A program made the position numbers and the translations under genes. Of a DNA stretch of 64,000 nucleotides, positions 1 to 64,000 are shown one piece after another. The stretch spans positions 2,642,904-2,706,903 of the forward strand of contig CP011806.1 in NCBI GenBank assembly GCA_001664505.1, read 5' to 3'. The number at the start of each line of letters is the position of its first letter. The stretch's first letter is position 1. The stretch comes from Acidobacteria bacterium Mor1. Its GTDB lineage: Bacteria > Acidobacteriota > Polarisedimenticolia > Polarisedimenticolales > Polarisedimenticolaceae. The notes below the pieces were generated by a model. It was not told the DNA's origin. It ran no database searches and saw only the letters and a program-made list of their open reading frames with translations.

Positions 1-101
1 GATGCCCGGATACCCCGGGGCGCCAGCGGTCGATCGCTGTCGTCACGGTAGTCGGCGTCCCAATCGGACTTGCCGTGCCGCATCAGCAGGACGGTCTTCA
101 T
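1..101 (-). CDS. sixA: Phosphohistidine phosphatase SixA, N-terminal part (cut by window edge)
   Basis: Only the first 33 codons are inside the window. The reverse strand from 101 reads MKTVLLMRHGKSDWDADY and continues DRPLAPRG. This is the RHG motif and first strand of the histidine phosphatase (phosphoglycerate mutase-like) superfamily in its short SixA form; SixA removes phosphate from phosphohistidine in HPt domains or in the nitrogen phosphotransferase system. The catalytic histidine is in LMRHGKS. The ATG overlaps the stop codon of the upstream CHAD gene by four bases (98-101), so the two are probably translationally coupled. A SixA gene next to a CHAD gene is a pairing I know from other bacteria. 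The rest of the protein cannot be judged. Confidence 0.85.
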   Translation of the reverse strand, partial: MKTVLLMRHGKSDWDADYRDDSDRPLAPRGIRA

Positions 102-1681
102 GGCTGGAGCATCCGGCGAAAGTGCTTGCGGTTCTCTTCGGCGGAAAACTCGGCGAAGCAGTCGGCGAAACGTTGAAGCTCCTTCTTCTGACTGCGATCC
201 AGCCGCTCCAGCAACCGCCCCATGGCCAGCAGCGGCTCCGCGCCCGCTTCACTACCTCCGGTCATCTCGCCGGCCCACCCTGCGAGGGCGGCCTGCTGGA
301 CCTCGAGATCGTTGAACCGGCCCAGATTGTCCTGGAGGCGCTTCAGAGCGCGCACCGCCGGCTTGAGATGCTCGGGGTCGTAGAGCGCCGCGAAGAACTC
401 GAGCAGGTAGCGGAGTTTCTTGCAGTCGATGCGAAGGTCGTGCAGCGACTGCGGACGAGACGCACGGGCCTTGGCCCCGCGTCGCATTACCCGCTCGAAG
501 CGTCGTAGCGTTCGCTGGCCCGCCAGTTCGCCGATCGGTGTATTCGCCGCTTCGGCGGTCGCGGCCGGGTCGGCCAACACCTGCTCCCACCAGGCCATCT
601 CTTCGCGGAACCGGCGGCTCCGCAGTTTCCGGCGAAGCGACCGTTGCTCTCGCTGCCGCCGCTCCTCGAGCAAGGTCTCGAGCGGCGCGAGATGGGGCCG
701 GACCGCAGCGGGCAGGCTGCGCCGGTAGTCCGGAAGATTGAGCATGTAGACGTCGAGATCGCGGGTGGGGCCGGTCACCTGGCCGACCCAGGAGAAGAAC
801 TCGCGAGCCCGTTCGAGGGTCGGCGCGGGCCACAGTTCCTTGAACTGCCCCAGGCAGGTCCGGGTGCGCCGCACCGCCACACGAAGATCGTGGAGGAACT
901 CACTGTCCACGTCGGCCAGGGTTCCCTCGAGATTGTCCTCGATGGTCCTGCGCAACATGAGCAGGAGCCGAGGGATCGCCGTGGACGCCGGCTCTTCGGC
1001 ACCGGCGTCGAGCGCCGGCTTGGAAGCGTAGGCTCCGGGCCGCGCACCGACCGAGGCGAGCACGCGGCTGAGGTCCCCTTCCTGCTCCTGGTCGGCCTCG
1101 AGCACACGGGAACACTGAACGACGACCTCCGACAAGGCCCGGTCGTAGCCGCGCACGGCGGTCAGGCGCAACTGGAGCGGCAGCTCCGCATCCCCCTTCT
1201 CGATTCCGTAGGCACCGGCATGGCCTCGCACGCGAACCCGTTCGACGTCGGCCCAGACCACTGTCTTGCGATTCCCGTCGAGGATCCGGAAACCACGAGC
1301 CCGGACCCGCACGCTGACGACGCGCAGGAGACGCCGCATCTCCAGGACCGGCTCGAGCCGGTGTCTCAGCGGCCCTTCGGGAAGATCCCAGACGAAACCG
1401 GGGGCCGCGGCGACCTGAACACCCTCGAGCGGCGCGCCGTCCAGGCTGCCGAGCTGCAGCAATCGTCCGGATTCCCCGCGAGTGGCCGCCAGCAACATGG
1501 TTCGGCGGTAGAGCCTCCAGTCGAAGGTGTCGAAGTAGTCCCAGGACTCCTGGCGGTTCTCGGTCGGGGCGATGGCGAAGTGCGAGGCGAGCAGGTCGAA
1601 GAGCGCGTCTTCGTCCATCCCGGCGGGCAGCGGGAAGGAGACCGCCTCGGGCTCGCGCGATTCGGGTTTCGTTCGGCTCAT
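98..1681 (-). CDS. CYTH-like/CHAD domain protein
   Basis: 527 residues. The N-terminal 200 or so look like a divergent CYTH (triphosphate tunnel) domain: YFDTFDWRLYRR near residue 50 is typical of CYTH-CHAD fusions, followed by charged strands. From about residue 235 there is a CHAD domain, a helical bundle rich in conserved His, Arg and Lys that binds inorganic polyphosphate; the two signature repeats are HDLRVAVRRTR (about 265) and HDLRIDCKKLRYLLEFF (about 415). The role is probably polyphosphate binding or handling in the cytoplasm. The CYTH catalytic ExExK is not evident, so enzymatic activity is doubtful. The ATG at 1681 has no strong ribosome site. It overlaps sixA by four bases and lies near Pho-type genes, which fits phosphate metabolism. 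Confidence 0.8.
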   Translation of the reverse strand: MSRTKPESREPEAVSFPLPAGMDEDALFDLLASHFAIAPTENRQESWDYFDTFDWRLYRRTMLLAATRGESGRLLQLGSLDGAPLEGVQVAAAPGFVWDLPEGPLRHRLEPVLEMRRLLRVVSVRVRARGFRILDGNRKTVVWADVERVRVRGHAGAYGIEKGDAELPLQLRLTAVRGYDRALSEVVVQCSRVLEADQEQEGDLSRVLASVGARPGAYASKPALDAGAEEPASTAIPRLLLMLRRTIEDNLEGTLADVDSEFLHDLRVAVRRTRTCLGQFKELWPAPTLERAREFFSWVGQVTGPTRDLDVYMLNLPDYRRSLPAAVRPHLAPLETLLEERRQREQRSLRRKLRSRRFREEMAWWEQVLADPAATAEAANTPIGELAGQRTLRRFERVMRRGAKARASRPQSLHDLRIDCKKLRYLLEFFAALYDPEHLKPAVRALKRLQDNLGRFNDLEVQQAALAGWAGEMTGGSEAGAEPLLAMGRLLERLDRSQKKELQRFADCFAEFSAEENRKHFRRMLQP

Positions 1682-1808
1682 GGGTGGCCCGCGGATACGG
1701 CGAGCTCAGAGGGCCCGCCTCGATGACGACGGGTCATTGTAGACGTTTTTGCCTGCGTCACGGCCCGGGTATCGGGGCCGCCCGAAGGGTGATCCCGGGA
1801 GCGACCGG

Positions 1809-2513
1809 TCAGGTTCGCCGATGTTCGGGGTCGAGGAAACGGTAGCCCACACCGCGCACGGTGGTCAGCCACGAGGCCGCCGGGCCCAGCTTGCGCCGCA
1901 AGCGCCGGATGTGGGTATCCACCGTGCGTGACATGACCTCGGCATCGTAGCCCCACAGCTCGGACAGGAGCGCTTCCCGGGTCCGCACCCGGCCCCGGGC
2001 CCGGACCAGGTCGGCCAGCAGCTTGAACTCGGTCAGGGTCAACTCCACCTGCTGCCCGTGAACCCGCACGCTGTGGTAGTCGTCATCGATCTCGATCGGG
2101 CCGATACGGCGGGGGCCCGACGGACTCTGCGAGGTGACCTGATCGCGCTTGAGCTGCGAGCGGACCCGCAGCACCAGCTCCCTGGGGCTGAACGGTTTGG
2201 TGACGTAGTCGTCCGCGCCGAGCTCGAAACCCAGGACCCGGTCGACCTCCTCAACCCGGGCGGTCAGCAGGATGACCCGTGGGGGTGCCCCCTCCATCGC
2301 CTTGACCCGTTTCAGGATCTCGAGCCCGCTGAGGCCGGGCAGCATCAGATCCAGCAGGACCAGGTCAGGGCGGGTCTGGTCGAGAATCTCGACCGCCTGC
2401 TCGCCGCAGGTCGCCGTCAGGACGTCGAACCCCTCGGTCTGCAGAAGATGTTCCAGGAGGGTCAGAATGTCTTGCTCGTCTTCTACGACAAGCAGTGTTG
2501 CCGGTCGCTCCAC
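1809..2513 (-). CDS. OmpR/PhoB-family response regulator
   Basis: 234 residues from GTG at 2513, chosen because GGGAG sits six to seven bases upstream and the receiver domain starts directly after it; the longer frame to 2615 adds only a low-complexity leader. The receiver domain has acidic residues in VVEDEQD, phosphoacceptor D55 in LVLLDLMLPG and the conserved Lys in DDYVTKPF. The C-terminal half is a winged helix (REALLSELWGYDAEVMSRTV, then THIRRLRRKLG), so it is a DNA-binding transcription factor of the PhoB type. No histidine kinase is adjacent on its strand. It is divergent from pstB across a region with 11-bp-spaced repeats and may act there; a second PhoB-like regulator lies in the pstB-phoR operon. 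Which one is PhoB in function cannot be told from sequence. Confidence 0.88.
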   Translation of the reverse strand: MERPATLLVVEDEQDILTLLEHLLQTEGFDVLTATCGEQAVEILDQTRPDLVLLDLMLPGLSGLEILKRVKAMEGAPPRVILLTARVEEVDRVLGFELGADDYVTKPFSPRELVLRVRSQLKRDQVTSQSPSGPRRIGPIEIDDDYHSVRVHGQQVELTLTEFKLLADLVRARGRVRTREALLSELWGYDAEVMSRTVDTHIRRLRRKLGPAASWLTTVRGVGYRFLDPEHRRT

Positions 2514-2631
2514 GGTGCTCTCCCGGGCCGAAAACGCGCCGCCTCGGAGCCGGTCCGGCGTTCCAGCGCGCCACCGGTACGGGCGTTGGTCTCGATCCGA
2601 CTCCGAGGCTACCAAGGGCGTTCAAACCGGG

Positions 2632-2660
2632 TGTTATGCAGGTGTAAGATTCCTGTTACA
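2632..2660. promoter_or_regulatory. Candidate PHO box: three direct repeats at 11-bp spacing
   Basis: Read on plus, the heptamers TGTTATG (2632), TGTAAGA (2643) and TGTTACA (2654) are each separated by four bases. Read on minus they are TGTAACA, TCTTACA and CATAACA. PhoB- and PhoP-type sites are built the same way, with 6-7 bp units repeated every 11 bp. The array lies in the 302-base gap between the divergent PhoB-like regulator (1809-2513) and pstB, where such a site would be expected. CAGTCG also recurs at 2659, 2673 and 2684. No convincing -10 hexamer is placed for either direction, so the orientation of control is open. Confidence 0.45.
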
Positions 2661-2693
2661 GTCGTCACCGGACAGTCGCGAAGCAGTCGCCTG

Positions 2694-2723
2694 GGTAGTG
2701 CCTCACTGAAGTGAGGCACTACC
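2694..2723. other. Perfect 13-bp inverted repeat with TGAA loop
   Basis: GGTAGTGCCTCAC (2694-2706) is followed by TGAA and then its exact reverse complement GTGAGGCACTACC (2711-2723). It lies between the PHO-box-like repeats and the pstB start, so in a pstB transcript it could form a stable leader hairpin; as DNA it could be an operator. No T-tract follows on either strand, so it is not a classic intrinsic terminator. The rest of the 2514-2815 gap shows only the GAGGAG ribosome site before pstB. Confidence 0.5.
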
Positions 2724-2815
2724 GTCACCGGGGGAAGGTTGGTCGAATCCCGGCCCGCCTGATACGCTTGCGGACCCCATAGGTGCAGGCTTCCCGTCTC
2801 GCGAGGAGTGCTCAG

Positions 2816-3748
<933 letters not shown>

Positions 3749-3776
3749 CTCGACAGAGCCGCGCTCGAAAGTACCG

Positions 3777-4462
3777 ATGGAAAAGCACACGACCCACTTC
3801 GCGGAACAACTCGAGCAGTTGTCCGAGATGATCATGCGCATGGGCGGCATGACCGAGGAAGCGATCGGCAAGTCCGTTCGCGCGATGACCAATCGCGACT
3901 CGACGTTGGCCCAGGAAGTGATCGACGGCGATCTCGAGATCGATCGCCTCGAGCTGGAGATCGACGACTTCATCGTCGAGCTGCTGGTCCGGCAACAGCC
4001 GATGGCCCGGGACCTGCGGTTCCTGGCGACGGCAATGAAGATCGTTCCGGATCTGGAGCGCATCGGAGATCACGCGGTCAACATCAGCGAGCGCGCGATC
4101 GAGCTCAATGAAGAACCCGCGCTGCGCACCCTCGTGGACATCCCCGTGATGGCCACCCGGGCCCAGGAGATGGTCCGCGGCGCCCTGGACGCCTTCGTCC
4201 AGGGCGACCCCGAGACCGCCTGGAGCGTGATCCACATGGATGACGAGATGGATCGCCGCATGGACCAGTTCTTCCGGGTGTTGCTCTCGCACATGCTGGA
4301 AGATCCACGCACGATCACCCGGGCTCTGCGGTTGACCTTCGTCGCCAAGTACTTCGAACGGATCGGCGACCAGGCGACCAACATCTGCGAGCAGGTCGTC
4401 TACATGGCCGAAGGCAAGGTGATCAAGCACCCGCGGGTGCAAAAGGAATCGCGCGACGAAGA

Positions 4463-4466
<4 letters not shown>
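3777..4466 (+). CDS. phoU: Phosphate signalling protein PhoU
   Basis: 229 residues, the usual PhoU length. Two tandem three-helix PhoU repeats are visible, with conserved acidic metal-binding stretches: MGGMTEEAIGKSVRAM and DLERIGDHAVNISERA in the first half, RITRALRLTF-like and YFERIGDQATNICEQVVYM in the second. PhoU links PstB to the kinase PhoR and keeps the Pho response off when phosphate is plentiful; it is a peripheral cytoplasmic protein. It lies between pstB and phoB, and its stop overlaps the phoB start as ATGA (4463-4466), indicating one operon. Confidence 0.96.
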
Positions 4467-5151
<685 letters not shown>

Positions 5152-5155
<4 letters not shown>

Positions 5156-6471
5156 CCCCCTGGGCGTCGGGGATCCTGGTCCTCGTAGCGGCCCTTCTCG
5201 TCGTCGGATTCTTCGTTGCCGGCCGACGCCGGACTGCCGCAATCCACCGCATCACCGACGCCGCCGACCGCATCGCCCGCGGCGAAGTCCAGCTCGAAGT
5301 TCCGGCCACCGATCGTCCCGAGATCGCCGACCTTGCCGGCTCGGTCAACCGGATGAAGCAGTCCCTGGTCGACAAGATCGAGGAACTCGACCGGGACCGG
5401 GCGGTCGCAGCATCGGTGATCACGGGGATGGAACAGGGGCTTCTTCTCGTCGACCCGAGACGCCGCATCAACCGGGCCAATCGGGTCATCCGCAATCTGT
5501 TCGATCTGCAGCGGGAGCCCGAGGGGCGTCTGCTGGCGGAGGTCATCCGCCACCCGACGTTGAACGAGCGGGTCGAGACCGCGCTCCGTGACGGAAACGA
5601 GATTCACGAGCCTCTGCTGCAGGTCGGCAACCGCAGCTTCGACCTGCGGATCAAACCGCTGGGACCGCCGACCGGCAACACCATCGTCCTGCTCTACGAC
5701 ATCACCCGCATCGAAGCGCTGGAGAGCGTGCGCCGTGAATTCGTGGCCAACGTCTCCCACGAATTGCGCACTCCGCTGACCTCGATCAAGGCGTTCCTCG
5801 AGACCCTCTTGAGCAGCCCCAACGAAGATCCCGAGGCGCGGCAGAAGTTCCTGGGCATCATCGCCAAGCACGCACGACGCATGGAGGACCTGGTCGATGA
5901 CCTGACCGACCTGTCCCGCATCGAGACCGGTTCGGTCGAACTACACCCCAGCGTTTTCGACGCGGCCCAGATGTGCCGGGAGATCGCGACCGACCTCGAG
6001 CCCCGCACTGCCGAACTGGATGTGTCGCTCATCGTCTCGCTGCCTGCCCCGTTCACGATCTACGCGGACCGGCGGCGCATGGAACAGGTGATGACCAACC
6101 TGATGGACAATGCCATCAAGTTCAACCGGCAGAACGGCCAGGTGCGGGTCACCGGATCGATCCACCAGTCCGGCGGCGCGCGACTGGTGGTCGAGGATGA
6201 CGGAGTCGGCATCGCGGCGGAGAGTGCCGACAAGATCTTCCGCCGGTTCTACCGGGTCGATCCGGCCCGCTCCCGGGAAGCCGGCGGCACCGGGCTGGGG
6301 CTGGCCATCGTCAAGCATCTGATGCGGCTCCACGGCGGCAGCATCACCGTCGAATCCGAGCTGGGGAGCGGCTCCCGGTTCGTCCTCGAGCTGCCTGCCG
6401 CGCCGGGCTCCGAGGCCACGAGGGGGGAACAGACGGCTTCCCCGGACCCGGACCAGAAGGGCGAAGGGTAG
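5152..6471 (+). CDS. phoR: Phosphate regulon sensor histidine kinase PhoR-like
   Basis: 439 residues from GTG 5152, which overlaps the phoB stop. One membrane helix (about 7-24) is followed by a HAMP-like region (29-75) and a PAS domain (about 85-185). The dimerisation domain has H203 in NVSHELRTPL, and the ATPase domain has N box NLMDNAIKF, G1 DDGVGI, F box FRRFYRVD and G2 GGTGLGLAIVK. There is a single N-terminal helix and no periplasmic sensor domain, as in PhoR proteins that sense through PstB-PhoU rather than directly. It probably phosphorylates the adjacent PhoB. The C-terminal 25 residues are a polar tail of unknown role. Confidence 0.92.
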
Positions 6472-6543
6472 GGCTCCCGCCCCGGGCGGCCGGGCAACCG
6501 GTTGCGCTACACTCCGCGCTCACGTCAGCCCACGGAGGTACCC

Positions 6544-9500
6544 ATGCGCGGCCGCTTCGTTGCCCTGCTCGCCCTGGTTTGTGTCCTGGCAGGAATGCCG
6601 GCGGAGGCTGCGCGCCCCGCCCCATCCGGCCCGCCCGACGAGTCGGCGCGACTTCAATCCTGGGAAACCCACCAGGCTCTGGAGCAGAACTCCCCGTTCC
6701 GCGGCCTGCCCTGGCGTTCGGTCGGTCCGGTGGCCATGGGCGGCCGGGTGATCGACATCGAGGTCGTCCCGGGTGAGCCCTACACCTTCTACGTGGCCTA
6801 CGCCTCGGGCGGCCTGTGGCGCACCACCAACAACGGGGTGACCTTCGAACCGCTGTTCGACGATCAGATCGCCATGATCATCGGCGACGTGGCCCTCGAC
6901 CCGCAGAACCCGCAAACGATCTGGGTCGGCACCGGCGAGAACAACTCATCCCGCTCCTCTTACGGCGGAGCCGGCGTGCTGCGCTCCGATGACGGCGGTA
7001 AGAGCTGGCGGCACATGGGGCTGTGGGAAACCGACCGCATCGGCCGCATCTCGGTAGACCCCCGCAACTCCGACCGGGTGCTCGTGGCCTCCCTCGGCCC
7101 GCTTTATACCTCCGGCGGAGCGCGCGGCATCTACCTGACCGAGGACGGCGGCAAGAGCTGGAAGCAGGTGCTCGAGGGGATCGACCACACCGGCTTCGTC
7201 GAGATGGTGCGCGATCCGAACAACCCCGACGTGCTCTACGCCTCATCCTGGGAGCGTTCGCGCCGCCCCTGGGACTTCACCGAGGGAGGATTCGGCAGCG
7301 GCATCTGGAAGTCGGTCGATGCCGGCAACAACTGGACCCAGCTCGACGGAGGCCTGCCCCGGGGAGATCACGTCGGCCGCATCGGCCTGGCCGTGGCCCA
7401 GGACAAGCCGGGCACCCTCTACGCCCTGATCGACAACCAGCAGTTGATGCCCGAGGAAGCCTGGGACATGGGGGATGGCGCGGTCACGCCCAAGCGGCTG
7501 CGCGGCATGAGCAAGGAGGAGTTCCTGCGTCAGGATCCCGAGGAGATCGAGGACTTCCTGCGGGGCTACGATCTCGACCCGGAATTGACCGCCCAGAAAC
7601 TGCTGGAGAAGGTGCGCAACGACGACCTGTCCGTCGAGGACCTGCTCTCGGCGCTGTCCGACGCCAATCGCAGCCTGCTGGAAACCGACGTGCTCGGCCC
7701 CGAGGTCTGGCGTTCCGACGACGGCGGGAAACGCTGGCGCCGCACCCACGACGACCCGATCCGCGAGCTCTACTACACCTACGGCTACTACTTCGGCCAG
7801 ATCCGGGTCTCACCGACCAACCACAAACGGCTCTACATCCTGGGCGTGCCGATGTTGACCTCGGGTGACGGCGGCCGCAACTGGAAGGGCATCCGTGCCC
7901 GCAACCTGCACGTCGACCACCAGTCCCTCTGGGTCGACCCCGAGGTCGATCGCCACCTGATCGGCGGCAACGACGGCGGCGTCAACATGAGCTTCGACGG
8001 GGGTGAAAGCTGGCTGCAGCTCAACCAGGTCCCGGTCGGCCAGTTCTATACCGTCGCCGTCGACATGGCCCGGCCGTACAACATCTACGGCGGGCTGCAG
8101 GACAACGGCGTGTGGAAGGGCTCGAGCACCTCCCGCCCCGGCGTGGATCCGTGGCGCAAGATCGGCGGCGGCGACGGCGCCTTCGTCCAGGTCGACCCCC
8201 GGGACAACAAGACCACCATCCTCGGACTTCAGTTCGGCAACTATCGCCGTATCGGCGACGGCGACTCCAGCCGGGTCAAGCCGCGCAACCGCCTGCTCGA
8301 CCCCGCCCTGCGCTACAACTGGATGACCCCGATCCTGCTGTCGACCCACAACCCGGACATCCTCTACTTCGGAGCCAACAAGGTCTTCCGTTCGATGGAC
8401 CAGGGGGACACCTGGACGGCGATCAGCCCCGACCTGACCCGCTCCGACGAGCGTGGGGACGTGCCCTTCGCCACCCTGACCTCGATCGACGAATCCCCGC
8501 AGCGCTTCGGCCTGCTGTGGGCCGGCACCGACGACGGACACGTGCACGTGACCCGCAGCGGAGGCGCCGACTGGTCCGATATCTCCGACGGCCTGCCGCG
8601 GAACCGCTGGGTCACCCGGGTCGCCGCCTCGCCTCACGAAGAGAAAGTCGGCTACGTCACCCTGTCGGGCTATCGCGACGACGACATCCGCGCCTACGTC
8701 TACCGCACCGACGACCTGGGCAAGAGCTGGAAGGACATCTCCGCCGGCTTGCCCGCTGAACCGGTCAATGTGATTCGCGAGGACCCGGTCAACCGCAGGG
8801 TGGTCTACGTCGGCACCGATCGAGGCGTGTACGTCTCCCTCGATCGCGGCGAGAACTGGCAGGCGCTCCAGTCCGGGTTGCCCAACGTCCCGGTTCACGA
8901 CCTGGTGGTCCATCCCCGCGAGCGGGAGCTGGTCGCCGGCACCCACGGACGTAGCGTCTGGATCGTCGACGTGCTGCCGGTGCAGGAACTCGAGTACGTG
9001 CGGAACACGGTGGTTCACGTCTACCCGCAACACGAACTCAAGGCCGAGCGCGGCTGGCGCAGCCGGCGACCGATCTGGCGCCACTATCCCGATTCCGAAC
9101 CCTACCGGGACATCCCGTTCTGGGTGCAGCAGGGCGGCCGCGCAACCTTCACCATTCACGACGAGGACGAACGTGTGCTCCGCCGTGAGGAACTCTTCGA
9201 TTTGACTCCGGGGGTCAACACCTACCGCTGGGATTTGCGTCTCGATCCGAGCCTGGCGCTGCGCGCCGAGGAAGAGCGGCTGGCCGAAGAGGAAAGCGAG
9301 AAGAGCGAGGAGACCGGCGGGTCCAGTCTGGAACCGCCGAAGCGGGCCAAGGTCCCCTGGTCCGAGGCGCTGCGGCTGGGCCGCCCGCTGTTCGTGACTC
9401 CCGGCGACTACATCCTGCGGATCGAGAGCTCCGGCTTCTCGGCGGAGACCGAGATCCGCGTCCAGCGCCCGCAATCCCGGGATCCGCGCACGCCGGCCAA

Positions 9501-9570
9501 GCCCAAGATCCGGGCGGAGCAGAAGAAGGACGAGAGCGGCAAACCGGTCCAGAAGCCGACCAAACGCTGA
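6544..9570 (+). CDS. Exported VPS10/sortilin-like BNR-repeat protein
   Basis: 1008 residues from ATG 6544, which has GGAGG five bases upstream; the frame is open to 6502 but that adds no plausible signal. A signal peptide (about 1-20, ending near AEAA) is followed by many Asp-box/BNR motifs such as SDDGGKSW, TEDGGKSW, SVDAGNNW, SGDGGRNW and SLDRGENW, which build one or two beta-propellers. A charged helical segment (about 310-380) interrupts the repeats, and the C-terminal part after about 820 resembles an Ig-like strand region ending in a Lys-rich tail. Database entries of this type are often labelled glycosyl hydrolase, but I see no glycosidase catalytic signature. It is likely periplasmic or outer-surface; the substrate is unknown. 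It follows phoR by 72 bases. Confidence 0.8.
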   Translation: MRGRFVALLALVCVLAGMPAEAARPAPSGPPDESARLQSWETHQALEQNSPFRGLPWRSVGPVAMGGRVIDIEVVPGEPYTFYVAYASGGLWRTTNNGVTFEPLFDDQIAMIIGDVALDPQNPQTIWVGTGENNSSRSSYGGAGVLRSDDGGKSWRHMGLWETDRIGRISVDPRNSDRVLVASLGPLYTSGGARGIYLTEDGGKSWKQVLEGIDHTGFVEMVRDPNNPDVLYASSWERSRRPWDFTEGGFGSGIWKSVDAGNNWTQLDGGLPRGDHVGRIGLAVAQDKPGTLYALIDNQQLMPEEAWDMGDGAVTPKRLRGMSKEEFLRQDPEEIEDFLRGYDLDPELTAQKLLEKVRNDDLSVEDLLSALSDANRSLLETDVLGPEVWRSDDGGKRWRRTHDDPIRELYYTYGYYFGQIRVSPTNHKRLYILGVPMLTSGDGGRNWKGIRARNLHVDHQSLWVDPEVDRHLIGGNDGGVNMSFDGGESWLQLNQVPVGQFYTVAVDMARPYNIYGGLQDNGVWKGSSTSRPGVDPWRKIGGGDGAFVQVDPRDNKTTILGLQFGNYRRIGDGDSSRVKPRNRLLDPALRYNWMTPILLSTHNPDILYFGANKVFRSMDQGDTWTAISPDLTRSDERGDVPFATLTSIDESPQRFGLLWAGTDDGHVHVTRSGGADWSDISDGLPRNRWVTRVAASPHEEKVGYVTLSGYRDDDIRAYVYRTDDLGKSWKDISAGLPAEPVNVIREDPVNRRVVYVGTDRGVYVSLDRGENWQALQSGLPNVPVHDLVVHPRERELVAGTHGRSVWIVDVLPVQELEYVRNTVVHVYPQHELKAERGWRSRRPIWRHYPDSEPYRDIPFWVQQGGRATFTIHDEDERVLRREELFDLTPGVNTYRWDLRLDPSLALRAEEERLAEEESEKSEETGGSSLEPPKRAKVPWSEALRLGRPLFVTPGDYILRIESSGFSAETEIRVQRPQSRDPRTPAKPKIRAEQKKDESGKPVQKPTKR

Positions 9571-9588
9571 GGCATTGCGGTGCGCTCG

Positions 9589-9619
9589 CCGCAGGCAAGT
9601 CACCCAGGCTTGCCGGCGG
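9589..9619. other. GC-rich hairpin after the BNR-protein gene
   Basis: CCGCAGGCAAG (9589-9599) can pair with CTTGCCGGCGG (9609-9619) with one mismatch and a nine-base loop. It lies 18 bases past the stop of the BNR-repeat gene. No T-tract follows, so it may be a transcript 3' end or a processing hairpin rather than an intrinsic terminator. Confidence 0.35.
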
Positions 9620-9673
9620 CGGACCCTCCCGCTATTAATCTTCGTTTCCGGAGAGCCCCCGACGAGGAATGCC

Positions 9674-10306
9674 ATGGATCGTGCCCTGCGCCTGATTTGC
9701 GCCGCCTGCGGCCTGCTCGCCCCCGCCATCCTGATCGGCGCGGTGGCCTTTGCCGGCTCCAATACCCCCGAATACAGCCAGGTGGATGACGCGGTCAGCG
9801 AGCTGGGAATGATCGGTGCGCCTCAGGCGCTGACCATGAACTTCCTCGGCTTCGGTCTCGTCGGCCTCTTGATCGCCCTGTTCACCCCCGGACTGCACCG
9901 CTCGATCAACCGCGGCCAGGGCTCGCGGATGGGGCCGGGGCTCCTCAGCATCTCCGGCATCGCCTGGGCCGCCCTCGGACTCACTCCGGGCAATCTGGCC
10001 GATCCGGCCTCGATCACCTGGCACGCCGTTCTCGTGGGTTGCTCCTTCGTCGCCGGCGGCCTCGGGCTGCTGATGCTGGTCGGCCGCCTCGGAGAAGACC
10101 CGCACTGGAGCCGCTTCGGCAACCTGACGGCGCTGGTGGGGCTGATCACCATGGGCTTCCTCTTCACCGGTGAGCTGTCGTCGTACCCGGGCCTGGTGCA
10201 GCGAGGACTGGCCGCCGTCTACTTCGTCTGGATCGGCATCCTGGCTCTCCACAGCCTGCGCAGCCCCCTCTCGGCACACCGGACTGCCGAATCGGTCGCG
10301 TCTTGA
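9674..10306 (+). CDS. DUF998 family integral membrane protein
   Basis: 210 residues from ATG 9674, chosen because GAGG lies about six bases upstream and the first helix starts immediately. Six hydrophobic segments are visible (about 5-27, 53-73, 87-104, 115-137, 147-168 and 176-194). The first loop has the pattern NTPEYSQVDDAVSELG, which matches the DUF998 family, where a helix is followed by a conserved S-ELG-x-G-like turn. The family has no established biochemical function. It stands alone between two unrelated genes on the same strand. Confidence 0.75.
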   Translation: MDRALRLICAACGLLAPAILIGAVAFAGSNTPEYSQVDDAVSELGMIGAPQALTMNFLGFGLVGLLIALFTPGLHRSINRGQGSRMGPGLLSISGIAWAALGLTPGNLADPASITWHAVLVGCSFVAGGLGLLMLVGRLGEDPHWSRFGNLTALVGLITMGFLFTGELSSYPGLVQRGLAAVYFVWIGILALHSLRSPLSAHRTAESVAS

Positions 10307-10370
10307 GCTAAACTCCCGCTTTGCCGCCTGGGGTAAGGGATCCCGGGCTTTCGCCGCGGAGTCTCGACCG

Positions 10371-10898
10371 ATGTCGCTACTGGCCGATCTTCCTCTCGAC
10401 GATCTCTCTCCCGCCCGGCTGTGGTCCAGCCTGCCGGCCGAAACCCGCACCCTCGCCGGCAAGTCGGTCTACTCCTCCGATTGGGAGGACGCCCAGGCGC
10501 GCAAGGAGGTCAACCTCTCGATCGCCATGGCGATCCGCTTCCGCGAGGTCGCCGTGCGCAAGCTGCCGGTGGACAAGCGGGTCAATTACCTGGTCAAGGC
10601 GGTCCGCCCCGACGACGGCCTGGCGGCCACCCTGTTGCTGGCGCTGCATCTGGTCGAACGCAAGGACATGCTCGAGGCGTTCCTCAACAAACTCGGCATC
10701 CCCAACAAGGGTGGTCTGATCGACGAGAGCCACGACCCCGAGACCCCCGACGCCGAGACCCTCAAGGCTGCGACCGATCACCTTTACGAGAGCTTCGACG
10801 ACGATCAGGTCGATGTCTATCTGGCCAGCCTGCTCGCCATGGACGCCGACGCCTGGGAGGGCCTCGTCGAGATCCTGGGGACGAAACAGGGCGGCTGA
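10371..10898 (+). CDS. Hypothetical acidic cytoplasmic protein
   Basis: 175 residues from ATG 10371; the frame is open further upstream, but the upstream part overlaps the DUF998 gene and reads as a shadow. I do not recognise the family. The protein is mostly helical and acidic, with no signal peptide, membrane segment or obvious catalytic motif; the C-terminal part (about 115-175) is rich in Asp and Glu, including LYESFDDDQVDVYLASLLAM. Codon use matches its neighbours. It is followed by a terminator-like hairpin with T6, so it probably ends a transcription unit. Confidence 0.65.
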   Translation: MSLLADLPLDDLSPARLWSSLPAETRTLAGKSVYSSDWEDAQARKEVNLSIAMAIRFREVAVRKLPVDKRVNYLVKAVRPDDGLAATLLLALHLVERKDMLEAFLNKLGIPNKGGLIDESHDPETPDAETLKAATDHLYESFDDDQVDVYLASLLAMDADAWEGLVEILGTKQGG

Positions 10899-10905
10899 CG
10901 CCGAA

Positions 10906-10928
10906 ACCCGCCCCTCCGGGTCTTTTTT
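10906..10928 (+). terminator. Intrinsic terminator candidate
   Basis: ACCCG (10906-10910) pairs with CGGGT (10917-10921) around a six-base loop and is followed at once by CTTTTTT. It lies eight bases past the stop of the hypothetical gene. The stem is short, but the T-tract is strong and stands out in a high-GC background. Confidence 0.5.
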
Positions 10929-10946
10929 CGACTCCCGGCGCCTGAT

Positions 10947-10968
10947 CGCCCCGAACGGCGGCTTTTTT
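10947..10968 (+). terminator. Second weak terminator-like hairpin
   Basis: CGCC (10947-10950) pairs with GGCG (10957-10960) around CCGAAC, followed by GCTTTTTT. Only four pairs form, but this is a second T6 run within 40 bases of the first, which suggests a tandem stop before the FHA regulator gene. Confidence 0.3.
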
Positions 10969-11075
10969 GTACGCGCTCCCATCCCCCGCCCGGAAAGAGC
11001 GTCCCGCTGGCAGGACACTTTTTCGGGAACTCTGCACGCGCCCCGCACCCGCTGAAGAATGTCGTTCGATTGCGG

Positions 11076-11105
11076 ATGACACGGTCGACTACTGCGCTGT
11101 ATACA
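11076..11105 (+). promoter_or_regulatory. Candidate sigma70-type promoter for the FHA regulator
   Basis: ATGACA (11076-11081) and TATACA (11100-11105) are 18 bases apart. The -10 lies inside a 10-base palindrome CTGTATACAG (11097-11106). A start near 11112 would leave a leader of about 20 bases carrying GGAG before the ATG at 11132. Confidence 0.4.
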
Positions 11106-11131
11106 GAAGGTCCGGCTATTTGGAGAACCGG

Positions 11132-12955
11132 ATGCTGTACCTGGAAGTGCGCCTGGAAGACCGCCTCGAGCGCATCCCGTTGCGCTCGGGTCAATCGGTG
11201 TTGGGACGGGACCCCGACTGCGATCTGATCGTCGACGAGGCCTCGATCTCCCGCCGCCACGCCCGCCTGATCGTCGACGACAAGACGGTGCGCGTTCAGG
11301 ACCTGGGCAGCACCAACGGCCTCTGGAGTGACGGGCTGCGGGTGCAGGAGTTGGACTCCGCCCTCGATCACTGGTTCGTCGTCGGCTCGATCCTGGCCCG
11401 GGTCCGGCGAGGGATGTCCCTCCGGTCTCTCGAGAGCCAGGGCCGGGTTTCCCGCAGCCGCCGTCCGCGGCGTGCCGGAGATCCCCCTTCGATTACGGCG
11501 CCCCGCCGGCCGGCCGAGGCACCGCGGGAACGGGAAGGCGGCAGCGCCTGGCTGGAGCGCATCACCGTACGGATCGCCGACACCACCGGCCAGGACGCTC
11601 CGGCCATGCTGCTGCAGGCCGTCGAGGAACTCGGCCACTGCGACCAGGTTCAGCTGCTGCGCCGAACCCAGGGGGATTGGTGCATGGAGGCAGCGTCGTC
11701 GGACCTGCCCCTTGCGGCGGAGGTGCTGAGCCTGCTGGCCGAGGAACGAAGCTATCCGCGGATCCTGCAGATGCCCGGCAGCACGGCGATCCTGGTCGAC
11801 CGAATCGAAGAAGATCTGTTCCTCGCCGCCACTCCCTGGCGCAGCGAAGTCCGCCCCGGCGACCCGCGGCTCTCGGCCCTTGCCGGGCTGCTGCGCTGGT
11901 GGTCCGGCCTTCGTGCCGCGCAGGCCACGGAAGAGGCGCCGAACCTCATCGTCGAACGGGAGCGCAGCCTCGACCGCACGGCGCCCCACGCCACGCCGTT
12001 CATCACCACATCCCGGGCCTGCCGCAAGGTGCTCGATGCGGTCTCCCGGCTGGCCCCGACCGACCTGCCCTTGATCGTGTTCGGCGAATCGGGCACCGGC
12101 AAGGAACTGATCGCCAGACGGCTCCACGAGGCCTCGAACCGCCGTGGCGAGGCGTTCGTCGCGATCAACTGCGCCGCCCTCCCCGCGGAACTCCTCGAAT
12201 CGGAACTCTTCGGCATCGAGCGCGGCGTCGCCACCGGAGTCAACGGCCGGCCGGGGAAGTTCGCCCAGGCCCATCAGGGCACCCTGTTCCTCGACGAGAT
12301 CGCGGACCTCTCTCCCCACCTGCAGCCGAAGCTGCTGCGGGCGATCGAATCCAAGAGCGTGGTCCCTCTCGGCGCCTCGGGCCCCGTGCCCGCCGACGCC
12401 CGCATCGTCGCCGCGACCCACGTCGATCTTTCCGCCCGGGTCGACGAAGGCTCCTTCCGCCGGGATCTGTGGTACCGCCTCAAGGGCGCGACCGTCGAGA
12501 TTCCACCGCTACGGCATCGCCCCGAGGACATCATGCCCCTGGCACGGTACTTCGTTGCCGAGACCGGCGACCGTGGCCGGCCGACACGAGGCATCGAAGT
12601 CGCCGCCGCGGAAAAACTGCTGGGCTACTCCTGGCCGGGCAACGTACGCGAGTTGCGCCACGTGATCCGCCGAGCCATCGCGCTGTGTGACGGCCCGGTG
12701 ATCTCCGCCGACCTGTTGCCCGAAGAGCTTTCAGGCAAGAGCCGGGGCTGGGGCGCGGCCCTGTCGGAACTGGAACGGGACTGGCGCGCCGCGCGGACCC
12801 GCTTCGACCGGCTGTACTTCGAACATGTCGTCGAACGCTGCGGCCACAACCTGGCCCGGGCGGCCCGGGAAGCCGGCCTCAGCCGCAGCAACCTCTACCG
12901 CAAGCTCGACGAACTGGGTATCGAGCGGCGCCCGGGCAAGCGCGCCGATTCTTGA
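11132..12955 (+). CDS. FHA domain-containing AAA+ (sigma54-activator-type) transcriptional regulator
   Basis: 607 residues from ATG 11132, with GGAG six bases upstream. An FHA domain (1-95) has the phosphothreonine-binding signature LGRDPDCD, SISRRHA and STNG. A basic linker and a weak GAF-like region (about 150-270) follow, then an AAA+ domain with Walker A GESGTGKE (about 317-324), Walker B GTLFLDEI, and a WPGNVRELRH sensor II region. The C-terminal Fis-type helix-turn-helix is ARAAREAGLSRSNLYRKLDE. The loop that normally reads GAFTGA and touches sigma54 reads GVATGV (365-370), so canonical sigma54 remodelling is uncertain. The stop overlaps the start of the kinase gene, so the FHA domain may read phosphothreonine made by that kinase. 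Confidence 0.88.
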   Translation: MLYLEVRLEDRLERIPLRSGQSVLGRDPDCDLIVDEASISRRHARLIVDDKTVRVQDLGSTNGLWSDGLRVQELDSALDHWFVVGSILARVRRGMSLRSLESQGRVSRSRRPRRAGDPPSITAPRRPAEAPREREGGSAWLERITVRIADTTGQDAPAMLLQAVEELGHCDQVQLLRRTQGDWCMEAASSDLPLAAEVLSLLAEERSYPRILQMPGSTAILVDRIEEDLFLAATPWRSEVRPGDPRLSALAGLLRWWSGLRAAQATEEAPNLIVERERSLDRTAPHATPFITTSRACRKVLDAVSRLAPTDLPLIVFGESGTGKELIARRLHEASNRRGEAFVAINCAALPAELLESELFGIERGVATGVNGRPGKFAQAHQGTLFLDEIADLSPHLQPKLLRAIESKSVVPLGASGPVPADARIVAATHVDLSARVDEGSFRRDLWYRLKGATVEIPPLRHRPEDIMPLARYFVAETGDRGRPTRGIEVAAAEKLLGYSWPGNVRELRHVIRRAIALCDGPVISADLLPEELSGKSRGWGAALSELERDWRAARTRFDRLYFEHVVERCGHNLARAAREAGLSRSNLYRKLDELGIERRPGKRADS

Positions 12956-15618
12956 GCGACCGGTCCAGCGACGAGACGGGGGATACCGCAGCGCCCGACG
13001 AGGGTCGGCAGCGACAGGTGCTGCGCTTCGCCGCGCTCCGCTCCGGTGCGCTCTTCGCCGGCCGTTACCGGATCGAAGCGACCCTCGGCTCCGGCGGCTT
13101 CGGCGAGGTCTACCGCGCCCGGGACGAGGAGGCCGGCGTTGATGTCGCCCTCAAGGTAATGTTCCCGGGCCCGGCCGCGTCACTACAGTCCGAGCGACTG
13201 GAGCGTGAACTTCGACTGCTGGACGGATTGCGGCATCCGGGAATCGTGCGGGTCCTGGCTCACGGCGAAGAAGACGGGCTGCGCTATATCGCCTTCGAGC
13301 TGCTGCACGGCGAAACGCTGAGCGAGCGGTTGGACAACCAGGGCCCGCTCTCGATCGACGAGGGCACGGCCCTCCTCGAAGCCTTGCTCGACGCACTGGC
13401 CACCGCCCACCGGGCGGGGGTGGTCCACCGGGACATCAAGCCGGCCAACGTGTTCATCGCCCGGGAGGGTGAAGCTCCGGCAAGCCGGGTGGTCCTGCTC
13501 GATTTCGGCCTGGCCAAACAGGCCCACGGCAGCCGTTTGACCAGCACCGGACAGTTCCTCGGGACCCCCGAGTACGTCTCACCGGAGCAGGCCGCCGGCG
13601 ACAGGCAGCTCGACGGCCGCTCCGATCTCTACAGCGTCGGCGCCATGGCCTCCCGAGCCCTCGGCTCGGCAACGTGGCCCGGCTGGCTGAGAGACCTCAT
13701 GGCCTGGTGCCGGGAAACCGACCCCGAGCACCGTCCGGCGACTGCCGAAACGCTGCTGGAGCGCATGCGTCTGCGTAGAGGTAGGCCGGCAGCCGAGCGC
13801 CTGCGGTCGATCGGGCGCAGAGCGCGGCGGCACGCCGCCACTCCCTCGGCTGCCCTCGCGATCATCGCGGTGTCGGCACTGCTCGCCGGCCTGCTCGCCT
13901 ATCCGGCCCGGATTGCCCACGACCACGATCGCCTGAGCTCGGAGAGTCTGGCCGGGCTGACCGTGCGGCAAGCCCGGCTCCCCCACCCGGTTCGTTCCCG
14001 CGTGCCCTGGGAGCGCGGGATCACCCGCCGCCGGGATCTCGCGATGCTGCTGACCGAAGGAGGCGACTACGGCAGCTACGATCCGGCCTATCCCAACGGG
14101 CTCGTGTTGTTCGACGCATTGTCCGGCCGAGCGACGCCGTTCAGCCCCCGGCAGAACCACCGTACCTCCGACCCCGCGAAGCTGCTCCAACCCCTGTTCC
14201 CCGGCTACGACGGAAACTACAACGGAATCGGCCTGCGCCGGATCACGCTCTCCGATGGCCGGACGCTCTTCGTCGCGACCTACGCGCAGAAGGGAGGGGA
14301 CCCGGCGTTCGTTTCCGGATTCGACGATCAGGGCCGGTTGCGTTTCAACTTTCACCACCACGGCCGGGTGCATCCCGGCGTCCTGAGCAGCGAAACTCCA
14401 GCCGGGAAACCGATGTTGGTGTTCAGCGCCAAGAGCGCCGCCTTCGGTCAGCGTGCGGTCGCATTCAGCCTGGTGCCGCCGGAGGCGGATGCGCCGAGGC
14501 ACAGCCTGGCCCTGCCCCCCTTCGACCATGGAGCGCGCAGCCCTCTCCCTCATTTCTGGACGATCCTCCCCGACACCACCGCAAGCCTCAACGCCATGTC
14601 CCTGGAGGCCGAGGGATCGGTTGCGACGTTGGTCGCTCGCTCCGGCGAGCCGCTCGACCGCAGCCTGAATTTGTCGGACGGCGTTCCCGACGCCGGCACG
14701 CGTGGCGGAGTGAACCCCGCCGACTGGGTCGCCGCGGAACAACGACTGGTCGACCTGCTGCTCGAATCGGGTGGCCTCTCCGACGACGGGAAGCGCAAGG
14801 CAGCCGCCCAAGCGTTGGAACGCTACGCCGCATCCCCGGGAGTGGCTCCGACCCAGGCCGCAGTGGCCCGCACTCGAGCCGTGCAGCTACTGCGCGAGGG
14901 AGGCGAACCGGAGCAGGGGCTCCGCATCGCCGCCGCGCTCGCCGCCGACAACCCGGACTCCGCCGCCGACTACGCCCTGCTGATCGACCTCGCGGCCCGC
15001 CTCGGTAACTGGGAGTTGATCGCCGAGCATCCGCTGAGCCAGGTCGAAGATCCCACCACCTTCGAACCACTGTTGCTGGGAGCGTTGCTCTGCGATCGCA
15101 CCGAGGCGGCGGCGGCTCTGCGAAGCGCTGCATACCGCAGCCGCCGGGCGGTCTTCGGCCGCGCGCTGCGGGAACTCCATGGGGGCCATGCCGCTGAGGC
15201 GCTGCGCATCATCGACCGGGACGCCGCTCCGGCGAGCTATCCGGAGTTCGCCTTTCTCAAGGGGCTGACGCTGCTGATGTTCGATCCGCCTCGGCCCGGC
15301 GAAGCCCGGGAGAAACTGTCCGAGGCGGCCCGCAGCCTCGGCGGCGGTCACACCTACCCCACCGCCCTGGCCCTGGCTTACGCAGGCGTCCTCTCCGCCG
15401 AGATGCCGCCGGACGAGGCAATCGTCGAACAATGGGTGCGGGAGCAGCGGCAGGCGGGCTCGCAACGATTGCGCGACTACTACTTCATCGCCTGGGCCGA
15501 AGCGTTGGCGGCGCGCCTCGCGGCCGCCCGGTTGGACGAGGCGGCTCAGGGCCGCCACGCGGCCGCGGCGCGCAACGCTCCCGGATACACGCCGGCCCTC
15601 GAATCACTGCTGAAGTAA
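12952..15618 (+). CDS. Membrane-anchored Ser/Thr protein kinase with a large extracytoplasmic C-terminal region
   Basis: 888 residues from TTG 12952, overlapping the regulator's stop as TTGA. Kinase elements are GSGGFGEV (47-54), K68, a candidate alphaC Glu at E86, HRDIKPANV (D161), DFG (184-186) and GTPEYVSPEQ (204-212). After DLYSVGAMASRALG (about 226-238) the sequence jumps straight to WPGWLRDLMAW and the DPEHRPA Arg, so most of the segment between subdomains IX and XI, about 30-40 residues in usual bacterial PknB-like kinases, is missing. One membrane helix (about 298-319) is followed by about 570 residues with no recognised domain, the last 300 helical and TPR-like. It probably phosphorylates the FHA regulator encoded upstream; this is inferred from the overlap. 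Confidence 0.85.
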   Translation: MSDRSSDETGDTAAPDEGRQRQVLRFAALRSGALFAGRYRIEATLGSGGFGEVYRARDEEAGVDVALKVMFPGPAASLQSERLERELRLLDGLRHPGIVRVLAHGEEDGLRYIAFELLHGETLSERLDNQGPLSIDEGTALLEALLDALATAHRAGVVHRDIKPANVFIAREGEAPASRVVLLDFGLAKQAHGSRLTSTGQFLGTPEYVSPEQAAGDRQLDGRSDLYSVGAMASRALGSATWPGWLRDLMAWCRETDPEHRPATAETLLERMRLRRGRPAAERLRSIGRRARRHAATPSAALAIIAVSALLAGLLAYPARIAHDHDRLSSESLAGLTVRQARLPHPVRSRVPWERGITRRRDLAMLLTEGGDYGSYDPAYPNGLVLFDALSGRATPFSPRQNHRTSDPAKLLQPLFPGYDGNYNGIGLRRITLSDGRTLFVATYAQKGGDPAFVSGFDDQGRLRFNFHHHGRVHPGVLSSETPAGKPMLVFSAKSAAFGQRAVAFSLVPPEADAPRHSLALPPFDHGARSPLPHFWTILPDTTASLNAMSLEAEGSVATLVARSGEPLDRSLNLSDGVPDAGTRGGVNPADWVAAEQRLVDLLLESGGLSDDGKRKAAAQALERYAASPGVAPTQAAVARTRAVQLLREGGEPEQGLRIAAALAADNPDSAADYALLIDLAARLGNWELIAEHPLSQVEDPTTFEPLLLGALLCDRTEAAAALRSAAYRSRRAVFGRALRELHGGHAAEALRIIDRDAAPASYPEFAFLKGLTLLMFDPPRPGEAREKLSEAARSLGGGHTYPTALALAYAGVLSAEMPPDEAIVEQWVREQRQAGSQRLRDYYFIAWAEALAARLAAARLDEAAQGRHAAAARNAPGYTPALESLLK

Positions 15619-15622
15619 CGGC

Positions 15623-15644
15623 CCGAACGGGCCGCACCGTTCGG
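15623..15644. terminator. Hairpin between convergent genes
   Basis: CCGAACGG (15623-15630) and CCGTTCGG (15637-15644) form a perfect eight-pair stem with loop GCCGCA, filling the 28-base gap between the convergent kinase and ybjQ genes. It lacks a T-tract; position and symmetry suggest a shared bidirectional stop. Confidence 0.4.
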
Positions 15645-15646
15645 CG

Positions 15647-15970
15647 CTACGCGTCCTTCTCCACGATCACGCCGGTTCCGTAGGCCAGGATCTCCGAGGC
15701 CATCCCCATCACGTAGGAGGTCGAGAAGCGTACGTCGACCACTGCGTTGGCGCCGAAGGACTCCGCCTCGGCCCGCATGCGGTCGAGAGCCTGCTCCCGG
15801 GCCTCGGCCATCATCTTGGTGTACTCCTCGATCTCACCGCCGACGATGTTCTTCAGCCCGGCCACGATGTCCCGGCCGATATGGCGCGCGCGAATGGTGT
15901 TGCCGCGCACCAGGCCCACGGTACGGACGACCCGGTATCCCTCGATCTTCGACCCCGGAATGATGATCAA
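15647..15970 (-). CDS. ybjQ: YbjQ/UPF0145 family protein
   Basis: 107 residues, the full family length. It matches the YbjQ (DUF74, heavy-metal-binding-like) fold through PGSKIEGYRVVRTVGLVRGN near the N terminus, the central AREQALDRMRAEAESFGANAV and the closing ILAYGTGVIVE. YbjQ forms pentameric rings in solved structures; its function is not established. It overlaps the upstream putative anti-sigma gene by four bases (ATGA) and belongs to the ECF sigma operon, so it is probably co-expressed with that stress circuit. Confidence 0.88.
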   Translation of the reverse strand: MIIIPGSKIEGYRVVRTVGLVRGNTIRARHIGRDIVAGLKNIVGGEIEEYTKMMAEAREQALDRMRAEAESFGANAVVDVRFSTSYVMGMASEILAYGTGVIVEKDA

Positions 15971-16428
15971 CGCTCAACTCCTCGGTACGGATCCCGCCGG
16001 GACACGAACCACTTCTCCCGCACCACCGACACCGCCAAAACGGCGAGGCCGGCGACAACGGCGAAGACCGCCAGCTTGACCAGCGGCGGGATGTTCGTAT
16101 CGGCCAGGATCTCCTGGGCGATCTGCCAGCCCCCGTAGGACAGGAGCGCGATGGCTCCGACTGAAAACAGAATCCAGCCGATGCCCCGCTCGAACCGATT
16201 GTAGACCGAGGCCCAGTACATCCCCCAGACCTCTTCCGGGGGCTTGCGCAACTGCATCTCGCGGGTAACCTCCTTGACTCGCTGCATCCGCTCCCACTCC
16301 TCGCGCAGTGCCGCGTCGGAGGCGAGCAGCTCCTCGAGTTCTTGCTGTTCCGCGCTCTGCAGCTCTTCATCCAGGGCGGCCATCATCAGGCCGCGGGCAC
16401 GTTCCTGCCTTGCCTGTTCGTCGTGCAT
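15967..16428 (-). CDS. Putative anti-sigma factor, two membrane segments
   Basis: 153 residues. The cytoplasmic N terminus (1-75) is highly charged and helical, with an acidic run (DEELQSAEQQELEELLASDA) typical of the sigma-binding part of anti-sigma factors but without the HxxxCxxC zinc motif. Two hydrophobic segments follow (about 82-104 and 115-135), then a short basic tail. Its start codon overlaps the stop of the ECF sigma gene as TAATG, the usual arrangement for a sigma factor and its own inhibitor. The role is inferred from position and topology, not from a recognised family. Confidence 0.65.
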   Translation of the reverse strand: MHDEQARQERARGLMMAALDEELQSAEQQELEELLASDAALREEWERMQRVKEVTREMQLRKPPEEVWGMYWASVYNRFERGIGWILFSVGAIALLSYGGWQIAQEILADTNIPPLVKLAVFAVVAGLAVLAVSVVREKWFVSRRDPYRGVER

Positions 16429-17093
16429 TACTTGGCCTCTTGCTCCAGCACCGCCGCCAGTCGTTTGCGGGCAGTGTAGAGTCGCGACATGACGGTCCCG
16501 ATCGGGATCTCGAGCAGCTCTGCAATCTCGCGATAGCGCAGCCCCTCGAATTCCTTCAGCACGAGTACCTCCCGCTCACGGTCGGCAAGTGCCTCCATCG
16601 CCTCTCGGACACGTCGGATCGTCTCCTCGCGCTCCAGCAGCTTCGACGGATCCCGGGTCGTACGGTCCGCGGCCTGGGTCACGAGCCAGTCGGCGGCGTT
16701 CTGCAGCTTGGTCCGGCGCGAACGGCGGTCCCGGTTGTGGTTGAAGCACAGCCGGCGCAGGATCGCGTAGAACCAGGGGTAGAACGGCCGCTCGGGGTCG
16801 AGCCGGTCGCGGGCGTTGTAGGCCCGGGCAAAGGCGTCCTGGGACAGGTCGAGAGCATCCTCGTGGGAGCCGACCAGCGCCAGGGCGGCGTAGTAGGCCC
16901 GCCGCATGTAGCGATCGACCAGGGTGGCGAACGCCCGTGCGTCGCCGCCGCTGACCCGGCGGACCAGATCCTGCTCTTCGAGCAGGGCCCCATCGAGACC
17001 GCCCGCCGTCGCGGGGGTCGCGGAGATTCCGTGGGGCTCGTGTGTCGTCATTTCGATGATTGCCATGTCGACGGTAAGTACCCGCCGGGTCAT
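16428..17093 (-). CDS. ECF-type RNA polymerase sigma factor
   Basis: 221 residues if started at 17093; ATGs at 17066 and 17051 are equally possible since none has a clear ribosome site. Sigma region 2 covers about 38-105 (FATLVDRYMRRAYYAALALV, then DALDLSQDAFARAYNAR and FYPWFYAILRRLCFN). Region 4 covers about 155-215 (ALADREREVLVLKEFEGLRY, then IAELLEIPIGTVMSRLYTAR). It directs RNA polymerase to a small regulon, probably including its own operon. The following gene overlaps by one base and is a likely anti-sigma factor, followed by ybjQ. Confidence 0.92.
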   Translation of the reverse strand: MTRRVLTVDMAIIEMTTHEPHGISATPATAGGLDGALLEEQDLVRRVSGGDARAFATLVDRYMRRAYYAALALVGSHEDALDLSQDAFARAYNARDRLDPERPFYPWFYAILRRLCFNHNRDRRSRRTKLQNAADWLVTQAADRTTRDPSKLLEREETIRRVREAMEALADREREVLVLKEFEGLRYREIAELLEIPIGTVMSRLYTARKRLAAVLEQEAK

Positions 17094-17195
17094 GGATTAT
17101 TCACCGATCAGGGTGGGAATCCCCCCAACCCAGGACCCTCTCACGGAGAAACCTTTACCTGTCATAGACTTACAGCAAAAGGGCGACCGCCCGGC

Positions 17196-18164
17196 TCAGT
17201 GTTTGTGATCGTGCCCGTGGGGGTGCCAGAAGGTCTCCCCCTGCCCCGACAGGCTGCGGTGGATCGTGCGCAACCAGACGTCGGTCTTGATGAACCCGCC
17301 GCCCCACTCTTCCCAGGCCTCGGGCAGCCCTTCCTCTACGATGGCCTCGAGATCCTTCCCCGCAGCCACGCGGGCGCGAACGATGTCGGTGGTGGCGACC
17401 AGCATGTCCCGGTAGTCCTCGAGCTCCTTGCGGCCGGACAGCGGGCCGTGGCCGGGGATCAACTTGATATCGGCGGGCAGTTTGGCCAGCACCGCCTGGA
17501 TCGCGTTGATCATGCCGATCACGTCCCCTCCGTTGTCCATGTCGATGAAGGGGAAGCGATTGACCCACATCATGTCGCCCATGTGCACCACGTTGGAGCC
17601 GGCGAACCAGATCACCGAGTCGCCGTCGGTATGAGCGTGGGGGAAGTGGATCGCGCGGATCTCCTCGCCGTTCCAGTGAACACTGAGCTGGTCGTTGAAG
17701 GTGACCACCGGCAGCTTGCCCGGCGGCGCGGGCTCGACGTCCCGTCCGCGGATCTGCTGCTTCCTGGTCATGCGCCGCCGCACGTTGTCGTGAGCGACCA
17801 CCGAGGCCCCGTCGCCCGAAGCACCGAAGGCAGCGTTGCCCCCGGTGTGGTCGCCGTGCCAGTGGGTATTGAGCACGTAGCGCACCTTGCCCGGTGCCTT
17901 CTCGGCGATCGCCGCCCGGATCTTCTCGGCCAGGGGCTCGAACTGGGAGTCGATCATCAGGATCCCGTCGTCACCGATGGAAAGGCCGATGTTGCCGCCG
18001 GCACCCTTGAGCATGTGCACGTTGCCCGCCACGTGCTCGATGGTGACCTCGACGCCGGAGAAATCCTGGGCCGACGCAGGGACAAGCGAGGCGGTCACGA
18101 CCAGGAGCAGCGCGGCGAAAGGGAGAGCGGCGCGGCGGCCGGCGGAGAGAACGAAACGGTGCAT
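17196..18164 (-). CDS. Exported metallo-beta-lactamase-fold hydrolase
   Basis: 322 residues with a signal peptide (about 1-32, ending PASAQ). The zinc site is NTHWHGDHTGG (HxHxDH, about 98-107); further ligands are His in HAHTDGDS, Asp/His in NVVHMGDMMW and His in LIPGHGP. This layout places it in the MBL-fold group of SoxH/quinoprotein-relay-like and subclass B3-like hydrolases. The C terminus is histidine-rich (HPHGHDHKH), perhaps a metal-buffering tail. The substrate is unknown; a role in antibiotic hydrolysis is possible but not shown. It is divergent from the RapA-like gene. Confidence 0.82.
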   Translation of the reverse strand: MHRFVLSAGRRAALPFAALLLVVTASLVPASAQDFSGVEVTIEHVAGNVHMLKGAGGNIGLSIGDDGILMIDSQFEPLAEKIRAAIAEKAPGKVRYVLNTHWHGDHTGGNAAFGASGDGASVVAHDNVRRRMTRKQQIRGRDVEPAPPGKLPVVTFNDQLSVHWNGEEIRAIHFPHAHTDGDSVIWFAGSNVVHMGDMMWVNRFPFIDMDNGGDVIGMINAIQAVLAKLPADIKLIPGHGPLSGRKELEDYRDMLVATTDIVRARVAAGKDLEAIVEEGLPEAWEEWGGGFIKTDVWLRTIHRSLSGQGETFWHPHGHDHKH

Positions 18165-18228
18165 CGGGATACCTCCAGGGGACGAGATGCCGCCGCCCCG
18201 GGCATCCGGGACGACGGCGCGAAGATCA

Positions 18229-18234
18229 TATAAT
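18229..18234 (+). promoter_or_regulatory. Perfect TATAAT -10 element upstream of the RapA-like gene
   Basis: TATAAT at 18229-18234 stands out in a GC-rich 108-base divergent gap. No good -35 hexamer is placed 16-18 bases upstream, so an activator or another contact would be needed. A transcript starting near 18241 would have a leader of about 30 bases. Confidence 0.35.
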
Positions 18235-18272
18235 CTGCCGGCCCCACCCTTTCATTCCGATCCGAGGCTTCT

Positions 18273-20798
18273 TTGAGCGAGTTCGACTGGAAAACCGGCG
18301 CGAGATTGATCCATCGCCACAACCGCGACCTGGGGGTCGGGCGTATCGTCGAGATCGCCGGCCGCCAGATGAGCGTCGAGTTCGCCCGGGTGGAGTCGCT
18401 GTTGCGCTTCGCCCTCGACTCCGACGCCGTACGACCGCTGGAGTTCGAACCGGGCTCCCGGGCGGAGCTCGGCGAAAGCGGCGAGACGGTGCAGATCGAG
18501 GAGCAACTCGACGACGCCCAGGTCAAGCTGTCCGACGGCCGGATCGTCGACTCCGAGTCGCTGTGGCCGGTGGACCCCGACGCCTCGCTGGTACAGCGGT
18601 TGGCTGCCGGCGATGTCGACCCCCCCGAGGACTTCGCCCTGCGCCTGGATGCCCTGCACCTGAGGCGCATCCGCGAAGCCGATGGCCTGGGTTCGTTTCT
18701 GGGCGGCCGCATTCAGCTCTTTCCCCATCAGCTCCACTGCGCCGAGCGGGCGACCCGCACCGATCCGGTGCGCTGGCTCCTCGCCGACGAGGTCGGCCTG
18801 GGCAAGACCGTCGAGGCCTGCCTGATTCTCAACCATCTGCTGCGCACCGGCCGGGCCGATCGCACGCTGGTGGTCGCTCCGGCGACCCTGACCGTGCAGT
18901 GGCTCGGCGAACTGTGGCGCAAGTACCACCAGGTCTTCACCCTGCTCGACGACAAGCGGCTCAACGATGTCGAGCGGGAGTACGGCAAGGGCTTCAATCC
19001 CTTCGAGGCCCACAACCGGTTGGTGGTCAGCCAGGAGATGCTGGTGGCGGAGCCGTGGTTGACCGAGCGTGCCGTCGAGGCGGGCATCGAGATGCTGATC
19101 GTCGACGAGGCCCACCACCTCAAGCGCGCGCCGGGACATCCGGGCAGCGCCGAGTACCGTTCGGTCCAGCCGATCGCCGAATCCGCCCGCCACGTGCTGC
19201 TGTTGACCGCCACCCCACTGGAAGAGGACGCCCACGGTTTCTTCCGGCTGCTTCAGCTGCTGCGCCCCGACGAGTTTCCCGAGGATGTCTCCTTCGACGA
19301 CCGGCTGGAAAAGGGCACGCCGCTGCCGCCCTGCACCAGCTCGACCCGCCGGGCGGATGTCGGCGGGTTTCCGCCCCGTCAGGGGGTTCCCATCGAGATA
19401 GACGGCTGGGACTCCTGGATCGATCTGGAGCGACAGCTGCGCAGCCGTCCGGTGAAGAACGCCCTGGAGCGCAAGCGTCTGCTGGACCGCATCCGCCGCG
19501 CCCACGTGTCGGCGGCGTCGCTGATCAAGGTGCTGCGTCCCGCCGACTTCGAGTTACGCGGCGCCGCCGAAGCCCTCGAGGAGGACGACCCGCGGCTGAC
19601 CTGGTTGGCCGAACAGGCCAAGAGTTGGCGGGACAACGGAGACAAGACCCTGGTGTTCGTCGCCGACCGGGAGTCCCTGGACCGGATCCGCACCACACTG
19701 CGGCGGGTCTCACAGATCCGCGTCGGCGTGTTTCACGAGGACCTGTCACCGGGACAGCGGGACATCGAGGTCGCCCAGTTCCGGCTGAAGAGCGGGCCGT
19801 CGATGCTTGTCTCCACCGAGTGCGGCGGAGAAGGGCGCAACTTCGAGTTCTGCACCCGCATGGTGCTGTTCGATCTGCCCTGGGATCCGATGGTGGTCGA
19901 GCAGCGCATCGGGCGGCTCGATCGGATCGGCCGGCGGCGGCCGGTGGAGATCGCCTACTTCCGCCCGCCGGTAGGCCTGGGTAAGGACATCGCCGGGCTC
20001 TACGAACAACTCGGACTGTTCCGTCAGCCGCTGGGCGGCGTCGAACGGGAGCTGAGCGGCGTGCGTCCCGCCATCGAGGAGCTGGCGTTGGGCCCCGAGG
20101 ATCAAGACACCTCCGGTCTCTTCGACAGCATCGTGCAGGACGCCCGGCAGGCCTTCTCCCGGGTTCACGAGGCGGCCTTCCAGCAGCTTCATCAGGAGCC
20201 CTACACCGCCGAACTCGGTCCGGGAATCCTGGAGCGGGTCCCGCCGGATCTGGACGAGCTGAACGAGGATGTGGTGCTGATGGCCTGCGAGCGGCTCAAC
20301 CTGCACACCGAGCCCCAGCCGGGTGAGGCGCGGCATTCGGTACTGCTGGGGAACCACGCCCGGGTCGACAGCTTGCCCGGCGTACCCGGCGGCTCGAACT
20401 TCCTCGGCACCTTCGACCGGGAAGAGGCGGTGGCCGACGAGACCATCGATTTCTATGCCGCCGGCCATCCCCTGGTCGAGGGCTTGCTGGCCCATCTCGA
20501 GGACCAGCCGCTGGGGCGGGTCACCCTGCTGCGGATCGCCGGCGACGAGGCCGGCTTCGGGCTGATGGCGATCTTCACCGACGGCCCGGACTTCCGGGCC
20601 GAAGCCATCGACGCCCAGATGCGGCCGCGGCCGGACCTGGCCGAGTTGCTGATCAAGCGCCCGGTCAAGACCAAACGGCTGAAAGCGGAGCACTGGGTGC
20701 GGCGTCCCGAGTGGGCTGCGCTGGTCGACGCGCTCTCGAGCAGGCTGCTGGACGGGCGAAATCCGGACGCTCTAGTCGCCTTCCAGATCGACCCGTAA
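18273..20798 (+). CDS. RapA/HepA-like SNF2-family ATPase
   Basis: 841 residues from TTG 18273, with GAGG five bases upstream. An N-terminal Tudor-like beta region (about 1-110) precedes the helicase core: motif I LLADEVGLGKTVEA (about 170), DEAH box VDEAHHLKR, motif III LLLTATPLEE, then the second lobe with TLVFVADRESLDRI, motif V STECGGEGRNFEFC and motif VI QRIGRLDRIGR. The order and the RIGRLDRIG form match RapA, which recycles stalled RNA polymerase in E. coli. At 841 residues it is shorter than E. coli RapA (968), with the reduction in the C-terminal part. The DISARM DrmD family is another SNF2 branch, but no partner genes are nearby. Confidence 0.85.
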   Translation: MSEFDWKTGARLIHRHNRDLGVGRIVEIAGRQMSVEFARVESLLRFALDSDAVRPLEFEPGSRAELGESGETVQIEEQLDDAQVKLSDGRIVDSESLWPVDPDASLVQRLAAGDVDPPEDFALRLDALHLRRIREADGLGSFLGGRIQLFPHQLHCAERATRTDPVRWLLADEVGLGKTVEACLILNHLLRTGRADRTLVVAPATLTVQWLGELWRKYHQVFTLLDDKRLNDVEREYGKGFNPFEAHNRLVVSQEMLVAEPWLTERAVEAGIEMLIVDEAHHLKRAPGHPGSAEYRSVQPIAESARHVLLLTATPLEEDAHGFFRLLQLLRPDEFPEDVSFDDRLEKGTPLPPCTSSTRRADVGGFPPRQGVPIEIDGWDSWIDLERQLRSRPVKNALERKRLLDRIRRAHVSAASLIKVLRPADFELRGAAEALEEDDPRLTWLAEQAKSWRDNGDKTLVFVADRESLDRIRTTLRRVSQIRVGVFHEDLSPGQRDIEVAQFRLKSGPSMLVSTECGGEGRNFEFCTRMVLFDLPWDPMVVEQRIGRLDRIGRRRPVEIAYFRPPVGLGKDIAGLYEQLGLFRQPLGGVERELSGVRPAIEELALGPEDQDTSGLFDSIVQDARQAFSRVHEAAFQQLHQEPYTAELGPGILERVPPDLDELNEDVVLMACERLNLHTEPQPGEARHSVLLGNHARVDSLPGVPGGSNFLGTFDREEAVADETIDFYAAGHPLVEGLLAHLEDQPLGRVTLLRIAGDEAGFGLMAIFTDGPDFRAEAIDAQMRPRPDLAELLIKRPVKTKRLKAEHWVRRPEWAALVDALSSRLLDGRNPDALVAFQIDP

Positions 20799-20812
20799 AG
20801 CTAAATAATTAA

Positions 20813-20842
20813 CAGATCATGCAAGAATAGACGCATGATCTG
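20813..20842. repeat. Perfect 10-bp inverted repeat, 10-base spacer
   Basis: CAGATCATGC (20813-20822) and GCATGATCTG (20833-20842) are exact reverse complements separated by AAGAATAGAC. It lies just after the RapA-like gene in an unusually AT-rich stretch upstream of the cytochrome gene. It could be a transcript-end hairpin or an operator; no T-tract follows. Confidence 0.45.
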
Positions 20843-20870
20843 ATCGCATAGAAGGCGCATATCCAACGAA

Positions 20871-20904
20871 TTGCAGGAAGACTTGCCTCGGGGTATCTTC
20901 CTGC
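20871..20904 (+). promoter_or_regulatory. Candidate sigma70-type promoter overlapping an inverted repeat, cytochrome operon
   Basis: TTGCAG (20871-20876) and TATCTT (20894-20899) are 17 bases apart. A nine-pair inverted repeat, GCAGGAAGA (20873-20881) with TCTTCCTGC (20896-20904), covers both hexamers, so a bound regulator would block or reshape the promoter. A start near 20906 gives a leader of about 80 bases. Confidence 0.4.
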
Positions 20905-20986
20905 CGATATTCGTTCTCCTCCGGTCAGGTGACTCGCGCGGCGTGGTGTGCCGTGGGGCCGAGCCGGAATCGCGAGGCCCTTTGTC

Positions 20987-23845
20987 ATGACCGAAGGTTC
21001 CAACGACACCCCGAAGAAACCGGTCCGCCGTCGCAAGAAATATGTGCCGGTGGTCGGTCCGAATCTAGGCCGCCTGCTTGCGGTGGTCTTCGGGCTGTTC
21101 GCCGTGATGGTGATCAACTCCGTCTACCTGATCAGCATCACCATCGCCGGTGTCGAATACCAGAACTGGTTCTACCTGAACATGTTCATCTTCCACCTGG
21201 TGCTGGGGGTCGCCCTCATCGGCCCGGTGGTGGTCTTCGGCGTCATCCACTGGAAGAACGCGTACAACCGCCCCAACAAGAGAGCGGTCCGGGTCGGCAT
21301 CGCCCTGTTCATGGTGGCCAACACCATCCTGATCACCGGCATCATCCTCACCCGGGTGGAACTCTTCGGCTTCCGCTTCGAAGTCAACAACCCCTTCGCC
21401 CGCTCCACCGCCTACTGGCTGCACATCCTCTGCCCGCTGATCGCCATGTGGCTGTTCGTGCTGCACCGGCTGGCCGGGCGCAAGATCAAGTGGAAGGTCG
21501 GGCTGGCCTGGGCGGGCGTGGCCGCGGCCTTCGCCGGCGGCATGCTGCTGTTCCACAAGCAGGACCCGCGAGCCTGGAACGTGGTCGGTCCCGAGAGCGG
21601 CGAGCAGTACTTCTTCCCGTCTCTGGCCCGCACCTCCGACGGAAACTTCATCGATGCCGAGGTGCTGGACAACAACGCCTATTGCCAGGAATGCCACGTC
21701 GAGGTCCACGACAGCTGGATGCACAGCGTCCACAAGTGGAGTTCGTTCAACAACCCGCCCTACGAGGCCAGCGTGCTGGAGACCCGGCAGGCGATGATGG
21801 CCCGGGACGGCAACGTCCAGGGCTCCCGCTTCTGCGCCGGTTGCCACGACCCGGTGCCCTTCTTCAGCGGTGCCTTCGACGATCCCAAGTTCGACGACCC
21901 GAACTACGACCTGGCCAGCGACGAGATGGCCCAGGCGGGCATCACCTGCACCGTCTGTCATTCGATCTCCAACGTCAACAGCGTGCGGGGCAACGCCGAC
22001 TACACCATCGACGAGCCGACCCACTACCCGTTCACTTTCAGCGACAACGACTTCCTCAAGTGGGTCAACCGCCAGCTGATCAAGGCCAAGCCGGAGTTCC
22101 ACAAGGCCACGTTCCTCAAACCGCTGCACCGCACCACCGAGTACTGCGGCACCTGCCACAAGGTGCACCTGCCGCCGGAGCTCAACGACTACAAGTGGCT
22201 GCGCGGCCAGAACCACTACGACGCCTTCTGGCTGAGCGGCGTTTCCGGCCAGGGCATCACCAGCTTCTACTATCCGCCCAAGGCCGAGCCCAACTGCAAC
22301 AACTGCCACATGCCGCTGGTGGCGGTGAACGAGGACGACTCCAACTTCGGCGCCCAGGTTCGTGACGACAGCGGCCTGCTCAAGACCTTCGACCACCAGT
22401 TCCCCTCGGCCAACGCCGCGATTCCGCACCTGTTGCGGGACAAAATGCCCGACCCCGACGGCGCCATCGAGGCCCACCGGGAGTTCAACAAGGGTGTGAT
22501 GCGGGTCGACCTGTTCGGGCTGAAGAAGGAAGGCAAGATCGACGGCGAGCTGATCGCACCGCTGCGTCCCGAGGTGCCGGCGCTGGAGCCCGGCGAGACC
22601 TACCTGCTCGAGACGATCATTCGCACGGTCAAGATGGGGCACCTGTTCACCCAGGGCACCGTCGACTCCAACCAGGTCTGGATGGACGTGACCGTGACCC
22701 ACGGCGACGAACTGATCGGCCGCAGCGGCGGCCGGCGCCAGGGCGACAACGCCGTCGACCCCTGGTCCCACTTCGTCAACGCCTTCGTCATCGACCGCAA
22801 CGGCAACCGCATCGCCCGGCGCAACGCCGAAGACATCTTCGTCGCGCTCTACAACAACCAGATCCCGCCCGGCGCCGCCGACGTGATCCACTACAAGCTC
22901 GACGTGCCGGAGAAGGCCACCAAGCCGATCACCGTCGAGGTCAAGCTGCAGTACCGCAAGTTCGACACCGAGTACATGCGCTTCGTGACCGAGAACGAGG
23001 AGTACTACAACGACCTGCCGATCCTGACCCTGGCCCACGACAAGATCACCTTCCCGATCGCAGGCAACGAGCAGATGCCGCTGAACCACGAATCGCCGAT
23101 CGAGCCGTGGCAGCGCTGGAACGACTACGGCATCGGCCTGTTGCTCAAACCGGGCAGCGGCCAGCTGCGCCAGGCCAAGGAGGCCTTCGAGCAGGTCGAG
23201 GCCATGGGGCGTCCCGACGGGCCGCTGAACCTGACCCGGGTCTACCTGCGGGAGGGCCTGGTCCAGACCCACGCTCCCGAGGCGCTGGAACGGGCGGCGA
23301 GCTTCTCGCCGCCGGCCAACCAGTGGTCGCTGCTCTGGTTCGGCGCCCAGGTCGCCGAGGACAACGGCGACTACGACAAGGCGATCGAAAACCTCGAGGA
23401 CATCGTCCGCGGCGGCTTCACCCAGGCCGAGGGCCGGGGCTTCGATTTCGCCAAGGACTACCGGGTGCTCAACGCCCTGGCAGGCGCCATCTACCAGCGG
23501 GGCCTGCGGGAGCGGGGTGACGAGCGCACCACCTACATGGAACGGGCCCGGGACCGTTATCTGGAGGCGCTGTCCTACGATCCGGAAAACCTGGTCGCCC
23601 ACTACGGCCTCAAGCAGGTCTACCAGGACCTGGGCGACGTCGAAAAAGAACGGGAACACACCGAGCTGCACGCCACCTACAAGCCCGACGACAACGCCCG
23701 CGACTACGCAGTGGCCCAGGCCCGTCGTAATTACCCTGCCGCAAACAAGGCGGCGGAATCCGTTGTGATCTACGATCTGAGTCGTACATCCGACTACACA
23801 TGGCCCGGGGCGTCGGTGGAGGTGGCCCAGCATGACGACGAATGA
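20987..23845 (+). CDS. Membrane multiheme cytochrome with TPR-like tail
   Basis: 952 residues from ATG 20987 (GAGG nine bases upstream); the longer frame from 20948 has no ribosome site. Five membrane helices lie between 29 and 190, with histidines at 70, 88, 146 and 160; H146 and H160 are 14 apart as in b-type heme helices. Then come five CxxCH c-type heme sites: CQECH (233), CAGCH (283), CTVCH (321), CGTCH (387) and CNNCH (437). This resembles cytochrome c554-like multiheme domains. A beta-rich region (about 500-690) and TPR-like repeats (about 720-910, including ALSYDPENLVAHYGLKQVY) complete it. It probably carries electrons between membrane quinones and a periplasmic partner; the substrate is unknown. 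The next gene overlaps it by 14 bases. Confidence 0.82.
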   Translation: MTEGSNDTPKKPVRRRKKYVPVVGPNLGRLLAVVFGLFAVMVINSVYLISITIAGVEYQNWFYLNMFIFHLVLGVALIGPVVVFGVIHWKNAYNRPNKRAVRVGIALFMVANTILITGIILTRVELFGFRFEVNNPFARSTAYWLHILCPLIAMWLFVLHRLAGRKIKWKVGLAWAGVAAAFAGGMLLFHKQDPRAWNVVGPESGEQYFFPSLARTSDGNFIDAEVLDNNAYCQECHVEVHDSWMHSVHKWSSFNNPPYEASVLETRQAMMARDGNVQGSRFCAGCHDPVPFFSGAFDDPKFDDPNYDLASDEMAQAGITCTVCHSISNVNSVRGNADYTIDEPTHYPFTFSDNDFLKWVNRQLIKAKPEFHKATFLKPLHRTTEYCGTCHKVHLPPELNDYKWLRGQNHYDAFWLSGVSGQGITSFYYPPKAEPNCNNCHMPLVAVNEDDSNFGAQVRDDSGLLKTFDHQFPSANAAIPHLLRDKMPDPDGAIEAHREFNKGVMRVDLFGLKKEGKIDGELIAPLRPEVPALEPGETYLLETIIRTVKMGHLFTQGTVDSNQVWMDVTVTHGDELIGRSGGRRQGDNAVDPWSHFVNAFVIDRNGNRIARRNAEDIFVALYNNQIPPGAADVIHYKLDVPEKATKPITVEVKLQYRKFDTEYMRFVTENEEYYNDLPILTLAHDKITFPIAGNEQMPLNHESPIEPWQRWNDYGIGLLLKPGSGQLRQAKEAFEQVEAMGRPDGPLNLTRVYLREGLVQTHAPEALERAASFSPPANQWSLLWFGAQVAEDNGDYDKAIENLEDIVRGGFTQAEGRGFDFAKDYRVLNALAGAIYQRGLRERGDERTTYMERARDRYLEALSYDPENLVAHYGLKQVYQDLGDVEKEREHTELHATYKPDDNARDYAVAQARRNYPAANKAAESVVIYDLSRTSDYTWPGASVEVAQHDDE

Positions 23846-25712
23846 CCCGCAGAAGCAGAACCCCGAGGAAGAGTTCGTCCATGAAGACGACTCGATCATC
23901 GGGACCGCATTCAAGTGGTCGCTGGTCGCGATCGCGCTGATCGCGGTTGTCGGCGCGGGGATCTGGTTCGCCACTCGCGAGAAAGCGGTCGCCGAGCAGA
24001 CCATCGAACGGGACGACATCGTCGCGCCGGACAAGCTGGTCCAGACCGCGGCCGACCGGCCCGACGTGCGCTTCACCGACGTGACCGCCGCGGCGGGAAT
24101 CAGTTTCGAGCACGTCAGCGGAGCCACCGGCGAGAAGCTGCTCCCCGAGACCATGGGTGGCGGCAGCGCCTTCTTCGACTACGACGGTGACGGCGATCAG
24201 GATCTGCTGTTCGTCAACTCGACCCACTGGGCCCACGACAACGTCTCGTCCAAGCCGACCATGGCGCTCTACCAAAACGACGGCAGCGGCAACTTCAGCG
24301 ACGTGACCCGGGGCTCCGGCCTCGACGTCAGCTTCTACGGCCAGGGGGTCGCGGTCGCCGACTACGACGGCGACGGCGACACCGACGTGTTCTTCACCGC
24401 CGTCGGCCCCAACCGCCTGTTCCGCAACGACGGCGGCAAGTTCACCGACGTGACCCGCAGCGCCGGCGTCGGCGGCGAATCGAAACGCTGGAGCTCCAGC
24501 GCCGGCTTCTTCGACTACGACAACGACGGCGACCTGGACCTGTTCGTCTGCAACTACGTGCAGTGGTCCCGCGAGATCGACATCGAGCTCAACTTCTCGC
24601 TCAACGGCACCGACCGGGCCTACGGGCCGCCGACCAACTATCAGGGCAGCCACTCCTATCTCTACCGCAACGACGGCGGCGGCAAGTTCACCGACGTCTC
24701 CGAAGAGGCGGGCATCGAGGTGGCCAACCCGGCCACCGGCGCCGCCATGGGCAAGGCCCTGGCGCTGACCTTCGCCGACGTCGACGACGACGGTTTCCTC
24801 GATATCTTCGTGGCCAACGACACCGTCCAGAACTTCGCCTTCCAGAACAAGGGTGACGGCACGTTCAAGGAGATCGGTTCGGTCAGCGGCCTGGGCTTCG
24901 ACAGCACCGGCAGCGCCACCGGCGCCATGGGCATCGACGTCGCCGACTTCGCCAACGGCGACTACCTCGGCGTCGGCATCGGCAACTTCTCCAACGAGAC
25001 CACTTCGTTCTACGTCCAGCAGCCGCGCAACCCCTGGCAGTGGGTCGATCAGGCCAATGCCGAGGGTATCGGCTCCCCCAGCCGGCTCAAGCTGAGCTTC
25101 GGCCTGTTCTTCTTCGACTACGACCTGGACGGCCGTCAGGACCTGCTGCAGGCCAACGGCCACCTCGAAGACGAGATCAACGAGGTGCAGCCGAGCCAGC
25201 ACTACCTGCAGCCGGCCCAGGTGTTCTGGAACTGCGGCCCCAAGGCCAAGTCCTGCTTCGCCGCTGTCGACGAGAAAGATCTCGGCGACCTCGCCCGGCC
25301 GATCGTCGGCCGTGGCGCCGGCTACGCGGACATCGATGCCGACGGCGACCTGGACGTGCTGCTGACCCAGACCGGCGGCAAGCCGCTGCTGATCCGCAAC
25401 GAGCAGGATCTGGGCAACCACTGGCTGCGGGTCAAGGCGGTCGGCCGCGGCGACAACACCGACGCCATCGGCGCCGAGGTCATCCTGGTCGCCGGCGGCG
25501 AGACCCAGCGCCGCTTCGTGATGCCCAGCCGCAGCTACCTGTCCCAGGTCGAGCTGCCGGTAACCTTCGGGCTCGGCAAGAACGACGGCGTCGATTCGCT
25601 GGTCGTACGCTGGCCCGACGGCTCCGAGCAAACGGTGTCGGTCGACGGCATCGACACCACGATCACCGTGCGACAGGGAGAGCTCGTGTCCGAGTCGGAA
25701 GCGGCTCGCTAA
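23832..25712 (+). CDS. CRTAC1-family FG-GAP/ASPIC-UnbV protein, membrane-anchored
   Basis: 626 residues. One membrane helix (about 28-47) acts as an uncleaved anchor, and the rest faces the periplasm. Repeated calcium-binding FG-GAP/VCBS motifs are visible: FFDYDGDGDQDLLFVN, VADYDGDGDTDVFF, FFDYDNDGDLDLFVCN, FADVDDDGFLDIFVAN and IDADGDLDVLLTQ. They form a beta-propeller. The C terminus (about 525-620) is the ASPIC/UnbV module (NHWLRVKAVGRGDNTDAIGA, then VRWPDGSEQTV). It starts inside the end of the cytochrome gene, so the two products very likely act together. The biochemical role of the CRTAC1 family in bacteria is not settled. Confidence 0.88.
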   Translation: MTTNDPQKQNPEEEFVHEDDSIIGTAFKWSLVAIALIAVVGAGIWFATREKAVAEQTIERDDIVAPDKLVQTAADRPDVRFTDVTAAAGISFEHVSGATGEKLLPETMGGGSAFFDYDGDGDQDLLFVNSTHWAHDNVSSKPTMALYQNDGSGNFSDVTRGSGLDVSFYGQGVAVADYDGDGDTDVFFTAVGPNRLFRNDGGKFTDVTRSAGVGGESKRWSSSAGFFDYDNDGDLDLFVCNYVQWSREIDIELNFSLNGTDRAYGPPTNYQGSHSYLYRNDGGGKFTDVSEEAGIEVANPATGAAMGKALALTFADVDDDGFLDIFVANDTVQNFAFQNKGDGTFKEIGSVSGLGFDSTGSATGAMGIDVADFANGDYLGVGIGNFSNETTSFYVQQPRNPWQWVDQANAEGIGSPSRLKLSFGLFFFDYDLDGRQDLLQANGHLEDEINEVQPSQHYLQPAQVFWNCGPKAKSCFAAVDEKDLGDLARPIVGRGAGYADIDADGDLDVLLTQTGGKPLLIRNEQDLGNHWLRVKAVGRGDNTDAIGAEVILVAGGETQRRFVMPSRSYLSQVELPVTFGLGKNDGVDSLVVRWPDGSEQTVSVDGIDTTITVRQGELVSESEAAR

Positions 25713-25754
25713 CCAGAGACCCTTGACCGAGACCCCGAGCGAGGGGCGCCCCAG

Positions 25755-26198
25755 ATGTCCGACAAGAAACAGCGCCAGCAGAACGTCCTCGGAATCCTTG
25801 CGCGCAACCGCATCGACTCCCAGGACCAGCTGCTGGACCTGCTGCTGGCCGAAGGGGTGCGCACCACCCAGTCGACCCTCTCCCGGGACCTGCGGGAGCT
25901 GGGCATCGTCAAGAGCCCCTCGGGCTACCGCCGTCCCGAAATCGATGCCGCCCGCCCGGCACTCCTGGACGATCTCGCCCGCCAGATCCGGCGCAAGCTG
26001 ATCCGTGTCGACGTCGGCGGCAACATCGTGGTGTTGCGCACCGAGATCCCTGAAGAGGCGGTGGAGGTCGCCGGCCAGATCGATCGCTCGGCGGTGCACC
26101 AGGCGATCAGCGCCCTGGCCATCGGCGACACGGTGCTGGTCATCGCGAGGACGCCGGCCTATGCGAGGGATGTGGCCCGGGCGCTGAGGAAGGCGTAG
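25755..26198 (+). CDS. argR: Arginine repressor ArgR-like
   Basis: 147 residues, the normal ArgR length. The N-terminal winged helix has STLSRDLRELGIVK, the recognition helix signature of ArgR/AhrC. The C-terminal hexamerisation domain (about 75-147) ends with HQAISALAIGDTVLVIAR. In typical ArgR the arginine-binding loop reads GTIAGDDT with two adjacent Asp; here the aligned stretch reads ALAIGDT, so one of the two is Gly. Arginine sensing may be altered. No arginine biosynthesis or catabolism gene is in the window, and it stands 42 bases after the CRTAC1 gene. Confidence 0.87.
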   Translation: MSDKKQRQQNVLGILARNRIDSQDQLLDLLLAEGVRTTQSTLSRDLRELGIVKSPSGYRRPEIDAARPALLDDLARQIRRKLIRVDVGGNIVVLRTEIPEEAVEVAGQIDRSAVHQAISALAIGDTVLVIARTPAYARDVARALRKA

Positions 26199-26231
26199 GG
26201 GGCGCCGAGCCGGTCATGGCGGCAGGTGGGT

Positions 26232-26263
26232 CGGGCGCCCCGCCGTGGGTGACGGGGCGCCCG
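26232..26263. terminator. Strong hairpin between convergent argR and PDZ genes
   Basis: CGGGCGCCCCG (26232-26242) and CGGGGCGCCCG (26253-26263) are a perfect 11-pair stem with a 10-base loop in the 72-base gap between two converging genes. Stability and place suggest a bidirectional stop, although no T-tract of note follows on either side. Confidence 0.5.
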
Positions 26264-26270
26264 GTCGGAC

Positions 26271-27173
26271 TCATTCCTTCTCTTCGTTCTTCTTCTGCTC
26301 CAGCAGGATCTTGACCTCCGGCTGGATGCGCTCGACGTGGCGCAGCTTGATCTCGCTCTCGCCGAAGACGAAGTGGTTGTGCAGCCCCTCGGACTCCATG
26401 AAGTCCTTGGCCGAGCCGAGGGTGGCGTCGATCCGGTGCGCCGCGCCGCGACGATTGACGTCGAGGCGAATGCCCTCGCCGGGCTCGCCGGCCGCGATGC
26501 GGTCATGGAGATGGTTGCCGCCGGTCAGCGGCTGGCCGTCGATGGCGACGATCACATCCCCGGCGGCGAGCCCCGCCTGGAACGCCGGTGCGCCCTCGAC
26601 CACCCGCTTGACCAGGATCCCGTGCTCGACCCCCATGAACTCGGCGAGCTGCGGGTTGAGCCATTCGAACTCGACGCCGAGATAGGGACGGTCCTCGTCG
26701 ACCACCACCGCCCAGCGGACGGCGTGGTGATCGGGATGCTCGCCAAGCTCGACGTAGTACGGCTCGTCGCTCTCGCCGCGGCGCACGACGATGCGCACCC
26801 GGTCGCCGGGGCGGGTGTCCGCCAGCTTCTCGGTCAGATCGCTGTAGCTGGCCATCTCGATACCGTCGATCTCGAGTAGCTGGTCGCCGGACCGCAGGCC
26901 GGCCTTCTGGGCGGCGCTGCCTTCGAAGACCTGCTCGAGGATCAGCGACTGCACCCCGCTGACCGCCGTTTCCAGCTGGGCGATCGTCGCGCCGAGGTAA
27001 CCGCGCGGCTGTTCCACGACCTCCTCGGTCACTCTCAGCCGCACGTTCTCGTCGCCGGCGCTGCCTGCAGAGACCCACTCGCCCCCTTCCTGGGCGACGA
27101 CCCACTCTTCTTCGGCGACGACGCCCGCCACGCCGGCAATCAGCACCGTGGCGATGATCAGTAGCTTTTTCAT
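26271..27173 (-). CDS. Periplasmic protein with two PDZ domains and no protease domain
   Basis: 300 residues from ATG 27173 with AGGAG seven bases upstream. A signal peptide (about 1-20, ending VVAEE) is followed by PDZ domain 1 (about 58-140; YLGATIAQ, GSAAQKAGLRSGDQLLEIDG) and PDZ domain 2 (about 163-245; YLGVEFEWLN, GAPAFQAGLAAGDVIVAIDG). The tail is charged. No trypsin-like His-Asp-Ser triad is present, so it is not a DegS/HtrA enzyme. It is the third gene of a unit with an ECF sigma factor and a probable anti-sigma factor, separated by 44 bases. It may therefore present or sense unfolded envelope protein termini for that circuit, which is inference. Confidence 0.82.
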   Translation of the reverse strand: MKKLLIIATVLIAGVAGVVAEEEWVVAQEGGEWVSAGSAGDENVRLRVTEEVVEQPRGYLGATIAQLETAVSGVQSLILEQVFEGSAAQKAGLRSGDQLLEIDGIEMASYSDLTEKLADTRPGDRVRIVVRRGESDEPYYVELGEHPDHHAVRWAVVVDEDRPYLGVEFEWLNPQLAEFMGVEHGILVKRVVEGAPAFQAGLAAGDVIVAIDGQPLTGGNHLHDRIAAGEPGEGIRLDVNRRGAAHRIDATLGSAKDFMESEGLHNHFVFGESEIKLRHVERIQPEVKILLEQKKNEEKE

Positions 27174-27217
27174 GAACGCTCTCCTGACGTTGTTCGATGA
27201 ATGTTGCGCGTCTTCCG

Positions 27218-27781
27218 CTAGAAGACCCGCGTCGAGGCCGGGCTATCCGCCACCGCGCGGACCGACGGATTGCCCGAACCGAGTTCGGTGAAGACCAGTA
27301 CGTGCTTGCCGTCGCTGAGCTCGTACTTGCGAATCGTGTAAACGCTCTCCGCTTCCATCGAGCGGACGTCGACCGGCATCGGCTGTTGCGATGACCAGTC
27401 CTCGATGAAGGCGCGATCGAGATCGACGCTGGCATCGGTGCGGCTGAGCACCTGGTGCACGTCTTCCAGCGTCAGGGTCGAACCGTCGATACCGCCGACC
27501 ACCGAGCGGGCCGCAGCGGCCGACGCGATGCCGGCGGGCTCCGGACCTCCGACGAGACGCACTCGCAGTGATGCCGCCAGCTCAGGGTCCGCGACGAAGG
27601 CGGCGAGTAGTGCGCCCAGGCCGACGATCACCACGAGGCTCGCGGCCAGCGCGATCCAGGGGCCGCGGCCATGGACCGGTCGTTGAGTGTGCTGCAGCTC
27701 CCGCCACAGCTCCTGCTTGAACGCGGGAACCTCAACAGCCGGCTTCGGCAGATCGGTCAAGAGCTTTTCGAAGTCCTTCAT
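27218..27781 (-). CDS. Putative anti-sigma factor, single membrane segment
   Basis: 187 residues, with GAGGG seven bases before the ATG at 27781. The N-terminal 40 residues are cytoplasmic in character, followed by one membrane helix (about 42-64) and a periplasmic part of about 120 residues (YTIRKYELSDGKHVLVFTEL) of no recognised family. No zinc-binding anti-sigma signature is present. The assignment rests on topology and on the 50-base overlap of its start with the end of the upstream ECF sigma gene. The periplasmic part may be the sensor. Confidence 0.6.
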   Translation of the reverse strand: MKDFEKLLTDLPKPAVEVPAFKQELWRELQHTQRPVHGRGPWIALAASLVVIVGLGALLAAFVADPELAASLRVRLVGGPEPAGIASAAAARSVVGGIDGSTLTLEDVHQVLSRTDASVDLDRAFIEDWSSQQPMPVDVRSMEAESVYTIRKYELSDGKHVLVFTELGSGNPSVRAVADSPASTRVF

Positions 27782-28298
27782 GGTCCATCCCTCGACGATC
27801 CAGCTCCCGCCGCAGCCGGGTCAGGGCGCGATGGGTACGGACCGTCAGCACACGGGTCGATCGGCCGAGGATCTCGGCGATCTCGGCAAAGGGTTTCTGT
27901 TCGAAGTAGCGCAACGCAACCAGCGCCTGATCCTCGGGCTTGAGCGTGCGCAACACGTCGCTGACCTCGAGAAACGCCGTGTGGCGCTCGAGGATCCGCT
28001 CGGCGTTCTCCCGCTCGACCCGCACGTCGCCGAAGCCCGCCTCGAGACTGGCGGTGCGGGGCCGGCGCAGGTGGCTGTTCAGTTCATTGGTCGCGATGCG
28101 GTAGAGCCAGGAGGAGACCTTGCCCTCCCGATGGCGGAAACGGGGAAACGCCCGGTAGGCCTTGAAGAAGGTCTGGGCGGTCAGGTCCTCGGCCAGGGAG
28201 ACGTCGGCGACCCGGTGGAGCAGGTAGCGGAAGATCGCGTCGAAATGGGCCTCGTAGACCTGTTCGAAACGGCGCTCTGCGGGGTCGATGGTTCTCAC
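27732..28298 (-). CDS. ECF-type RNA polymerase sigma factor
   Basis: 188 residues from GTG 28298, with GGGAG four bases upstream. Region 2 (about 10-80) contains FEQVYEAHFDAIFRYLLHRV, then AEDLTAQTFFKAYRAFPRF and SSWLYRIATNELNSHLRR; region 4 (about 115-170) contains LKPEDQALVALRYFEQKPFA and then LGRSTRVLTVRTHRALTRLR. The last 17 codons overlap the anti-sigma gene by 50 bases in another frame, a long overlap that implies tight translational coupling. With the PDZ gene it forms a three-gene envelope-stress-like operon. Confidence 0.92.
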   Translation of the reverse strand: MRTIDPAERRFEQVYEAHFDAIFRYLLHRVADVSLAEDLTAQTFFKAYRAFPRFRHREGKVSSWLYRIATNELNSHLRRPRTASLEAGFGDVRVERENAERILERHTAFLEVSDVLRTLKPEDQALVALRYFEQKPFAEIAEILGRSTRVLTVRTHRALTRLRRELDRRGMDHEGLRKALDRSAEAGC

Positions 28299-28441
28299 GG
28301 CACTCCCGGCCGCCGGGCCCGTCCCGGCGCTCTCACCCGTATAGAACGCCCGGGGCCCCGGAATATCACATCAAACCGAAGGCCTCGGAGCCTTGATCGA
28401 GCCGGCAGCCGGAACCGAACCGGAGCCGCCGGCCAAGCGCT

Positions 28442-29203
28442 TCAGGGAGCCCCGAAGCGGTAGGTCCGCTCCTCCACCGTCACATCCGGCGGCGTGCCCT
28501 CCCGCTCGAACCAGTCGTAGCCGGTCTTGAGGTTCTGCCAGAACGGGTACCAGCGATGCTCCCGCTGTCGCGCCAGCGCCTCGCCGCCCAGGCGGAAGGG
28601 AAAGGCGTGGACCCGAAAGTAGGGCTGGCCGCCGTCGAAGGCGGCCATGGCCAGGGTCCAGATCTCCTCGATGACCGGGTCGGTCATGGCGTAGCAGCCG
28701 ATAGAGACGCAGTCGCCGTGGACCATCAGGAAGTCCCCGGTGCGGCCGTGGGCCCGGTCGTAGGCGTTGGGGTAGCCCAGGTTGAAGGAGAGGTGATAGC
28801 GGCTCCGAGGATTCATCCGCCCCGGGGTGACGAAGTAGAAGCCCTCGGGGGCCTGGCCGTCGCCCTGCCGGAGCTTGGGCCCCAACTCACCGGACCAGGT
28901 GCAGATCGGATAGGTACGGAACAGCTCGAAGCGACCCCCCTTCTCGACCCAGAGTTCGAGCTCGCTCTCCTGCTTGAAGATGCGGATGAAGATCGGTGCG
29001 CCCAGGCTGAGCCCCTTGTGGGCCAGGGCGCGGCTCAGGGGCTCCCGCTGACGCTCCACCGCCTTCTCGGCCCGACCGGGGTCCCGATCAGCATCGCGCC
29101 CTGGGTCGCGATCAGCATCGCGACCTGGGTCTTGAGACCCGGCGCAGGCCAGGCTGACCACGCCCAGGAGAATCGGCCCCATCCACCACCTCCGATGCTT
29201 CAT
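28442..29203 (-). CDS. L,D-transpeptidase (YafK/ErfK type) lipoprotein
   Basis: 253 residues with a lipoprotein signal (SLACAGS, Cys near residue 20). The YkuD-type catalytic domain (about 68-200) ends in the active-site block MVHGDCVSIGCYAMTD, with His and nucleophilic Cys in the YafK pattern; PRSRYHLSFNLGYPNAYDRA is also typical of that branch. YafK (DpaA) proteins can cut the link between Braun lipoprotein and peptidoglycan, while relatives form L,D-crosslinks. The linker after the lipobox repeats DPGRDADR twice, encoded by a 24-base DNA repeat. It sits alone on minus. Confidence 0.86.
   Translation of the reverse strand: MKHRRWWMGPILLGVVSLACAGSQDPGRDADRDPGRDADRDPGRAEKAVERQREPLSRALAHKGLSLGAPIFIRIFKQESELELWVEKGGRFELFRTYPICTWSGELGPKLRQGDGQAPEGFYFVTPGRMNPRSRYHLSFNLGYPNAYDRAHGRTGDFLMVHGDCVSIGCYAMTDPVIEEIWTLAMAAFDGGQPYFRVHAFPFRLGGEALARQREHRWYPFWQNLKTGYDWFEREGTPPDVTVEERTYRFGAP
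29084..29131. repeat. Two tandem 24-bp copies inside the L,D-transpeptidase gene
   Basis: Units at 29084-29107 and 29108-29131 differ at two positions and encode DPGRDADR twice in the linker behind the lipoprotein anchor. The in-frame unit suggests slippage could lengthen or shorten the tether without breaking the enzyme. Confidence 0.7.
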
Positions 29204-29412
29204 GGGACCCCAGTCTACGGGAGCCCGGCCCAGCGGCCACCGTGTCCCCCATGGAGGACGTTTTCGGACGCATACACTCTTGCAATCACCACGGCTAAAT
29301 CGCTACCCTGCAGCAGTTTAGACCTGATTTCGGGCGGCACCGCAAATGCGGCACTCCCCTTGCTGTTTGAAGGGGCGGAACCCAACTTTCCGTTGAACGG
29401 GAGGTGTCGATC

Positions 29413-31539
29413 ATGAAGCGTGCGATGTTTCGTTTAGCCCTCGGCCTGTTGTTGCTCTCCGCGCCCTCGGCGTGGGCCCAGAGTGCCGACGAGGTCGTGG
29501 AAACCGGCAAGAAGCTCCGTCCCGAGTACCAACGTGACGGCAACGAGCGGCGTCCGGGCGATGCCCGTCCGACTCGCCCGCAACTGCCTGGCGATCTGCT
29601 GCTCGAAGAGCCGGCTCCCGAGCCGGCCCCGGCCGAGGTGCAGGGTTCGACGGCGGCGTCCAAGGCGGCGCCGGGCCGGACCGCCCAACCGGGCAACCCG
29701 TTTGCCGAGATCGACCGGTTGGCCCGCCGGGAGGCCCGCTGGGCCGCCGAGGAGTGGGCTCGCACCGTCGGCTGGAACGAGTACTACCGCATCGGTGCCC
29801 AGCGCGGCATGCGTCAGGCGCTGCGCAACCAGAGCCTCGGTCAGTGGGACTACCTGCTGGGCGTGCGCACCGGTCTGCGCGATCGGGACGCCATCACGAC
29901 CGGTAGCGACTACGGCCGGGACTCCGCCCGCAGCATCGCCTACGAAAACGCCGAGGCAGACGTGGCGAACACCTTCCGCGACCTGTCCCGGGATCCCCGC
30001 TTCGACGCCCGGCCGCTGGCCCCGGTCTTCGGTGCCGCCGACGTGCGCGCCGAGGAGCCGACCCTGCGGGAGGTCTTCGACGAGTACGCGCCGAGCCGGC
30101 GCCGGGGTCTGGCCACGGCGCTGGTCGCGGCCTTCCGCGGCTACAAGCACGACCTGTGGACGCTCTACAACTACGACAACCACGGTCGCTTCCACGACCG
30201 GGACTGGAGCGATCCGGGCCGGGGCTTCCGCTTCTGGTGTGAAGACCGCCGGCGCGCGCGGATCTACCACGCGCTGAATCGCGGCGAACAGCGGCGCTTC
30301 GAGGAGAGCTTCCGCCGGGCCTTCGCCCGGACGCTGCCCCGCTACTTCGATCGCTACAACCAGGTCGCCTACGACGACGGCTACGACGACGGTTGGGACT
30401 ACGGCGCCATGGTGCGCTACGAGTACCGCTACCGGATCGGCTACACCGAGGGCTTCAACGACGCGCTGGAATCGGCGGCCCAGGCGGGCTTCCAGGCTTC
30501 CTACGCTCCCGAATACGAGCGGGCCTACGCCGACGCGTTCCGCGACTGGTCCGAGAACCCGCGCTTCGAGGTGGTGAACCTGGAGCTGGTCGACCAGAGC
30601 GACGACGGTATCTTCGAACCGGGTGAGTCCTTCCGGGTGTTCTACGAGATCGCCAACTACGGCGGCCGGGACGGCACCTTCGAGGCGCGCCTGGACGGCA
30701 ACGGCCTGCGGGACACGACCCGGCCGGCCGTGCGGGTCGCGGCCCGGTCGATCAGCGACCGGGGCGAACCCCTCGAGGGCTGGATCGACAGCAACGTCGC
30801 GCCGCGCACCCGTTCGCGGCTCAGCGTGGGCAACGGCGAGGCAATCGGCGACATCGATCTCCTGGTTTCCTACCCGCTGGAGTTCGTCGGGGGCGTGCAG
30901 ATCGGCCGGGTCGACTCGATCGCCGGCACCGCCGAGATCGAGATCGAGATCGCCAACCGCAGCCGCCGTCAGGCCGCAGCGTGGCTGGTGCTGAGCGATG
31001 GCCGCGGCGGCCGCGAAGTGCTGGACCTCAACGTCCACGAGCAGAGCAACCGCCGGGCGGGCTTCTCGCTGGACGGACTCGATCCCCTCGACGTGATCGC
31101 CGGCCGGGTGCGGCTGGATCTGCGCCTCGAGAACGACGCCAAGCTCTACGACCAGACGGACTACCGCTTGCCGGACCTCAGCGCCGACCTGAACAACGAC
31201 GAGCTGCTGCGCTTGATGGTGGCCGCGTCCAACGACGATGTGCCGCTCTCGCTGCAGCAGATCGAGGAACTGCGCGGGCTGTTGATGACCCGGCTGCGAG
31301 TCGATTGGCGGGCGGCGGTTCGTGCCCGGGGCAACCCGTACAAGTACGACTACAAGCAGGGCGCCACGAGCACCGCTCTGGGAACCCTCGTGGACCTGGT
31401 CCAGAACGACGGCTCGCTGCGGCGCTCCCGGGTGTTCCAGGGGTTGGACGGCGAGGTGCTGGCCCTGGTGCGGGACCTGCCGGGAACCCACCCGTTCCTG
31501 CGCAAGAACGCCAAACGCCTGGCCAAGAAGCTGCCGTAG
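29413..31539 (+). CDS. Large exported protein of unknown family
   Basis: 708 residues from ATG 29413 (GGAGG eight bases upstream; a GTG at 29404 is also in frame). A signal peptide (about 1-21, ending AWAQS) is present. I do not recognise the family. Residues 90-380 are rich in Arg, Tyr, Asp and Phe, with repeating short motifs such as YDDGYDDGWDYGAMVRYEY, YTEGFNDALESA and YERAYADAFRDW, suggesting repeated helical pairs. Residues 390-620 are beta-rich, resembling Ig/CARDB-like strands (DDGIFEPGESFRVFYEIANY). The C terminus is helical and ends with a Lys-rich stretch. It is flanked by an L,D-transpeptidase and the low-GC ACT gene; a cell-surface role is likely but unspecified. Confidence 0.7.
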   Translation: MKRAMFRLALGLLLLSAPSAWAQSADEVVETGKKLRPEYQRDGNERRPGDARPTRPQLPGDLLLEEPAPEPAPAEVQGSTAASKAAPGRTAQPGNPFAEIDRLARREARWAAEEWARTVGWNEYYRIGAQRGMRQALRNQSLGQWDYLLGVRTGLRDRDAITTGSDYGRDSARSIAYENAEADVANTFRDLSRDPRFDARPLAPVFGAADVRAEEPTLREVFDEYAPSRRRGLATALVAAFRGYKHDLWTLYNYDNHGRFHDRDWSDPGRGFRFWCEDRRRARIYHALNRGEQRRFEESFRRAFARTLPRYFDRYNQVAYDDGYDDGWDYGAMVRYEYRYRIGYTEGFNDALESAAQAGFQASYAPEYERAYADAFRDWSENPRFEVVNLELVDQSDDGIFEPGESFRVFYEIANYGGRDGTFEARLDGNGLRDTTRPAVRVAARSISDRGEPLEGWIDSNVAPRTRSRLSVGNGEAIGDIDLLVSYPLEFVGGVQIGRVDSIAGTAEIEIEIANRSRRQAAAWLVLSDGRGGREVLDLNVHEQSNRRAGFSLDGLDPLDVIAGRVRLDLRLENDAKLYDQTDYRLPDLSADLNNDELLRLMVAASNDDVPLSLQQIEELRGLLMTRLRVDWRAAVRARGNPYKYDYKQGATSTALGTLVDLVQNDGSLRRSRVFQGLDGEVLALVRDLPGTHPFLRKNAKRLAKKLP

Positions 31540-31594
31540 GGTCCCTTACAGGGTGCGAACAGCATCGGGGAAAGGACATTGCTCCGGCGAGGGT

Positions 31595-32686
31595 CTAGCT
31601 CCTGGCGATCATGCTTGAAAGAGACTGAACCCCAACTAGGTTGCGCAAACGGGTCTCCAGGCGGAGAAACCTACGATAGATCTCTGATTCGGCTATTTCG
31701 TCGCCAACCGCGGGTGCGGCTCGGAGAATAATCTCCGATCTGCCCTCTTCCCGAGCGGGCCGCTGCTGAAGGGCACGGATATTGATCTCTTGCTGAGCGA
31801 GAGCCTTGCAAAGCGCACTGAGGACTCCGGGCACGTCGAGCACGCCGAGTTCGAAATAGAACGTTGACCTTTTCGTCGCGGCGGGGAGTGTCCGAACGAG
31901 AGTCTCGCTCGTAGCCTCTGCGTCGGGCAGTCGCTCCACGCCCAGACTGCTCAGTTCTCGGTTGATTGCCTCCATGACAGAGTCCTCGTCCGGCAGCTTG
32001 CGCTCGGGCTCCCAGCACTCGGCGGTGAGATCGAGCGCAGCGAGCCCTCCCACAGAAGAGCCGGACACGTAACTCACGTTCAACCGAAATTTCGAGTAGA
32101 GCAACTCAGCAACTCGGCCGAGGATGCCGGGACTATCGGCACCGCCAAACCTGAGGTGGAGTCGCATACCAGCGAGCGCCCTAGATAGGTTCCCACGCCC
32201 CCAACCGCCCAAGACTACGCTGTACAGATCGGCCGCCAAGTCATGGTATTCCCGGTAGTAGTGGTACTTGATCTCCGAGAGTCCAGGAAGAGCAATCGCG
32301 ATTTGAGCATTGAGCTCAGGCACAATCGGCTCGCCCTTCACACCGAAGGGCTCCCTCATCCAGATATGAAGGCTGTCTCCCGGCGGCGCCCCGTTTACTT
32401 GATCCCGGGCCATAAAGTGTTGCAACTCGAAGATTAGTGGCGGGCGGCCCTCAAGGTTCGAGTCTGCATGGCCTAAGTGATCGTCACAGATCATCAAAAA
32501 GGCGTCGCTTCGCTCGACCATGCTCTCCATGAGGGCTTTGGACTCGATGCCTCGAGCCATCTGTTCCGCCTCGATGAATACAGGCACGTGACCCAGCGAA
32601 TGAACAACATCGATGGCTGACTTCCTCTCGACGATGTTCTTCATGCGAGACGCAACAAAGATGTGCAGTGGGCGGAATTGTTCCAT
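31595..32686 (-). CDS. TIR/deoxyribosyltransferase-like (DUF4062-like) domain fused to two ACT domains
   Basis: 363 residues from ATG 32686; a TTG at 32707 would add seven. The N-terminal domain (about 7-110) has the layout of DUF4062/TIR/nucleoside deoxyribosyltransferase-like folds: PLHIFVASRM, a helix, GHVPVFIEAEQM, SDAFLMICDDHLG, then PPLIFELQHFMA, where E87 matches the place of a catalytic Glu. ACT domain 1 (about 174-250) has RFGGADSPGILGRVAELLY; ACT domain 2 (about 274-355) has LGVLDVPGVLSALCKALAQQ. ACT domains bind amino acids or similar small ligands, so the architecture reads as a ligand-sensing module on a possible NAD- or nucleoside-processing domain. Hand counts on four 60-base lines give 52-57% G+C, against 67% in a neighbouring gene, which suggests transfer. 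Confidence 0.6.
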   Translation of the reverse strand: MEQFRPLHIFVASRMKNIVERKSAIDVVHSLGHVPVFIEAEQMARGIESKALMESMVERSDAFLMICDDHLGHADSNLEGRPPLIFELQHFMARDQVNGAPPGDSLHIWMREPFGVKGEPIVPELNAQIAIALPGLSEIKYHYYREYHDLAADLYSVVLGGWGRGNLSRALAGMRLHLRFGGADSPGILGRVAELLYSKFRLNVSYVSGSSVGGLAALDLTAECWEPERKLPDEDSVMEAINRELSSLGVERLPDAEATSETLVRTLPAATKRSTFYFELGVLDVPGVLSALCKALAQQEINIRALQQRPAREEGRSEIILRAAPAVGDEIAESEIYRRFLRLETRLRNLVGVQSLSSMIARS

Positions 32687-32814
32687 GGCTGCGAGCACTC
32701 CGTGCAACGAAAAGCGCTGAACTAGCGCCAGAAGTTACCCGAATCTTATCATGCTGCTGCAACCTGAACCGCAAACGCTCCTTCACAACAGGCACTGCTC
32801 GCCACAGTCATCGA

Positions 32815-33402
32815 CTACATCGGGACGTGGCCCGGCTGTTCCTTCACCCGCGCGAGCCACTCCTTGACCGCCGAGTAGGCGCCGAGGTCGAACCCGCCCT
32901 CGTGAGCGACGTGGGTGTAGCCATAGAGCGAGATGTCAGCGACCGTGTAGCGCTCGCCCGCGAAGAAGGCATGACGCTGCAGGTGCCTGTCCATGGTGGC
33001 CAAAGCGGCCTCACCGCCCGCCTTCTTGACGGCAAAGACATCACCCTGCTGATCGGCGTTGTGGTCGATGTGCACCCAGCGGCGCACCACCGCGATGTTC
33101 GGTTCGTGAAGGTTCTGTTCGAAGAACATCCACTGGTGCACTCGGGCCTGCTCGATCGGGTCGTCGGGCAGGAAGGCGCTGCCCCTGGCCAGGTAGAGCA
33201 GGATCGCATTGGACTCGCCGAGATGGGTGCCGTCATCCAGCACCAGGGTCGGTACCCGGCCGATGGGGTTCCCTTCGGCCACAGGCGCGGGCCGATCCCC
33301 CTCGAGCTCGACGTGCACGACCTCGAAGGGCTTGCCCAGTTGGCTGAGCAGCAGCTTGACCTTGTAGCAGTTGCCGGAACGTGCGTTCTCGTAGAGCTTC
33401 AT
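32815..33402 (-). CDS. Glutathione S-transferase family protein
   Basis: 195 residues from ATG 33402, which has AGGAG nine bases upstream; the upstream in-frame GTG is not needed. The thioredoxin-like N-terminal domain has KLYENARSGNCYKVKLLLSQ, VPTLVLDDG with the cis-proline and the SNAILLYLARG glutathione-binding Ser. The helical C-terminal domain includes FFAGERYTVADISLYGY, the N-capping box of GST domain 2. It probably conjugates or reduces electrophiles in the cytoplasm. The catalytic residue is likely Ser or Cys in the SGNCYK segment rather than Tyr. Confidence 0.9.
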   Translation of the reverse strand: MKLYENARSGNCYKVKLLLSQLGKPFEVVHVELEGDRPAPVAEGNPIGRVPTLVLDDGTHLGESNAILLYLARGSAFLPDDPIEQARVHQWMFFEQNLHEPNIAVVRRWVHIDHNADQQGDVFAVKKAGGEAALATMDRHLQRHAFFAGERYTVADISLYGYTHVAHEGGFDLGAYSAVKEWLARVKEQPGHVPM

Positions 33403-33576
33403 GGCGGCGGGCTCCTTTGGGGCGGGCGTCACTTCAGGACGGCAGTATGCATTCCGAATCGCCGAGCGCCGACTGCAGTCTGAGGAACCGGTCCAACTGT
33501 GCTGAGGTTCGTGCGATTGCCCGACCTACCGCCCCGCTCTAGACTCGATGGACAGGATCTTCACACCGAGCGACCG

Positions 33577-34287
33577 ATGACCAAACGCGCCATCACCGAA
33601 CAACGCGGGCTGCGAACACCAAACCGTTCCGGGTTCGAAGGCGCCCGAAGCCGGATCCTGCAAGCCCCCGTGCTGTTCATGCTGGTTGCCGCTCTCGCGT
33701 GCACGGACCCACCCGAACCGGTTTCTCGACAGGCCCGGAACGGCGAGCCGGCAGGATTCGTCGACCGGCTTTCCGCGGCCGCGCTGGAGCGGACGCTCCA
33801 TGAGGTGAAGCCCGACCCGGGCTACTACCCGATCGACTACCCGGGAGGTGACGTTCCCGAAGACCGCGGTGCCTGCACCGACGTGGTAGTCCGCGCGTAT
33901 CGCAGCCTGGGAATTGATCTACAGAAATAAGTGCACGAGGTGATGTCGGCGGACTTCGGTCGCTTCCCGGGCAAATGGGGACTCGCTGAGCCCGATCCCA
34001 ACATCGATCATCGACGGGTGCTGAACCTCGAGGTGTTCTTTTCTCTCGAAGGCGAGGAGCTCGCCGGAAGTGACGACGCCCAGGACTACCAACCGGGTGA
34101 CATCGTCACCTGGCGGTTGGGCCTGGGTAGTCGACCGCACATCGGAGTCGTGGTGGACCGGAAATCATCGGACGGCAGCCGATTCCTCGTCGTGCACAAC
34201 GTCGGCAACGGCCCGGAACTGGATGACGTGCTGTTCGGGTATGAAATCGCGGGCCACTACCGCTACTACGGCCCCGCTTCCCGATAG
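33577..34287 (+). pseudogene. DUF1287 family protein interrupted by one in-frame TAA
   Basis: Reading through from ATG 33577, the frame gives a lipoprotein-like signal (AALACTDPP), then GYYPIDYPGGDVPEDRGACT, VVRAYRSLGIDLQK, a TAA at 33928-33930 and, in the same frame, VHEVMSADFGRFPGKWGL, PDPNIDHRRVLNLEVFF, PGDIVTW and a closing GHYRYYGPASR. In the DUF1287 family this region is continuous, typically GIDLQ-LVHEDM, so the TAA replaces one sense codon, probably a Leu. Both halves look otherwise intact. GTG 33931 could start a separate product, but that would lack the conserved Cys-Thr-Asp block. The alternatives are a real recent nonsense mutation or a sequence error. It converges with the thioesterase gene, overlapping it by 22 bases. 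Confidence 0.8.
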
Positions 34288-34742
34288 CCCGCCTCCAGCT
34301 TGAACAGATCCAGGTCCGTCGGCATGAACGTGCCGCCGCCACGTCCGAGCTGCCGACCCTTCTCGTCGATCAACACCGCCTCGGCCGCCACCACCCGTCG
34401 CGATTTGTTCACCAGAGTCCCGTGAGCGGTCAGCGTGCCCTCGGTCACCGGGCGAAACAATTGCAGGTTGAACGACGCGGTCAGCACGAAGACGCCGGGC
34501 ACCACCGAGTTGGCCGCGAAGAAGGCCGCATCGTCGAGCATCTTGAAGTAGACCGAGCCGTGGACGGCATGGGCCGCGTGGAAGAAATTGGGGTCCACGT
34601 CCACCTCGATAGTGGCTTTCTCATGCTCGATCGAGAGCCGGGGCTTGTAGTAGCGGTTGGTCGGGGCGACGGAGTAGAGGAATTCCAACCGGCGGTAGTG
34701 GGCCTGCCAGTCGTCGGGGGTCAGGTCGTCATGTTGGGGCAT
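34266..34742 (-). CDS. Hotdog-fold thioesterase (PaaI-like)
   Basis: 158 residues from ATG 34742. The hotdog fold is indicated by NFFHAAHAVHGSVYFKMLDDAAFFAANS, where HAVHGSVYFKMLD corresponds to the HGG-x-x-x-x-x-D core of PaaI-type thioesterases with Ser in place of Gly, followed by strands ending in LTASFNLQLFRPV and GTLVNKSRRVVAAEAVLID. It probably hydrolyses an acyl- or aryl-CoA; the substrate is not predictable. Its 3' end overlaps the broken DUF1287 gene by 22 bases. Confidence 0.82.
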   Translation of the reverse strand: MPQHDDLTPDDWQAHYRRLEFLYSVAPTNRYYKPRLSIEHEKATIEVDVDPNFFHAAHAVHGSVYFKMLDDAAFFAANSVVPGVFVLTASFNLQLFRPVTEGTLTAHGTLVNKSRRVVAAEAVLIDEKGRQLGRGGGTFMPTDLDLFKLEAGYREAGP

Positions 34743-34951
34743 GGGTCCAGTATCCCCCATCGGGAGCCGGAATCGAGGCCAGGGAGACCCTTCCGGCGCT
34801 CTCCACCGATTCAGGCCGGATTTCACTTCTGTAGTGCCGCCGAACGGCCCGGCCGGCGGGGCCCCGGAACGGGGACTGGACGATTCCTCCGATCGAAGTA
34901 GCATGTTGATCTCATGGGCCTTACCCCCGGCCCGGATGGAGAATCGATTCG

Positions 34952-37900
34952 ATGCATTCCCGCTTCAGCCCCGCCCCGGTCCAGCTGCTCGTCGCGAGCC
35001 TGGTCCTCCTGCTCCTGACCACCGCCTGCCCCGGCCCCGGCGACGACGGTGGCGCGCCGACCGAAGCGATCCCCGAAGAGGTCGTCCGCTTCAACAACCT
35101 CGGCACCGCCTTCCTCAGCCAGCAGGAGTGGGGAGACGCCGAGCAGGAGTTCAAGAAGGGACTCGAGCTGCGCGCCGACGATCCGGTGCTGCTGAACAAC
35201 TCGGCGGTGGCGCTGCTGCAACAGGGGGAACGGGTCGAGGAAGCAGAGGCGCTGCTGACCAAGGCGCTCGAAACCGACGCGAACAATCGATACGCCCACT
35301 ACAACATGGGCCTGCTGCAGAAGAGCCGGGGCGAGTTCGAGGCGGCGGTGACTCACTTCCAGGCGGTCGCCGATGCCGACCCCGGCGAGGTGTTCACCCA
35401 GTACAACCTAGGCTCGGCGCTGAGCCAGGTGGATCGGCTCGATGACGCCGAGACCTCCCTGCGCAAGGCTCTCGAACTGGACGCGTCCCATGTTTCCAGT
35501 CTGTACGCCCTGGGCCGGCTGCTGCTGCGCAAGGGAGAACAGGACGAAGGGAGCACGCTGATCGAGCGTTCCCAGACGCTACGTGCGAACGGTATTCCGG
35601 CGGTCGGCACCCAGTACGGCGAGGCGGGCCCCTACGCCATGGGCGTGAGCTATCCCTCGGACCGTCTCACCGCGCCGGATCCGATCGAAGTCGCCTTCTC
35701 GCTGATGCACGGACCGCCGAGCGGGGCGGACCAGCGTCCGGCGATGCACGCGGTGTTTCTCTCCGGCGACGGCCACCCGGGCCTGATCGGTCCGAAAGAG
35801 GGTGACGCTGCCGGGGGCAACCTGGTCGCGGTGGTCGGCCCCGAAGGTCCCACGCTGACCCTGCCCGAGGGGCACCAGCTGCGCGCCATGGCCAGCGGGG
35901 ACCTGGACGGCGACCGTGCCCTGGACTACGCGATCTTGATGAGTCGCGGTGGCGAAACGATGCTCCGCATCGCCGGAGGCGACGCCAACTGGATGCCGGC
36001 GCTGCCCCTGAGTCCCGGCCCTGCCGATGGAGACCTTTGCGACCTGGCTCTGGTGGATAAGGACCACGACGGGGACCTGGACGTGATGGCCTGCTGGTCC
36101 GGCGCCGGCGCCACCTGCGCCCTGTGGACCAACGACGGCAAGGCCGGCCTGACCCTCGATGCTCCGGACTTCCACAAGATCGCCATCGATGCGCCTGATG
36201 GCCCGATTTCCATCGCCTTCTCCGACGTGGACAACGACCGGGACATCGACCTCCTGGTCGGCGGTCCCAAGGGTGTGCACCTGTTCTCCAACGTGCGGGA
36301 CGGCTCCTTTGCCGATCTGTCCGACGACGCCGGCATGGGAGGCATCCTCGCCGAGACCACCTCGATCTCCTTCGCCGACTTCGACAAGGACGGCCAGATG
36401 GACCTGCTCGCCGGCCGTGCCGGCAACGTGCGGGTGCTGTGGAACGACCGGGGGCGCTTCACCGAGACCGACGCCCTTCCCGGCTTCGCCTCCAGCGGCG
36501 ACGCCTCGGCTTGCGACGGGGGTAACGCGATCCCGATGGACTACGACAACGACGGCTTCGTCGATATCGCCGCATCCAACGGTGTCTGCGAGACGGTGTT
36601 CATTCGCAACCTGGGTGGCCGCCAGTGGACCGAAAGTTTCCGCATGACCCGGGAGGGAGGCCTGACGCCGCTGATGGCGATGGATGCCGACGCCGACGGC
36701 GACCTCGATCTGGGTGTCGCAGGAAAGGATGTCTACGCGCTCCTGCGCAACGACGGCGGCAACGCCAACAACTGGCTGGCCCTCGACATGCTGGGTGTCG
36801 GCGACAACAAACGTGGGATCGGCACCAAGGTGGACGTGCTTTCGGGCGCCCTTCGCCAGAAGTTCGAGATCACCGAACCGCTGCCGCTCCACGCCGGTCT
36901 CGGCAACCGCGAAGAGGCCGACGCCGTCCGTTTGCTGTGGCCCGGTGGTGTGCTGCAGGACGAGATCAACAAGCCGGCCAACACGCCGACGGACATCGAG
37001 CAGCTCGACCGCAAGGGAACTTCCTGTCCCCTGCTCTACGCCTGGCGCGACGGGGAGTGGCAGTTCGTCACCGACTTCCTCGGCGGCGCGGCCATCGGCT
37101 ACCAGCAGGCGCCCGGCAAGTTCAACATGCCGGACACTGACGAGTACATCCTGCTCGAGGGGGGGCTCGAAGCCGAGGACGGCACCCTGCGGGTTCGCCT
37201 CAACAACCAGCTGGAAGAAGTGATCTGGTTCGACCAGGCCGAATTGGTGGTCATCGACCACCCGGCCGGCAGCCAGGTCTTCCCCAACGAGCGGCTGATG
37301 CCGGGACCGCCCTGGACCGAGTACGCCCTCTACGCGTCGCCGACGGTGCGCGAAGCCGCGGGCGCCCGGGAGGTCGAGACCGGCCGGGATGTGCTCGAGC
37401 GGCTGCGCGAGCGGGACCGCCGCTACGTCGACGGCTTCGAGCTGCTTCCGTTCAAGGGCTACGCCGAGACCCACACGCTGGAATTGAACCTGGGCGAGGT
37501 ACAACCGGGCGAGCGGGTGGTGCTGCTGCTCGACGGCTGGATCGACTACGCCGATTCCAGCGCCAACATCGGCGCGGTGCAGGCGGAGCTTTCACTGGTG
37601 CCGCCGCAGATTCACGTGCCCGCGGGCAACGGCTGGAAGCTGGCCGAGGAGCGCATGGGCTTCCCGGCCGGCCTGCCGAAGACGATGACCGTGGACGTGA
37701 CCGAGATGATCGACCCTGCCGATCCGCGGGTGCGCATCGAAACCAACATGCGCATCTACTGGGACAAGGCGCGGGTGATGGTCGGAGGCGCGGACACCGA
37801 GCTTGACGTGACGCGAGTTCCGGTGGCCACCGCAGAGCTGCGTCCCGGCGGCTTCCCCCGCTCGTTCAAGCCCGACGGCAAGAAGCCGCCGATGTACGAC

Positions 37901-38311
37901 CCGAGCGAAGTGGCGCCGGCTGCCTCCTGGAAAGCCCACGTGGGTGCCTACACTGGCTTCGGCGACGTGACCGCCCTGCTGGGCGCGATCGACGACCAGT
38001 TCGTGACCACCCGCAACGGCGACGAGGTGGAGCTGCGGTTCGCCGCGCCGGCCGCTCCCGCGGCGGGCATGGAGCGGACCTACCTGCTCTACGCCGACGG
38101 CTTCGGCAAGGACATGGACCCGAACTCCGCGGCGAACAACACGATCTGGCCGCTGCCCTTCCACGGCATGCCGTACTACCCGTACGGCCCCGAGGTAGAG
38201 CGGCCGATGACCGCCGAGGTGGAGAACCCGGGTTACCGGGTGGTGACTCCGTCGATGGACGGAATGCCGGGCGCGTATCCGGTGGAACTGGCCACGCGAA
38301 ACGCGAAGTAG
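34952..38311 (+). CDS. TPR-FG-GAP-UnbV lipoprotein
   Basis: 1119 residues. A lipoprotein signal (LLLTTACPG, Cys about 27) is followed by four to five TPR repeats (about 45-200; FNNLGTAFLSQQEWGDAEQE, YNMGLLQKSRGEFEAAVTHF, YNLGSALSQVDRLDDAETSL). An FG-GAP propeller (about 300-600) has DLDGDRALDYAILM, DKDHDGDLDVMACW, DVDNDRDIDLLVGG, DFDKDGQMDLLAG and DADADGDLDLGV. An ASPIC/UnbV-like module (about 605-680) includes NNWLALDMLGVGDNKRGIG. The last 430 residues are a beta-rich region I do not recognise. It is likely anchored in the outer membrane or facing the periplasm. Its domains echo the cytochrome/CRTAC1 pair at 21-25.7 kb, there split over two proteins. Confidence 0.82.
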   Translation: MHSRFSPAPVQLLVASLVLLLLTTACPGPGDDGGAPTEAIPEEVVRFNNLGTAFLSQQEWGDAEQEFKKGLELRADDPVLLNNSAVALLQQGERVEEAEALLTKALETDANNRYAHYNMGLLQKSRGEFEAAVTHFQAVADADPGEVFTQYNLGSALSQVDRLDDAETSLRKALELDASHVSSLYALGRLLLRKGEQDEGSTLIERSQTLRANGIPAVGTQYGEAGPYAMGVSYPSDRLTAPDPIEVAFSLMHGPPSGADQRPAMHAVFLSGDGHPGLIGPKEGDAAGGNLVAVVGPEGPTLTLPEGHQLRAMASGDLDGDRALDYAILMSRGGETMLRIAGGDANWMPALPLSPGPADGDLCDLALVDKDHDGDLDVMACWSGAGATCALWTNDGKAGLTLDAPDFHKIAIDAPDGPISIAFSDVDNDRDIDLLVGGPKGVHLFSNVRDGSFADLSDDAGMGGILAETTSISFADFDKDGQMDLLAGRAGNVRVLWNDRGRFTETDALPGFASSGDASACDGGNAIPMDYDNDGFVDIAASNGVCETVFIRNLGGRQWTESFRMTREGGLTPLMAMDADADGDLDLGVAGKDVYALLRNDGGNANNWLALDMLGVGDNKRGIGTKVDVLSGALRQKFEITEPLPLHAGLGNREEADAVRLLWPGGVLQDEINKPANTPTDIEQLDRKGTSCPLLYAWRDGEWQFVTDFLGGAAIGYQQAPGKFNMPDTDEYILLEGGLEAEDGTLRVRLNNQLEEVIWFDQAELVVIDHPAGSQVFPNERLMPGPPWTEYALYASPTVREAAGAREVETGRDVLERLRERDRRYVDGFELLPFKGYAETHTLELNLGEVQPGERVVLLLDGWIDYADSSANIGAVQAELSLVPPQIHVPAGNGWKLAEERMGFPAGLPKTMTVDVTEMIDPADPRVRIETNMRIYWDKARVMVGGADTELDVTRVPVATAELRPGGFPRSFKPDGKKPPMYDPSEVAPAASWKAHVGAYTGFGDVTALLGAIDDQFVTTRNGDEVELRFAAPAAPAAGMERTYLLYADGFGKDMDPNSAANNTIWPLPFHGMPYYPYGPEVERPMTAEVENPGYRVVTPSMDGMPGAYPVELATRNAK

Positions 38312-38318
38312 CGGGCGA

Positions 38319-39437
38319 CTACCGGAACTCGACCTCGGCGTTGAACCAGACGTCGACCGGCTTGCCGCCGAGACTCCCCGGCCGGTAGCCCCAGCGGGCC
38401 ACCGCCTCGGCCGCGGACTCGACGAAGCCGGGACAGAAACGCTCGCTCATCGCCGCGACGTCGAATCCGCCGTCAGGCGCGCCTGCACTCGCCCCGGCCG
38501 CGAGCGGCCGGGGTACGCAGCGCAGCATCTCCACCCGCTCGACCGCGCCACCGGCGCGCACCACGAACTGGAGCAGGACGCTGGCGCCGACTCCGGCCGC
38601 CTTGGCGGATTCGGGAAACAGCGGCCCTTCGTGAAACGGCACCGCCTGGGGCGGGGTCAGCCCTTTCATGTCGACGTGATGGACTCCGCGGTGGACCGGC
38701 ACCTCGACCGACTCGTCGAACTCCGGCGGCACGAACAGCGAGGTCATCGGCAGTTCGTTGATCCAGATGCCTGCGTAGGTGTAGCGGAAGTGCCGGCTCT
38801 CCCCTTCGTCAAGGCGCAGGGACCAGAACACCCTGACCCCGTCGAGCATGACCCAGTCACCGAAGCGAACGCGCACCGACCCTTCGGCACCTTCAGGGTT
38901 GAGCACCAGCTCCAGGGGCATGCCGTCCTCGGCCAGACAGACCGACGCAGGTTGCCCGGCGGTATCGACCATGTTCAGGTCCCGGCAAGAGCCCTCGCGG
39001 GTTTCGCGCAGCCCCCCGACGGAGAAGTCCCGGAAACGGCGCTCGATCTCGAAGAACAACAGGTGGAACTCGTGGCCCGCGACGAACGCCGCGGTCCCCT
39101 CTGAGGGGCGGCGAGCGGCCACGCCGTTTTCGTCCATGGTCCAGACCACATCTCCGACCCGGTAGATCTCGGTCTCTTCTCGTTCGGAGACCTGGCGGAA
39201 GCGGGTGCGGTCGTGGCGGATCGAATCGATCCAGGTGCGGAAACGGCCACCGGGTCCGGCGCAGTTGGCCTCGATGGAAATCGAGTCGACCTGCTCGATG
39301 GCTTCGCGGCCGCCGAGGGCCTGAAGCATGCGGTCGATCAACTGCTCGGCAGAGGGCGCAGGGGGAGCGGGCGCGGCCCAGGCCGGCGCCCCGGCCAACA
39401 ACAAGACAAGAATGATTCGCCGGATGCTCATGGCCAT
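38319..39437 (-). CDS. Exported LolA-like/TonB C-terminal domain protein
   Basis: 372 residues with a signal peptide (about 1-21, ending AWAAP). The first half (about 25-250) resembles the LolA/LppX lipoprotein-carrier fold: AEQLIDRMLQALGGREAIEQ, then YRVGDVVWTMDENG and later MLDGVRVFWSLRLDEG. The second half (about 265-372) has a TonB_C-type domain: PLFPESAKAAGVGASVLLQF, VERVEMLRC, AVARWGYRPGSLGGKPVDVW. There is no N-terminal membrane anchor or Pro-rich arm, so it is not a classical energy-transducing TonB. It may shuttle hydrophobic molecules or bind envelope proteins. Eight bases separate its end from the convergent TPR-FG-GAP gene. Confidence 0.72.
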   Translation of the reverse strand: MAMSIRRIILVLLLAGAPAWAAPAPPAPSAEQLIDRMLQALGGREAIEQVDSISIEANCAGPGGRFRTWIDSIRHDRTRFRQVSEREETEIYRVGDVVWTMDENGVAARRPSEGTAAFVAGHEFHLLFFEIERRFRDFSVGGLRETREGSCRDLNMVDTAGQPASVCLAEDGMPLELVLNPEGAEGSVRVRFGDWVMLDGVRVFWSLRLDEGESRHFRYTYAGIWINELPMTSLFVPPEFDESVEVPVHRGVHHVDMKGLTPPQAVPFHEGPLFPESAKAAGVGASVLLQFVVRAGGAVERVEMLRCVPRPLAAGASAGAPDGGFDVAAMSERFCPGFVESAAEAVARWGYRPGSLGGKPVDVWFNAEVEFR

Positions 39438-39447
39438 CCAGCCTGAC

Positions 39448-40392
39448 CTAGTGGACGGCGTTTGGCAAACCTGCGTCCAGGTAGAGCTCGAAGAACAACA
39501 GGATGCGCCGTTCGTACTCTTCCTGCGCCGCCCGATGCAGGTCGACGTGCCCCGCGCCGTCGACGATCCACAGGTCCTTGGGCTCCGGAGCCGCCTCGAA
39601 CAGCGCCCGGGTTTCGGCGGCAGTGGTCGCGAGATCGTCCCGGCCGCCGAGCAGCAGCACGGGAGCGGACACCGAGCCGATCCGCTCGAGAGGCCGCAGG
39701 TAGCCCTGGGGTATCGGGGAGCGCAACGGCAGCTGCATGGTCAGCAGCGGAAAAGCCCAGGCGCCGGGTGCACCGAAGCGCGCCCGCAGGCGATTGGCGG
39801 TGGCCAGCTCGATGCTGGAATACATCGACTCCAGCACCAACGCATCGACCGGCAAAGGCTTCTCACCGAGCACGCAGGATGCCGCGCCGAGGGAGACGCC
39901 GATGGCCGCGACCGGCTTGCCGCCGATTCGTCCCCGTAGCGCCTCGACTCCGTTTCGCACGTCCTGGGACTCGAGATAGCCGAAGGTGATCTGTTCGCCG
40001 TCACTCTCACCGTGAGCCTGAAGGTCGAGAGCGAGGGATGCGTAGCCTTGTTCCCTCAGGAATTGCGCACGGGCCAGCATGCTGCGGCGGTTGGCGCGTA
40101 CACCGTGGGCCAGCAGCACCCCGGCACGGGTCTTCCCCTCGGCCGGGATGAACCACCCCTTCAACGTGCCGCCCCGGCCATCCGCAATCGCGACCGACTC
40201 GACGGGCAAGTCCGCAGGCGGGTCCCCGATCACCGCCGGAGCCGGCGCGGCGAGAGATCCACCCATCCACCACAGGAAACCGGCCGCGAACAGCAGCGGC
40301 AGCAGCACCAGGCCCACGCGCCACCAGCCCCCTGCAGAAGGGGTTCGGGCTGCGCGTTTCTCCGCCGACCCCACGTCGACCGGCCCGCTCAC
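39448..40392 (-). CDS. Alpha/beta hydrolase, membrane-anchored
   Basis: 314 residues. One membrane helix (about 23-43) is followed by an alpha/beta-hydrolase fold: VLLAHGVRANRRSMLARAQF, LALDLQAHGESDGEQ, nucleophile elbow AIGVSLGAAS, acid in VLLLGGRDDLAT and His in VDGAGHVDLHR. This corresponds to the BAAT/FrsA-like or YfhR-like membrane-tethered hydrolases with an unspecific label in most genomes. Substrate unknown. It is on the same strand as the methyltransferase upstream and the LolA-like gene downstream, with gaps of 10-20 bases, so it may be part of one transcript. Confidence 0.85.
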   Translation of the reverse strand: MSGPVDVGSAEKRAARTPSAGGWWRVGLVLLPLLFAAGFLWWMGGSLAAPAPAVIGDPPADLPVESVAIADGRGGTLKGWFIPAEGKTRAGVLLAHGVRANRRSMLARAQFLREQGYASLALDLQAHGESDGEQITFGYLESQDVRNGVEALRGRIGGKPVAAIGVSLGAASCVLGEKPLPVDALVLESMYSSIELATANRLRARFGAPGAWAFPLLTMQLPLRSPIPQGYLRPLERIGSVSAPVLLLGGRDDLATTAAETRALFEAAPEPKDLWIVDGAGHVDLHRAAQEEYERRILLFFELYLDAGLPNAVH

Positions 40393-40408
40393 CGCTGCGT
40401 CCGTCGGT

Positions 40409-40915
40409 TCACAGCCAGCGGCGCACCCGGGACATGTAGTCCACGTAGGCCTGGCCGAACTCGTCGGTCAGGTAGCGCTCTTCCCGGGCGATCACGTAGA
40501 AGCGGATCGCCAGCAGGGCCAGGGGCAGCAGCGGCAAGACCCAGAGGATGCGGGTCAGGAACATGCCGCCGAGGTACAGCAGCGTCATCCCCACGTACAT
40601 CGGGTTGCGGGTGAAGCGGTACGGCCCGCGGATGACCAGCTGTCTGGCAGGACTGTGAGGCATCGGGCTCGTGCCCGCGACGCCGAAGGTCGCGAGCCCC
40701 CAGAATGCGAGCCCCGCACCCAGGGCGATACAGATCCAGCCTCCGATGACCCCGGCTGCGTGAAGGTTCGCCGGCAACAGGGACATGGGCCAGACCCGGT
40801 CGAGACCGTAGCCCACGGCGAAGGCGGTGACGTAGAAAAACGGGGGTGGGATGTGAATTCCCGGCGATGCGAGCTTGCCGTCAGCGGCCTTGGCGGCGGC
40901 GTTGTCCTGGGTCAT
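40409..40915 (-). CDS. Isoprenylcysteine carboxyl methyltransferase (ICMT)-like membrane protein
   Basis: 168 residues from ATG 40915, selected because AGGAGG lies five bases upstream. Membrane helices are at about 24-42, 52-72, 98-118 and 121-138. The family signature is in the C-terminal half: VIRGPYRFTRNPMYVGMTLLY (residues in GPYRFTRNPMY form the cofactor-binding loop) and REERYLTDEFGQAYVDYMSRVRRW. Bacterial members of this group methylate diverse acceptors or have unknown targets, so no substrate is proposed. It is 82 bases downstream of mgtE on the same strand. Confidence 0.86.
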   Translation of the reverse strand: MTQDNAAAKAADGKLASPGIHIPPPFFYVTAFAVGYGLDRVWPMSLLPANLHAAGVIGGWICIALGAGLAFWGLATFGVAGTSPMPHSPARQLVIRGPYRFTRNPMYVGMTLLYLGGMFLTRILWVLPLLPLALLAIRFYVIAREERYLTDEFGQAYVDYMSRVRRWL

Positions 40916-40997
40916 CGAATCCTCCTCGCCCCTTTGGCCGGCAATGGCCTTCACAGGCGGGATGGAACGCCTCGTCCCCGGGATCGGTTCCCCCGGA

Positions 40998-42374
40998 CTA
41001 GGCCAACCCCAGCACCGTGGCGGAGACGGTGAAGTAGATCAGGAGCCCGGTGATGTCGACGACGGTGGTGACGAACGGGGTGGACGAGGTCGCAGGGTCC
41101 AGGTTCAGCCGCTTGAGCAACAGCGGCAGCATCGAACCGACCACGACACCCCAGAGCACCACGCAGATCAGCGACGCGCCGACGGCCAGCGCCAGCCGCA
41201 ACCAGTTGTCGTACTGTTCGCCGAACATGTCGCCGAAGAACACCCGGGCGATACCGATGCCCGAGAGCAGGATACCCAGGGAGATACCGAACAGAATCTC
41301 CCGCTGCATGACCTTCCACCAATCTCCCGACGAGACCTCGTCCAGGGCGATGGCGCGCACGACCAGCGTCGCCGCCTGGGCCCCGCTGTTGCCGCCGCTG
41401 GAGATGATCAGCGGCACGAACAGCACCAGCACCGGCATCACCGCCATCAGGTCGTCGAAGGCGGCCATGGCGTTCAAGGTCAGGAGCTGACCGAGGAACA
41501 GGGCCACCAGCCACACGGCGCGCTTGCGGAACATCCGCGGGAAGCTGACCTGCATGTAGGGTTGTTCCAGCGCCGCCGAACCACCGATCTTCTGGATGTC
41601 CTCGGTGGCCTCTTCCTCGACGACGTCGAGCACGTCATCGACGGTCACGATGCCGAGCAGCACACCGGTGGAGTCGGTCACCGGCAACGCGACCCGGTCG
41701 GCGTCGGCGAAGGCCTTGATCGCCTCCTCCTGGTCGTCGGTGGCGGTCAGCGCGACGAACTTGCCGTCGGCGATCTCGGAGATCGGCGTCGAGGTCGGCT
41801 GGACCAACAGCTCGCGGATGCGCAGGTCGTCGATCAGCTTGCCCCGCTCGTCGACGACGTAGACGATGTTCAGCGTCTCACTGTCGTCGCCGTGCTCCCG
41901 AATGTGATCGAGCACCTGCTGAACGGTCCACTCCAGGCGCACCGCCAGTTTGTCCGGAGTCATCAACCGGCCGATGCTGTCTTCCGGATAGCCCAGGAGC
42001 TGACGGGCAACCACCCGTTCCTCGGGGGCCAGCAGGGTCAACGCCTGGACGGTCACCGCAGCCGGCAACTCCTCGAGCATCGCCGTGCGGTCATCGGGAG
42101 ACATGTCGTTGAGCACGTAGGCGACCTGCTCACGGCCCAGGCCACGGATCAACAGTTCCTGGGAGTCCGGCGGCAGATATTCGAAGGTATCCGAGGCGTG
42201 CTCGCGAGGCAGCAGGCGGAACAGCACCGCCCGATCCTCCTCGGCCAGGGAATCGATCATCTCGGCCACCTCCTGGGGCGGCCAGTCCAGCAGCATCTCC
42301 CGCAGCGTGCCGAAGCTGCGCTCGCGGAGCGCCTCCTCGATCTCGGGCTGCAACAGATAGGCGACGTTGGACAT
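40998..42374 (-). CDS. mgtE: Magnesium transporter MgtE
   Basis: 458 residues from ATG 42374 with GAGGAACCG directly upstream. The layout is an N-terminal MgtE superhelical domain (about 1-130; EMLLDWPPQEVAEMIDSLAE, ALTLLAPEERVVARQLLGYP), two CBS domains (about 135-255; RLMTPDKLAV, GIVTVDDVLDVVEEEATEDI), the plug helix and five membrane helices (about 275-455; VPLIISSGGNSGAQAATLVVR is the pore signature). The cytosolic domains close the channel at high magnesium. It is divergent from the D-aminoacylase gene with a 67-base gap; no M-box riboswitch is visible. Confidence 0.95.
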   Translation of the reverse strand: MSNVAYLLQPEIEEALRERSFGTLREMLLDWPPQEVAEMIDSLAEEDRAVLFRLLPREHASDTFEYLPPDSQELLIRGLGREQVAYVLNDMSPDDRTAMLEELPAAVTVQALTLLAPEERVVARQLLGYPEDSIGRLMTPDKLAVRLEWTVQQVLDHIREHGDDSETLNIVYVVDERGKLIDDLRIRELLVQPTSTPISEIADGKFVALTATDDQEEAIKAFADADRVALPVTDSTGVLLGIVTVDDVLDVVEEEATEDIQKIGGSAALEQPYMQVSFPRMFRKRAVWLVALFLGQLLTLNAMAAFDDLMAVMPVLVLFVPLIISSGGNSGAQAATLVVRAIALDEVSSGDWWKVMQREILFGISLGILLSGIGIARVFFGDMFGEQYDNWLRLALAVGASLICVVLWGVVVGSMLPLLLKRLNLDPATSSTPFVTTVVDITGLLIYFTVSATVLGLA

Positions 42375-42441
42375 CGGTTCCTCGGCTCGGGCGAAAGAGG
42401 CGTCAGAGTACACGAAAGGTCGAATTCGCTACCATGGATGC

Positions 42442-44229
42442 ATGCTCCGACAGAACAGGCGGCCGGGACCGGTGGAGCGATGGCGCTTGGCGGCGACGCT
42501 GGCCGCCCTCCTTGTCTACTGCGGTTGCCTGCCGGGGAACGGACCCGGCGCCCCGTCCGAGGGCGCGCCGGTGGACCTGCTGCTACGCGGCGGCAGCCTG
42601 ATCGACGGCAGCGGCTCCCCGGCCCGCATGGCCGACGTGGCCATCCGCGACGGCCGAATCGTCGCCCTCGGCGACGACGCCCGGGGCCTACCGGCCGAGC
42701 GGGAGATCGACATCGGCGGCCTGACCGTGGCCCCCGGCTTCGTCGACATCCACAGCCACGCCGACCTGATCCTGCTGGCCGACGACGAGACCCGGGAACG
42801 ACTGCTCGGCGCCAAGATCGCCCAGGGGGTCACCACCGTGGTGATCGGCAACTGCGGTCTGGGCCCGGCACCGGCCAACGACGAGGCCGCCGCGATCCTC
42901 TCCGGGGTCAACGCCTGGATGACTCCCGATGGGGTCGACGCCGGCGCCCTGACCACCGGCGAGTACCTGGACCGGCTGGACGCCCGCGGCGTGCCGCTCA
43001 ACGTGGCGACGCTGGTGCCTCATGGACCGCTGCGCATCTCCGCCACCGGCCTGACGCCGGGGGCTCCCGACGATGCGGCGCTTCACAGCATGGGCCGCGA
43101 ACTGGACCAGGCGCTTCAGGATGGCGCCTTTGGACTCTCCACCGGCTTGATCTACCCGCCGGGGATGTACAGCCCACCCGAGGAGCTGACCTACCTGGCC
43201 CTGCGGGTGGCCGCTCGCAGCGGCCTCTACACCAGCCACATCCGCGGGTCTTCCGAGACGCTGCTGCAGGCCACCGCAGAACTGATCGACATCGCGGAAC
43301 AGAGCGGCGCCCGCGTGCATCACTCACACCTCGAAGCGGTCGGCCGGGATCACTGGGGCGAAATCGCCGAGGTGCTGGCGCTTGAAGACGCCGCCCGGGA
43401 GCGCGGCCTGCGGGTCAGCCACGACATGTTCCCCTACACCCGCGCCGCCACCATGATGGTCGCGATCTTCCCACCCTGGGCGCTGGACGGCGGGGTGCCC
43501 GCGCTGCTCGAACGGCTGCGGGATCCGATCGAGCGCCGGCGCATCAAGGAATCGATCGAGAACGACCGGCCCCAGTGGCCCCCCTGGCAGCCCGGCGGCT
43601 GGCCCCACAACCTGGTCGGCGCCGTCGGCTGGGACGGGATCCTGATCGCCAGCGTCGGTCCCGGCGGCCCGGCCCGATGGGTCGGCCGCAGCCTCGCCGA
43701 CCTGGGAGCCGAACTCGGCCGCGAGCCCTTCGACGTGGTCGCGGATCTGATGCTGGAACAGGAGGGCCGGGTCGGCCAACTCGTGGCCGAGATCTCCGGC
43801 GCGCCCGGCGAGCTCGACGTGCTGCTTTCGATCCTGCAGCACCCCGCCGCGGCGTTGATCTCCGATGCCGAGGATTACGGCCGCGGGGTGCCCCATCCGG
43901 CCCACGCCGGAGCCTTCGCCCGGGCCCTGCGTCTCAACCGGGAGCGGGGACTGATGCCGCTGCCGGAGCTGGTGCGGCGGATGAGCGAATACCCCGCCGG
44001 GATCATCGGCCTGGAAGACCGGGGGAGGGTCCGGATCGGAGCCCCGGCGGACCTGGTGGTCTTCGACCCGGCAAAGGTGGTAGATAGGGCGGATTGGACG
44101 GACCCTCGGGCCCGGGCCGCGGGAATTCCCTGGGTTACGATCAACGGGGAACCGGTGGTCGAGAACGGACGTTACGTTGGAGGTTCCGCAGGCACGGTCC
44201 TGCGCAAGGGTCGGAGCGCGTCCCGCTAG
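42442..44229 (+). CDS. N-acyl-D-amino-acid deacylase-like amidohydrolase, lipoprotein
   Basis: 595 residues from ATG 42442. A lipoprotein-like signal (LVYCGCLPG, Cys about 31) precedes the amidohydrolase fold: LLLRGGSLIDGSGSPARMAD, metal-binding VDIHSHADL, GVTTVVIGNCG, HIRGSSETLL, VHHSHLEAVG and the closing IGAPADLVVFDPAKV. These match D-aminoacylases that release D-amino acids from N-acyl forms, which suits a role in recycling D-amino acids from peptidoglycan or environmental peptides. The lipobox suggests periplasmic placement. It starts a long same-strand block ending at 57.2 kb. Confidence 0.88.
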   Translation: MLRQNRRPGPVERWRLAATLAALLVYCGCLPGNGPGAPSEGAPVDLLLRGGSLIDGSGSPARMADVAIRDGRIVALGDDARGLPAEREIDIGGLTVAPGFVDIHSHADLILLADDETRERLLGAKIAQGVTTVVIGNCGLGPAPANDEAAAILSGVNAWMTPDGVDAGALTTGEYLDRLDARGVPLNVATLVPHGPLRISATGLTPGAPDDAALHSMGRELDQALQDGAFGLSTGLIYPPGMYSPPEELTYLALRVAARSGLYTSHIRGSSETLLQATAELIDIAEQSGARVHHSHLEAVGRDHWGEIAEVLALEDAARERGLRVSHDMFPYTRAATMMVAIFPPWALDGGVPALLERLRDPIERRRIKESIENDRPQWPPWQPGGWPHNLVGAVGWDGILIASVGPGGPARWVGRSLADLGAELGREPFDVVADLMLEQEGRVGQLVAEISGAPGELDVLLSILQHPAAALISDAEDYGRGVPHPAHAGAFARALRLNRERGLMPLPELVRRMSEYPAGIIGLEDRGRVRIGAPADLVVFDPAKVVDRADWTDPRARAAGIPWVTINGEPVVENGRYVGGSAGTVLRKGRSASR

Positions 44230-44265
44230 CGGGTGGCGCGTTTCACCTCATGGGAGAAACACGGG

Positions 44266-45450
44266 GTGGCTAGAACCACGATCCTGCTACTGGTGAGCCT
44301 GCTCGCCTTCGCTGCCTGCGGGCCGGGCAAGAGCTGGGACGAGCTCAACAAGGAGGCCACCGAGGCCGTTCAGGGCGGCGACGCCGAAGCGGCGGCCACG
44401 CTGCTGGAAGAGGCGCTGCAGCTGGCCCGGGACGGAGGCGACCCGGATCAGATCATCAAGAGCCTGACCAACCTGGGCGACCTGTACACCTCCCGTTCCG
44501 ATCTGCCCAAGGCGGTCACCTACTTCGAACAGGCCTTCGCCGAGATCGAAAAGAAGCTCGGCGAAGATCACATCGACCTGGCCAAGGGCTGCGACAGCCT
44601 GGGACGGCACTACCGCAACCTGGGCCGTGCCGACGAGGCGCTGGCGATGCACACCCGCGGGCTAGAGATCCGCGAGAAGCACCTGGAGCCCAACGCCCAG
44701 GAGATCGCCGACTCCCTCAACAACGTCGGCGCGGTGCTGATCCAGACCAACCGCCCCGCCGAGGCATTGCCGATGATCGAGCGGGCGGTGGGCATCTGGC
44801 AGGGGGCGATGGCCGCCCACCCCAAGCTGGGTGCGGCCTACGCCAACATGGCTCAGATTCGCCGGGCACAGGGAGATGTCCCGGGAGCGATCGCCGAACT
44901 TGAAAAGGCGGTGGAGGTCTTCCGCCAGAACTTCGGCCCGCGTGATCCGCGCCTGGCCAGCACCATGCATTCCCTGGGCAAGGAGTACCACCGTGCCGGC
45001 CGGCTGGACGAGGCCGAACGGACCTACCGCAACGCCCTATCGATTCGTGAAGAGGTGCTGGGCGCACGTCACGTCGAGACTGCCCACAGCATGACCAACC
45101 TGGGGATGCTGATGCGCAGCCAGCGCCGCCCCCAGGCGGCCGAGCCGCTCTACGTCGATGCCCTGAGCATTCTGCGCGAGCAGCTGGGCAATGAACATCG
45201 GGACGTGGCCAGCGGCGAGTTCAACCTGGGCGTACTCTACGCCTCGATGGGACGCTTCGGCGAAGCGGAGCCGCTGTTCAAGAGTTCCCTGGCCACCTAC
45301 GAGACGAACCTGGGGGACAACCACCCGACGGTTGCGATGATCCTGCGCAACTACGTCGAGCTGCTGCGGCAGGATGGCCGGGCCGACGAGGCGGCGCCCT
45401 TCGAGGCACGCCTGAAGTCGATCGCCGAAGGCACTGCGGACCCGGCGTGA
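44266..45450 (+). CDS. TPR-repeat lipoprotein
   Basis: 394 residues from GTG 44266, chosen because GGAG lies nine bases upstream and this start gives a clean lipoprotein signal (LLLVSLLAFAACGPGK); the frame is open to a GTG at 44233. Eight or so 42-residue kinesin-light-chain-type TPR units follow, for example YFEQAFAEIEKKLGEDHIDL, SLNNVGAVLIQTNRPAEALP and SMTNLGMLMRSQRRPQAAEP. It is a protein-interaction scaffold in the periplasm or at a membrane. Its stop overlaps the start of the ABC ATPase gene by four bases (GTGA), so it is probably co-made with that transporter. Confidence 0.86.
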   Translation: MARTTILLLVSLLAFAACGPGKSWDELNKEATEAVQGGDAEAAATLLEEALQLARDGGDPDQIIKSLTNLGDLYTSRSDLPKAVTYFEQAFAEIEKKLGEDHIDLAKGCDSLGRHYRNLGRADEALAMHTRGLEIREKHLEPNAQEIADSLNNVGAVLIQTNRPAEALPMIERAVGIWQGAMAAHPKLGAAYANMAQIRRAQGDVPGAIAELEKAVEVFRQNFGPRDPRLASTMHSLGKEYHRAGRLDEAERTYRNALSIREEVLGARHVETAHSMTNLGMLMRSQRRPQAAEPLYVDALSILREQLGNEHRDVASGEFNLGVLYASMGRFGEAEPLFKSSLATYETNLGDNHPTVAMILRNYVELLRQDGRADEAAPFEARLKSIAEGTADPA

Positions 45451-46235
45451 CCCACGCGCTCCAAACCCAGGGGCTGCGCCGCGTCTTCGGCGACGTGGTC
45501 GCCGTCGACGGCATCGACCTGGCGGTACCCGCGGGCAGCTTCTACGGCTTCCTCGGCCCCAACGGCGCCGGCAAGTCGACGACGATCAAGTGCCTGACCG
45601 GTCTGCTCAAACCGAGCGACGGTTCGATGACGATCCTCGGCATCAATCCCGCCGAGCACCCGGTCGAAGTCAAGCGCCGGGTCGGGGTCGTCCCCGAAGA
45701 TCTCGCGCTGTTCGATCGACTGACCGCTCTCGAGACCCTGACCTTCGTCGGCACCGCCTACCACATCGATCGCGCCGAACTGCAGCGGCGTAGCGCGGAA
45801 CTGCTCGACCTGATGACCCTGCAGGACGCGGCAGACTCCCTGGTCGCCGACTACTCCCACGGGATGCGCAAGAAGCTGGCGCTGGCGACGGCGCTGCTGC
45901 CGGGGCCGGAACTGTTGTTCCTCGACGAGCCCTTCGAGGGCATCGACGCGGTGGCCTCGCGTCAGATCCGCAACCTGCTGAAGTCCTTCGTCGAACGTGG
46001 CGGGACGATCTTCCTCACCTCCCACATCCTGGAGCTGGTCGAACGGCTCTGCGATCACATCGGCGTGATCGCCAACGGCCGCATGGTGGCCCAGGGTCCG
46101 CTGGAAGAGCTGCGCCACGGGGTCGCCGTCGAAGGGGACGCCGCCGGTGCCGGCCGCACCCTCGAACAGATCTTCCTCGATCTGGTCGGCGCCGAGGAGA
46201 GCGAGCTTCCCTCGCTTGACTGGCTGGCACGATGA
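45447..46235 (+). CDS. ABC transporter ATP-binding protein
   Basis: 262 residues from GTG 45447. Walker A is GPNGAGKST (about 37), Q-loop region VGVVPEDLALFDRLTALE, signature YSHGMRKKLALATAL and Walker B ELLFLDEPFEGIDAVAS, with the H-loop in IFLTSHILE. The SHGM form of the signature is typical of the exporters in the ABC-2/CcmA-like group. It overlaps the permease gene by four bases and the TPR lipoprotein by four bases, forming a compact three-gene transport unit. Substrate unknown. Confidence 0.92.
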   Translation: MTHALQTQGLRRVFGDVVAVDGIDLAVPAGSFYGFLGPNGAGKSTTIKCLTGLLKPSDGSMTILGINPAEHPVEVKRRVGVVPEDLALFDRLTALETLTFVGTAYHIDRAELQRRSAELLDLMTLQDAADSLVADYSHGMRKKLALATALLPGPELLFLDEPFEGIDAVASRQIRNLLKSFVERGGTIFLTSHILELVERLCDHIGVIANGRMVAQGPLEELRHGVAVEGDAAGAGRTLEQIFLDLVGAEESELPSLDWLAR

Positions 46236-47974
46236 TCGCCGCCCTGCGGGCCATGGTCTGGCTGCGGCTGCGCCTCCTCAAAAACGAACTGCGCTCGGCC
46301 AAGAGCCGGGACTGGCTCGAAAAGCTCTCTCGAATCGGTGCGGTGCTGACGCCGATCCTGATGGCGCTGTTCCTGGTTCCGACCGCCCTGGGCCTGATCA
46401 TCGGTGCCGGCGTGGTGGCGTACCTCAGCGCGACCCACGGCAACCCGATGCCCCTGACCGTCGCCCTGCGCATCCTGCTGCTGTTGATGATCGGCCTGTT
46501 GTTGTTCGCGCCGGTGTTCCGCTCGATCCAGGGTTCGAGGATCAGCGTCGACCGCCTGCGCCTGCTGCCCTTCTCCCGTGAGGTGCTGCACCTGTCGGAG
46601 TTCTTCGCCGGGATCGCCGACCCCTGGCTCGCGGTGGTCGCCGCGGTGCTGATGGCGGTGCCGGTCGGCCTGGCCGCGGCCGGCGCCTTCGGCGGCGCGG
46701 TCACCGCCCTCTTCGCCGGCGTCGCCATGATCGGCTTCCTGCTGGGGCTGAGTTCCCTCAGCTCCTGGGGCGCGGTGCTGATCTTCCGCAAGCGGCGGCT
46801 GGCGGAGATGCTGACCCTGGTCCTGATCCTGGTGCTGTCGTCGATCGGCCTGATCCCGATCCTGATCGATGCGGGCGACAACGGCCGCGCCCGGTTGGAG
46901 TCGAAATCCGAAGAGGGCATCTCCGAAGAGCAGATGCAGCAGTTCATCGAACAGGAGCGGCTGGAGAGGGAACGGGTGCTCAAGGTGATCCGCGCCTTCG
47001 GCTGGCTGCCGTCGGAACTCTACGGACACTCGGTCGCCTCGTCGCTCCGGGGCGAAGGAACCGACGCGGCGCTACGCACCATGGGGGTCGGGTTCTTCGC
47101 GCTGCTGCTCTACCTGCTCTCGTCGCTGCTCCACCGCCGGGCTCTCGAAGGGGTGGCTTCCGGCGGCAGCCGCCGGGGACAGGCCACGCTGAAGCTTCCG
47201 CGAATGACCTTCCCCTTCAGCGGTGCCGGCACCGGCGCCCTGGCCCGGGTCGCGATCTCGACGACCCTGAGCACCGTGCGGGGCAAGCTGGCGGTCTACT
47301 TCACCTTCTTCATCGTCGGGTTGCTCTACATCACGGTGTGGCGCGGCGCGCTCCAGCTCAAACTCGACGAGCTCGCCGTCCCGCTGGGTCCGGGACTGCT
47401 GCTGATCGGCATCCTGCTGACCCAGCTTTCGCTGCAGCCGGTGATGGCCAACATGTTCGCCGTCGACGGCGCCGGACTGACCCTGACCACCCTGGCGCCG
47501 CTGTCCGATCGCGAACTGGTGCTGGGCAAGCAGGCCGGCTGCATCGGACTCTCGGCGATCTCCTGGGGGCTCTGCCTGTTTGCCGCCGTGTTGATCGCGC
47601 CGAGCGGCGATCCGGCCATGTGGATGGCGGCGATCCTGACCGGCGTGGCCTCGGCGCTGGTTTCACTACCGATCTGTTCGGCGCTCTCGGCGATCTTCCC
47701 CAAGACCGCCGACCTGACCAAGATGGGTAAGGCCGGGAACCCTCACGCCACCGCCGGCATCGTGGCGTTCCTGGTGACCGGCATCAGTTTCCTGCTGCCG
47801 CTGGTGATCGCCGTCGGCGTCTGGTTCGTGAGCCGCAGCTCTCTGATGGTTCTCTTCGCACTGATGGCCTGGACCGGCATCGCCGCCCTTTGCTACCGGC
47901 CGGTCAGCGGACTGTCGGCGGAACTCGTCGGCGGCCGCCGGGAAAACCTGCTTCTGGTCGCAGGCGGCCGCTAG
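46232..47974 (+). CDS. ABC transporter permease (ABC-2-like)
   Basis: 580 residues. Around twelve hydrophobic helices are visible (for example about 35-70, 85-97, 128-175, 190-208, 280-300, 350-375, 385-405 and 425-570). A charged central loop (about 210-280), including EEGISEEQMQQFIEQERLER, lies between the two halves and is probably cytoplasmic. It is longer than a simple ABC-2 permease and resembles the two-half membrane subunits that pair with CcmA-type ATPases. The exported substrate cannot be told; the TPR lipoprotein upstream may act with it. Confidence 0.85.
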   Translation: MIAALRAMVWLRLRLLKNELRSAKSRDWLEKLSRIGAVLTPILMALFLVPTALGLIIGAGVVAYLSATHGNPMPLTVALRILLLLMIGLLLFAPVFRSIQGSRISVDRLRLLPFSREVLHLSEFFAGIADPWLAVVAAVLMAVPVGLAAAGAFGGAVTALFAGVAMIGFLLGLSSLSSWGAVLIFRKRRLAEMLTLVLILVLSSIGLIPILIDAGDNGRARLESKSEEGISEEQMQQFIEQERLERERVLKVIRAFGWLPSELYGHSVASSLRGEGTDAALRTMGVGFFALLLYLLSSLLHRRALEGVASGGSRRGQATLKLPRMTFPFSGAGTGALARVAISTTLSTVRGKLAVYFTFFIVGLLYITVWRGALQLKLDELAVPLGPGLLLIGILLTQLSLQPVMANMFAVDGAGLTLTTLAPLSDRELVLGKQAGCIGLSAISWGLCLFAAVLIAPSGDPAMWMAAILTGVASALVSLPICSALSAIFPKTADLTKMGKAGNPHATAGIVAFLVTGISFLLPLVIAVGVWFVSRSSLMVLFALMAWTGIAALCYRPVSGLSAELVGGRRENLLLVAGGR

Positions 47975-48973
47975 GTGGCGAGCCGGGCCGAGCTCGCCTT
48001 TCGCCGCGCCCTCCAGCGCCTGCTGCCCGCTGAACCCGCCGACCCGGGCATCCTGATCGCCGTCTCCGGCGGCGGCGATTCGATGGCGCTCATGCACCTG
48101 CTGGCCCGCCGGGCCGTGGGGCAACCCTCGACCCTGGCCGTCGCTCACCTGGACCACGCCCTGCGCCGGGGATCGGCTGCGGACCGGCGCTTCGTCGAGG
48201 CCGCCGCCGCCGAACTCGATCTTCCCTGCGTCAGCGACCGGCGGCCGGTGGAGGAACTCCGCCGCCGGGATGAATCCCCCGAGGAGGCCGCCCGCCGGGT
48301 CCGGCGCGGGTTCCTGCTGGAGACCGCCCGCAAGACCGGCTGCGGGTTGATCGCCACCGGGCACACCCTGGACGACCAGGCCGAGACCGTGCTGTTCCGG
48401 CTGCTGCGGGGCGCCGGGCCGGCGGCCCTGGCCGGAATCCGCGAGCGGGGCCCCGGCCCCTTCCTCAGGCCCCTCCTGGGCCTGGAGCGGGCGGATCTGA
48501 GGGATTTCCTGGCGGCCAAGGGCCTGGCCTTCCGGGAGGACCCCTCCAATCGGGACCTGCGCTACGACCGCAACCGCTTGCGCAGGCGGGTTTTGCCGTT
48601 GCTCCAGCGGGAGATCACCCCCGGGGCCCCCCGGCGGCTGGTGGCGGCCGCCGACCGTTTGCGCGAGGATGCCGAGTGCCTCGACCGGATGGGGGCCGAA
48701 GCGCTACAACATCTGGCGGGCCGCGGCAGGGACGGAGACCTGCTGCTGGACGCGAAGGCCTGGGCCGAGCTCCCTGCCCCCCTGGGGCGGCGGGTGGCCC
48801 GAGCCGCGCTGCTCGAAGCCGGGGCGGATCCCCGGCGGCTGACGGCGAGACATCTGAACGCGCTGCTCGATCTTGCGAGCGGCCCGGGCGGCAAGAGCCT
48901 GGACCTGCCGGGAGGCCTGCGGGCCACCCTCAAACGGGGACGGGTGAGGCTCGGTATGGGGGGAGACGCATGA
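47975..48973 (+). CDS. tilS: tRNA(Ile)-lysidine synthase TilS
   Basis: 332 residues from GTG 47975, directly after the permease stop. The PP-loop ATP-binding motif ILIAVSGGGDSMALMHLL (SGGGDS) and the TilS signature GHTLDDQAETVLFRLLRG are present, followed by RPLLGLERADLRDFLAAKGL and a C-terminal substrate-binding part. The enzyme converts C34 of the tRNA(Ile) CAU anticodon to lysidine so that it reads AUA. Length is at the short end because the extra C-terminal domain is reduced. Its stop overlaps hpt as ATGA, the common tilS-hpt-ftsH order. Confidence 0.94.
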   Translation: MASRAELAFRRALQRLLPAEPADPGILIAVSGGGDSMALMHLLARRAVGQPSTLAVAHLDHALRRGSAADRRFVEAAAAELDLPCVSDRRPVEELRRRDESPEEAARRVRRGFLLETARKTGCGLIATGHTLDDQAETVLFRLLRGAGPAALAGIRERGPGPFLRPLLGLERADLRDFLAAKGLAFREDPSNRDLRYDRNRLRRRVLPLLQREITPGAPRRLVAAADRLREDAECLDRMGAEALQHLAGRGRDGDLLLDAKAWAELPAPLGRRVARAALLEAGADPRRLTARHLNALLDLASGPGGKSLDLPGGLRATLKRGRVRLGMGGDA

Positions 48974-49482
48974 GACTGGCCGACGAGATCCTGATAACCG
49001 AAGAGCAGCTGGCGACGCGGGTTGGCGAGATGGCCGCCGAAATCACGGCGGACACCGAACCCGGCTCGATGCTCTCGGTCCTGGCGATCCTCGACGGAGC
49101 CTTCATCTTCTGCTCGGACCTGATCCGCCGGGTCGATGCTCCCCTGCGGGTCGGCCTGCTGCGGATGATCTCGATCACCCGGGGCGGCGACGTCGACCAG
49201 CTCCGCTTCCCCGCCGATTTCCCGATCACCGGCACCGACCTGCTGGTGGTCGAGGACATCCTGGATACCGGCCACACCCTGGCCGCCCTCTCCGACCGCC
49301 TGATGCAGCAGGCTCCCGCCCGGCTGCGGACCGCCGTGCTGCTGGACAAACCGGCCGGCCGGGAGGTGGAATTCAAGCCGGACTACGTCGGTTTCACTAT
49401 CCCGGACCACTGGGTCGTGGGCTACGGGCTCGATTCCGGCGGCCTCTACCGTAATCTCCCGCATATCACGTACGTGAAATAG
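48970..49482 (+). CDS. hpt: Hypoxanthine phosphoribosyltransferase
   Basis: 170 residues from ATG 48970, which overlaps the tilS stop. The PRPP-binding loop is LLVVEDILDTGHTLAAL, the N-terminal part has LAILDGAFIFCSDLIRR, and the C-terminal part has PDYVGFTIPDHWVVGYGLD. It salvages hypoxanthine and guanine to IMP and GMP. Length and motifs are normal for the family. Confidence 0.95.
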   Translation: MRLADEILITEEQLATRVGEMAAEITADTEPGSMLSVLAILDGAFIFCSDLIRRVDAPLRVGLLRMISITRGGDVDQLRFPADFPITGTDLLVVEDILDTGHTLAALSDRLMQQAPARLRTAVLLDKPAGREVEFKPDYVGFTIPDHWVVGYGLDSGGLYRNLPHITYVK

Positions 49483-49510
49483 GGGAAGAGCGGCTTCACT
49501 GCCGCCTTTG

Positions 49511-49530
49511 GGGCGGCTCCCGAGCCGCCC
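49511..49530 (+). terminator. GC-rich hairpin after hpt, alternative pairing possible
   Basis: GGGCGGCT (49511-49518) and AGCCGCCC (49523-49530) make an eight-pair stem with loop CCCG. GCCGCC at 49501-49506 could instead pair with GGCGGC at 49512-49517, so two mutually exclusive hairpins exist. No T-tract follows. It lies between hpt and the ftsH promoter. Confidence 0.35.
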
Positions 49531-49550
49531 GGGGCCTCCCGGCCGTGCAT

Positions 49551-49578
49551 TTGGCACCGCCCCAGGGGGTCCTATATT
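49551..49578 (+). promoter_or_regulatory. ftsH: Candidate sigma70-type promoter for ftsH
   Basis: TTGGCA (49551-49556) and TATATT (49573-49578) are 16 bases apart; TATTAT at 49575-49580 gives an 18-base spacer as an alternative. The AT-rich block is conspicuous in a GC-rich gap. The leader carries a nine-pair hairpin (49585-49593 with 49600-49608, loop of six C) before the GGAGG site. Confidence 0.5.
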
Positions 49579-49653
49579 ATTTATGCCTGGAGACCCCCCT
49601 CTCCGGGCACCCGTCTAAGCGTGCAGCCGGGGGGCTCACGGAGGATCCGTTTC

Positions 49654-51606
<1,953 letters not shown>

Positions 51607-51660
51607 TCCCGCGACCGGCGCACCCTTGATCCGGGAACGAAGCCGACGGGCGGTGGAGCG

Positions 51661-52578
51661 ATGAGCCCCCGCCCCGGCTTCGTGCTGCGCTACGCCGACG
51701 GCGGCACCCTGTCCCTGGGCGAACGCACCCGGGTGATGGGCATCCTCAACGTCACTCCGGATTCCTTCTCCGACGGCGGCAGGGTGCGGGATTCCGCCCA
51801 GGCCGCGTCGATTGCCCTGGACATGGTCGCGTCCGGGGCCGAGATTGTGGATGTAGGCGGCGAGAGCACCCGCCCGGGCGCCGACGAGGTCCCGGTCGCC
51901 GAGGAGCTCGAACGCGTCCTTCCGGTCATCGAGGCCATCCGGCAGCTAGCCCAGCGGCAGGGAGCGTCGACGGAAGGGGCGCCGGGTCCGTCGCCTGCCG
52001 GATCGACGGTGCGTATCTCCATCGACACCCGGCGGGCGGAGGTCGCACGGCGTGCGCTCGAGGCCGGCGCCGACATGATCAACGACGTCTCCGGGGCGGC
52101 CGATCCGGACATGTTCCCGCTGGCGCGGGAGACCGGAGCGCCGCTGGTGCTGATGCACATGCGAGGAAGCCCGGAGACCATGCAGCGAAACACCCGCTAC
52201 CGCGATCTGCTCGGCGAGATCCGAGGCTACCTGGCCGAACGGATCGAAAAGGCGGCGGAAGCCGGGTTGGGCGATGATAAAATCGTCGTCGATCCGGGTG
52301 TCGGCTTCGGGAAGTCGCTCGAGGGCAACCTGCGCATCCTGAAGCACCTCGAGACGTTCCGGCAGCTCGGGCGTTCGCTGCTGGTCGGAGCCTCGCGCAA
52401 GACGTTCATCGGGACGCTGCTCGACGCTCCGGTGGACGACCGCCTCGAGGGCAGCCTGGCGGTCGCCGGACTGGCCGCCTGGAACGGGGCGCATCTGGTT
52501 CGTGTTCACGATGTCCGCGCCACGGTTCGCACCGTGCGCATGATCGATGCGGTTCGCACCGCACCGGCCGGTTCGTGA
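51661..52578 (+). CDS. folP: Dihydropteroate synthase
   Basis: 305 residues. Signature blocks are MGILNVTPDSFSDGG (about 23-37), VDVGGESTRPGADEV, SIDTRRAEVARRALEAGADM, INDVSGA, VLMHMRGSPETMQ, VVDPGVGFGKSLEGNL and a closing VRVHDVR. It condenses p-aminobenzoate with the pterin diphosphate in folate synthesis and is the sulfonamide target. A loop of about 20 residues (about 96-117) rich in Gly, Ala, Ser and Pro is inserted before the SIDTRR strand. It sits between ftsH and cdaA, as in many bacteria. Confidence 0.95.
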   Translation: MSPRPGFVLRYADGGTLSLGERTRVMGILNVTPDSFSDGGRVRDSAQAASIALDMVASGAEIVDVGGESTRPGADEVPVAEELERVLPVIEAIRQLAQRQGASTEGAPGPSPAGSTVRISIDTRRAEVARRALEAGADMINDVSGAADPDMFPLARETGAPLVLMHMRGSPETMQRNTRYRDLLGEIRGYLAERIEKAAEAGLGDDKIVVDPGVGFGKSLEGNLRILKHLETFRQLGRSLLVGASRKTFIGTLLDAPVDDRLEGSLAVAGLAAWNGAHLVRVHDVRATVRTVRMIDAVRTAPAGS

Positions 52579-52610
52579 GGACCGGCGTTGGCCACCTAGA
52601 GTAAGGGACC

Positions 52611-53480
52611 TTGCAGGACTTCCCCCAAAGCGTCGCTCAGACCCTGCATCTCAGGGAATTGCTCAGCTTCTGGGCCCTGCTCGATATCCTGCTCGTCGCC
52701 TTCCTGATCTACCAGCTGCTCCTGCTGATCCGCGGCACCCGCGCCGTGCACATCCTGCTCGGCGTGTTCATCCTGGCCTTCGGCTACTTCCTGACCCGTC
52801 CGGGTTGGCTGCCGATGCCGACGGTCCACCGCATCCTGGGCTACATGGCGGTCGCCGTGCCCTTCGCCGTGGTGGTGCTGTTCCAGAACCAGATTCGCCA
52901 GGCGCTGGCCCAGTTCGGCAAGAACCCGCTGGCCGCCTTCATCACCCGGCGCAGCCAAGGGGATCTGGTCGACGAGGTAACCCTCGCCGCCGCCAGCCTG
53001 GCCAGCAAGCGGGTCGGCGCGCTGATCGTGATCGAGCGGGAGATGGGCCTGCGGGCGTTCTACGAGACCGGCATCGCCCTCGACGCCATCGTCTCCTACG
53101 ACCTGCTGATGAACATTTTCGTCAAGGACTCGCCGCTCCACGACGGCGCGGCGGTGATCGCCGGCGGCCGCATCAAGGCGGCCTCCTGCTTCCTGCCCTT
53201 GACCCTCAACCCGAGCCTGTCCCGCAGCTACGGCACCCGGCACCGGGCCGCGGCCGGCATCACCCAGGAATCCGACGCCCTGGCCATCGTGGTCTCTGAA
53301 GAGCGCGGGATCATTTCGGTGGCCGAGAACGGGGACATCGTCGAGGACCTGGACGCCCAGACCCTCGGCGCCCGCCTGCGCACGGCCCTCGAGCCCCCCG
53401 ACGAAGGGGAAGACAGCCGCCTCAGCGTGGGCCGGCTGCGCATCTCCCGGCAAACCCTGACGCGAGGTAGCGATGCTTGA
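52611..53480 (+). CDS. cdaA: Diadenylate cyclase CdaA
   Basis: 289 residues from TTG 52611, with AAGGGA just upstream. Three membrane helices (about 20-40, 46-62 and 76-93) precede the DAC domain, with DGA at 178-180 (SPLHDGAAVI) and RHR at 210-212 (GTRHRAAAGITQESDA), the two motifs that bind ATP. It makes c-di-AMP at the membrane. It overlaps cdaR by eight bases and is followed by glmM, the classic regulator-and-target trio. Confidence 0.95.
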   Translation: MQDFPQSVAQTLHLRELLSFWALLDILLVAFLIYQLLLLIRGTRAVHILLGVFILAFGYFLTRPGWLPMPTVHRILGYMAVAVPFAVVVLFQNQIRQALAQFGKNPLAAFITRRSQGDLVDEVTLAAASLASKRVGALIVIEREMGLRAFYETGIALDAIVSYDLLMNIFVKDSPLHDGAAVIAGGRIKAASCFLPLTLNPSLSRSYGTRHRAAAGITQESDALAIVVSEERGIISVAENGDIVEDLDAQTLGARLRTALEPPDEGEDSRLSVGRLRISRQTLTRGSDA

Positions 53481-54471
53481 GCGGCTGCTGGCCCGTTGGC
53501 AGCTCAAACTCATCTCGCTCGTATTGGCCCTGTTCTTCTGGGTGATCATGAACACCGAGAACACGGTGCTACGCGACGTCAGCGTGCCCCTCGACATCAA
53601 GATCGACGAGAACAGCATCCTGACCGGCACCCCCCCGCGCCGGGTCACCGTCGGCCTGCGCGGCTTCGAGAGCATGCTGCGCTCGCTGGACCCGGTATCC
53701 CTGGCCTTCGACGTCGACCTGCGGGATGCCCCGGCGGGTCAGCGCGGCATTCAGCTCGCCGCCAGCAACCTCGACGGCCTGCCCGAGGGGCTCGAGGTCA
53801 GCTGGATCGACCCGGACCGGCTGCGGCTCAACATCGAACGCCGCATGCGGCGGGTGCTGCAGGTCGAGCCGACCTTCATGGGCGATCCGCCCCAGGGCTA
53901 CCACCTCTACGGCCGGGAGATCCTCCCCGACCGGGTCGAGGTCGAGGGGCCCGAATCCGAGGTCCGCAGCATGACCTCGATCCGTACCGAGCCGATCCCC
54001 CTGGAGCCTCACACCAAGCCGTTCCAGACCCGGGTCAGCGCCCTCCCCGAGAGCGCCGACGTGCGGGTGCTCGATTCCCGCCTAATGGATGTGCGCATCG
54101 ACGTCGACGTGGAGCCCACCGAGAAGTCGTTCCGTATCCCGGTGGTGCCGCTCCACGCCGAGGGCCTGCTGGCCGAGGCCGAGCCCTCGGTGCTCGACGT
54201 GGTGATCAGCGCCCCGCCGGCGCTCCTCGGCAAACTGGAGCCGGGGGCCTTCCGGGCGGTGGCCGACGCCACCGAGCTGGGCGTCGCCGAAGATGCCCAG
54301 ACGGTGCCGGTCCGGCTGGATTACGGCGACTTCCCCCCACGAGAGCTGGGGCGCATCCGGGCGCTTTCGATCGCTCCGGAGACCGTCGGCGTGCGGCTTC
54401 AGCCGGCCCCGGCTGGAACCGGAGAGGAAAGTCCCGTAGATTCGCCTGCCGGAGGCAATCCGGGCGCTTGA
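53473..54471 (+). CDS. cdaR: YbbR-domain protein CdaR
   Basis: 332 residues. One N-terminal membrane helix (about 10-26) is followed by four YbbR-type beta repeats facing the periplasm, visible as recurring VPLDIKIDEN, PRRVTVGLRGFESMLRSL, EVSWIDPDRLRLNIERRM and PDRVEVEGPESEVRSMTSI. CdaR binds CdaA and tunes its activity. The start lies inside cdaA, so the pair is co-translated. Confidence 0.9.
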   Translation: MLERLLARWQLKLISLVLALFFWVIMNTENTVLRDVSVPLDIKIDENSILTGTPPRRVTVGLRGFESMLRSLDPVSLAFDVDLRDAPAGQRGIQLAASNLDGLPEGLEVSWIDPDRLRLNIERRMRRVLQVEPTFMGDPPQGYHLYGREILPDRVEVEGPESEVRSMTSIRTEPIPLEPHTKPFQTRVSALPESADVRVLDSRLMDVRIDVDVEPTEKSFRIPVVPLHAEGLLAEAEPSVLDVVISAPPALLGKLEPGAFRAVADATELGVAEDAQTVPVRLDYGDFPPRELGRIRALSIAPETVGVRLQPAPAGTGEESPVDSPAGGNPGA

Positions 54472-54496
54472 CGCGACCATGATCGGAGTCATCTAG

Positions 54497-55870
54497 ATGA
54501 AACGGCTGTTCGGAACCGACGGGATCCGGGGTGTGGCGGGCGAAAGCCCCCTGGACGCAGCGACGGTCCGCCTGTTCGGCGCCGCCCTGGGACGGGTGGT
54601 CCAGCAGGAGATCCGCACCCGCAAGGACCAGCACACCCCGACCCGGGCTGCGGTGGTCCTGGGACGGGATACCCGGGAGTCCGGCGACTGGCTGCGCAAC
54701 GCCGTCGCCTGCGGCCTGGCCTCGGAAGGGGTCCACGCCATCGACGCCGGCGTGATCACCACCCCGGGGCTGGCCCTCTGCGCCCGCCGCGGCGACTTCG
54801 ACGCCGGCGTGATGATCTCCGCCAGCCACAACCCGTTCCACGACAACGGACTCAAGGTCTTCGGCCATGACGGGACCAAGCTGCCCGACGCCATGGAGCG
54901 TGAAATCGAGGCGCTGATCCTCGACCACGGCCTGGCCGATCCCGGGAACGGCGAAGACCCGACCCCCGAGATCGATCCGGAGCTGCAGCGCTGGTACATC
55001 GACTACCTGGAACAGTGCGTCTCCGGCGAGCGGGCCTTCAGCGGCGCCCGCATCGTGCTCGACTGCGCCAACGGCTCCGCCTCGTCGATCGCCCCCGAGA
55101 CCTTCCGCTTTCACGGGGCCGAGATCGAGGTGATCGGCGCCGCCCCCGACGGCCGCAACATCAACCTCGATTGCGGTTCGACTCATCTGGACCGGATGGC
55201 CCAGGTGGTCAAGGACGGCGGCTACGACATGGGCATCGCCTTCGACGGCGACGCCGACCGCGCCCTGGCTGTGGACCGCAAGGGTCGGATCGTCGACGGC
55301 GACCACATCCTTTACCTGCTGGCCCGGCGACTCAAACAGGACGGGGCTCTCGACGGCGACGCCGTGGTGGCCACGATCATGAGCAACCTGTGGCTCGAGC
55401 AGCGTCTCGAGGCCGAGGGCATCCGGCTGCTGCGCGCCCCGGTCGGCGACAAGTACGTCCGTGAACGGATGATGAGCGAGGACTCGGTCCTCGGCGGCGA
55501 GCAATCGGGCCACATCATCTTCAGCCGCCTGGCGACCACCGGCGACGGTATCCTTACCGGACTGCTCCTGCTCGAGACCCTCAAGCGGTCGGATCAACCG
55601 CTGGAGGCGATCCTCGACGGCATCACCCCCTGCCCCCAGGTCCTGCTCAACGTCAGGGTGAGCGAGAAACCGGATCTGCGGGAGCATGCGACCATCGGCC
55701 CGGCGGTCCGTTCGGCGGAAGAGTCGCTGGGCAGCGAGGGCCGGGTCGTGCTGCGCTATTCGGGCACCGAGCCCCTGGCCCGGGTGATGGTCGAAGGCAA
55801 CGATGCCGGGCAGGTGAAGCGCCACGCCGAGGACCTGGTGGCGGTGATCGAGCGAGAGCTCGGAGGATAG
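54497..55870 (+). CDS. glmM: Phosphoglucosamine mutase GlmM
   Basis: 457 residues; GGAG lies eight bases before the ATG. The active serine is S110 in MISASHNPFHDNGLK. The metal loop is AFDGDADRALAVD, the sugar loop GGEQSGHIIF, and the phosphate-binding loop RYSGTEPLARVMVEG. It converts glucosamine-6-phosphate to glucosamine-1-phosphate for peptidoglycan and lipopolysaccharide. It is the third gene of the c-di-AMP cluster; GlmM is reported to inhibit CdaA in other bacteria. Confidence 0.96.
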   Translation: MKRLFGTDGIRGVAGESPLDAATVRLFGAALGRVVQQEIRTRKDQHTPTRAAVVLGRDTRESGDWLRNAVACGLASEGVHAIDAGVITTPGLALCARRGDFDAGVMISASHNPFHDNGLKVFGHDGTKLPDAMEREIEALILDHGLADPGNGEDPTPEIDPELQRWYIDYLEQCVSGERAFSGARIVLDCANGSASSIAPETFRFHGAEIEVIGAAPDGRNINLDCGSTHLDRMAQVVKDGGYDMGIAFDGDADRALAVDRKGRIVDGDHILYLLARRLKQDGALDGDAVVATIMSNLWLEQRLEAEGIRLLRAPVGDKYVRERMMSEDSVLGGEQSGHIIFSRLATTGDGILTGLLLLETLKRSDQPLEAILDGITPCPQVLLNVRVSEKPDLREHATIGPAVRSAEESLGSEGRVVLRYSGTEPLARVMVEGNDAGQVKRHAEDLVAVIERELGG

Positions 55871-55895
55871 AGTCCGGCGGGCGGAAAGGAGCCCT

Positions 55896-57173
55896 TTGAG
55901 AGTTCTGGGAGCGGATCTGCAGCGCGGCGACGCCGCGGGCCAACTCGACGTCAGTACCCTGGTGATGCTGGACGACGAGGGGCGCTGCGTCTCGATCCGG
56001 CACCCCCAGAACCTGCTCGAGGTCGCCGCCTTCGTGGGTGAACTGAGCACCGACGAGCCGTTCCTGCTGGGCGTCAACCTGCCGGTGGTGATGCCGGCCA
56101 AGGCCGCCCGCAACCGCCCCGTCGAGAACCTGATCAAACGCCGGCTGGGACACAAGCTGCCTGCCGGCGGCCGGGGCGCCCTGGGAGTGACCGGCATCGG
56201 CGGCGAGGCGCTGATCGCCGGCCTGTCGGCGGCGGGCCATCCCTGCCTGCCCTACCCCGACCGGGACCGGCGCCAGTCGGGGATCGCCGAGATTCATCCT
56301 GCACTCTGCGCACGGGCGCTGTTCTGGGAACGGTCGACCGGGTCCCAGGCGGGCACGCAACTCGAACGTGAAGAACGCTTCCGCGCCTGGACCGCCACCG
56401 AGTACCGGCGGCGCAGCGCGGGCAAGCGGGCCGGATGGGCCGACCGGGCGGTAGCGCTAGACCGGGCGCTCCTGACCCTGAGCCCTGCGGCCGACGGAGA
56501 TGAGGTCGCCCCCGGCGGCTACGACTTCGCCCCGGTGCGCACCACTCTGGCCCAGGCAGGCGACGATGAAACCGTGGAGAAAGCGGGTTCGCTGTTCGAT
56601 GCGCTGCTGATCGCCGGAACCGCCCGGCGCTACCTGCGCTCCCCGGAAGCCTGCGTGTTCCTCGGCGACCGGGAACAGGGCTACGTGATCATGCCCGCCG
56701 ACGGCAGCGTTCGCCGCCTGGCGCTAAGGGACGCCAAGCCCTCGCGGCCGCGGCTCTTCCCCCAGACTTCGCTGGAAGACCGGCTCAAGGGGGACGCCCA
56801 GCTCCGCCCCCTCGATCTGCTGGCGGTGGAAGGACGCCCGCGGCGAGTCGAGGCCAGCTTCGACAAGCAGCCGGTCTACGAGTTCGACAACCTGGACGAG
56901 ATGCTGTGGTGGAAGCACTGCCGACATCTGTCGGGGCCGACCCTTCCGATCGAGGGCCTGCAGGAGTTGCTGGTGCTGCTGCAGACCAACGACGACCTGC
57001 TGACCGCGGCGACCGCAGGCAACAGCTCCCAACCGTTGCGGTTGGCGCGCAGCCGGCACCGGACGCTGTCGTTCCGTTTCGACCCGCCGTCGATCTGGCG
57101 TCAACGGTTGCCGACCCGGGACGGGCGTACCTACCCCTTCCGCATCCTCCGCGCCGTCTACGAAACCGAGTAG
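55896..57173 (+). CDS. DUF429-like protein of unknown function
   Basis: 425 residues from TTG 55896, with AAAGGAG four bases upstream. The first 260 residues resemble DUF429, an RNase H-like fold family: VLGADLQRGDAAG with an early Asp, LLGVNLPVVMPAKAARNRPV, EIHPALCARALFWERS and GSLFDALLIAGTARRYL, with a putative acidic site. The last 150 residues (about 275-425) are not recognised; they include NLDEMLWWKHCRHLSGPTLP and a basic end. Twenty-five bases separate it from glmM, so it probably rides on that transcript, but no functional link is evident. It may be a nuclease-like protein. Confidence 0.6.
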   Translation: MRVLGADLQRGDAAGQLDVSTLVMLDDEGRCVSIRHPQNLLEVAAFVGELSTDEPFLLGVNLPVVMPAKAARNRPVENLIKRRLGHKLPAGGRGALGVTGIGGEALIAGLSAAGHPCLPYPDRDRRQSGIAEIHPALCARALFWERSTGSQAGTQLEREERFRAWTATEYRRRSAGKRAGWADRAVALDRALLTLSPAADGDEVAPGGYDFAPVRTTLAQAGDDETVEKAGSLFDALLIAGTARRYLRSPEACVFLGDREQGYVIMPADGSVRRLALRDAKPSRPRLFPQTSLEDRLKGDAQLRPLDLLAVEGRPRRVEASFDKQPVYEFDNLDEMLWWKHCRHLSGPTLPIEGLQELLVLLQTNDDLLTAATAGNSSQPLRLARSRHRTLSFRFDPPSIWRQRLPTRDGRTYPFRILRAVYETE

Positions 57174-57176
57174 CCC

Positions 57177-57206
57177 GCCCTGAGCGAGCGAAGCGAGCCG
57201 AAGGGC
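57177..57206. repeat. REP-like palindromic element between convergent genes
   Basis: GCCCT (57177-57181) and AGGGC (57202-57206) enclose an imperfect palindrome of alternating GAGCGA/GCGAAGCGA units. Elements of the form CCCTGAGC...GAAGGG are a common dispersed intergenic repeat in several phyla. It fills the gap between the DUF429-like gene and the minus-strand gene and probably also stops transcription. Confidence 0.55.
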
Positions 57207-58513
57207 TAGTCGCGGATTTCCCGGACCACCGCCGAGCACGCTTCGCGGGGGTTCAGGACATCGGCGACGAAGGCGAAGGGCGAGATCCCGAAACGCGCCG
57301 AGCCGTCGGCGCGGCAGGTGACCACGATCCAGTCGCCGATCGGCGGCCACTGGGACGGATCGGCAAAGAGGTCTTCGATCACCGGCGGGTCCAGCTGTTC
57401 GAAACTCTCGAACCGTTCGCGGGCCGAGTCGACCAACACCGAGTCGGGCACGCTCAGGCCGGTGCTGCCCCGGTCGAGCTCGGACATCGCCGGGTCGATC
57501 ATCGGAACCACGGCGATCCAGACCCTCCGCCGGGTGATCAACTCCGACGCCGGTTCCGGGCCGAAGCGCTCGAGGCGGGCGACGAACTCCCAGCGGGAAA
57601 CCCACATCGGCGCCGCCAGCAGCTCGAGCCGGGACGCAGGAATCGTGACGGTGCGCTGAATCGCGTCGTAGCGTCCCTCGTGGCCGACGAATACGCCCTC
57701 CTTGCGGTCCCGGGTCGAGCCGGTCATCTCGCCGTCGGGAGTCGGCGACTTGCGGAACTCGACGTCGTCAGGCGGAGGCAGCGCCTCGGCCCACGACATG
57801 CCGCGATAGGTCGAAGCTTCGGCCAACCGCACCTCGCGCAGGATCTGTTCCCGTAGTTCCGGCAGGGTCACGAAGGTGTCGGGGAGCGCATCGTCCATCG
57901 ACGACGCGATCGGCTCGCAGGCGCTGCGTGCGATCGGATCCGGACGAGAGAAGGAACGCAGCCCGGATTCGCCGACTCGCTGGACCATGTCGAAGATGTA
58001 GGCGTCGTCGATTTCCTCGCAGATCCAGGCCGGAAGCTCCGAACGTTCCAGAGTCGCCTGCTCCAACGGCGCCTCACCGTAGGTCATACCGGCCAGGGGC
58101 CGGGTGTAGGCCTGGGCGTTGAGGTTCTCCAGATAGTCCCGCAGGCTGTCCTCGAAGACCCCCTCGTCGGCACTCGACAGATCGAGAGCGATCAGCAGGC
58201 GGCCGCGGTCGACCTCCTCGATCCGCACGACGCCGTCGCCTCCCCGGTCGGTGACCCGCTGGACGAAGTCGATGGCGTAGAGCTGACCGTAGACCCGGTC
58301 CGCCTCACAGGTGAACTCGCCGTCGGCGCAATCGGGATCGGGCTGGGACAACCGCTGGGTGTAGGCCTTGCGCAGGCGTGCCTCGCCGGCGGTTGCCGAG
58401 ACCACCTCGCCTCGGGTGTAGACGATCTCATCGGCCGACGCGGCCGCGGCGAAGCCCCACAACAGCATCGCGAACAACGGGATGCGCAGCGGGGTTCGGA
58501 GGCGGGAGAGCAT
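57206..58513 (-). CDS. Hypothetical exported protein
   Basis: 435 residues with a signal peptide (about 1-27, ending AAASADE). I do not recognise the family. The mature protein is mixed alpha/beta with an acidic bias. Four to six Cys are spread out (CADGEFTC, WICEE, ACEPIA, VTCRAD, REACSAV) and could form disulfides in the periplasm. Its last codon touches the REP-like palindrome. The methyltransferase gene 88 bases upstream faces the same way. No membrane anchor apart from the signal. Confidence 0.65.
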   Translation of the reverse strand: MLSRLRTPLRIPLFAMLLWGFAAAASADEIVYTRGEVVSATAGEARLRKAYTQRLSQPDPDCADGEFTCEADRVYGQLYAIDFVQRVTDRGGDGVVRIEEVDRGRLLIALDLSSADEGVFEDSLRDYLENLNAQAYTRPLAGMTYGEAPLEQATLERSELPAWICEEIDDAYIFDMVQRVGESGLRSFSRPDPIARSACEPIASSMDDALPDTFVTLPELREQILREVRLAEASTYRGMSWAEALPPPDDVEFRKSPTPDGEMTGSTRDRKEGVFVGHEGRYDAIQRTVTIPASRLELLAAPMWVSRWEFVARLERFGPEPASELITRRRVWIAVVPMIDPAMSELDRGSTGLSVPDSVLVDSARERFESFEQLDPPVIEDLFADPSQWPPIGDWIVVTCRADGSARFGISPFAFVADVLNPREACSAVVREIRD

Positions 58514-58601
58514 CCGACGATTCTAAGCCGGTCCCGGGCGCCCCGCCAAAAGGGGACCCTGGATCTCAGCTCCCCCACCGTTTCCTCCCGCGAGGCGCGG
58601 G

Positions 58602-59162
58602 TCAGAACAGACGGGCGCCCTCGTGGAGCAACAGCGTGCGCTTGGTCTCGATGCCGCCGCCGAAACCGGTGAGGGAACCGTCGGCGCCGATGACCCGGTG
58701 ACAGGGCACCACGATCGAGAGCGGGTTCTTGCCGTTGGCCGCGCCGACGGCCCGGGAGGCCTTGGGTTTGCCGACCCGCGAGGCCAGCTCGGCGTAGGAG
58801 ATGGTCACGCCGAAGGGAATCCGCGCGAGCTGGGTCCAGACCTCGATCTGAAACGGCGTCCCCACCGGGCTGAGGGGCAGATCGAAGTCCTCCCGTTTGC
58901 CGGCGAAGTACTCGCTCAACTGACTCTCCAGGGCATCCAGCGCCGGATTGTCCCCCGACGGCGAGTGGGTCCACTCGGCGGGGATGCCCGGGCGCCCCTC
59001 TCCGCCGGGCACCACGTCGGCATCGGCGAGGAAACGGATCTCGCAGATCGCAGCGCCGTCACCGACGAGCAGCAGGTTCCCCACCGGCGAAGGGATCTGG
59101 CGGTAGCAAAGCGGGCTGTCTTGGTGTGCGCCCCGCTTGACGATCGGATCGATTCGGGTCAT
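58602..59162 (-). CDS. ogt: Methylated-DNA-[protein]-cysteine S-methyltransferase
   Basis: 186 residues from ATG 59162, with AGGAG six bases upstream. Active-site block SIVVPCHRVIGADGSLTGFGGG with C154, preceded by FQIEVWTQLARIPFGVTISY and AVGAANGKNPL. The protein removes O6-alkyl groups from guanine, and is spent in the process. The start codon overlaps the stop of the upstream Ada/AlkA gene by one base (TGATG), so both repair proteins come from one transcript. Confidence 0.95.
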   Translation of the reverse strand: MTRIDPIVKRGAHQDSPLCYRQIPSPVGNLLLVGDGAAICEIRFLADADVVPGGEGRPGIPAEWTHSPSGDNPALDALESQLSEYFAGKREDFDLPLSPVGTPFQIEVWTQLARIPFGVTISYAELASRVGKPKASRAVGAANGKNPLSIVVPCHRVIGADGSLTGFGGGIETKRTLLLHEGARLF

Positions 59163-60682
59163 CACAGGCTCCTCCACAAGTGCTGGGCCGCGTAGGACCT
59201 CCAGGGCCGCCACGCCTCGGACAGGCGCTCCAGCGCCCGGGCGGTCGGCCGGGACGTGCCGTCCAGCCGCGCGATCGCCTCGCGCAGGCCGAGATCGGCA
59301 GAAGGGAAGGCGTCGGGCTGGGACATCCCGCGCATCAGAACGTAGTCGGCGGTCCAGGGGCCGATTCCCGGAAGGTCCAGCATCGCCTGCCGGGCTGCCT
59401 CGGGATCTTCACCGTGGCCCAGCCGCACCGCGCCGTCGGCCACGGCACCGGCGAGGACCCGGATGGCGTCCGCCCGCGCCTGGGGCATCGAAGCGCGCTG
59501 GAGCCGCGAGGTGGCCAGAACCTCCGGGCGCGGGAACAGTCGAGAGGGCTCGCCGCCCGCCTCCGCATCGGTCTCTGCGCCGGCGGCGACCTGCGCCGGA
59601 ACCGCGCTCTCGCCGAAGCGCTCCACCAGACGGCCGGCGATGGTCGTGGCCCCCTTGACCGAGACCTGCTGTCCGATGATCGCGCGGATCGCCAGCTCGA
59701 AAGGGTCGTAGGCGCCGGGGACCCGCTGCCCCGGGCAATCCTTGACCAGCGGCGCCAACCGCGTATCGGCGGATAGCACCTCGCCGATGGCGCCGGGGTC
59801 GGCATCGAGATCGAAGACCCGCCGGGTGTCGGCGACCAGTTCCGACAGTCCCGGCGTGGTCGCCGGGAACACCTCGAGCTCCAGGCAGCAGGCTTCGGCT
59901 AGATGCCGCACCTCGATGCGGCAGGTGCCGGCCTCCGTCGTACCCTCGGCCGATGGGCGTTGGATCAGTCGGCGGTAGCTCCCATCCCGCACCTCCTCCC
60001 GGCCCGGGATCGCCCGACCGGCCAGGTAGGCCAGAATCCCCTCCCAGTCGTAGGGTGGCCGATAGGCCAGGGCCAGGCGGATCGACGGCCCCTCGACTTC
60101 GGCCGCAGCGTTGGCGCGCTTACCCGCGGCGCGGCGAAGCTCCGACGGGGAGAAGGCGAAGCTCTCGCGGATGGCGTCGTTGAACCGGCGCACACTCTGG
60201 TAGCCCGCCAGGAGCGCCACCTCGGTCATCGGCAATCGGGTTTGATCGATCAGGCGCCGAGCGAAGTGGGCGCGCTGGGTGCGCGCCACGGCCCCCGGCG
60301 TGGTGCCGAGCTGTTCGACGAACAGCCGGGTCAGGTGCCGCTCGCCGATGCCGAGCCGTCCGGCGAGCTCGGGCAGGCTGCCGAGGTTGAGTGCCCCGGA
60401 GCGAATCAGCCGCAGCGCCCTCGAGACCACCGCCGAGGTCCCGCTCCATTCCGGGGTACCCGGAGCGGCGTCGGGCCGGCAGCGGCGGCAGGCACGGAAG
60501 CCGGCGGACTCGGCCGCAGCGGCGCTGGGATAGAAATCGACGTTGGCCCGGGCCGGAGTGCGGGCCGGACAGATCGGCCGGCAGTAGATCCCGGTGGTGC
60601 GCACCGCCGTGAAGAAGCGGCCGTCGAAACGGCGGTCGCGGCTCTCCAGGGCGCGGTAGCAGGTGTTGGCGTCGAGTTGCAT
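59162..60682 (-). CDS. Ada-type methyl-sensor/AraC fused to DNA-3-methyladenine glycosylase II (AlkA)
   Basis: 506 residues from ATG 60682. The N-terminal Ada metal-binding domain (about 1-75) has the four-Cys set GIYCRPICPARTP and FRACRRCRPD. An AraC helix-turn-helix region (about 85-185) has AGRLGIGERHLTRLFVEQLG and VALLAGYQSVRRFNDAIRES. The AlkA part (about 200-500) has an N-terminal TBP-like half, FELAIRAIIGQQVSVKGATT, and the HhH-GPD core LPGIGPWTADYVLMRG with the following Asp-rich segment. It probably senses methyl phosphotriesters, activates repair genes and removes alkylated bases. This fused form occurs in several high-GC lineages. ogt follows directly. Confidence 0.93.
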   Translation of the reverse strand: MQLDANTCYRALESRDRRFDGRFFTAVRTTGIYCRPICPARTPARANVDFYPSAAAAESAGFRACRRCRPDAAPGTPEWSGTSAVVSRALRLIRSGALNLGSLPELAGRLGIGERHLTRLFVEQLGTTPGAVARTQRAHFARRLIDQTRLPMTEVALLAGYQSVRRFNDAIRESFAFSPSELRRAAGKRANAAAEVEGPSIRLALAYRPPYDWEGILAYLAGRAIPGREEVRDGSYRRLIQRPSAEGTTEAGTCRIEVRHLAEACCLELEVFPATTPGLSELVADTRRVFDLDADPGAIGEVLSADTRLAPLVKDCPGQRVPGAYDPFELAIRAIIGQQVSVKGATTIAGRLVERFGESAVPAQVAAGAETDAEAGGEPSRLFPRPEVLATSRLQRASMPQARADAIRVLAGAVADGAVRLGHGEDPEAARQAMLDLPGIGPWTADYVLMRGMSQPDAFPSADLGLREAIARLDGTSRPTARALERLSEAWRPWRSYAAQHLWRSL

Positions 60683-60788
60683 CCCCGCCATGGTGCCGCC
60701 ATGGCGGGCAGGATGCTAGCTGTTTTCGGACATGACCGTCGGCGGCAGCCGGCGGGCCGGCAACGGACGCGGCGTCTCGTGCGGAGCG

Positions 60789-62381
60789 CTAGTTACAGGC
60801 CGGGATCTTCAGCTCCTGGCCGACGTGAATCACGTAGCTCGGCGCACGGAGCCGATTCAATGCCGCCAGCTCGCTGAGCGACGCGCAGCGATTGCGGCTG
60901 GCGATCTTGCCGAGGGTGTCGCCACGGCGCACCACGTAGGGGATCACCTCTTCCTCGTCGGGGTAGTTGGCCTCGTGGAGCGACAGCGCGGTCTCGACCA
61001 GTTCGCCGCCGAGGCAGCGTTCCTTGTAGACCGGCTCGAGGAACGCCGGCAGGCGAACCGATTCGCCGGCGGCGACCTGGTCGCCGGGCTTCAGCTCGGG
61101 GTTGAGGTTGCGCACGGTCCGGAACCAACCGTTGGGGTTGAACTCCTGACCGAGACAGATCGCGAGCTCTCCCACCGACGCATCCCGGCCGAGTTCGACC
61201 TGGACCAGCTTGGTGTCGTAGTTGGGGAACTCGAGCTGGTACTCCTCGGGATGCAGGAACAACCAGGCCGCAGCCAGCACCCGGGGCACGTAGTCCCGGG
61301 TCTCGGTGGGCAGGGCGTAGTACATCCGCTTGTCCCACAGGCTCAGGGTGCCGTGGCGCCGCTCGATGCGATGCAGGCGGTGCTCACCGGCGTTGTAGGC
61401 AGCCAGCGCCTTGGCCAGGCTGTCGTTGAGCTGACCGAACAGGTCATTCAGATAAGCCACGTTGGCCGCGGTGGCCTTGGCCGGATCGAAGCGCTCGTCG
61501 AAGCCGTCGACTTCGCCGAGGCCGTAGCGGCGGCCGGTGGCGCGCATGAACTGCAGCGGCCCCGAAGCGCCTGCACGGGAGACCGCGTGTACCTTGCCGT
61601 GGGACTCGGTCGCCATGATCGCGAACAGCAATGCCTCGGGCATGCCGGCGCTTTCATAAACCGGAGCCACCTCGCCGCGCATGAACTGATAGTTCTCGTA
61701 GGAGAGCATCAGGTTCGGCCGCAACCAGGTCAGCCAGTCGTCGAGGGCGGCCCGCACCGGACCGTTGAGTTCGATGATCTCCCGCAGGTCGGTGCCCTTG
61801 AGCAGCGTCGCGGTCTTTTCCAACTCGGGCATCGCCGCGGCGAAGGAGCTGGTGCCCTGTTCCCGCTCGATGCTCGCTTCCTCGAGCCGCTCGATGTTGC
61901 CTTCGAGTTGTTCCACCTCGTAGGCCCGGCGCTTGAGGGACAGGTTTTGTTCGTTGATCAGGGTGAAGAGCGAATCGAGGAGGATGTCATGGTCGCAGCC
62001 GGCCATCGCCGAACACTCGGCGGCCAGTTCGCTGATCGCGTTGATGCCGCGAGCGAAGCGTTCCTCACCGGCGACCTCTTCACCGACGGCGAGCAGGTCG
62101 ATTCCGGACTGGCATTCGAGCCGGGCGTCGTCGAGCCGCTGATAGAGCGCCTGGACCTCGCCGGGGACCACCTCACCGCCGTGGGCGGCGTCGGTCTCGT
62201 CCCAGTTCTCCAGCTCCTCTTCCAGAATGGCGGGAGCAGGCTCCGGCGTGGGGGTGGGGATCGGCGCAGGGGCCTGTCGGGCGGCGCAGCCGCTGACGAA
62301 TACCAGGCATGCCGCCAGCAGGGCGACGGCCGCAAGGCGACCCCAAGAAACACGTCTCGACAGCGGACCCGTCAATTGCAT
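60789..62381 (-). CDS. mltD: Membrane-bound lytic murein transglycosylase D-like lipoprotein with LysM
   Basis: 530 residues from ATG 62381, with GGAGG four bases upstream. A lipoprotein signal (LVFVSGCAARQ, Cys about 32) is followed by a helical region, then the SLT goose-lysozyme-like domain (about 225-370): catalytic Glu in IMATESHGKVHAVSRAGASG, PLQFMRATGRRYGL, and ALAAYNAGEHRLHRI. At least one C-terminal LysM (about 485-530, YVVRRGDTLGKIASRNRC) binds peptidoglycan; an earlier GDQVAAGESVRLP stretch may be a degenerate one. It cleaves glycan strands to anhydro-muropeptides. It is divergent from the MATE-like gene across 234 bases. Confidence 0.9.
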   Translation of the reverse strand: MQLTGPLSRRVSWGRLAAVALLAACLVFVSGCAARQAPAPIPTPTPEPAPAILEEELENWDETDAAHGGEVVPGEVQALYQRLDDARLECQSGIDLLAVGEEVAGEERFARGINAISELAAECSAMAGCDHDILLDSLFTLINEQNLSLKRRAYEVEQLEGNIERLEEASIEREQGTSSFAAAMPELEKTATLLKGTDLREIIELNGPVRAALDDWLTWLRPNLMLSYENYQFMRGEVAPVYESAGMPEALLFAIMATESHGKVHAVSRAGASGPLQFMRATGRRYGLGEVDGFDERFDPAKATAANVAYLNDLFGQLNDSLAKALAAYNAGEHRLHRIERRHGTLSLWDKRMYYALPTETRDYVPRVLAAAWLFLHPEEYQLEFPNYDTKLVQVELGRDASVGELAICLGQEFNPNGWFRTVRNLNPELKPGDQVAAGESVRLPAFLEPVYKERCLGGELVETALSLHEANYPDEEEVIPYVVRRGDTLGKIASRNRCASLSELAALNRLRAPSYVIHVGQELKIPACN

Positions 62382-62431
62382 CCGACCTCCGAAGAGCTGC
62401 TCGATTGTCTTGACCCATCGGGAGAGCGTGC

Positions 62432-62454
62432 AAAAATCTCCCTAGGTGATTTTT
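62432..62454. promoter_or_regulatory. AT-rich inverted repeat in the mltD/MATE-like divergent gap
   Basis: AAAAATC (62432-62438) and GATTTTT (62448-62454) flank a nine-base centre containing the palindrome CCTAGG. It is the most AT-rich and symmetric spot in the 234-base gap (62382-62615), so it could be an operator for either gene. A TTGACC at 62410-62415 might be a plus-strand -35, but no convincing -10 follows. Confidence 0.3.
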
Positions 62455-62615
62455 ACGCGCGAATCTCGTCGAGTCCACTCGAAAGAGAAACATCGGTCCC
62501 GATCCGGTGATTTCAAAGCCCCGACAATGACGGATTTCCCGACGCGGCACCCGGCCGGAACGGCCCGCTGACGACCTCGAAACCGGCTCTGGAGCGCCGG
62601 GGCGGCCGATCGGAT

Positions 62616-63983
62616 ATGGTGCGCCGTTCGATGAGCGCCCGCGATTCCCAGCAGGAACCCCTCGGATTCGGCACCCTGGTGCGCTTCTGGGCCCCGCTGG
62701 CCACCACCTGGCTGATGATGGCGGTGGATGGGCCGTTTCTGGCGGCGGTGATCGCCCGGCTCCCCGATCCCAAGTACAACCTGGCGGCCTGGGGCGTGGC
62801 TTTTGCCGTGGCGCTGATCATCGAAGCGCCGATCATCATGATCCTCAGCGCCGCCACCGCGCTGGTTCGCGACCGGGACTCCCTGCGCAAGCTGCGCAAC
62901 TACACCTATGCCTGGAACGGCATCCTGACCGCCGCGATGCTGCTGCTGGTGCTGACCCCGGCCTGGTCCTGGGTCGCCGACCGGATGCTGGGCCTGCCCG
63001 AGACGGTCACCGAGCGGGCCCGGGGCGCCCTCCTGATCCTGACCCCCTGGGCCCCCGCCATCGGCTACCGGCGCTTTTTCCAGGGGCTGATGATCCGGGA
63101 CAACCTGACCCGGATGGTGGCCTACGGCACCGTGGTCCGGGTGCTGGCGATGATCGGCACCGCCCTGGCCCTGTTCCCCTTCTTCCGCGACGGCGAGTCA
63201 GGCATCCCCGGGGTCTACGTCGGAGCCGCCGCGATGTGTGCCGGGGTGGTCGCCGGCGCCGTGGCCACCCGCTGGATGGCGATCGGCACCGTGCGCAAGC
63301 TGCGGGCCACCCCCTTCGATCCGGATCTCGGCGAGGAACGGCTGACCTACCGGCGGATCAACGCCTTCTACTATCCGCTGGCCCTGACCTCGATGATCGG
63401 CCTCGCCGTTCATCCGATGGTGACCTTCTTCATCGGGCACGCGCGAATGGCGATCGAATCCCTTGCGGTACTGCCGGTGATCCACGCCCTGTCCTTCATC
63501 TTCCGCAGCCTGGCGCTCTCCTATCAGGAGGTCGCGATCACCATGCTGGCCCGGGACGAGCGCAACTACCCGCTGGTGGCCCGCTTCTCGGCGATGCTGG
63601 CGGCGGGGGTCGCCGTGGGGATGGCGCTGGTCGCGTTCTCACCGCTGGGGGATGTCTGGTTCCGCAACGTCTCCGGTCTGACCGACGAGCTGGCGCGCTT
63701 CGCCGTGCTGCCGACCCGGATCATGGCGTTGATGCCGGCGCTCTCGGTGCTGCTGGTGATGCAGCGCAGCGTGTTGGTCCACCGCCGGGAAACCGTGCCG
63801 ATCACCTGGGCCACCGCCATCGAACTCGCCGGCATCGCTGCGGCCATGGCGGTGGGCATCCTGTGGCTGGATCTGGTCGGCGCGGTGGTCGCGACCGGCG
63901 CGCTGATCGTCGGCCGGGTGATGGGCAACCTGTACCTGATGCCCCCCTGGCGCCGGGCGTTGGCGCCAATCCCCCGCGACTAG
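62616..63983 (+). CDS. MATE/MOP-superfamily-like integral membrane protein
   Basis: 455 residues from ATG 62616; ATG 62631 is an equally possible start, neither having a strong ribosome site. Twelve hydrophobic helices can be drawn, in two halves each opening with a long helix (FWAPLATTWLMMAVDGPFL at about 26; FYYPLALTSMIGLAVHPMV at about 250). That two-fold organisation matches MATE and other MOP flippases or transporters. Motifs are not strong enough to pick a subfamily; a pyrophosphate/ANKH-like transporter, a lipid flippase or a drug exporter are all open. The gene ends 17 bases before the window edge. Confidence 0.72.
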   Translation: MVRRSMSARDSQQEPLGFGTLVRFWAPLATTWLMMAVDGPFLAAVIARLPDPKYNLAAWGVAFAVALIIEAPIIMILSAATALVRDRDSLRKLRNYTYAWNGILTAAMLLLVLTPAWSWVADRMLGLPETVTERARGALLILTPWAPAIGYRRFFQGLMIRDNLTRMVAYGTVVRVLAMIGTALALFPFFRDGESGIPGVYVGAAAMCAGVVAGAVATRWMAIGTVRKLRATPFDPDLGEERLTYRRINAFYYPLALTSMIGLAVHPMVTFFIGHARMAIESLAVLPVIHALSFIFRSLALSYQEVAITMLARDERNYPLVARFSAMLAAGVAVGMALVAFSPLGDVWFRNVSGLTDELARFAVLPTRIMALMPALSVLLVMQRSVLVHRRETVPITWATAIELAGIAAAMAVGILWLDLVGAVVATGALIVGRVMGNLYLMPPWRRALAPIPRD

Positions 63984-64000
63984 CTGTCCCCGGTGGCTCT

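What the first reader, a model, noticed from the sequence alone, without database searches (positions are those of the whole stretch)
31595..32686. Low-GC orphan gene joining a TIR/deoxyribosyltransferase-like domain to tandem ACT sensors
Seen: an N-terminal alpha/beta domain with FVASRM, GHVPVFIEAEQM, SDAFLMICDDHLG and a Glu in PPLIFELQHF, followed by two ACT-like halves each with a D-x-PG-[IV]-L turn. Composition is 52-57% G+C on hand-counted lines against 67% in a neighbouring gene. Known: TIR, DUF4062 and nucleoside deoxyribosyltransferase-like domains are effectors or sensors in several bacterial immune and nucleotide-signalling systems; ACT domains bind amino acids and other small ligands. 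Inference: a one-gene, transferred, ligand-gated NAD- or nucleoside-processing protein, perhaps defensive. I do not know a described system with this architecture.
Basis: partly seen in the sequence, partly recalled or inferred. Interest (0 to 1): 0.78.

Follow-up and report, generated by a model that had tools for sequence, protein, structure and literature searches.

The report
TIR-like NADase with amino-acid-sensor domains
A single, probably horizontally acquired bacterial gene joins a TIR-like domain of a recently recognised NAD-destroying immune enzyme family (DUF4062) to two small-molecule-sensing ACT domains, a combination I could not find described, and its only relative found sits beside known anti-phage-type genes in a distant bacterium.

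Summary
The gene is real: window 31595-32686, minus strand, 363 aa. Its N-terminus passes Pfam's cut-off for DUF4062 (27.3 bits against 24.7). Its C-terminus holds one clear ACT domain (44.5 bits) and one weak one before it. Predicted with an alignment, residues 1-100 (pLDDT about 89) match TIR and nucleoside-deoxyribosyltransferase-like (DNPH1, MilB) structures at Z 10-12. E87 aligns with the Glu that is catalytic in the DUF4062 NADases KpSwz (E97) and TEP1 (E1008), described in a 2026 preprint (PMC13174449). GC3 is 0.67, lowest of the window's genes (median 0.87). No homologue appeared in five other same-family genomes or the phylum sample. Of 59 other DUF4062 proteins, none scored on an ACT profile.

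One relative with the same domain order exists in a Bacteroidota genome. It starts a compact four-gene cluster with a ThsB-like TIR, a DUF4231/SLATT 2-TM protein and a second TIR protein. Activity, ligand and defence are untested, and at the window's locus the gene stands alone. Best reading: a new domain variant of the DUF4062/TIR NADase kind.

The parts
31595..32686 (-). CDS, 363 aa: DUF4062 (TIR-like) + ACT + ACT
   Evidence: ORF; Pfam DUF4062 and ACT above curated cut-offs
32387..32686 (-). TIR-like/DUF4062 core, residues 1-100 (Pfam match 9-75); the domain probably continues to about residue 162
   Evidence: Pfam; AF2 model with alignment, pLDDT about 89 over residues 1-100; VIA-align Z 10-12 to TIR, DNPH1, MilB and NDT structures
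32426..32428 (-). Codon of E87, candidate catalytic Glu in the first turn of predicted helix 83-97
   Evidence: Glu in 57 of 57 DUF4062 rows; the same column is mutated in the KpSwz E97A chain. One small alignment shifts it by two residues
32021..32167 (-). First ACT-like half (residues about 174-222, 'ADSPGIL' turn)
   Evidence: Weak: 4.1 bits with the ACT profile built here; strand-helix-strand-strand in the model at 175-223, pLDDT about 50-70
31652..31867 (-). Second ACT domain (residues about 274-345, 'LDVPGVL' turn, 'INI')
   Evidence: Pfam ACT 44.5 bits at 279-322; nearest to ACT of homoserine dehydrogenases

Best explanation
The gene encodes a two-module protein. The N-terminal DUF4062 domain is a TIR-like NAD(P)-cleaving enzyme (inferred from family membership and the aligned Glu E87). 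The C-terminal tandem ACT domains form a regulatory module that binds an amino acid or similar small metabolite, or serves mainly as a dimerisation platform, and holds the enzyme off until a stress such as phage infection changes the ligand or the oligomeric state (inferred). Released, it would deplete NAD+ or make an ADP-ribose signal, giving abortive infection (inferred). In the Bacteroidota relative it is probably one component of a conflict locus with a ThsB-like TIR, a 2-TM SLATT-type protein and another TIR protein (adjacency shown, joint function inferred). In the window's genome it is a solitary gene, probably acquired by horizontal transfer (composition and patchiness shown, transfer inferred).
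For: DUF4062 above cut-off. Residues 1-100 modelled at pLDDT about 89, matching SPARTA, AbTir, TIR-STING, DNPH1, MilB and NDT structures at Z 10-12. The profile of the same alignment finds KpSwz (230 bits) and human TEP1 TIR (21.7 bits) in the PDB. E87 column is Glu in 57 of 57 DUF4062 rows, and the KpSwz chain carries the E97A substitution in that column. PMC13174449 reports E97-dependent NADase and phage defence for KpSwz and E1008-dependent NADase for TEP1. Clear ACT domain. Lowest GC3 in the window; absent from five same-family genomes and from the other 395 of 396 phylum genomes sampled. Relative L101 in Bacteroidota has DUF4062 at 26.7 bits and ACT-profile score 13.7 bits against at most 4.7 for 59 other DUF4062 proteins. 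The two share FxxSRM, E87 and LDVPG, and their N-domains are sisters in a tree, 95/71. L101's neighbours on the same strand are ThsB_TIR (33.0 bits), DUF4231/SLATT (50.9 bits) and TIR_2/TIR-TM, with gaps of 3-38 bp, and these four genes are more AT-rich than three other genes measured nearby.
Against: No activity, ligand or phenotype was measured. The window locus is not a defence island: neighbours are a GST-like gene, a 4HBT thioesterase, a YkuD protein and an unknown 711-aa protein. Arg of the family's G-x-R-Y-G motif (TEP1 R976 by my residue count; its Ala mutant is less active) is His70 here and Thr in L101, so the pocket has diverged and could be inactive or act on another substrate. One alignment places E87 two residues off. 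The C-terminal halves of P0001 and L101 are only marginally similar pairwise (ACT2: 9 of 2000 shuffles as good; ACT1: 769 of 2000). The tree join is between two long branches. Only one relative is known, so the association with defence genes rests on one locus.
Confidence: 0.5

Rival explanations
1. A catalytically dead or re-purposed TIR-like domain: the N-domain binds a nucleotide (NAD+, ADP-ribose or a Thoeris-type signal) as a sensor or scaffold, and the ACT domains act as a second sensor or dimeriser. The protein is a regulator, not an NADase.
For: Family Arg at the G-x-R-Y-G motif is replaced in both members (H70, T); FVASRM replaces FxSST; per PMC13174449, human NWD1, NWD2 and NPHP3 carry DUF4062 but showed no NADase activity.
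Against: E87, R21, E39, D61 and G72 of the family are all kept, and the Glu is kept in L101 in the pairwise alignment.
Confidence: 0.25
2. A nucleoside 2-deoxyribosyltransferase or nucleotide N-hydrolase-like (DNPH1/MilB-type) enzyme under allosteric amino-acid control: metabolic or nucleotide-salvage regulation without a role in immunity.
For: DNPH1 and MilB are among the best structural matches (Z 11-12.3, tied with TIR within 1); ACT domains typically regulate metabolism; ACT2 is nearest to homoserine dehydrogenase and aspartokinase ACTs; the window locus has no defence neighbours.
Against: Sequence falls in DUF4062, reported as NADases; patchy, composition-anomalous presence; the relative lies beside ThsB/SLATT/TIR genes.
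Confidence: 0.13
3. A decaying or chance fusion: a transferred DUF4062 gene joined to an unrelated ACT module in this genome, with no conserved function.
For: No homologue in the sampled family and phylum; nearly a singleton in the collections searched; long branch.
Against: Intact 363-codon frame with codon-position bias and even GC3 across both halves (0.68 and 0.67); the same domain order in a Bacteroidota protein.
Confidence: 0.1

Closest known systems
Swarozyc (KpSwz, DUF4062 NADase; PMC13174449, PDB 10wc/11cq/11cv)
   Same: N-terminal DUF4062 TIR-like domain; aligned catalytic Glu (E97 with E87); single gene with a C-terminal accessory part
   Different: Swarozyc's accessory part is an HTH/winged-helix domain that binds phage portal; here it is tandem ACT. 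G-x-R-Y-G Arg and F-x-S-S-T motif are altered here
TEP1 TIR domain (DUF4062; PDB 11gz)
   Same: TIR-like DUF4062 fold; catalytic Glu E1008 in the matching column
   Different: Multidomain NACHT/WD40 vault protein with an extended BB loop; no ACT
Thoeris (ThsB TIR) and SLATT/TIR conflict loci
   Same: The Bacteroidota relative is adjacent to a ThsB_TIR-family and a DUF4231/SLATT-type gene
   Different: No ThsA (SIR2-SLOG) was annotated there; at the window locus none of these neighbours is present
ACT-regulated metabolic enzymes (homoserine dehydrogenase, aspartokinase)
   Same: C-terminal ACT with D-x-PG-V-L turn and I-N-I strand; best PDB sequence matches 3mtj and 3s1t
   Different: Catalytic module is TIR-like, not a dehydrogenase or kinase
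DNPH1 / MilB / nucleoside deoxyribosyltransferases
   Same: Same superfamily fold, Z 10-12
   Different: Sequence belongs to DUF4062; extra ACT domains

Membership tests
DUF4062 (PF13271) | Profile score above curated cut-off | tested here: met
   27.3 bits against 24.7
DUF4062 (PF13271) | Conserved catalytic Glu in T-x-x-E-[YF] helix | tested here: met
   E87 in that column; offset by two in one small alignment
DUF4062 (PF13271) | F-x-S-S-T and G-x-R-Y-G signature | tested here: inconclusive
   F, S, R21 and G72 kept; T replaced by R14 and Arg by H70; both positions vary in other members
TIR/NDT-like fold | Parallel beta-sheet alpha/beta fold matching TIR or NDT structures | tested here: met
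   Z 10-12 to many TIR and DNPH1/MilB/NDT chains, N-domain pLDDT about 89; Foldseek alone weak (best E 0.03)
TIR-like NADase | Glu-dependent NAD+ cleavage | not testable with these tools
   Needs protein and NAD+
Swarozyc defence system | C-terminal HTH/winged-helix auxiliary domain that binds phage portal | tested here: not met
   C-terminus is ACT by Pfam
Swarozyc defence system | Location in a defence island | tested here: not met
   No defence genes among the ten neighbour proteins scanned with Pfam
ACT domain | Profile score above curated cut-off | tested here: met
   44.5 bits against 27 for the second copy; first copy weak
ACT domain | Small-molecule binding | not testable with these tools
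   Needs binding assay
Thoeris | ThsA effector beside ThsB TIR | tested here: not met
   Relative's cluster has ThsB_TIR but no ThsA annotated; window locus has neither

The most novel reading that the evidence does not exclude
A conserved, rare class of immune NADases in which an amino-acid- or metabolite-sensing tandem ACT module directly gates a TIR-like catalytic domain, so that a change in host amino-acid pools during infection triggers NAD+ loss or an ADP-ribose signal; in some genomes it works with ThsB-like TIR and SLATT membrane effectors.
Probability: 0.3. Interest if true: 0.85.

Novelty: new variant of a known kind. Interest (0 to 1): 0.62.

Why it matters
TIR-type immune enzymes are usually triggered by phage proteins, nucleic acids or nucleotide signals. 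An ACT-gated TIR-like enzyme would link immunity or cell suicide to amino-acid pools, a trigger I know of no TIR-family protein using. It makes a simple test possible: add amino acids to the purified protein and watch NAD+.

Tried and rejected
Single-sequence AF2 gave a useless model (mean pLDDT 37.6). In the alignment-based model the two homoserine dehydrogenase ACT fragments were misaligned to the N-domain, so only residues 1-100 are trusted. P0001 found no relative in genome contigs, viral contigs, plasmids or phages, nor did L101 in the last three. A motif-with-spacing DNA scan of genome contigs found ordinary DUF4062 of Bacillaceae and chance hits, but no ACT relative. Whole-genome searches of 398 Pseudomonadota and 240 Gemmatimonadota genomes gave only homoserine-dehydrogenase ACT domains or frames that look like chance, and 239 Bacillota genomes gave nothing. 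24 genomes around the Bacteroidota relative gave only itself. PADLOC and PHROGs gave no hit for P0001. hhalign of single sequences to the ACT alignment was uninformative. The 711-aa neighbour's orthologues in two same-family genomes lie in different surroundings, so no empty site could be defined. No tRNA in the window, and no obvious long flanking repeat near the gene.

Full report
What is there. The gene lies on the minus strand, 32686 to 31595, and encodes 363 aa. Pfam finds DUF4062 at residues 9-75 (27.3 bits, cut-off 24.7) and ACT at 279-322 (44.5 bits, cut-off 27); the first ACT copy is weak. G+C is 58.0% against 67.5% for the window, and GC3 0.67 is the lowest of the ORFs called there (median 0.87). 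GC3 is the same in both halves (0.68 and 0.67), so the two modules probably arrived together (inference).

Fold and active site. With an alignment of 56 DUF4062 fragments from viral and bacterial contigs (plus two homoserine dehydrogenase ACT fragments that MAFFT misplaced), residues 1-100 are modelled at pLDDT about 89; the rest is poor. VIA-align matches TIR domains (SPARTA, AbTir, TIR-STING, MAL) and DNPH1, MilB and deoxyribosyltransferases at Z 10-12, tied within about 1-2 units; Foldseek alone is weak. The same alignment used as a profile finds KpSwz (230 bits) and the TEP1 TIR chain (21.7 bits) in the PDB. E87 falls in a column that is Glu in 57 of 57 DUF4062 rows, and the KpSwz chain in the PDB carries the E97A substitution in that column. 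A smaller alignment shifts E87 by two because the loop before it differs in length, so the match is likely but not certain. The Arg of the family's G-x-R-Y-G motif is His70 here and Thr in the relative. By my residue count on chain 11gz it is TEP1 R976, whose Ala mutant is less active (PMC13174449).

What the family does. A 2026 preprint (PMC13174449) reports that DUF4062 is a family of TIR-like NADases: KpSwz defends E. coli against phages by depleting NAD+ after binding the phage portal, and human TEP1 cleaves NAD+ and NADP+. Its main text never mentions ACT domains; the supplement, which lists auxiliary domains, could not be read. No paper held pairs 'ACT domain' with 'NADase'.

How rare it is. 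No homologue appears in five other same-family genomes, in 60 relatives, or in the rest of 396 phylum genomes. Viral, plasmid and phage collections gave none. DUF4062 itself is common: 47 of 396 phylum genomes carry it, with five copies in this genome, and 143 stretches in IMG/VR contigs encode it. None of 59 other DUF4062 proteins reached the inclusion threshold of an ACT profile (best 4.7 bits).

One relative. A search of 238 Bacteroidota genomes with the N-domain found a 439-aa protein (L101) with DUF4062 at 26.7 bits. The ACT profile scores it 13.7 bits, in the expected positions. The two share FxxSRM, E87 and LDVPG. Their N-domains are sisters in a tree at 95/71, with a long-branch warning. 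Pairwise similarity of the C-terminal halves is only marginal, so the shared architecture rests on profile evidence and motif position.

The relative's neighbours. It is the first gene of a tight same-strand cluster, followed by a ThsB_TIR protein (33.0 bits), a DUF4231/SLATT-type 2-TM protein (50.9 bits) and a TIR_2/TIR-TM protein. These four genes are 27-34% G+C, against 39-43% for three genes nearby. SLATT proteins are predicted to be nucleotide-signal-responsive pore-forming effectors, often with TIR genes (PMC7159879, PMC9503650). This context supports a conflict role, but it is one locus.

The window's neighbours. A GST-like gene lies 128 bp upstream on the same strand; around it are a 4HBT thioesterase, a YkuD protein, a TPR/FG-GAP protein and an unknown 711-aa protein. 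None suggests defence or amino-acid synthesis, except that an ArgR-like repressor gene lies about 5 kb away (25755-26198).

Verdict. Shown: the gene, its DUF4062 and ACT domains, TIR/NDT-like fold, aligned Glu, anomalous composition, one distant relative with the same order beside TIR/SLATT genes. Inferred: NAD cleavage, ligand gating, defence and horizontal transfer. It is a new variant of the DUF4062/TIR NADase kind, not a member of Swarozyc as defined by its portal-binding auxiliary domain.

Noticed in passing
window 33499-34287 (+): DUF1287-like gene (named from memory of the family, not scanned) split by an in-frame TAA at 33928-33930, with lower GC3 (0.71-0.76) than most neighbours; probably a pseudogene or a recent stop.
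   Followed up: partly
G000:C1 2712206 (L032:7201-8382:+), about 5.3 kb beyond the right end of the window; also L033:6349-7323:-, L034:7113-8396:+, L035:6912-9890:+: Four other DUF4062 genes in the same genome, without ACT, GC3 0.73-0.87.
   Followed up: partly
IMG/VR loci L110-L189: 143 of 158 stretches matching a DUF4062 motif on viral contigs encode DUF4062 proteins, many close to the KpSwz type; the family is common on phage or prophage contigs.
   Followed up: no
L104:6273-9633 (Bacteroidota): Compact cluster DUF4062-ACT-ACT, ThsB_TIR, DUF4231/SLATT, TIR_2; a candidate multi-gene defence system without an annotated ThsA.
   Followed up: partly
L047, L049, L051-L054, L056, L062 (phylum genomes): A distinct DUF4062 branch with YLAET/FLAET-type starts, where the catalytic Glu column is mostly Gln or another residue in the alignment; perhaps inactive relatives.
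   Followed up: no
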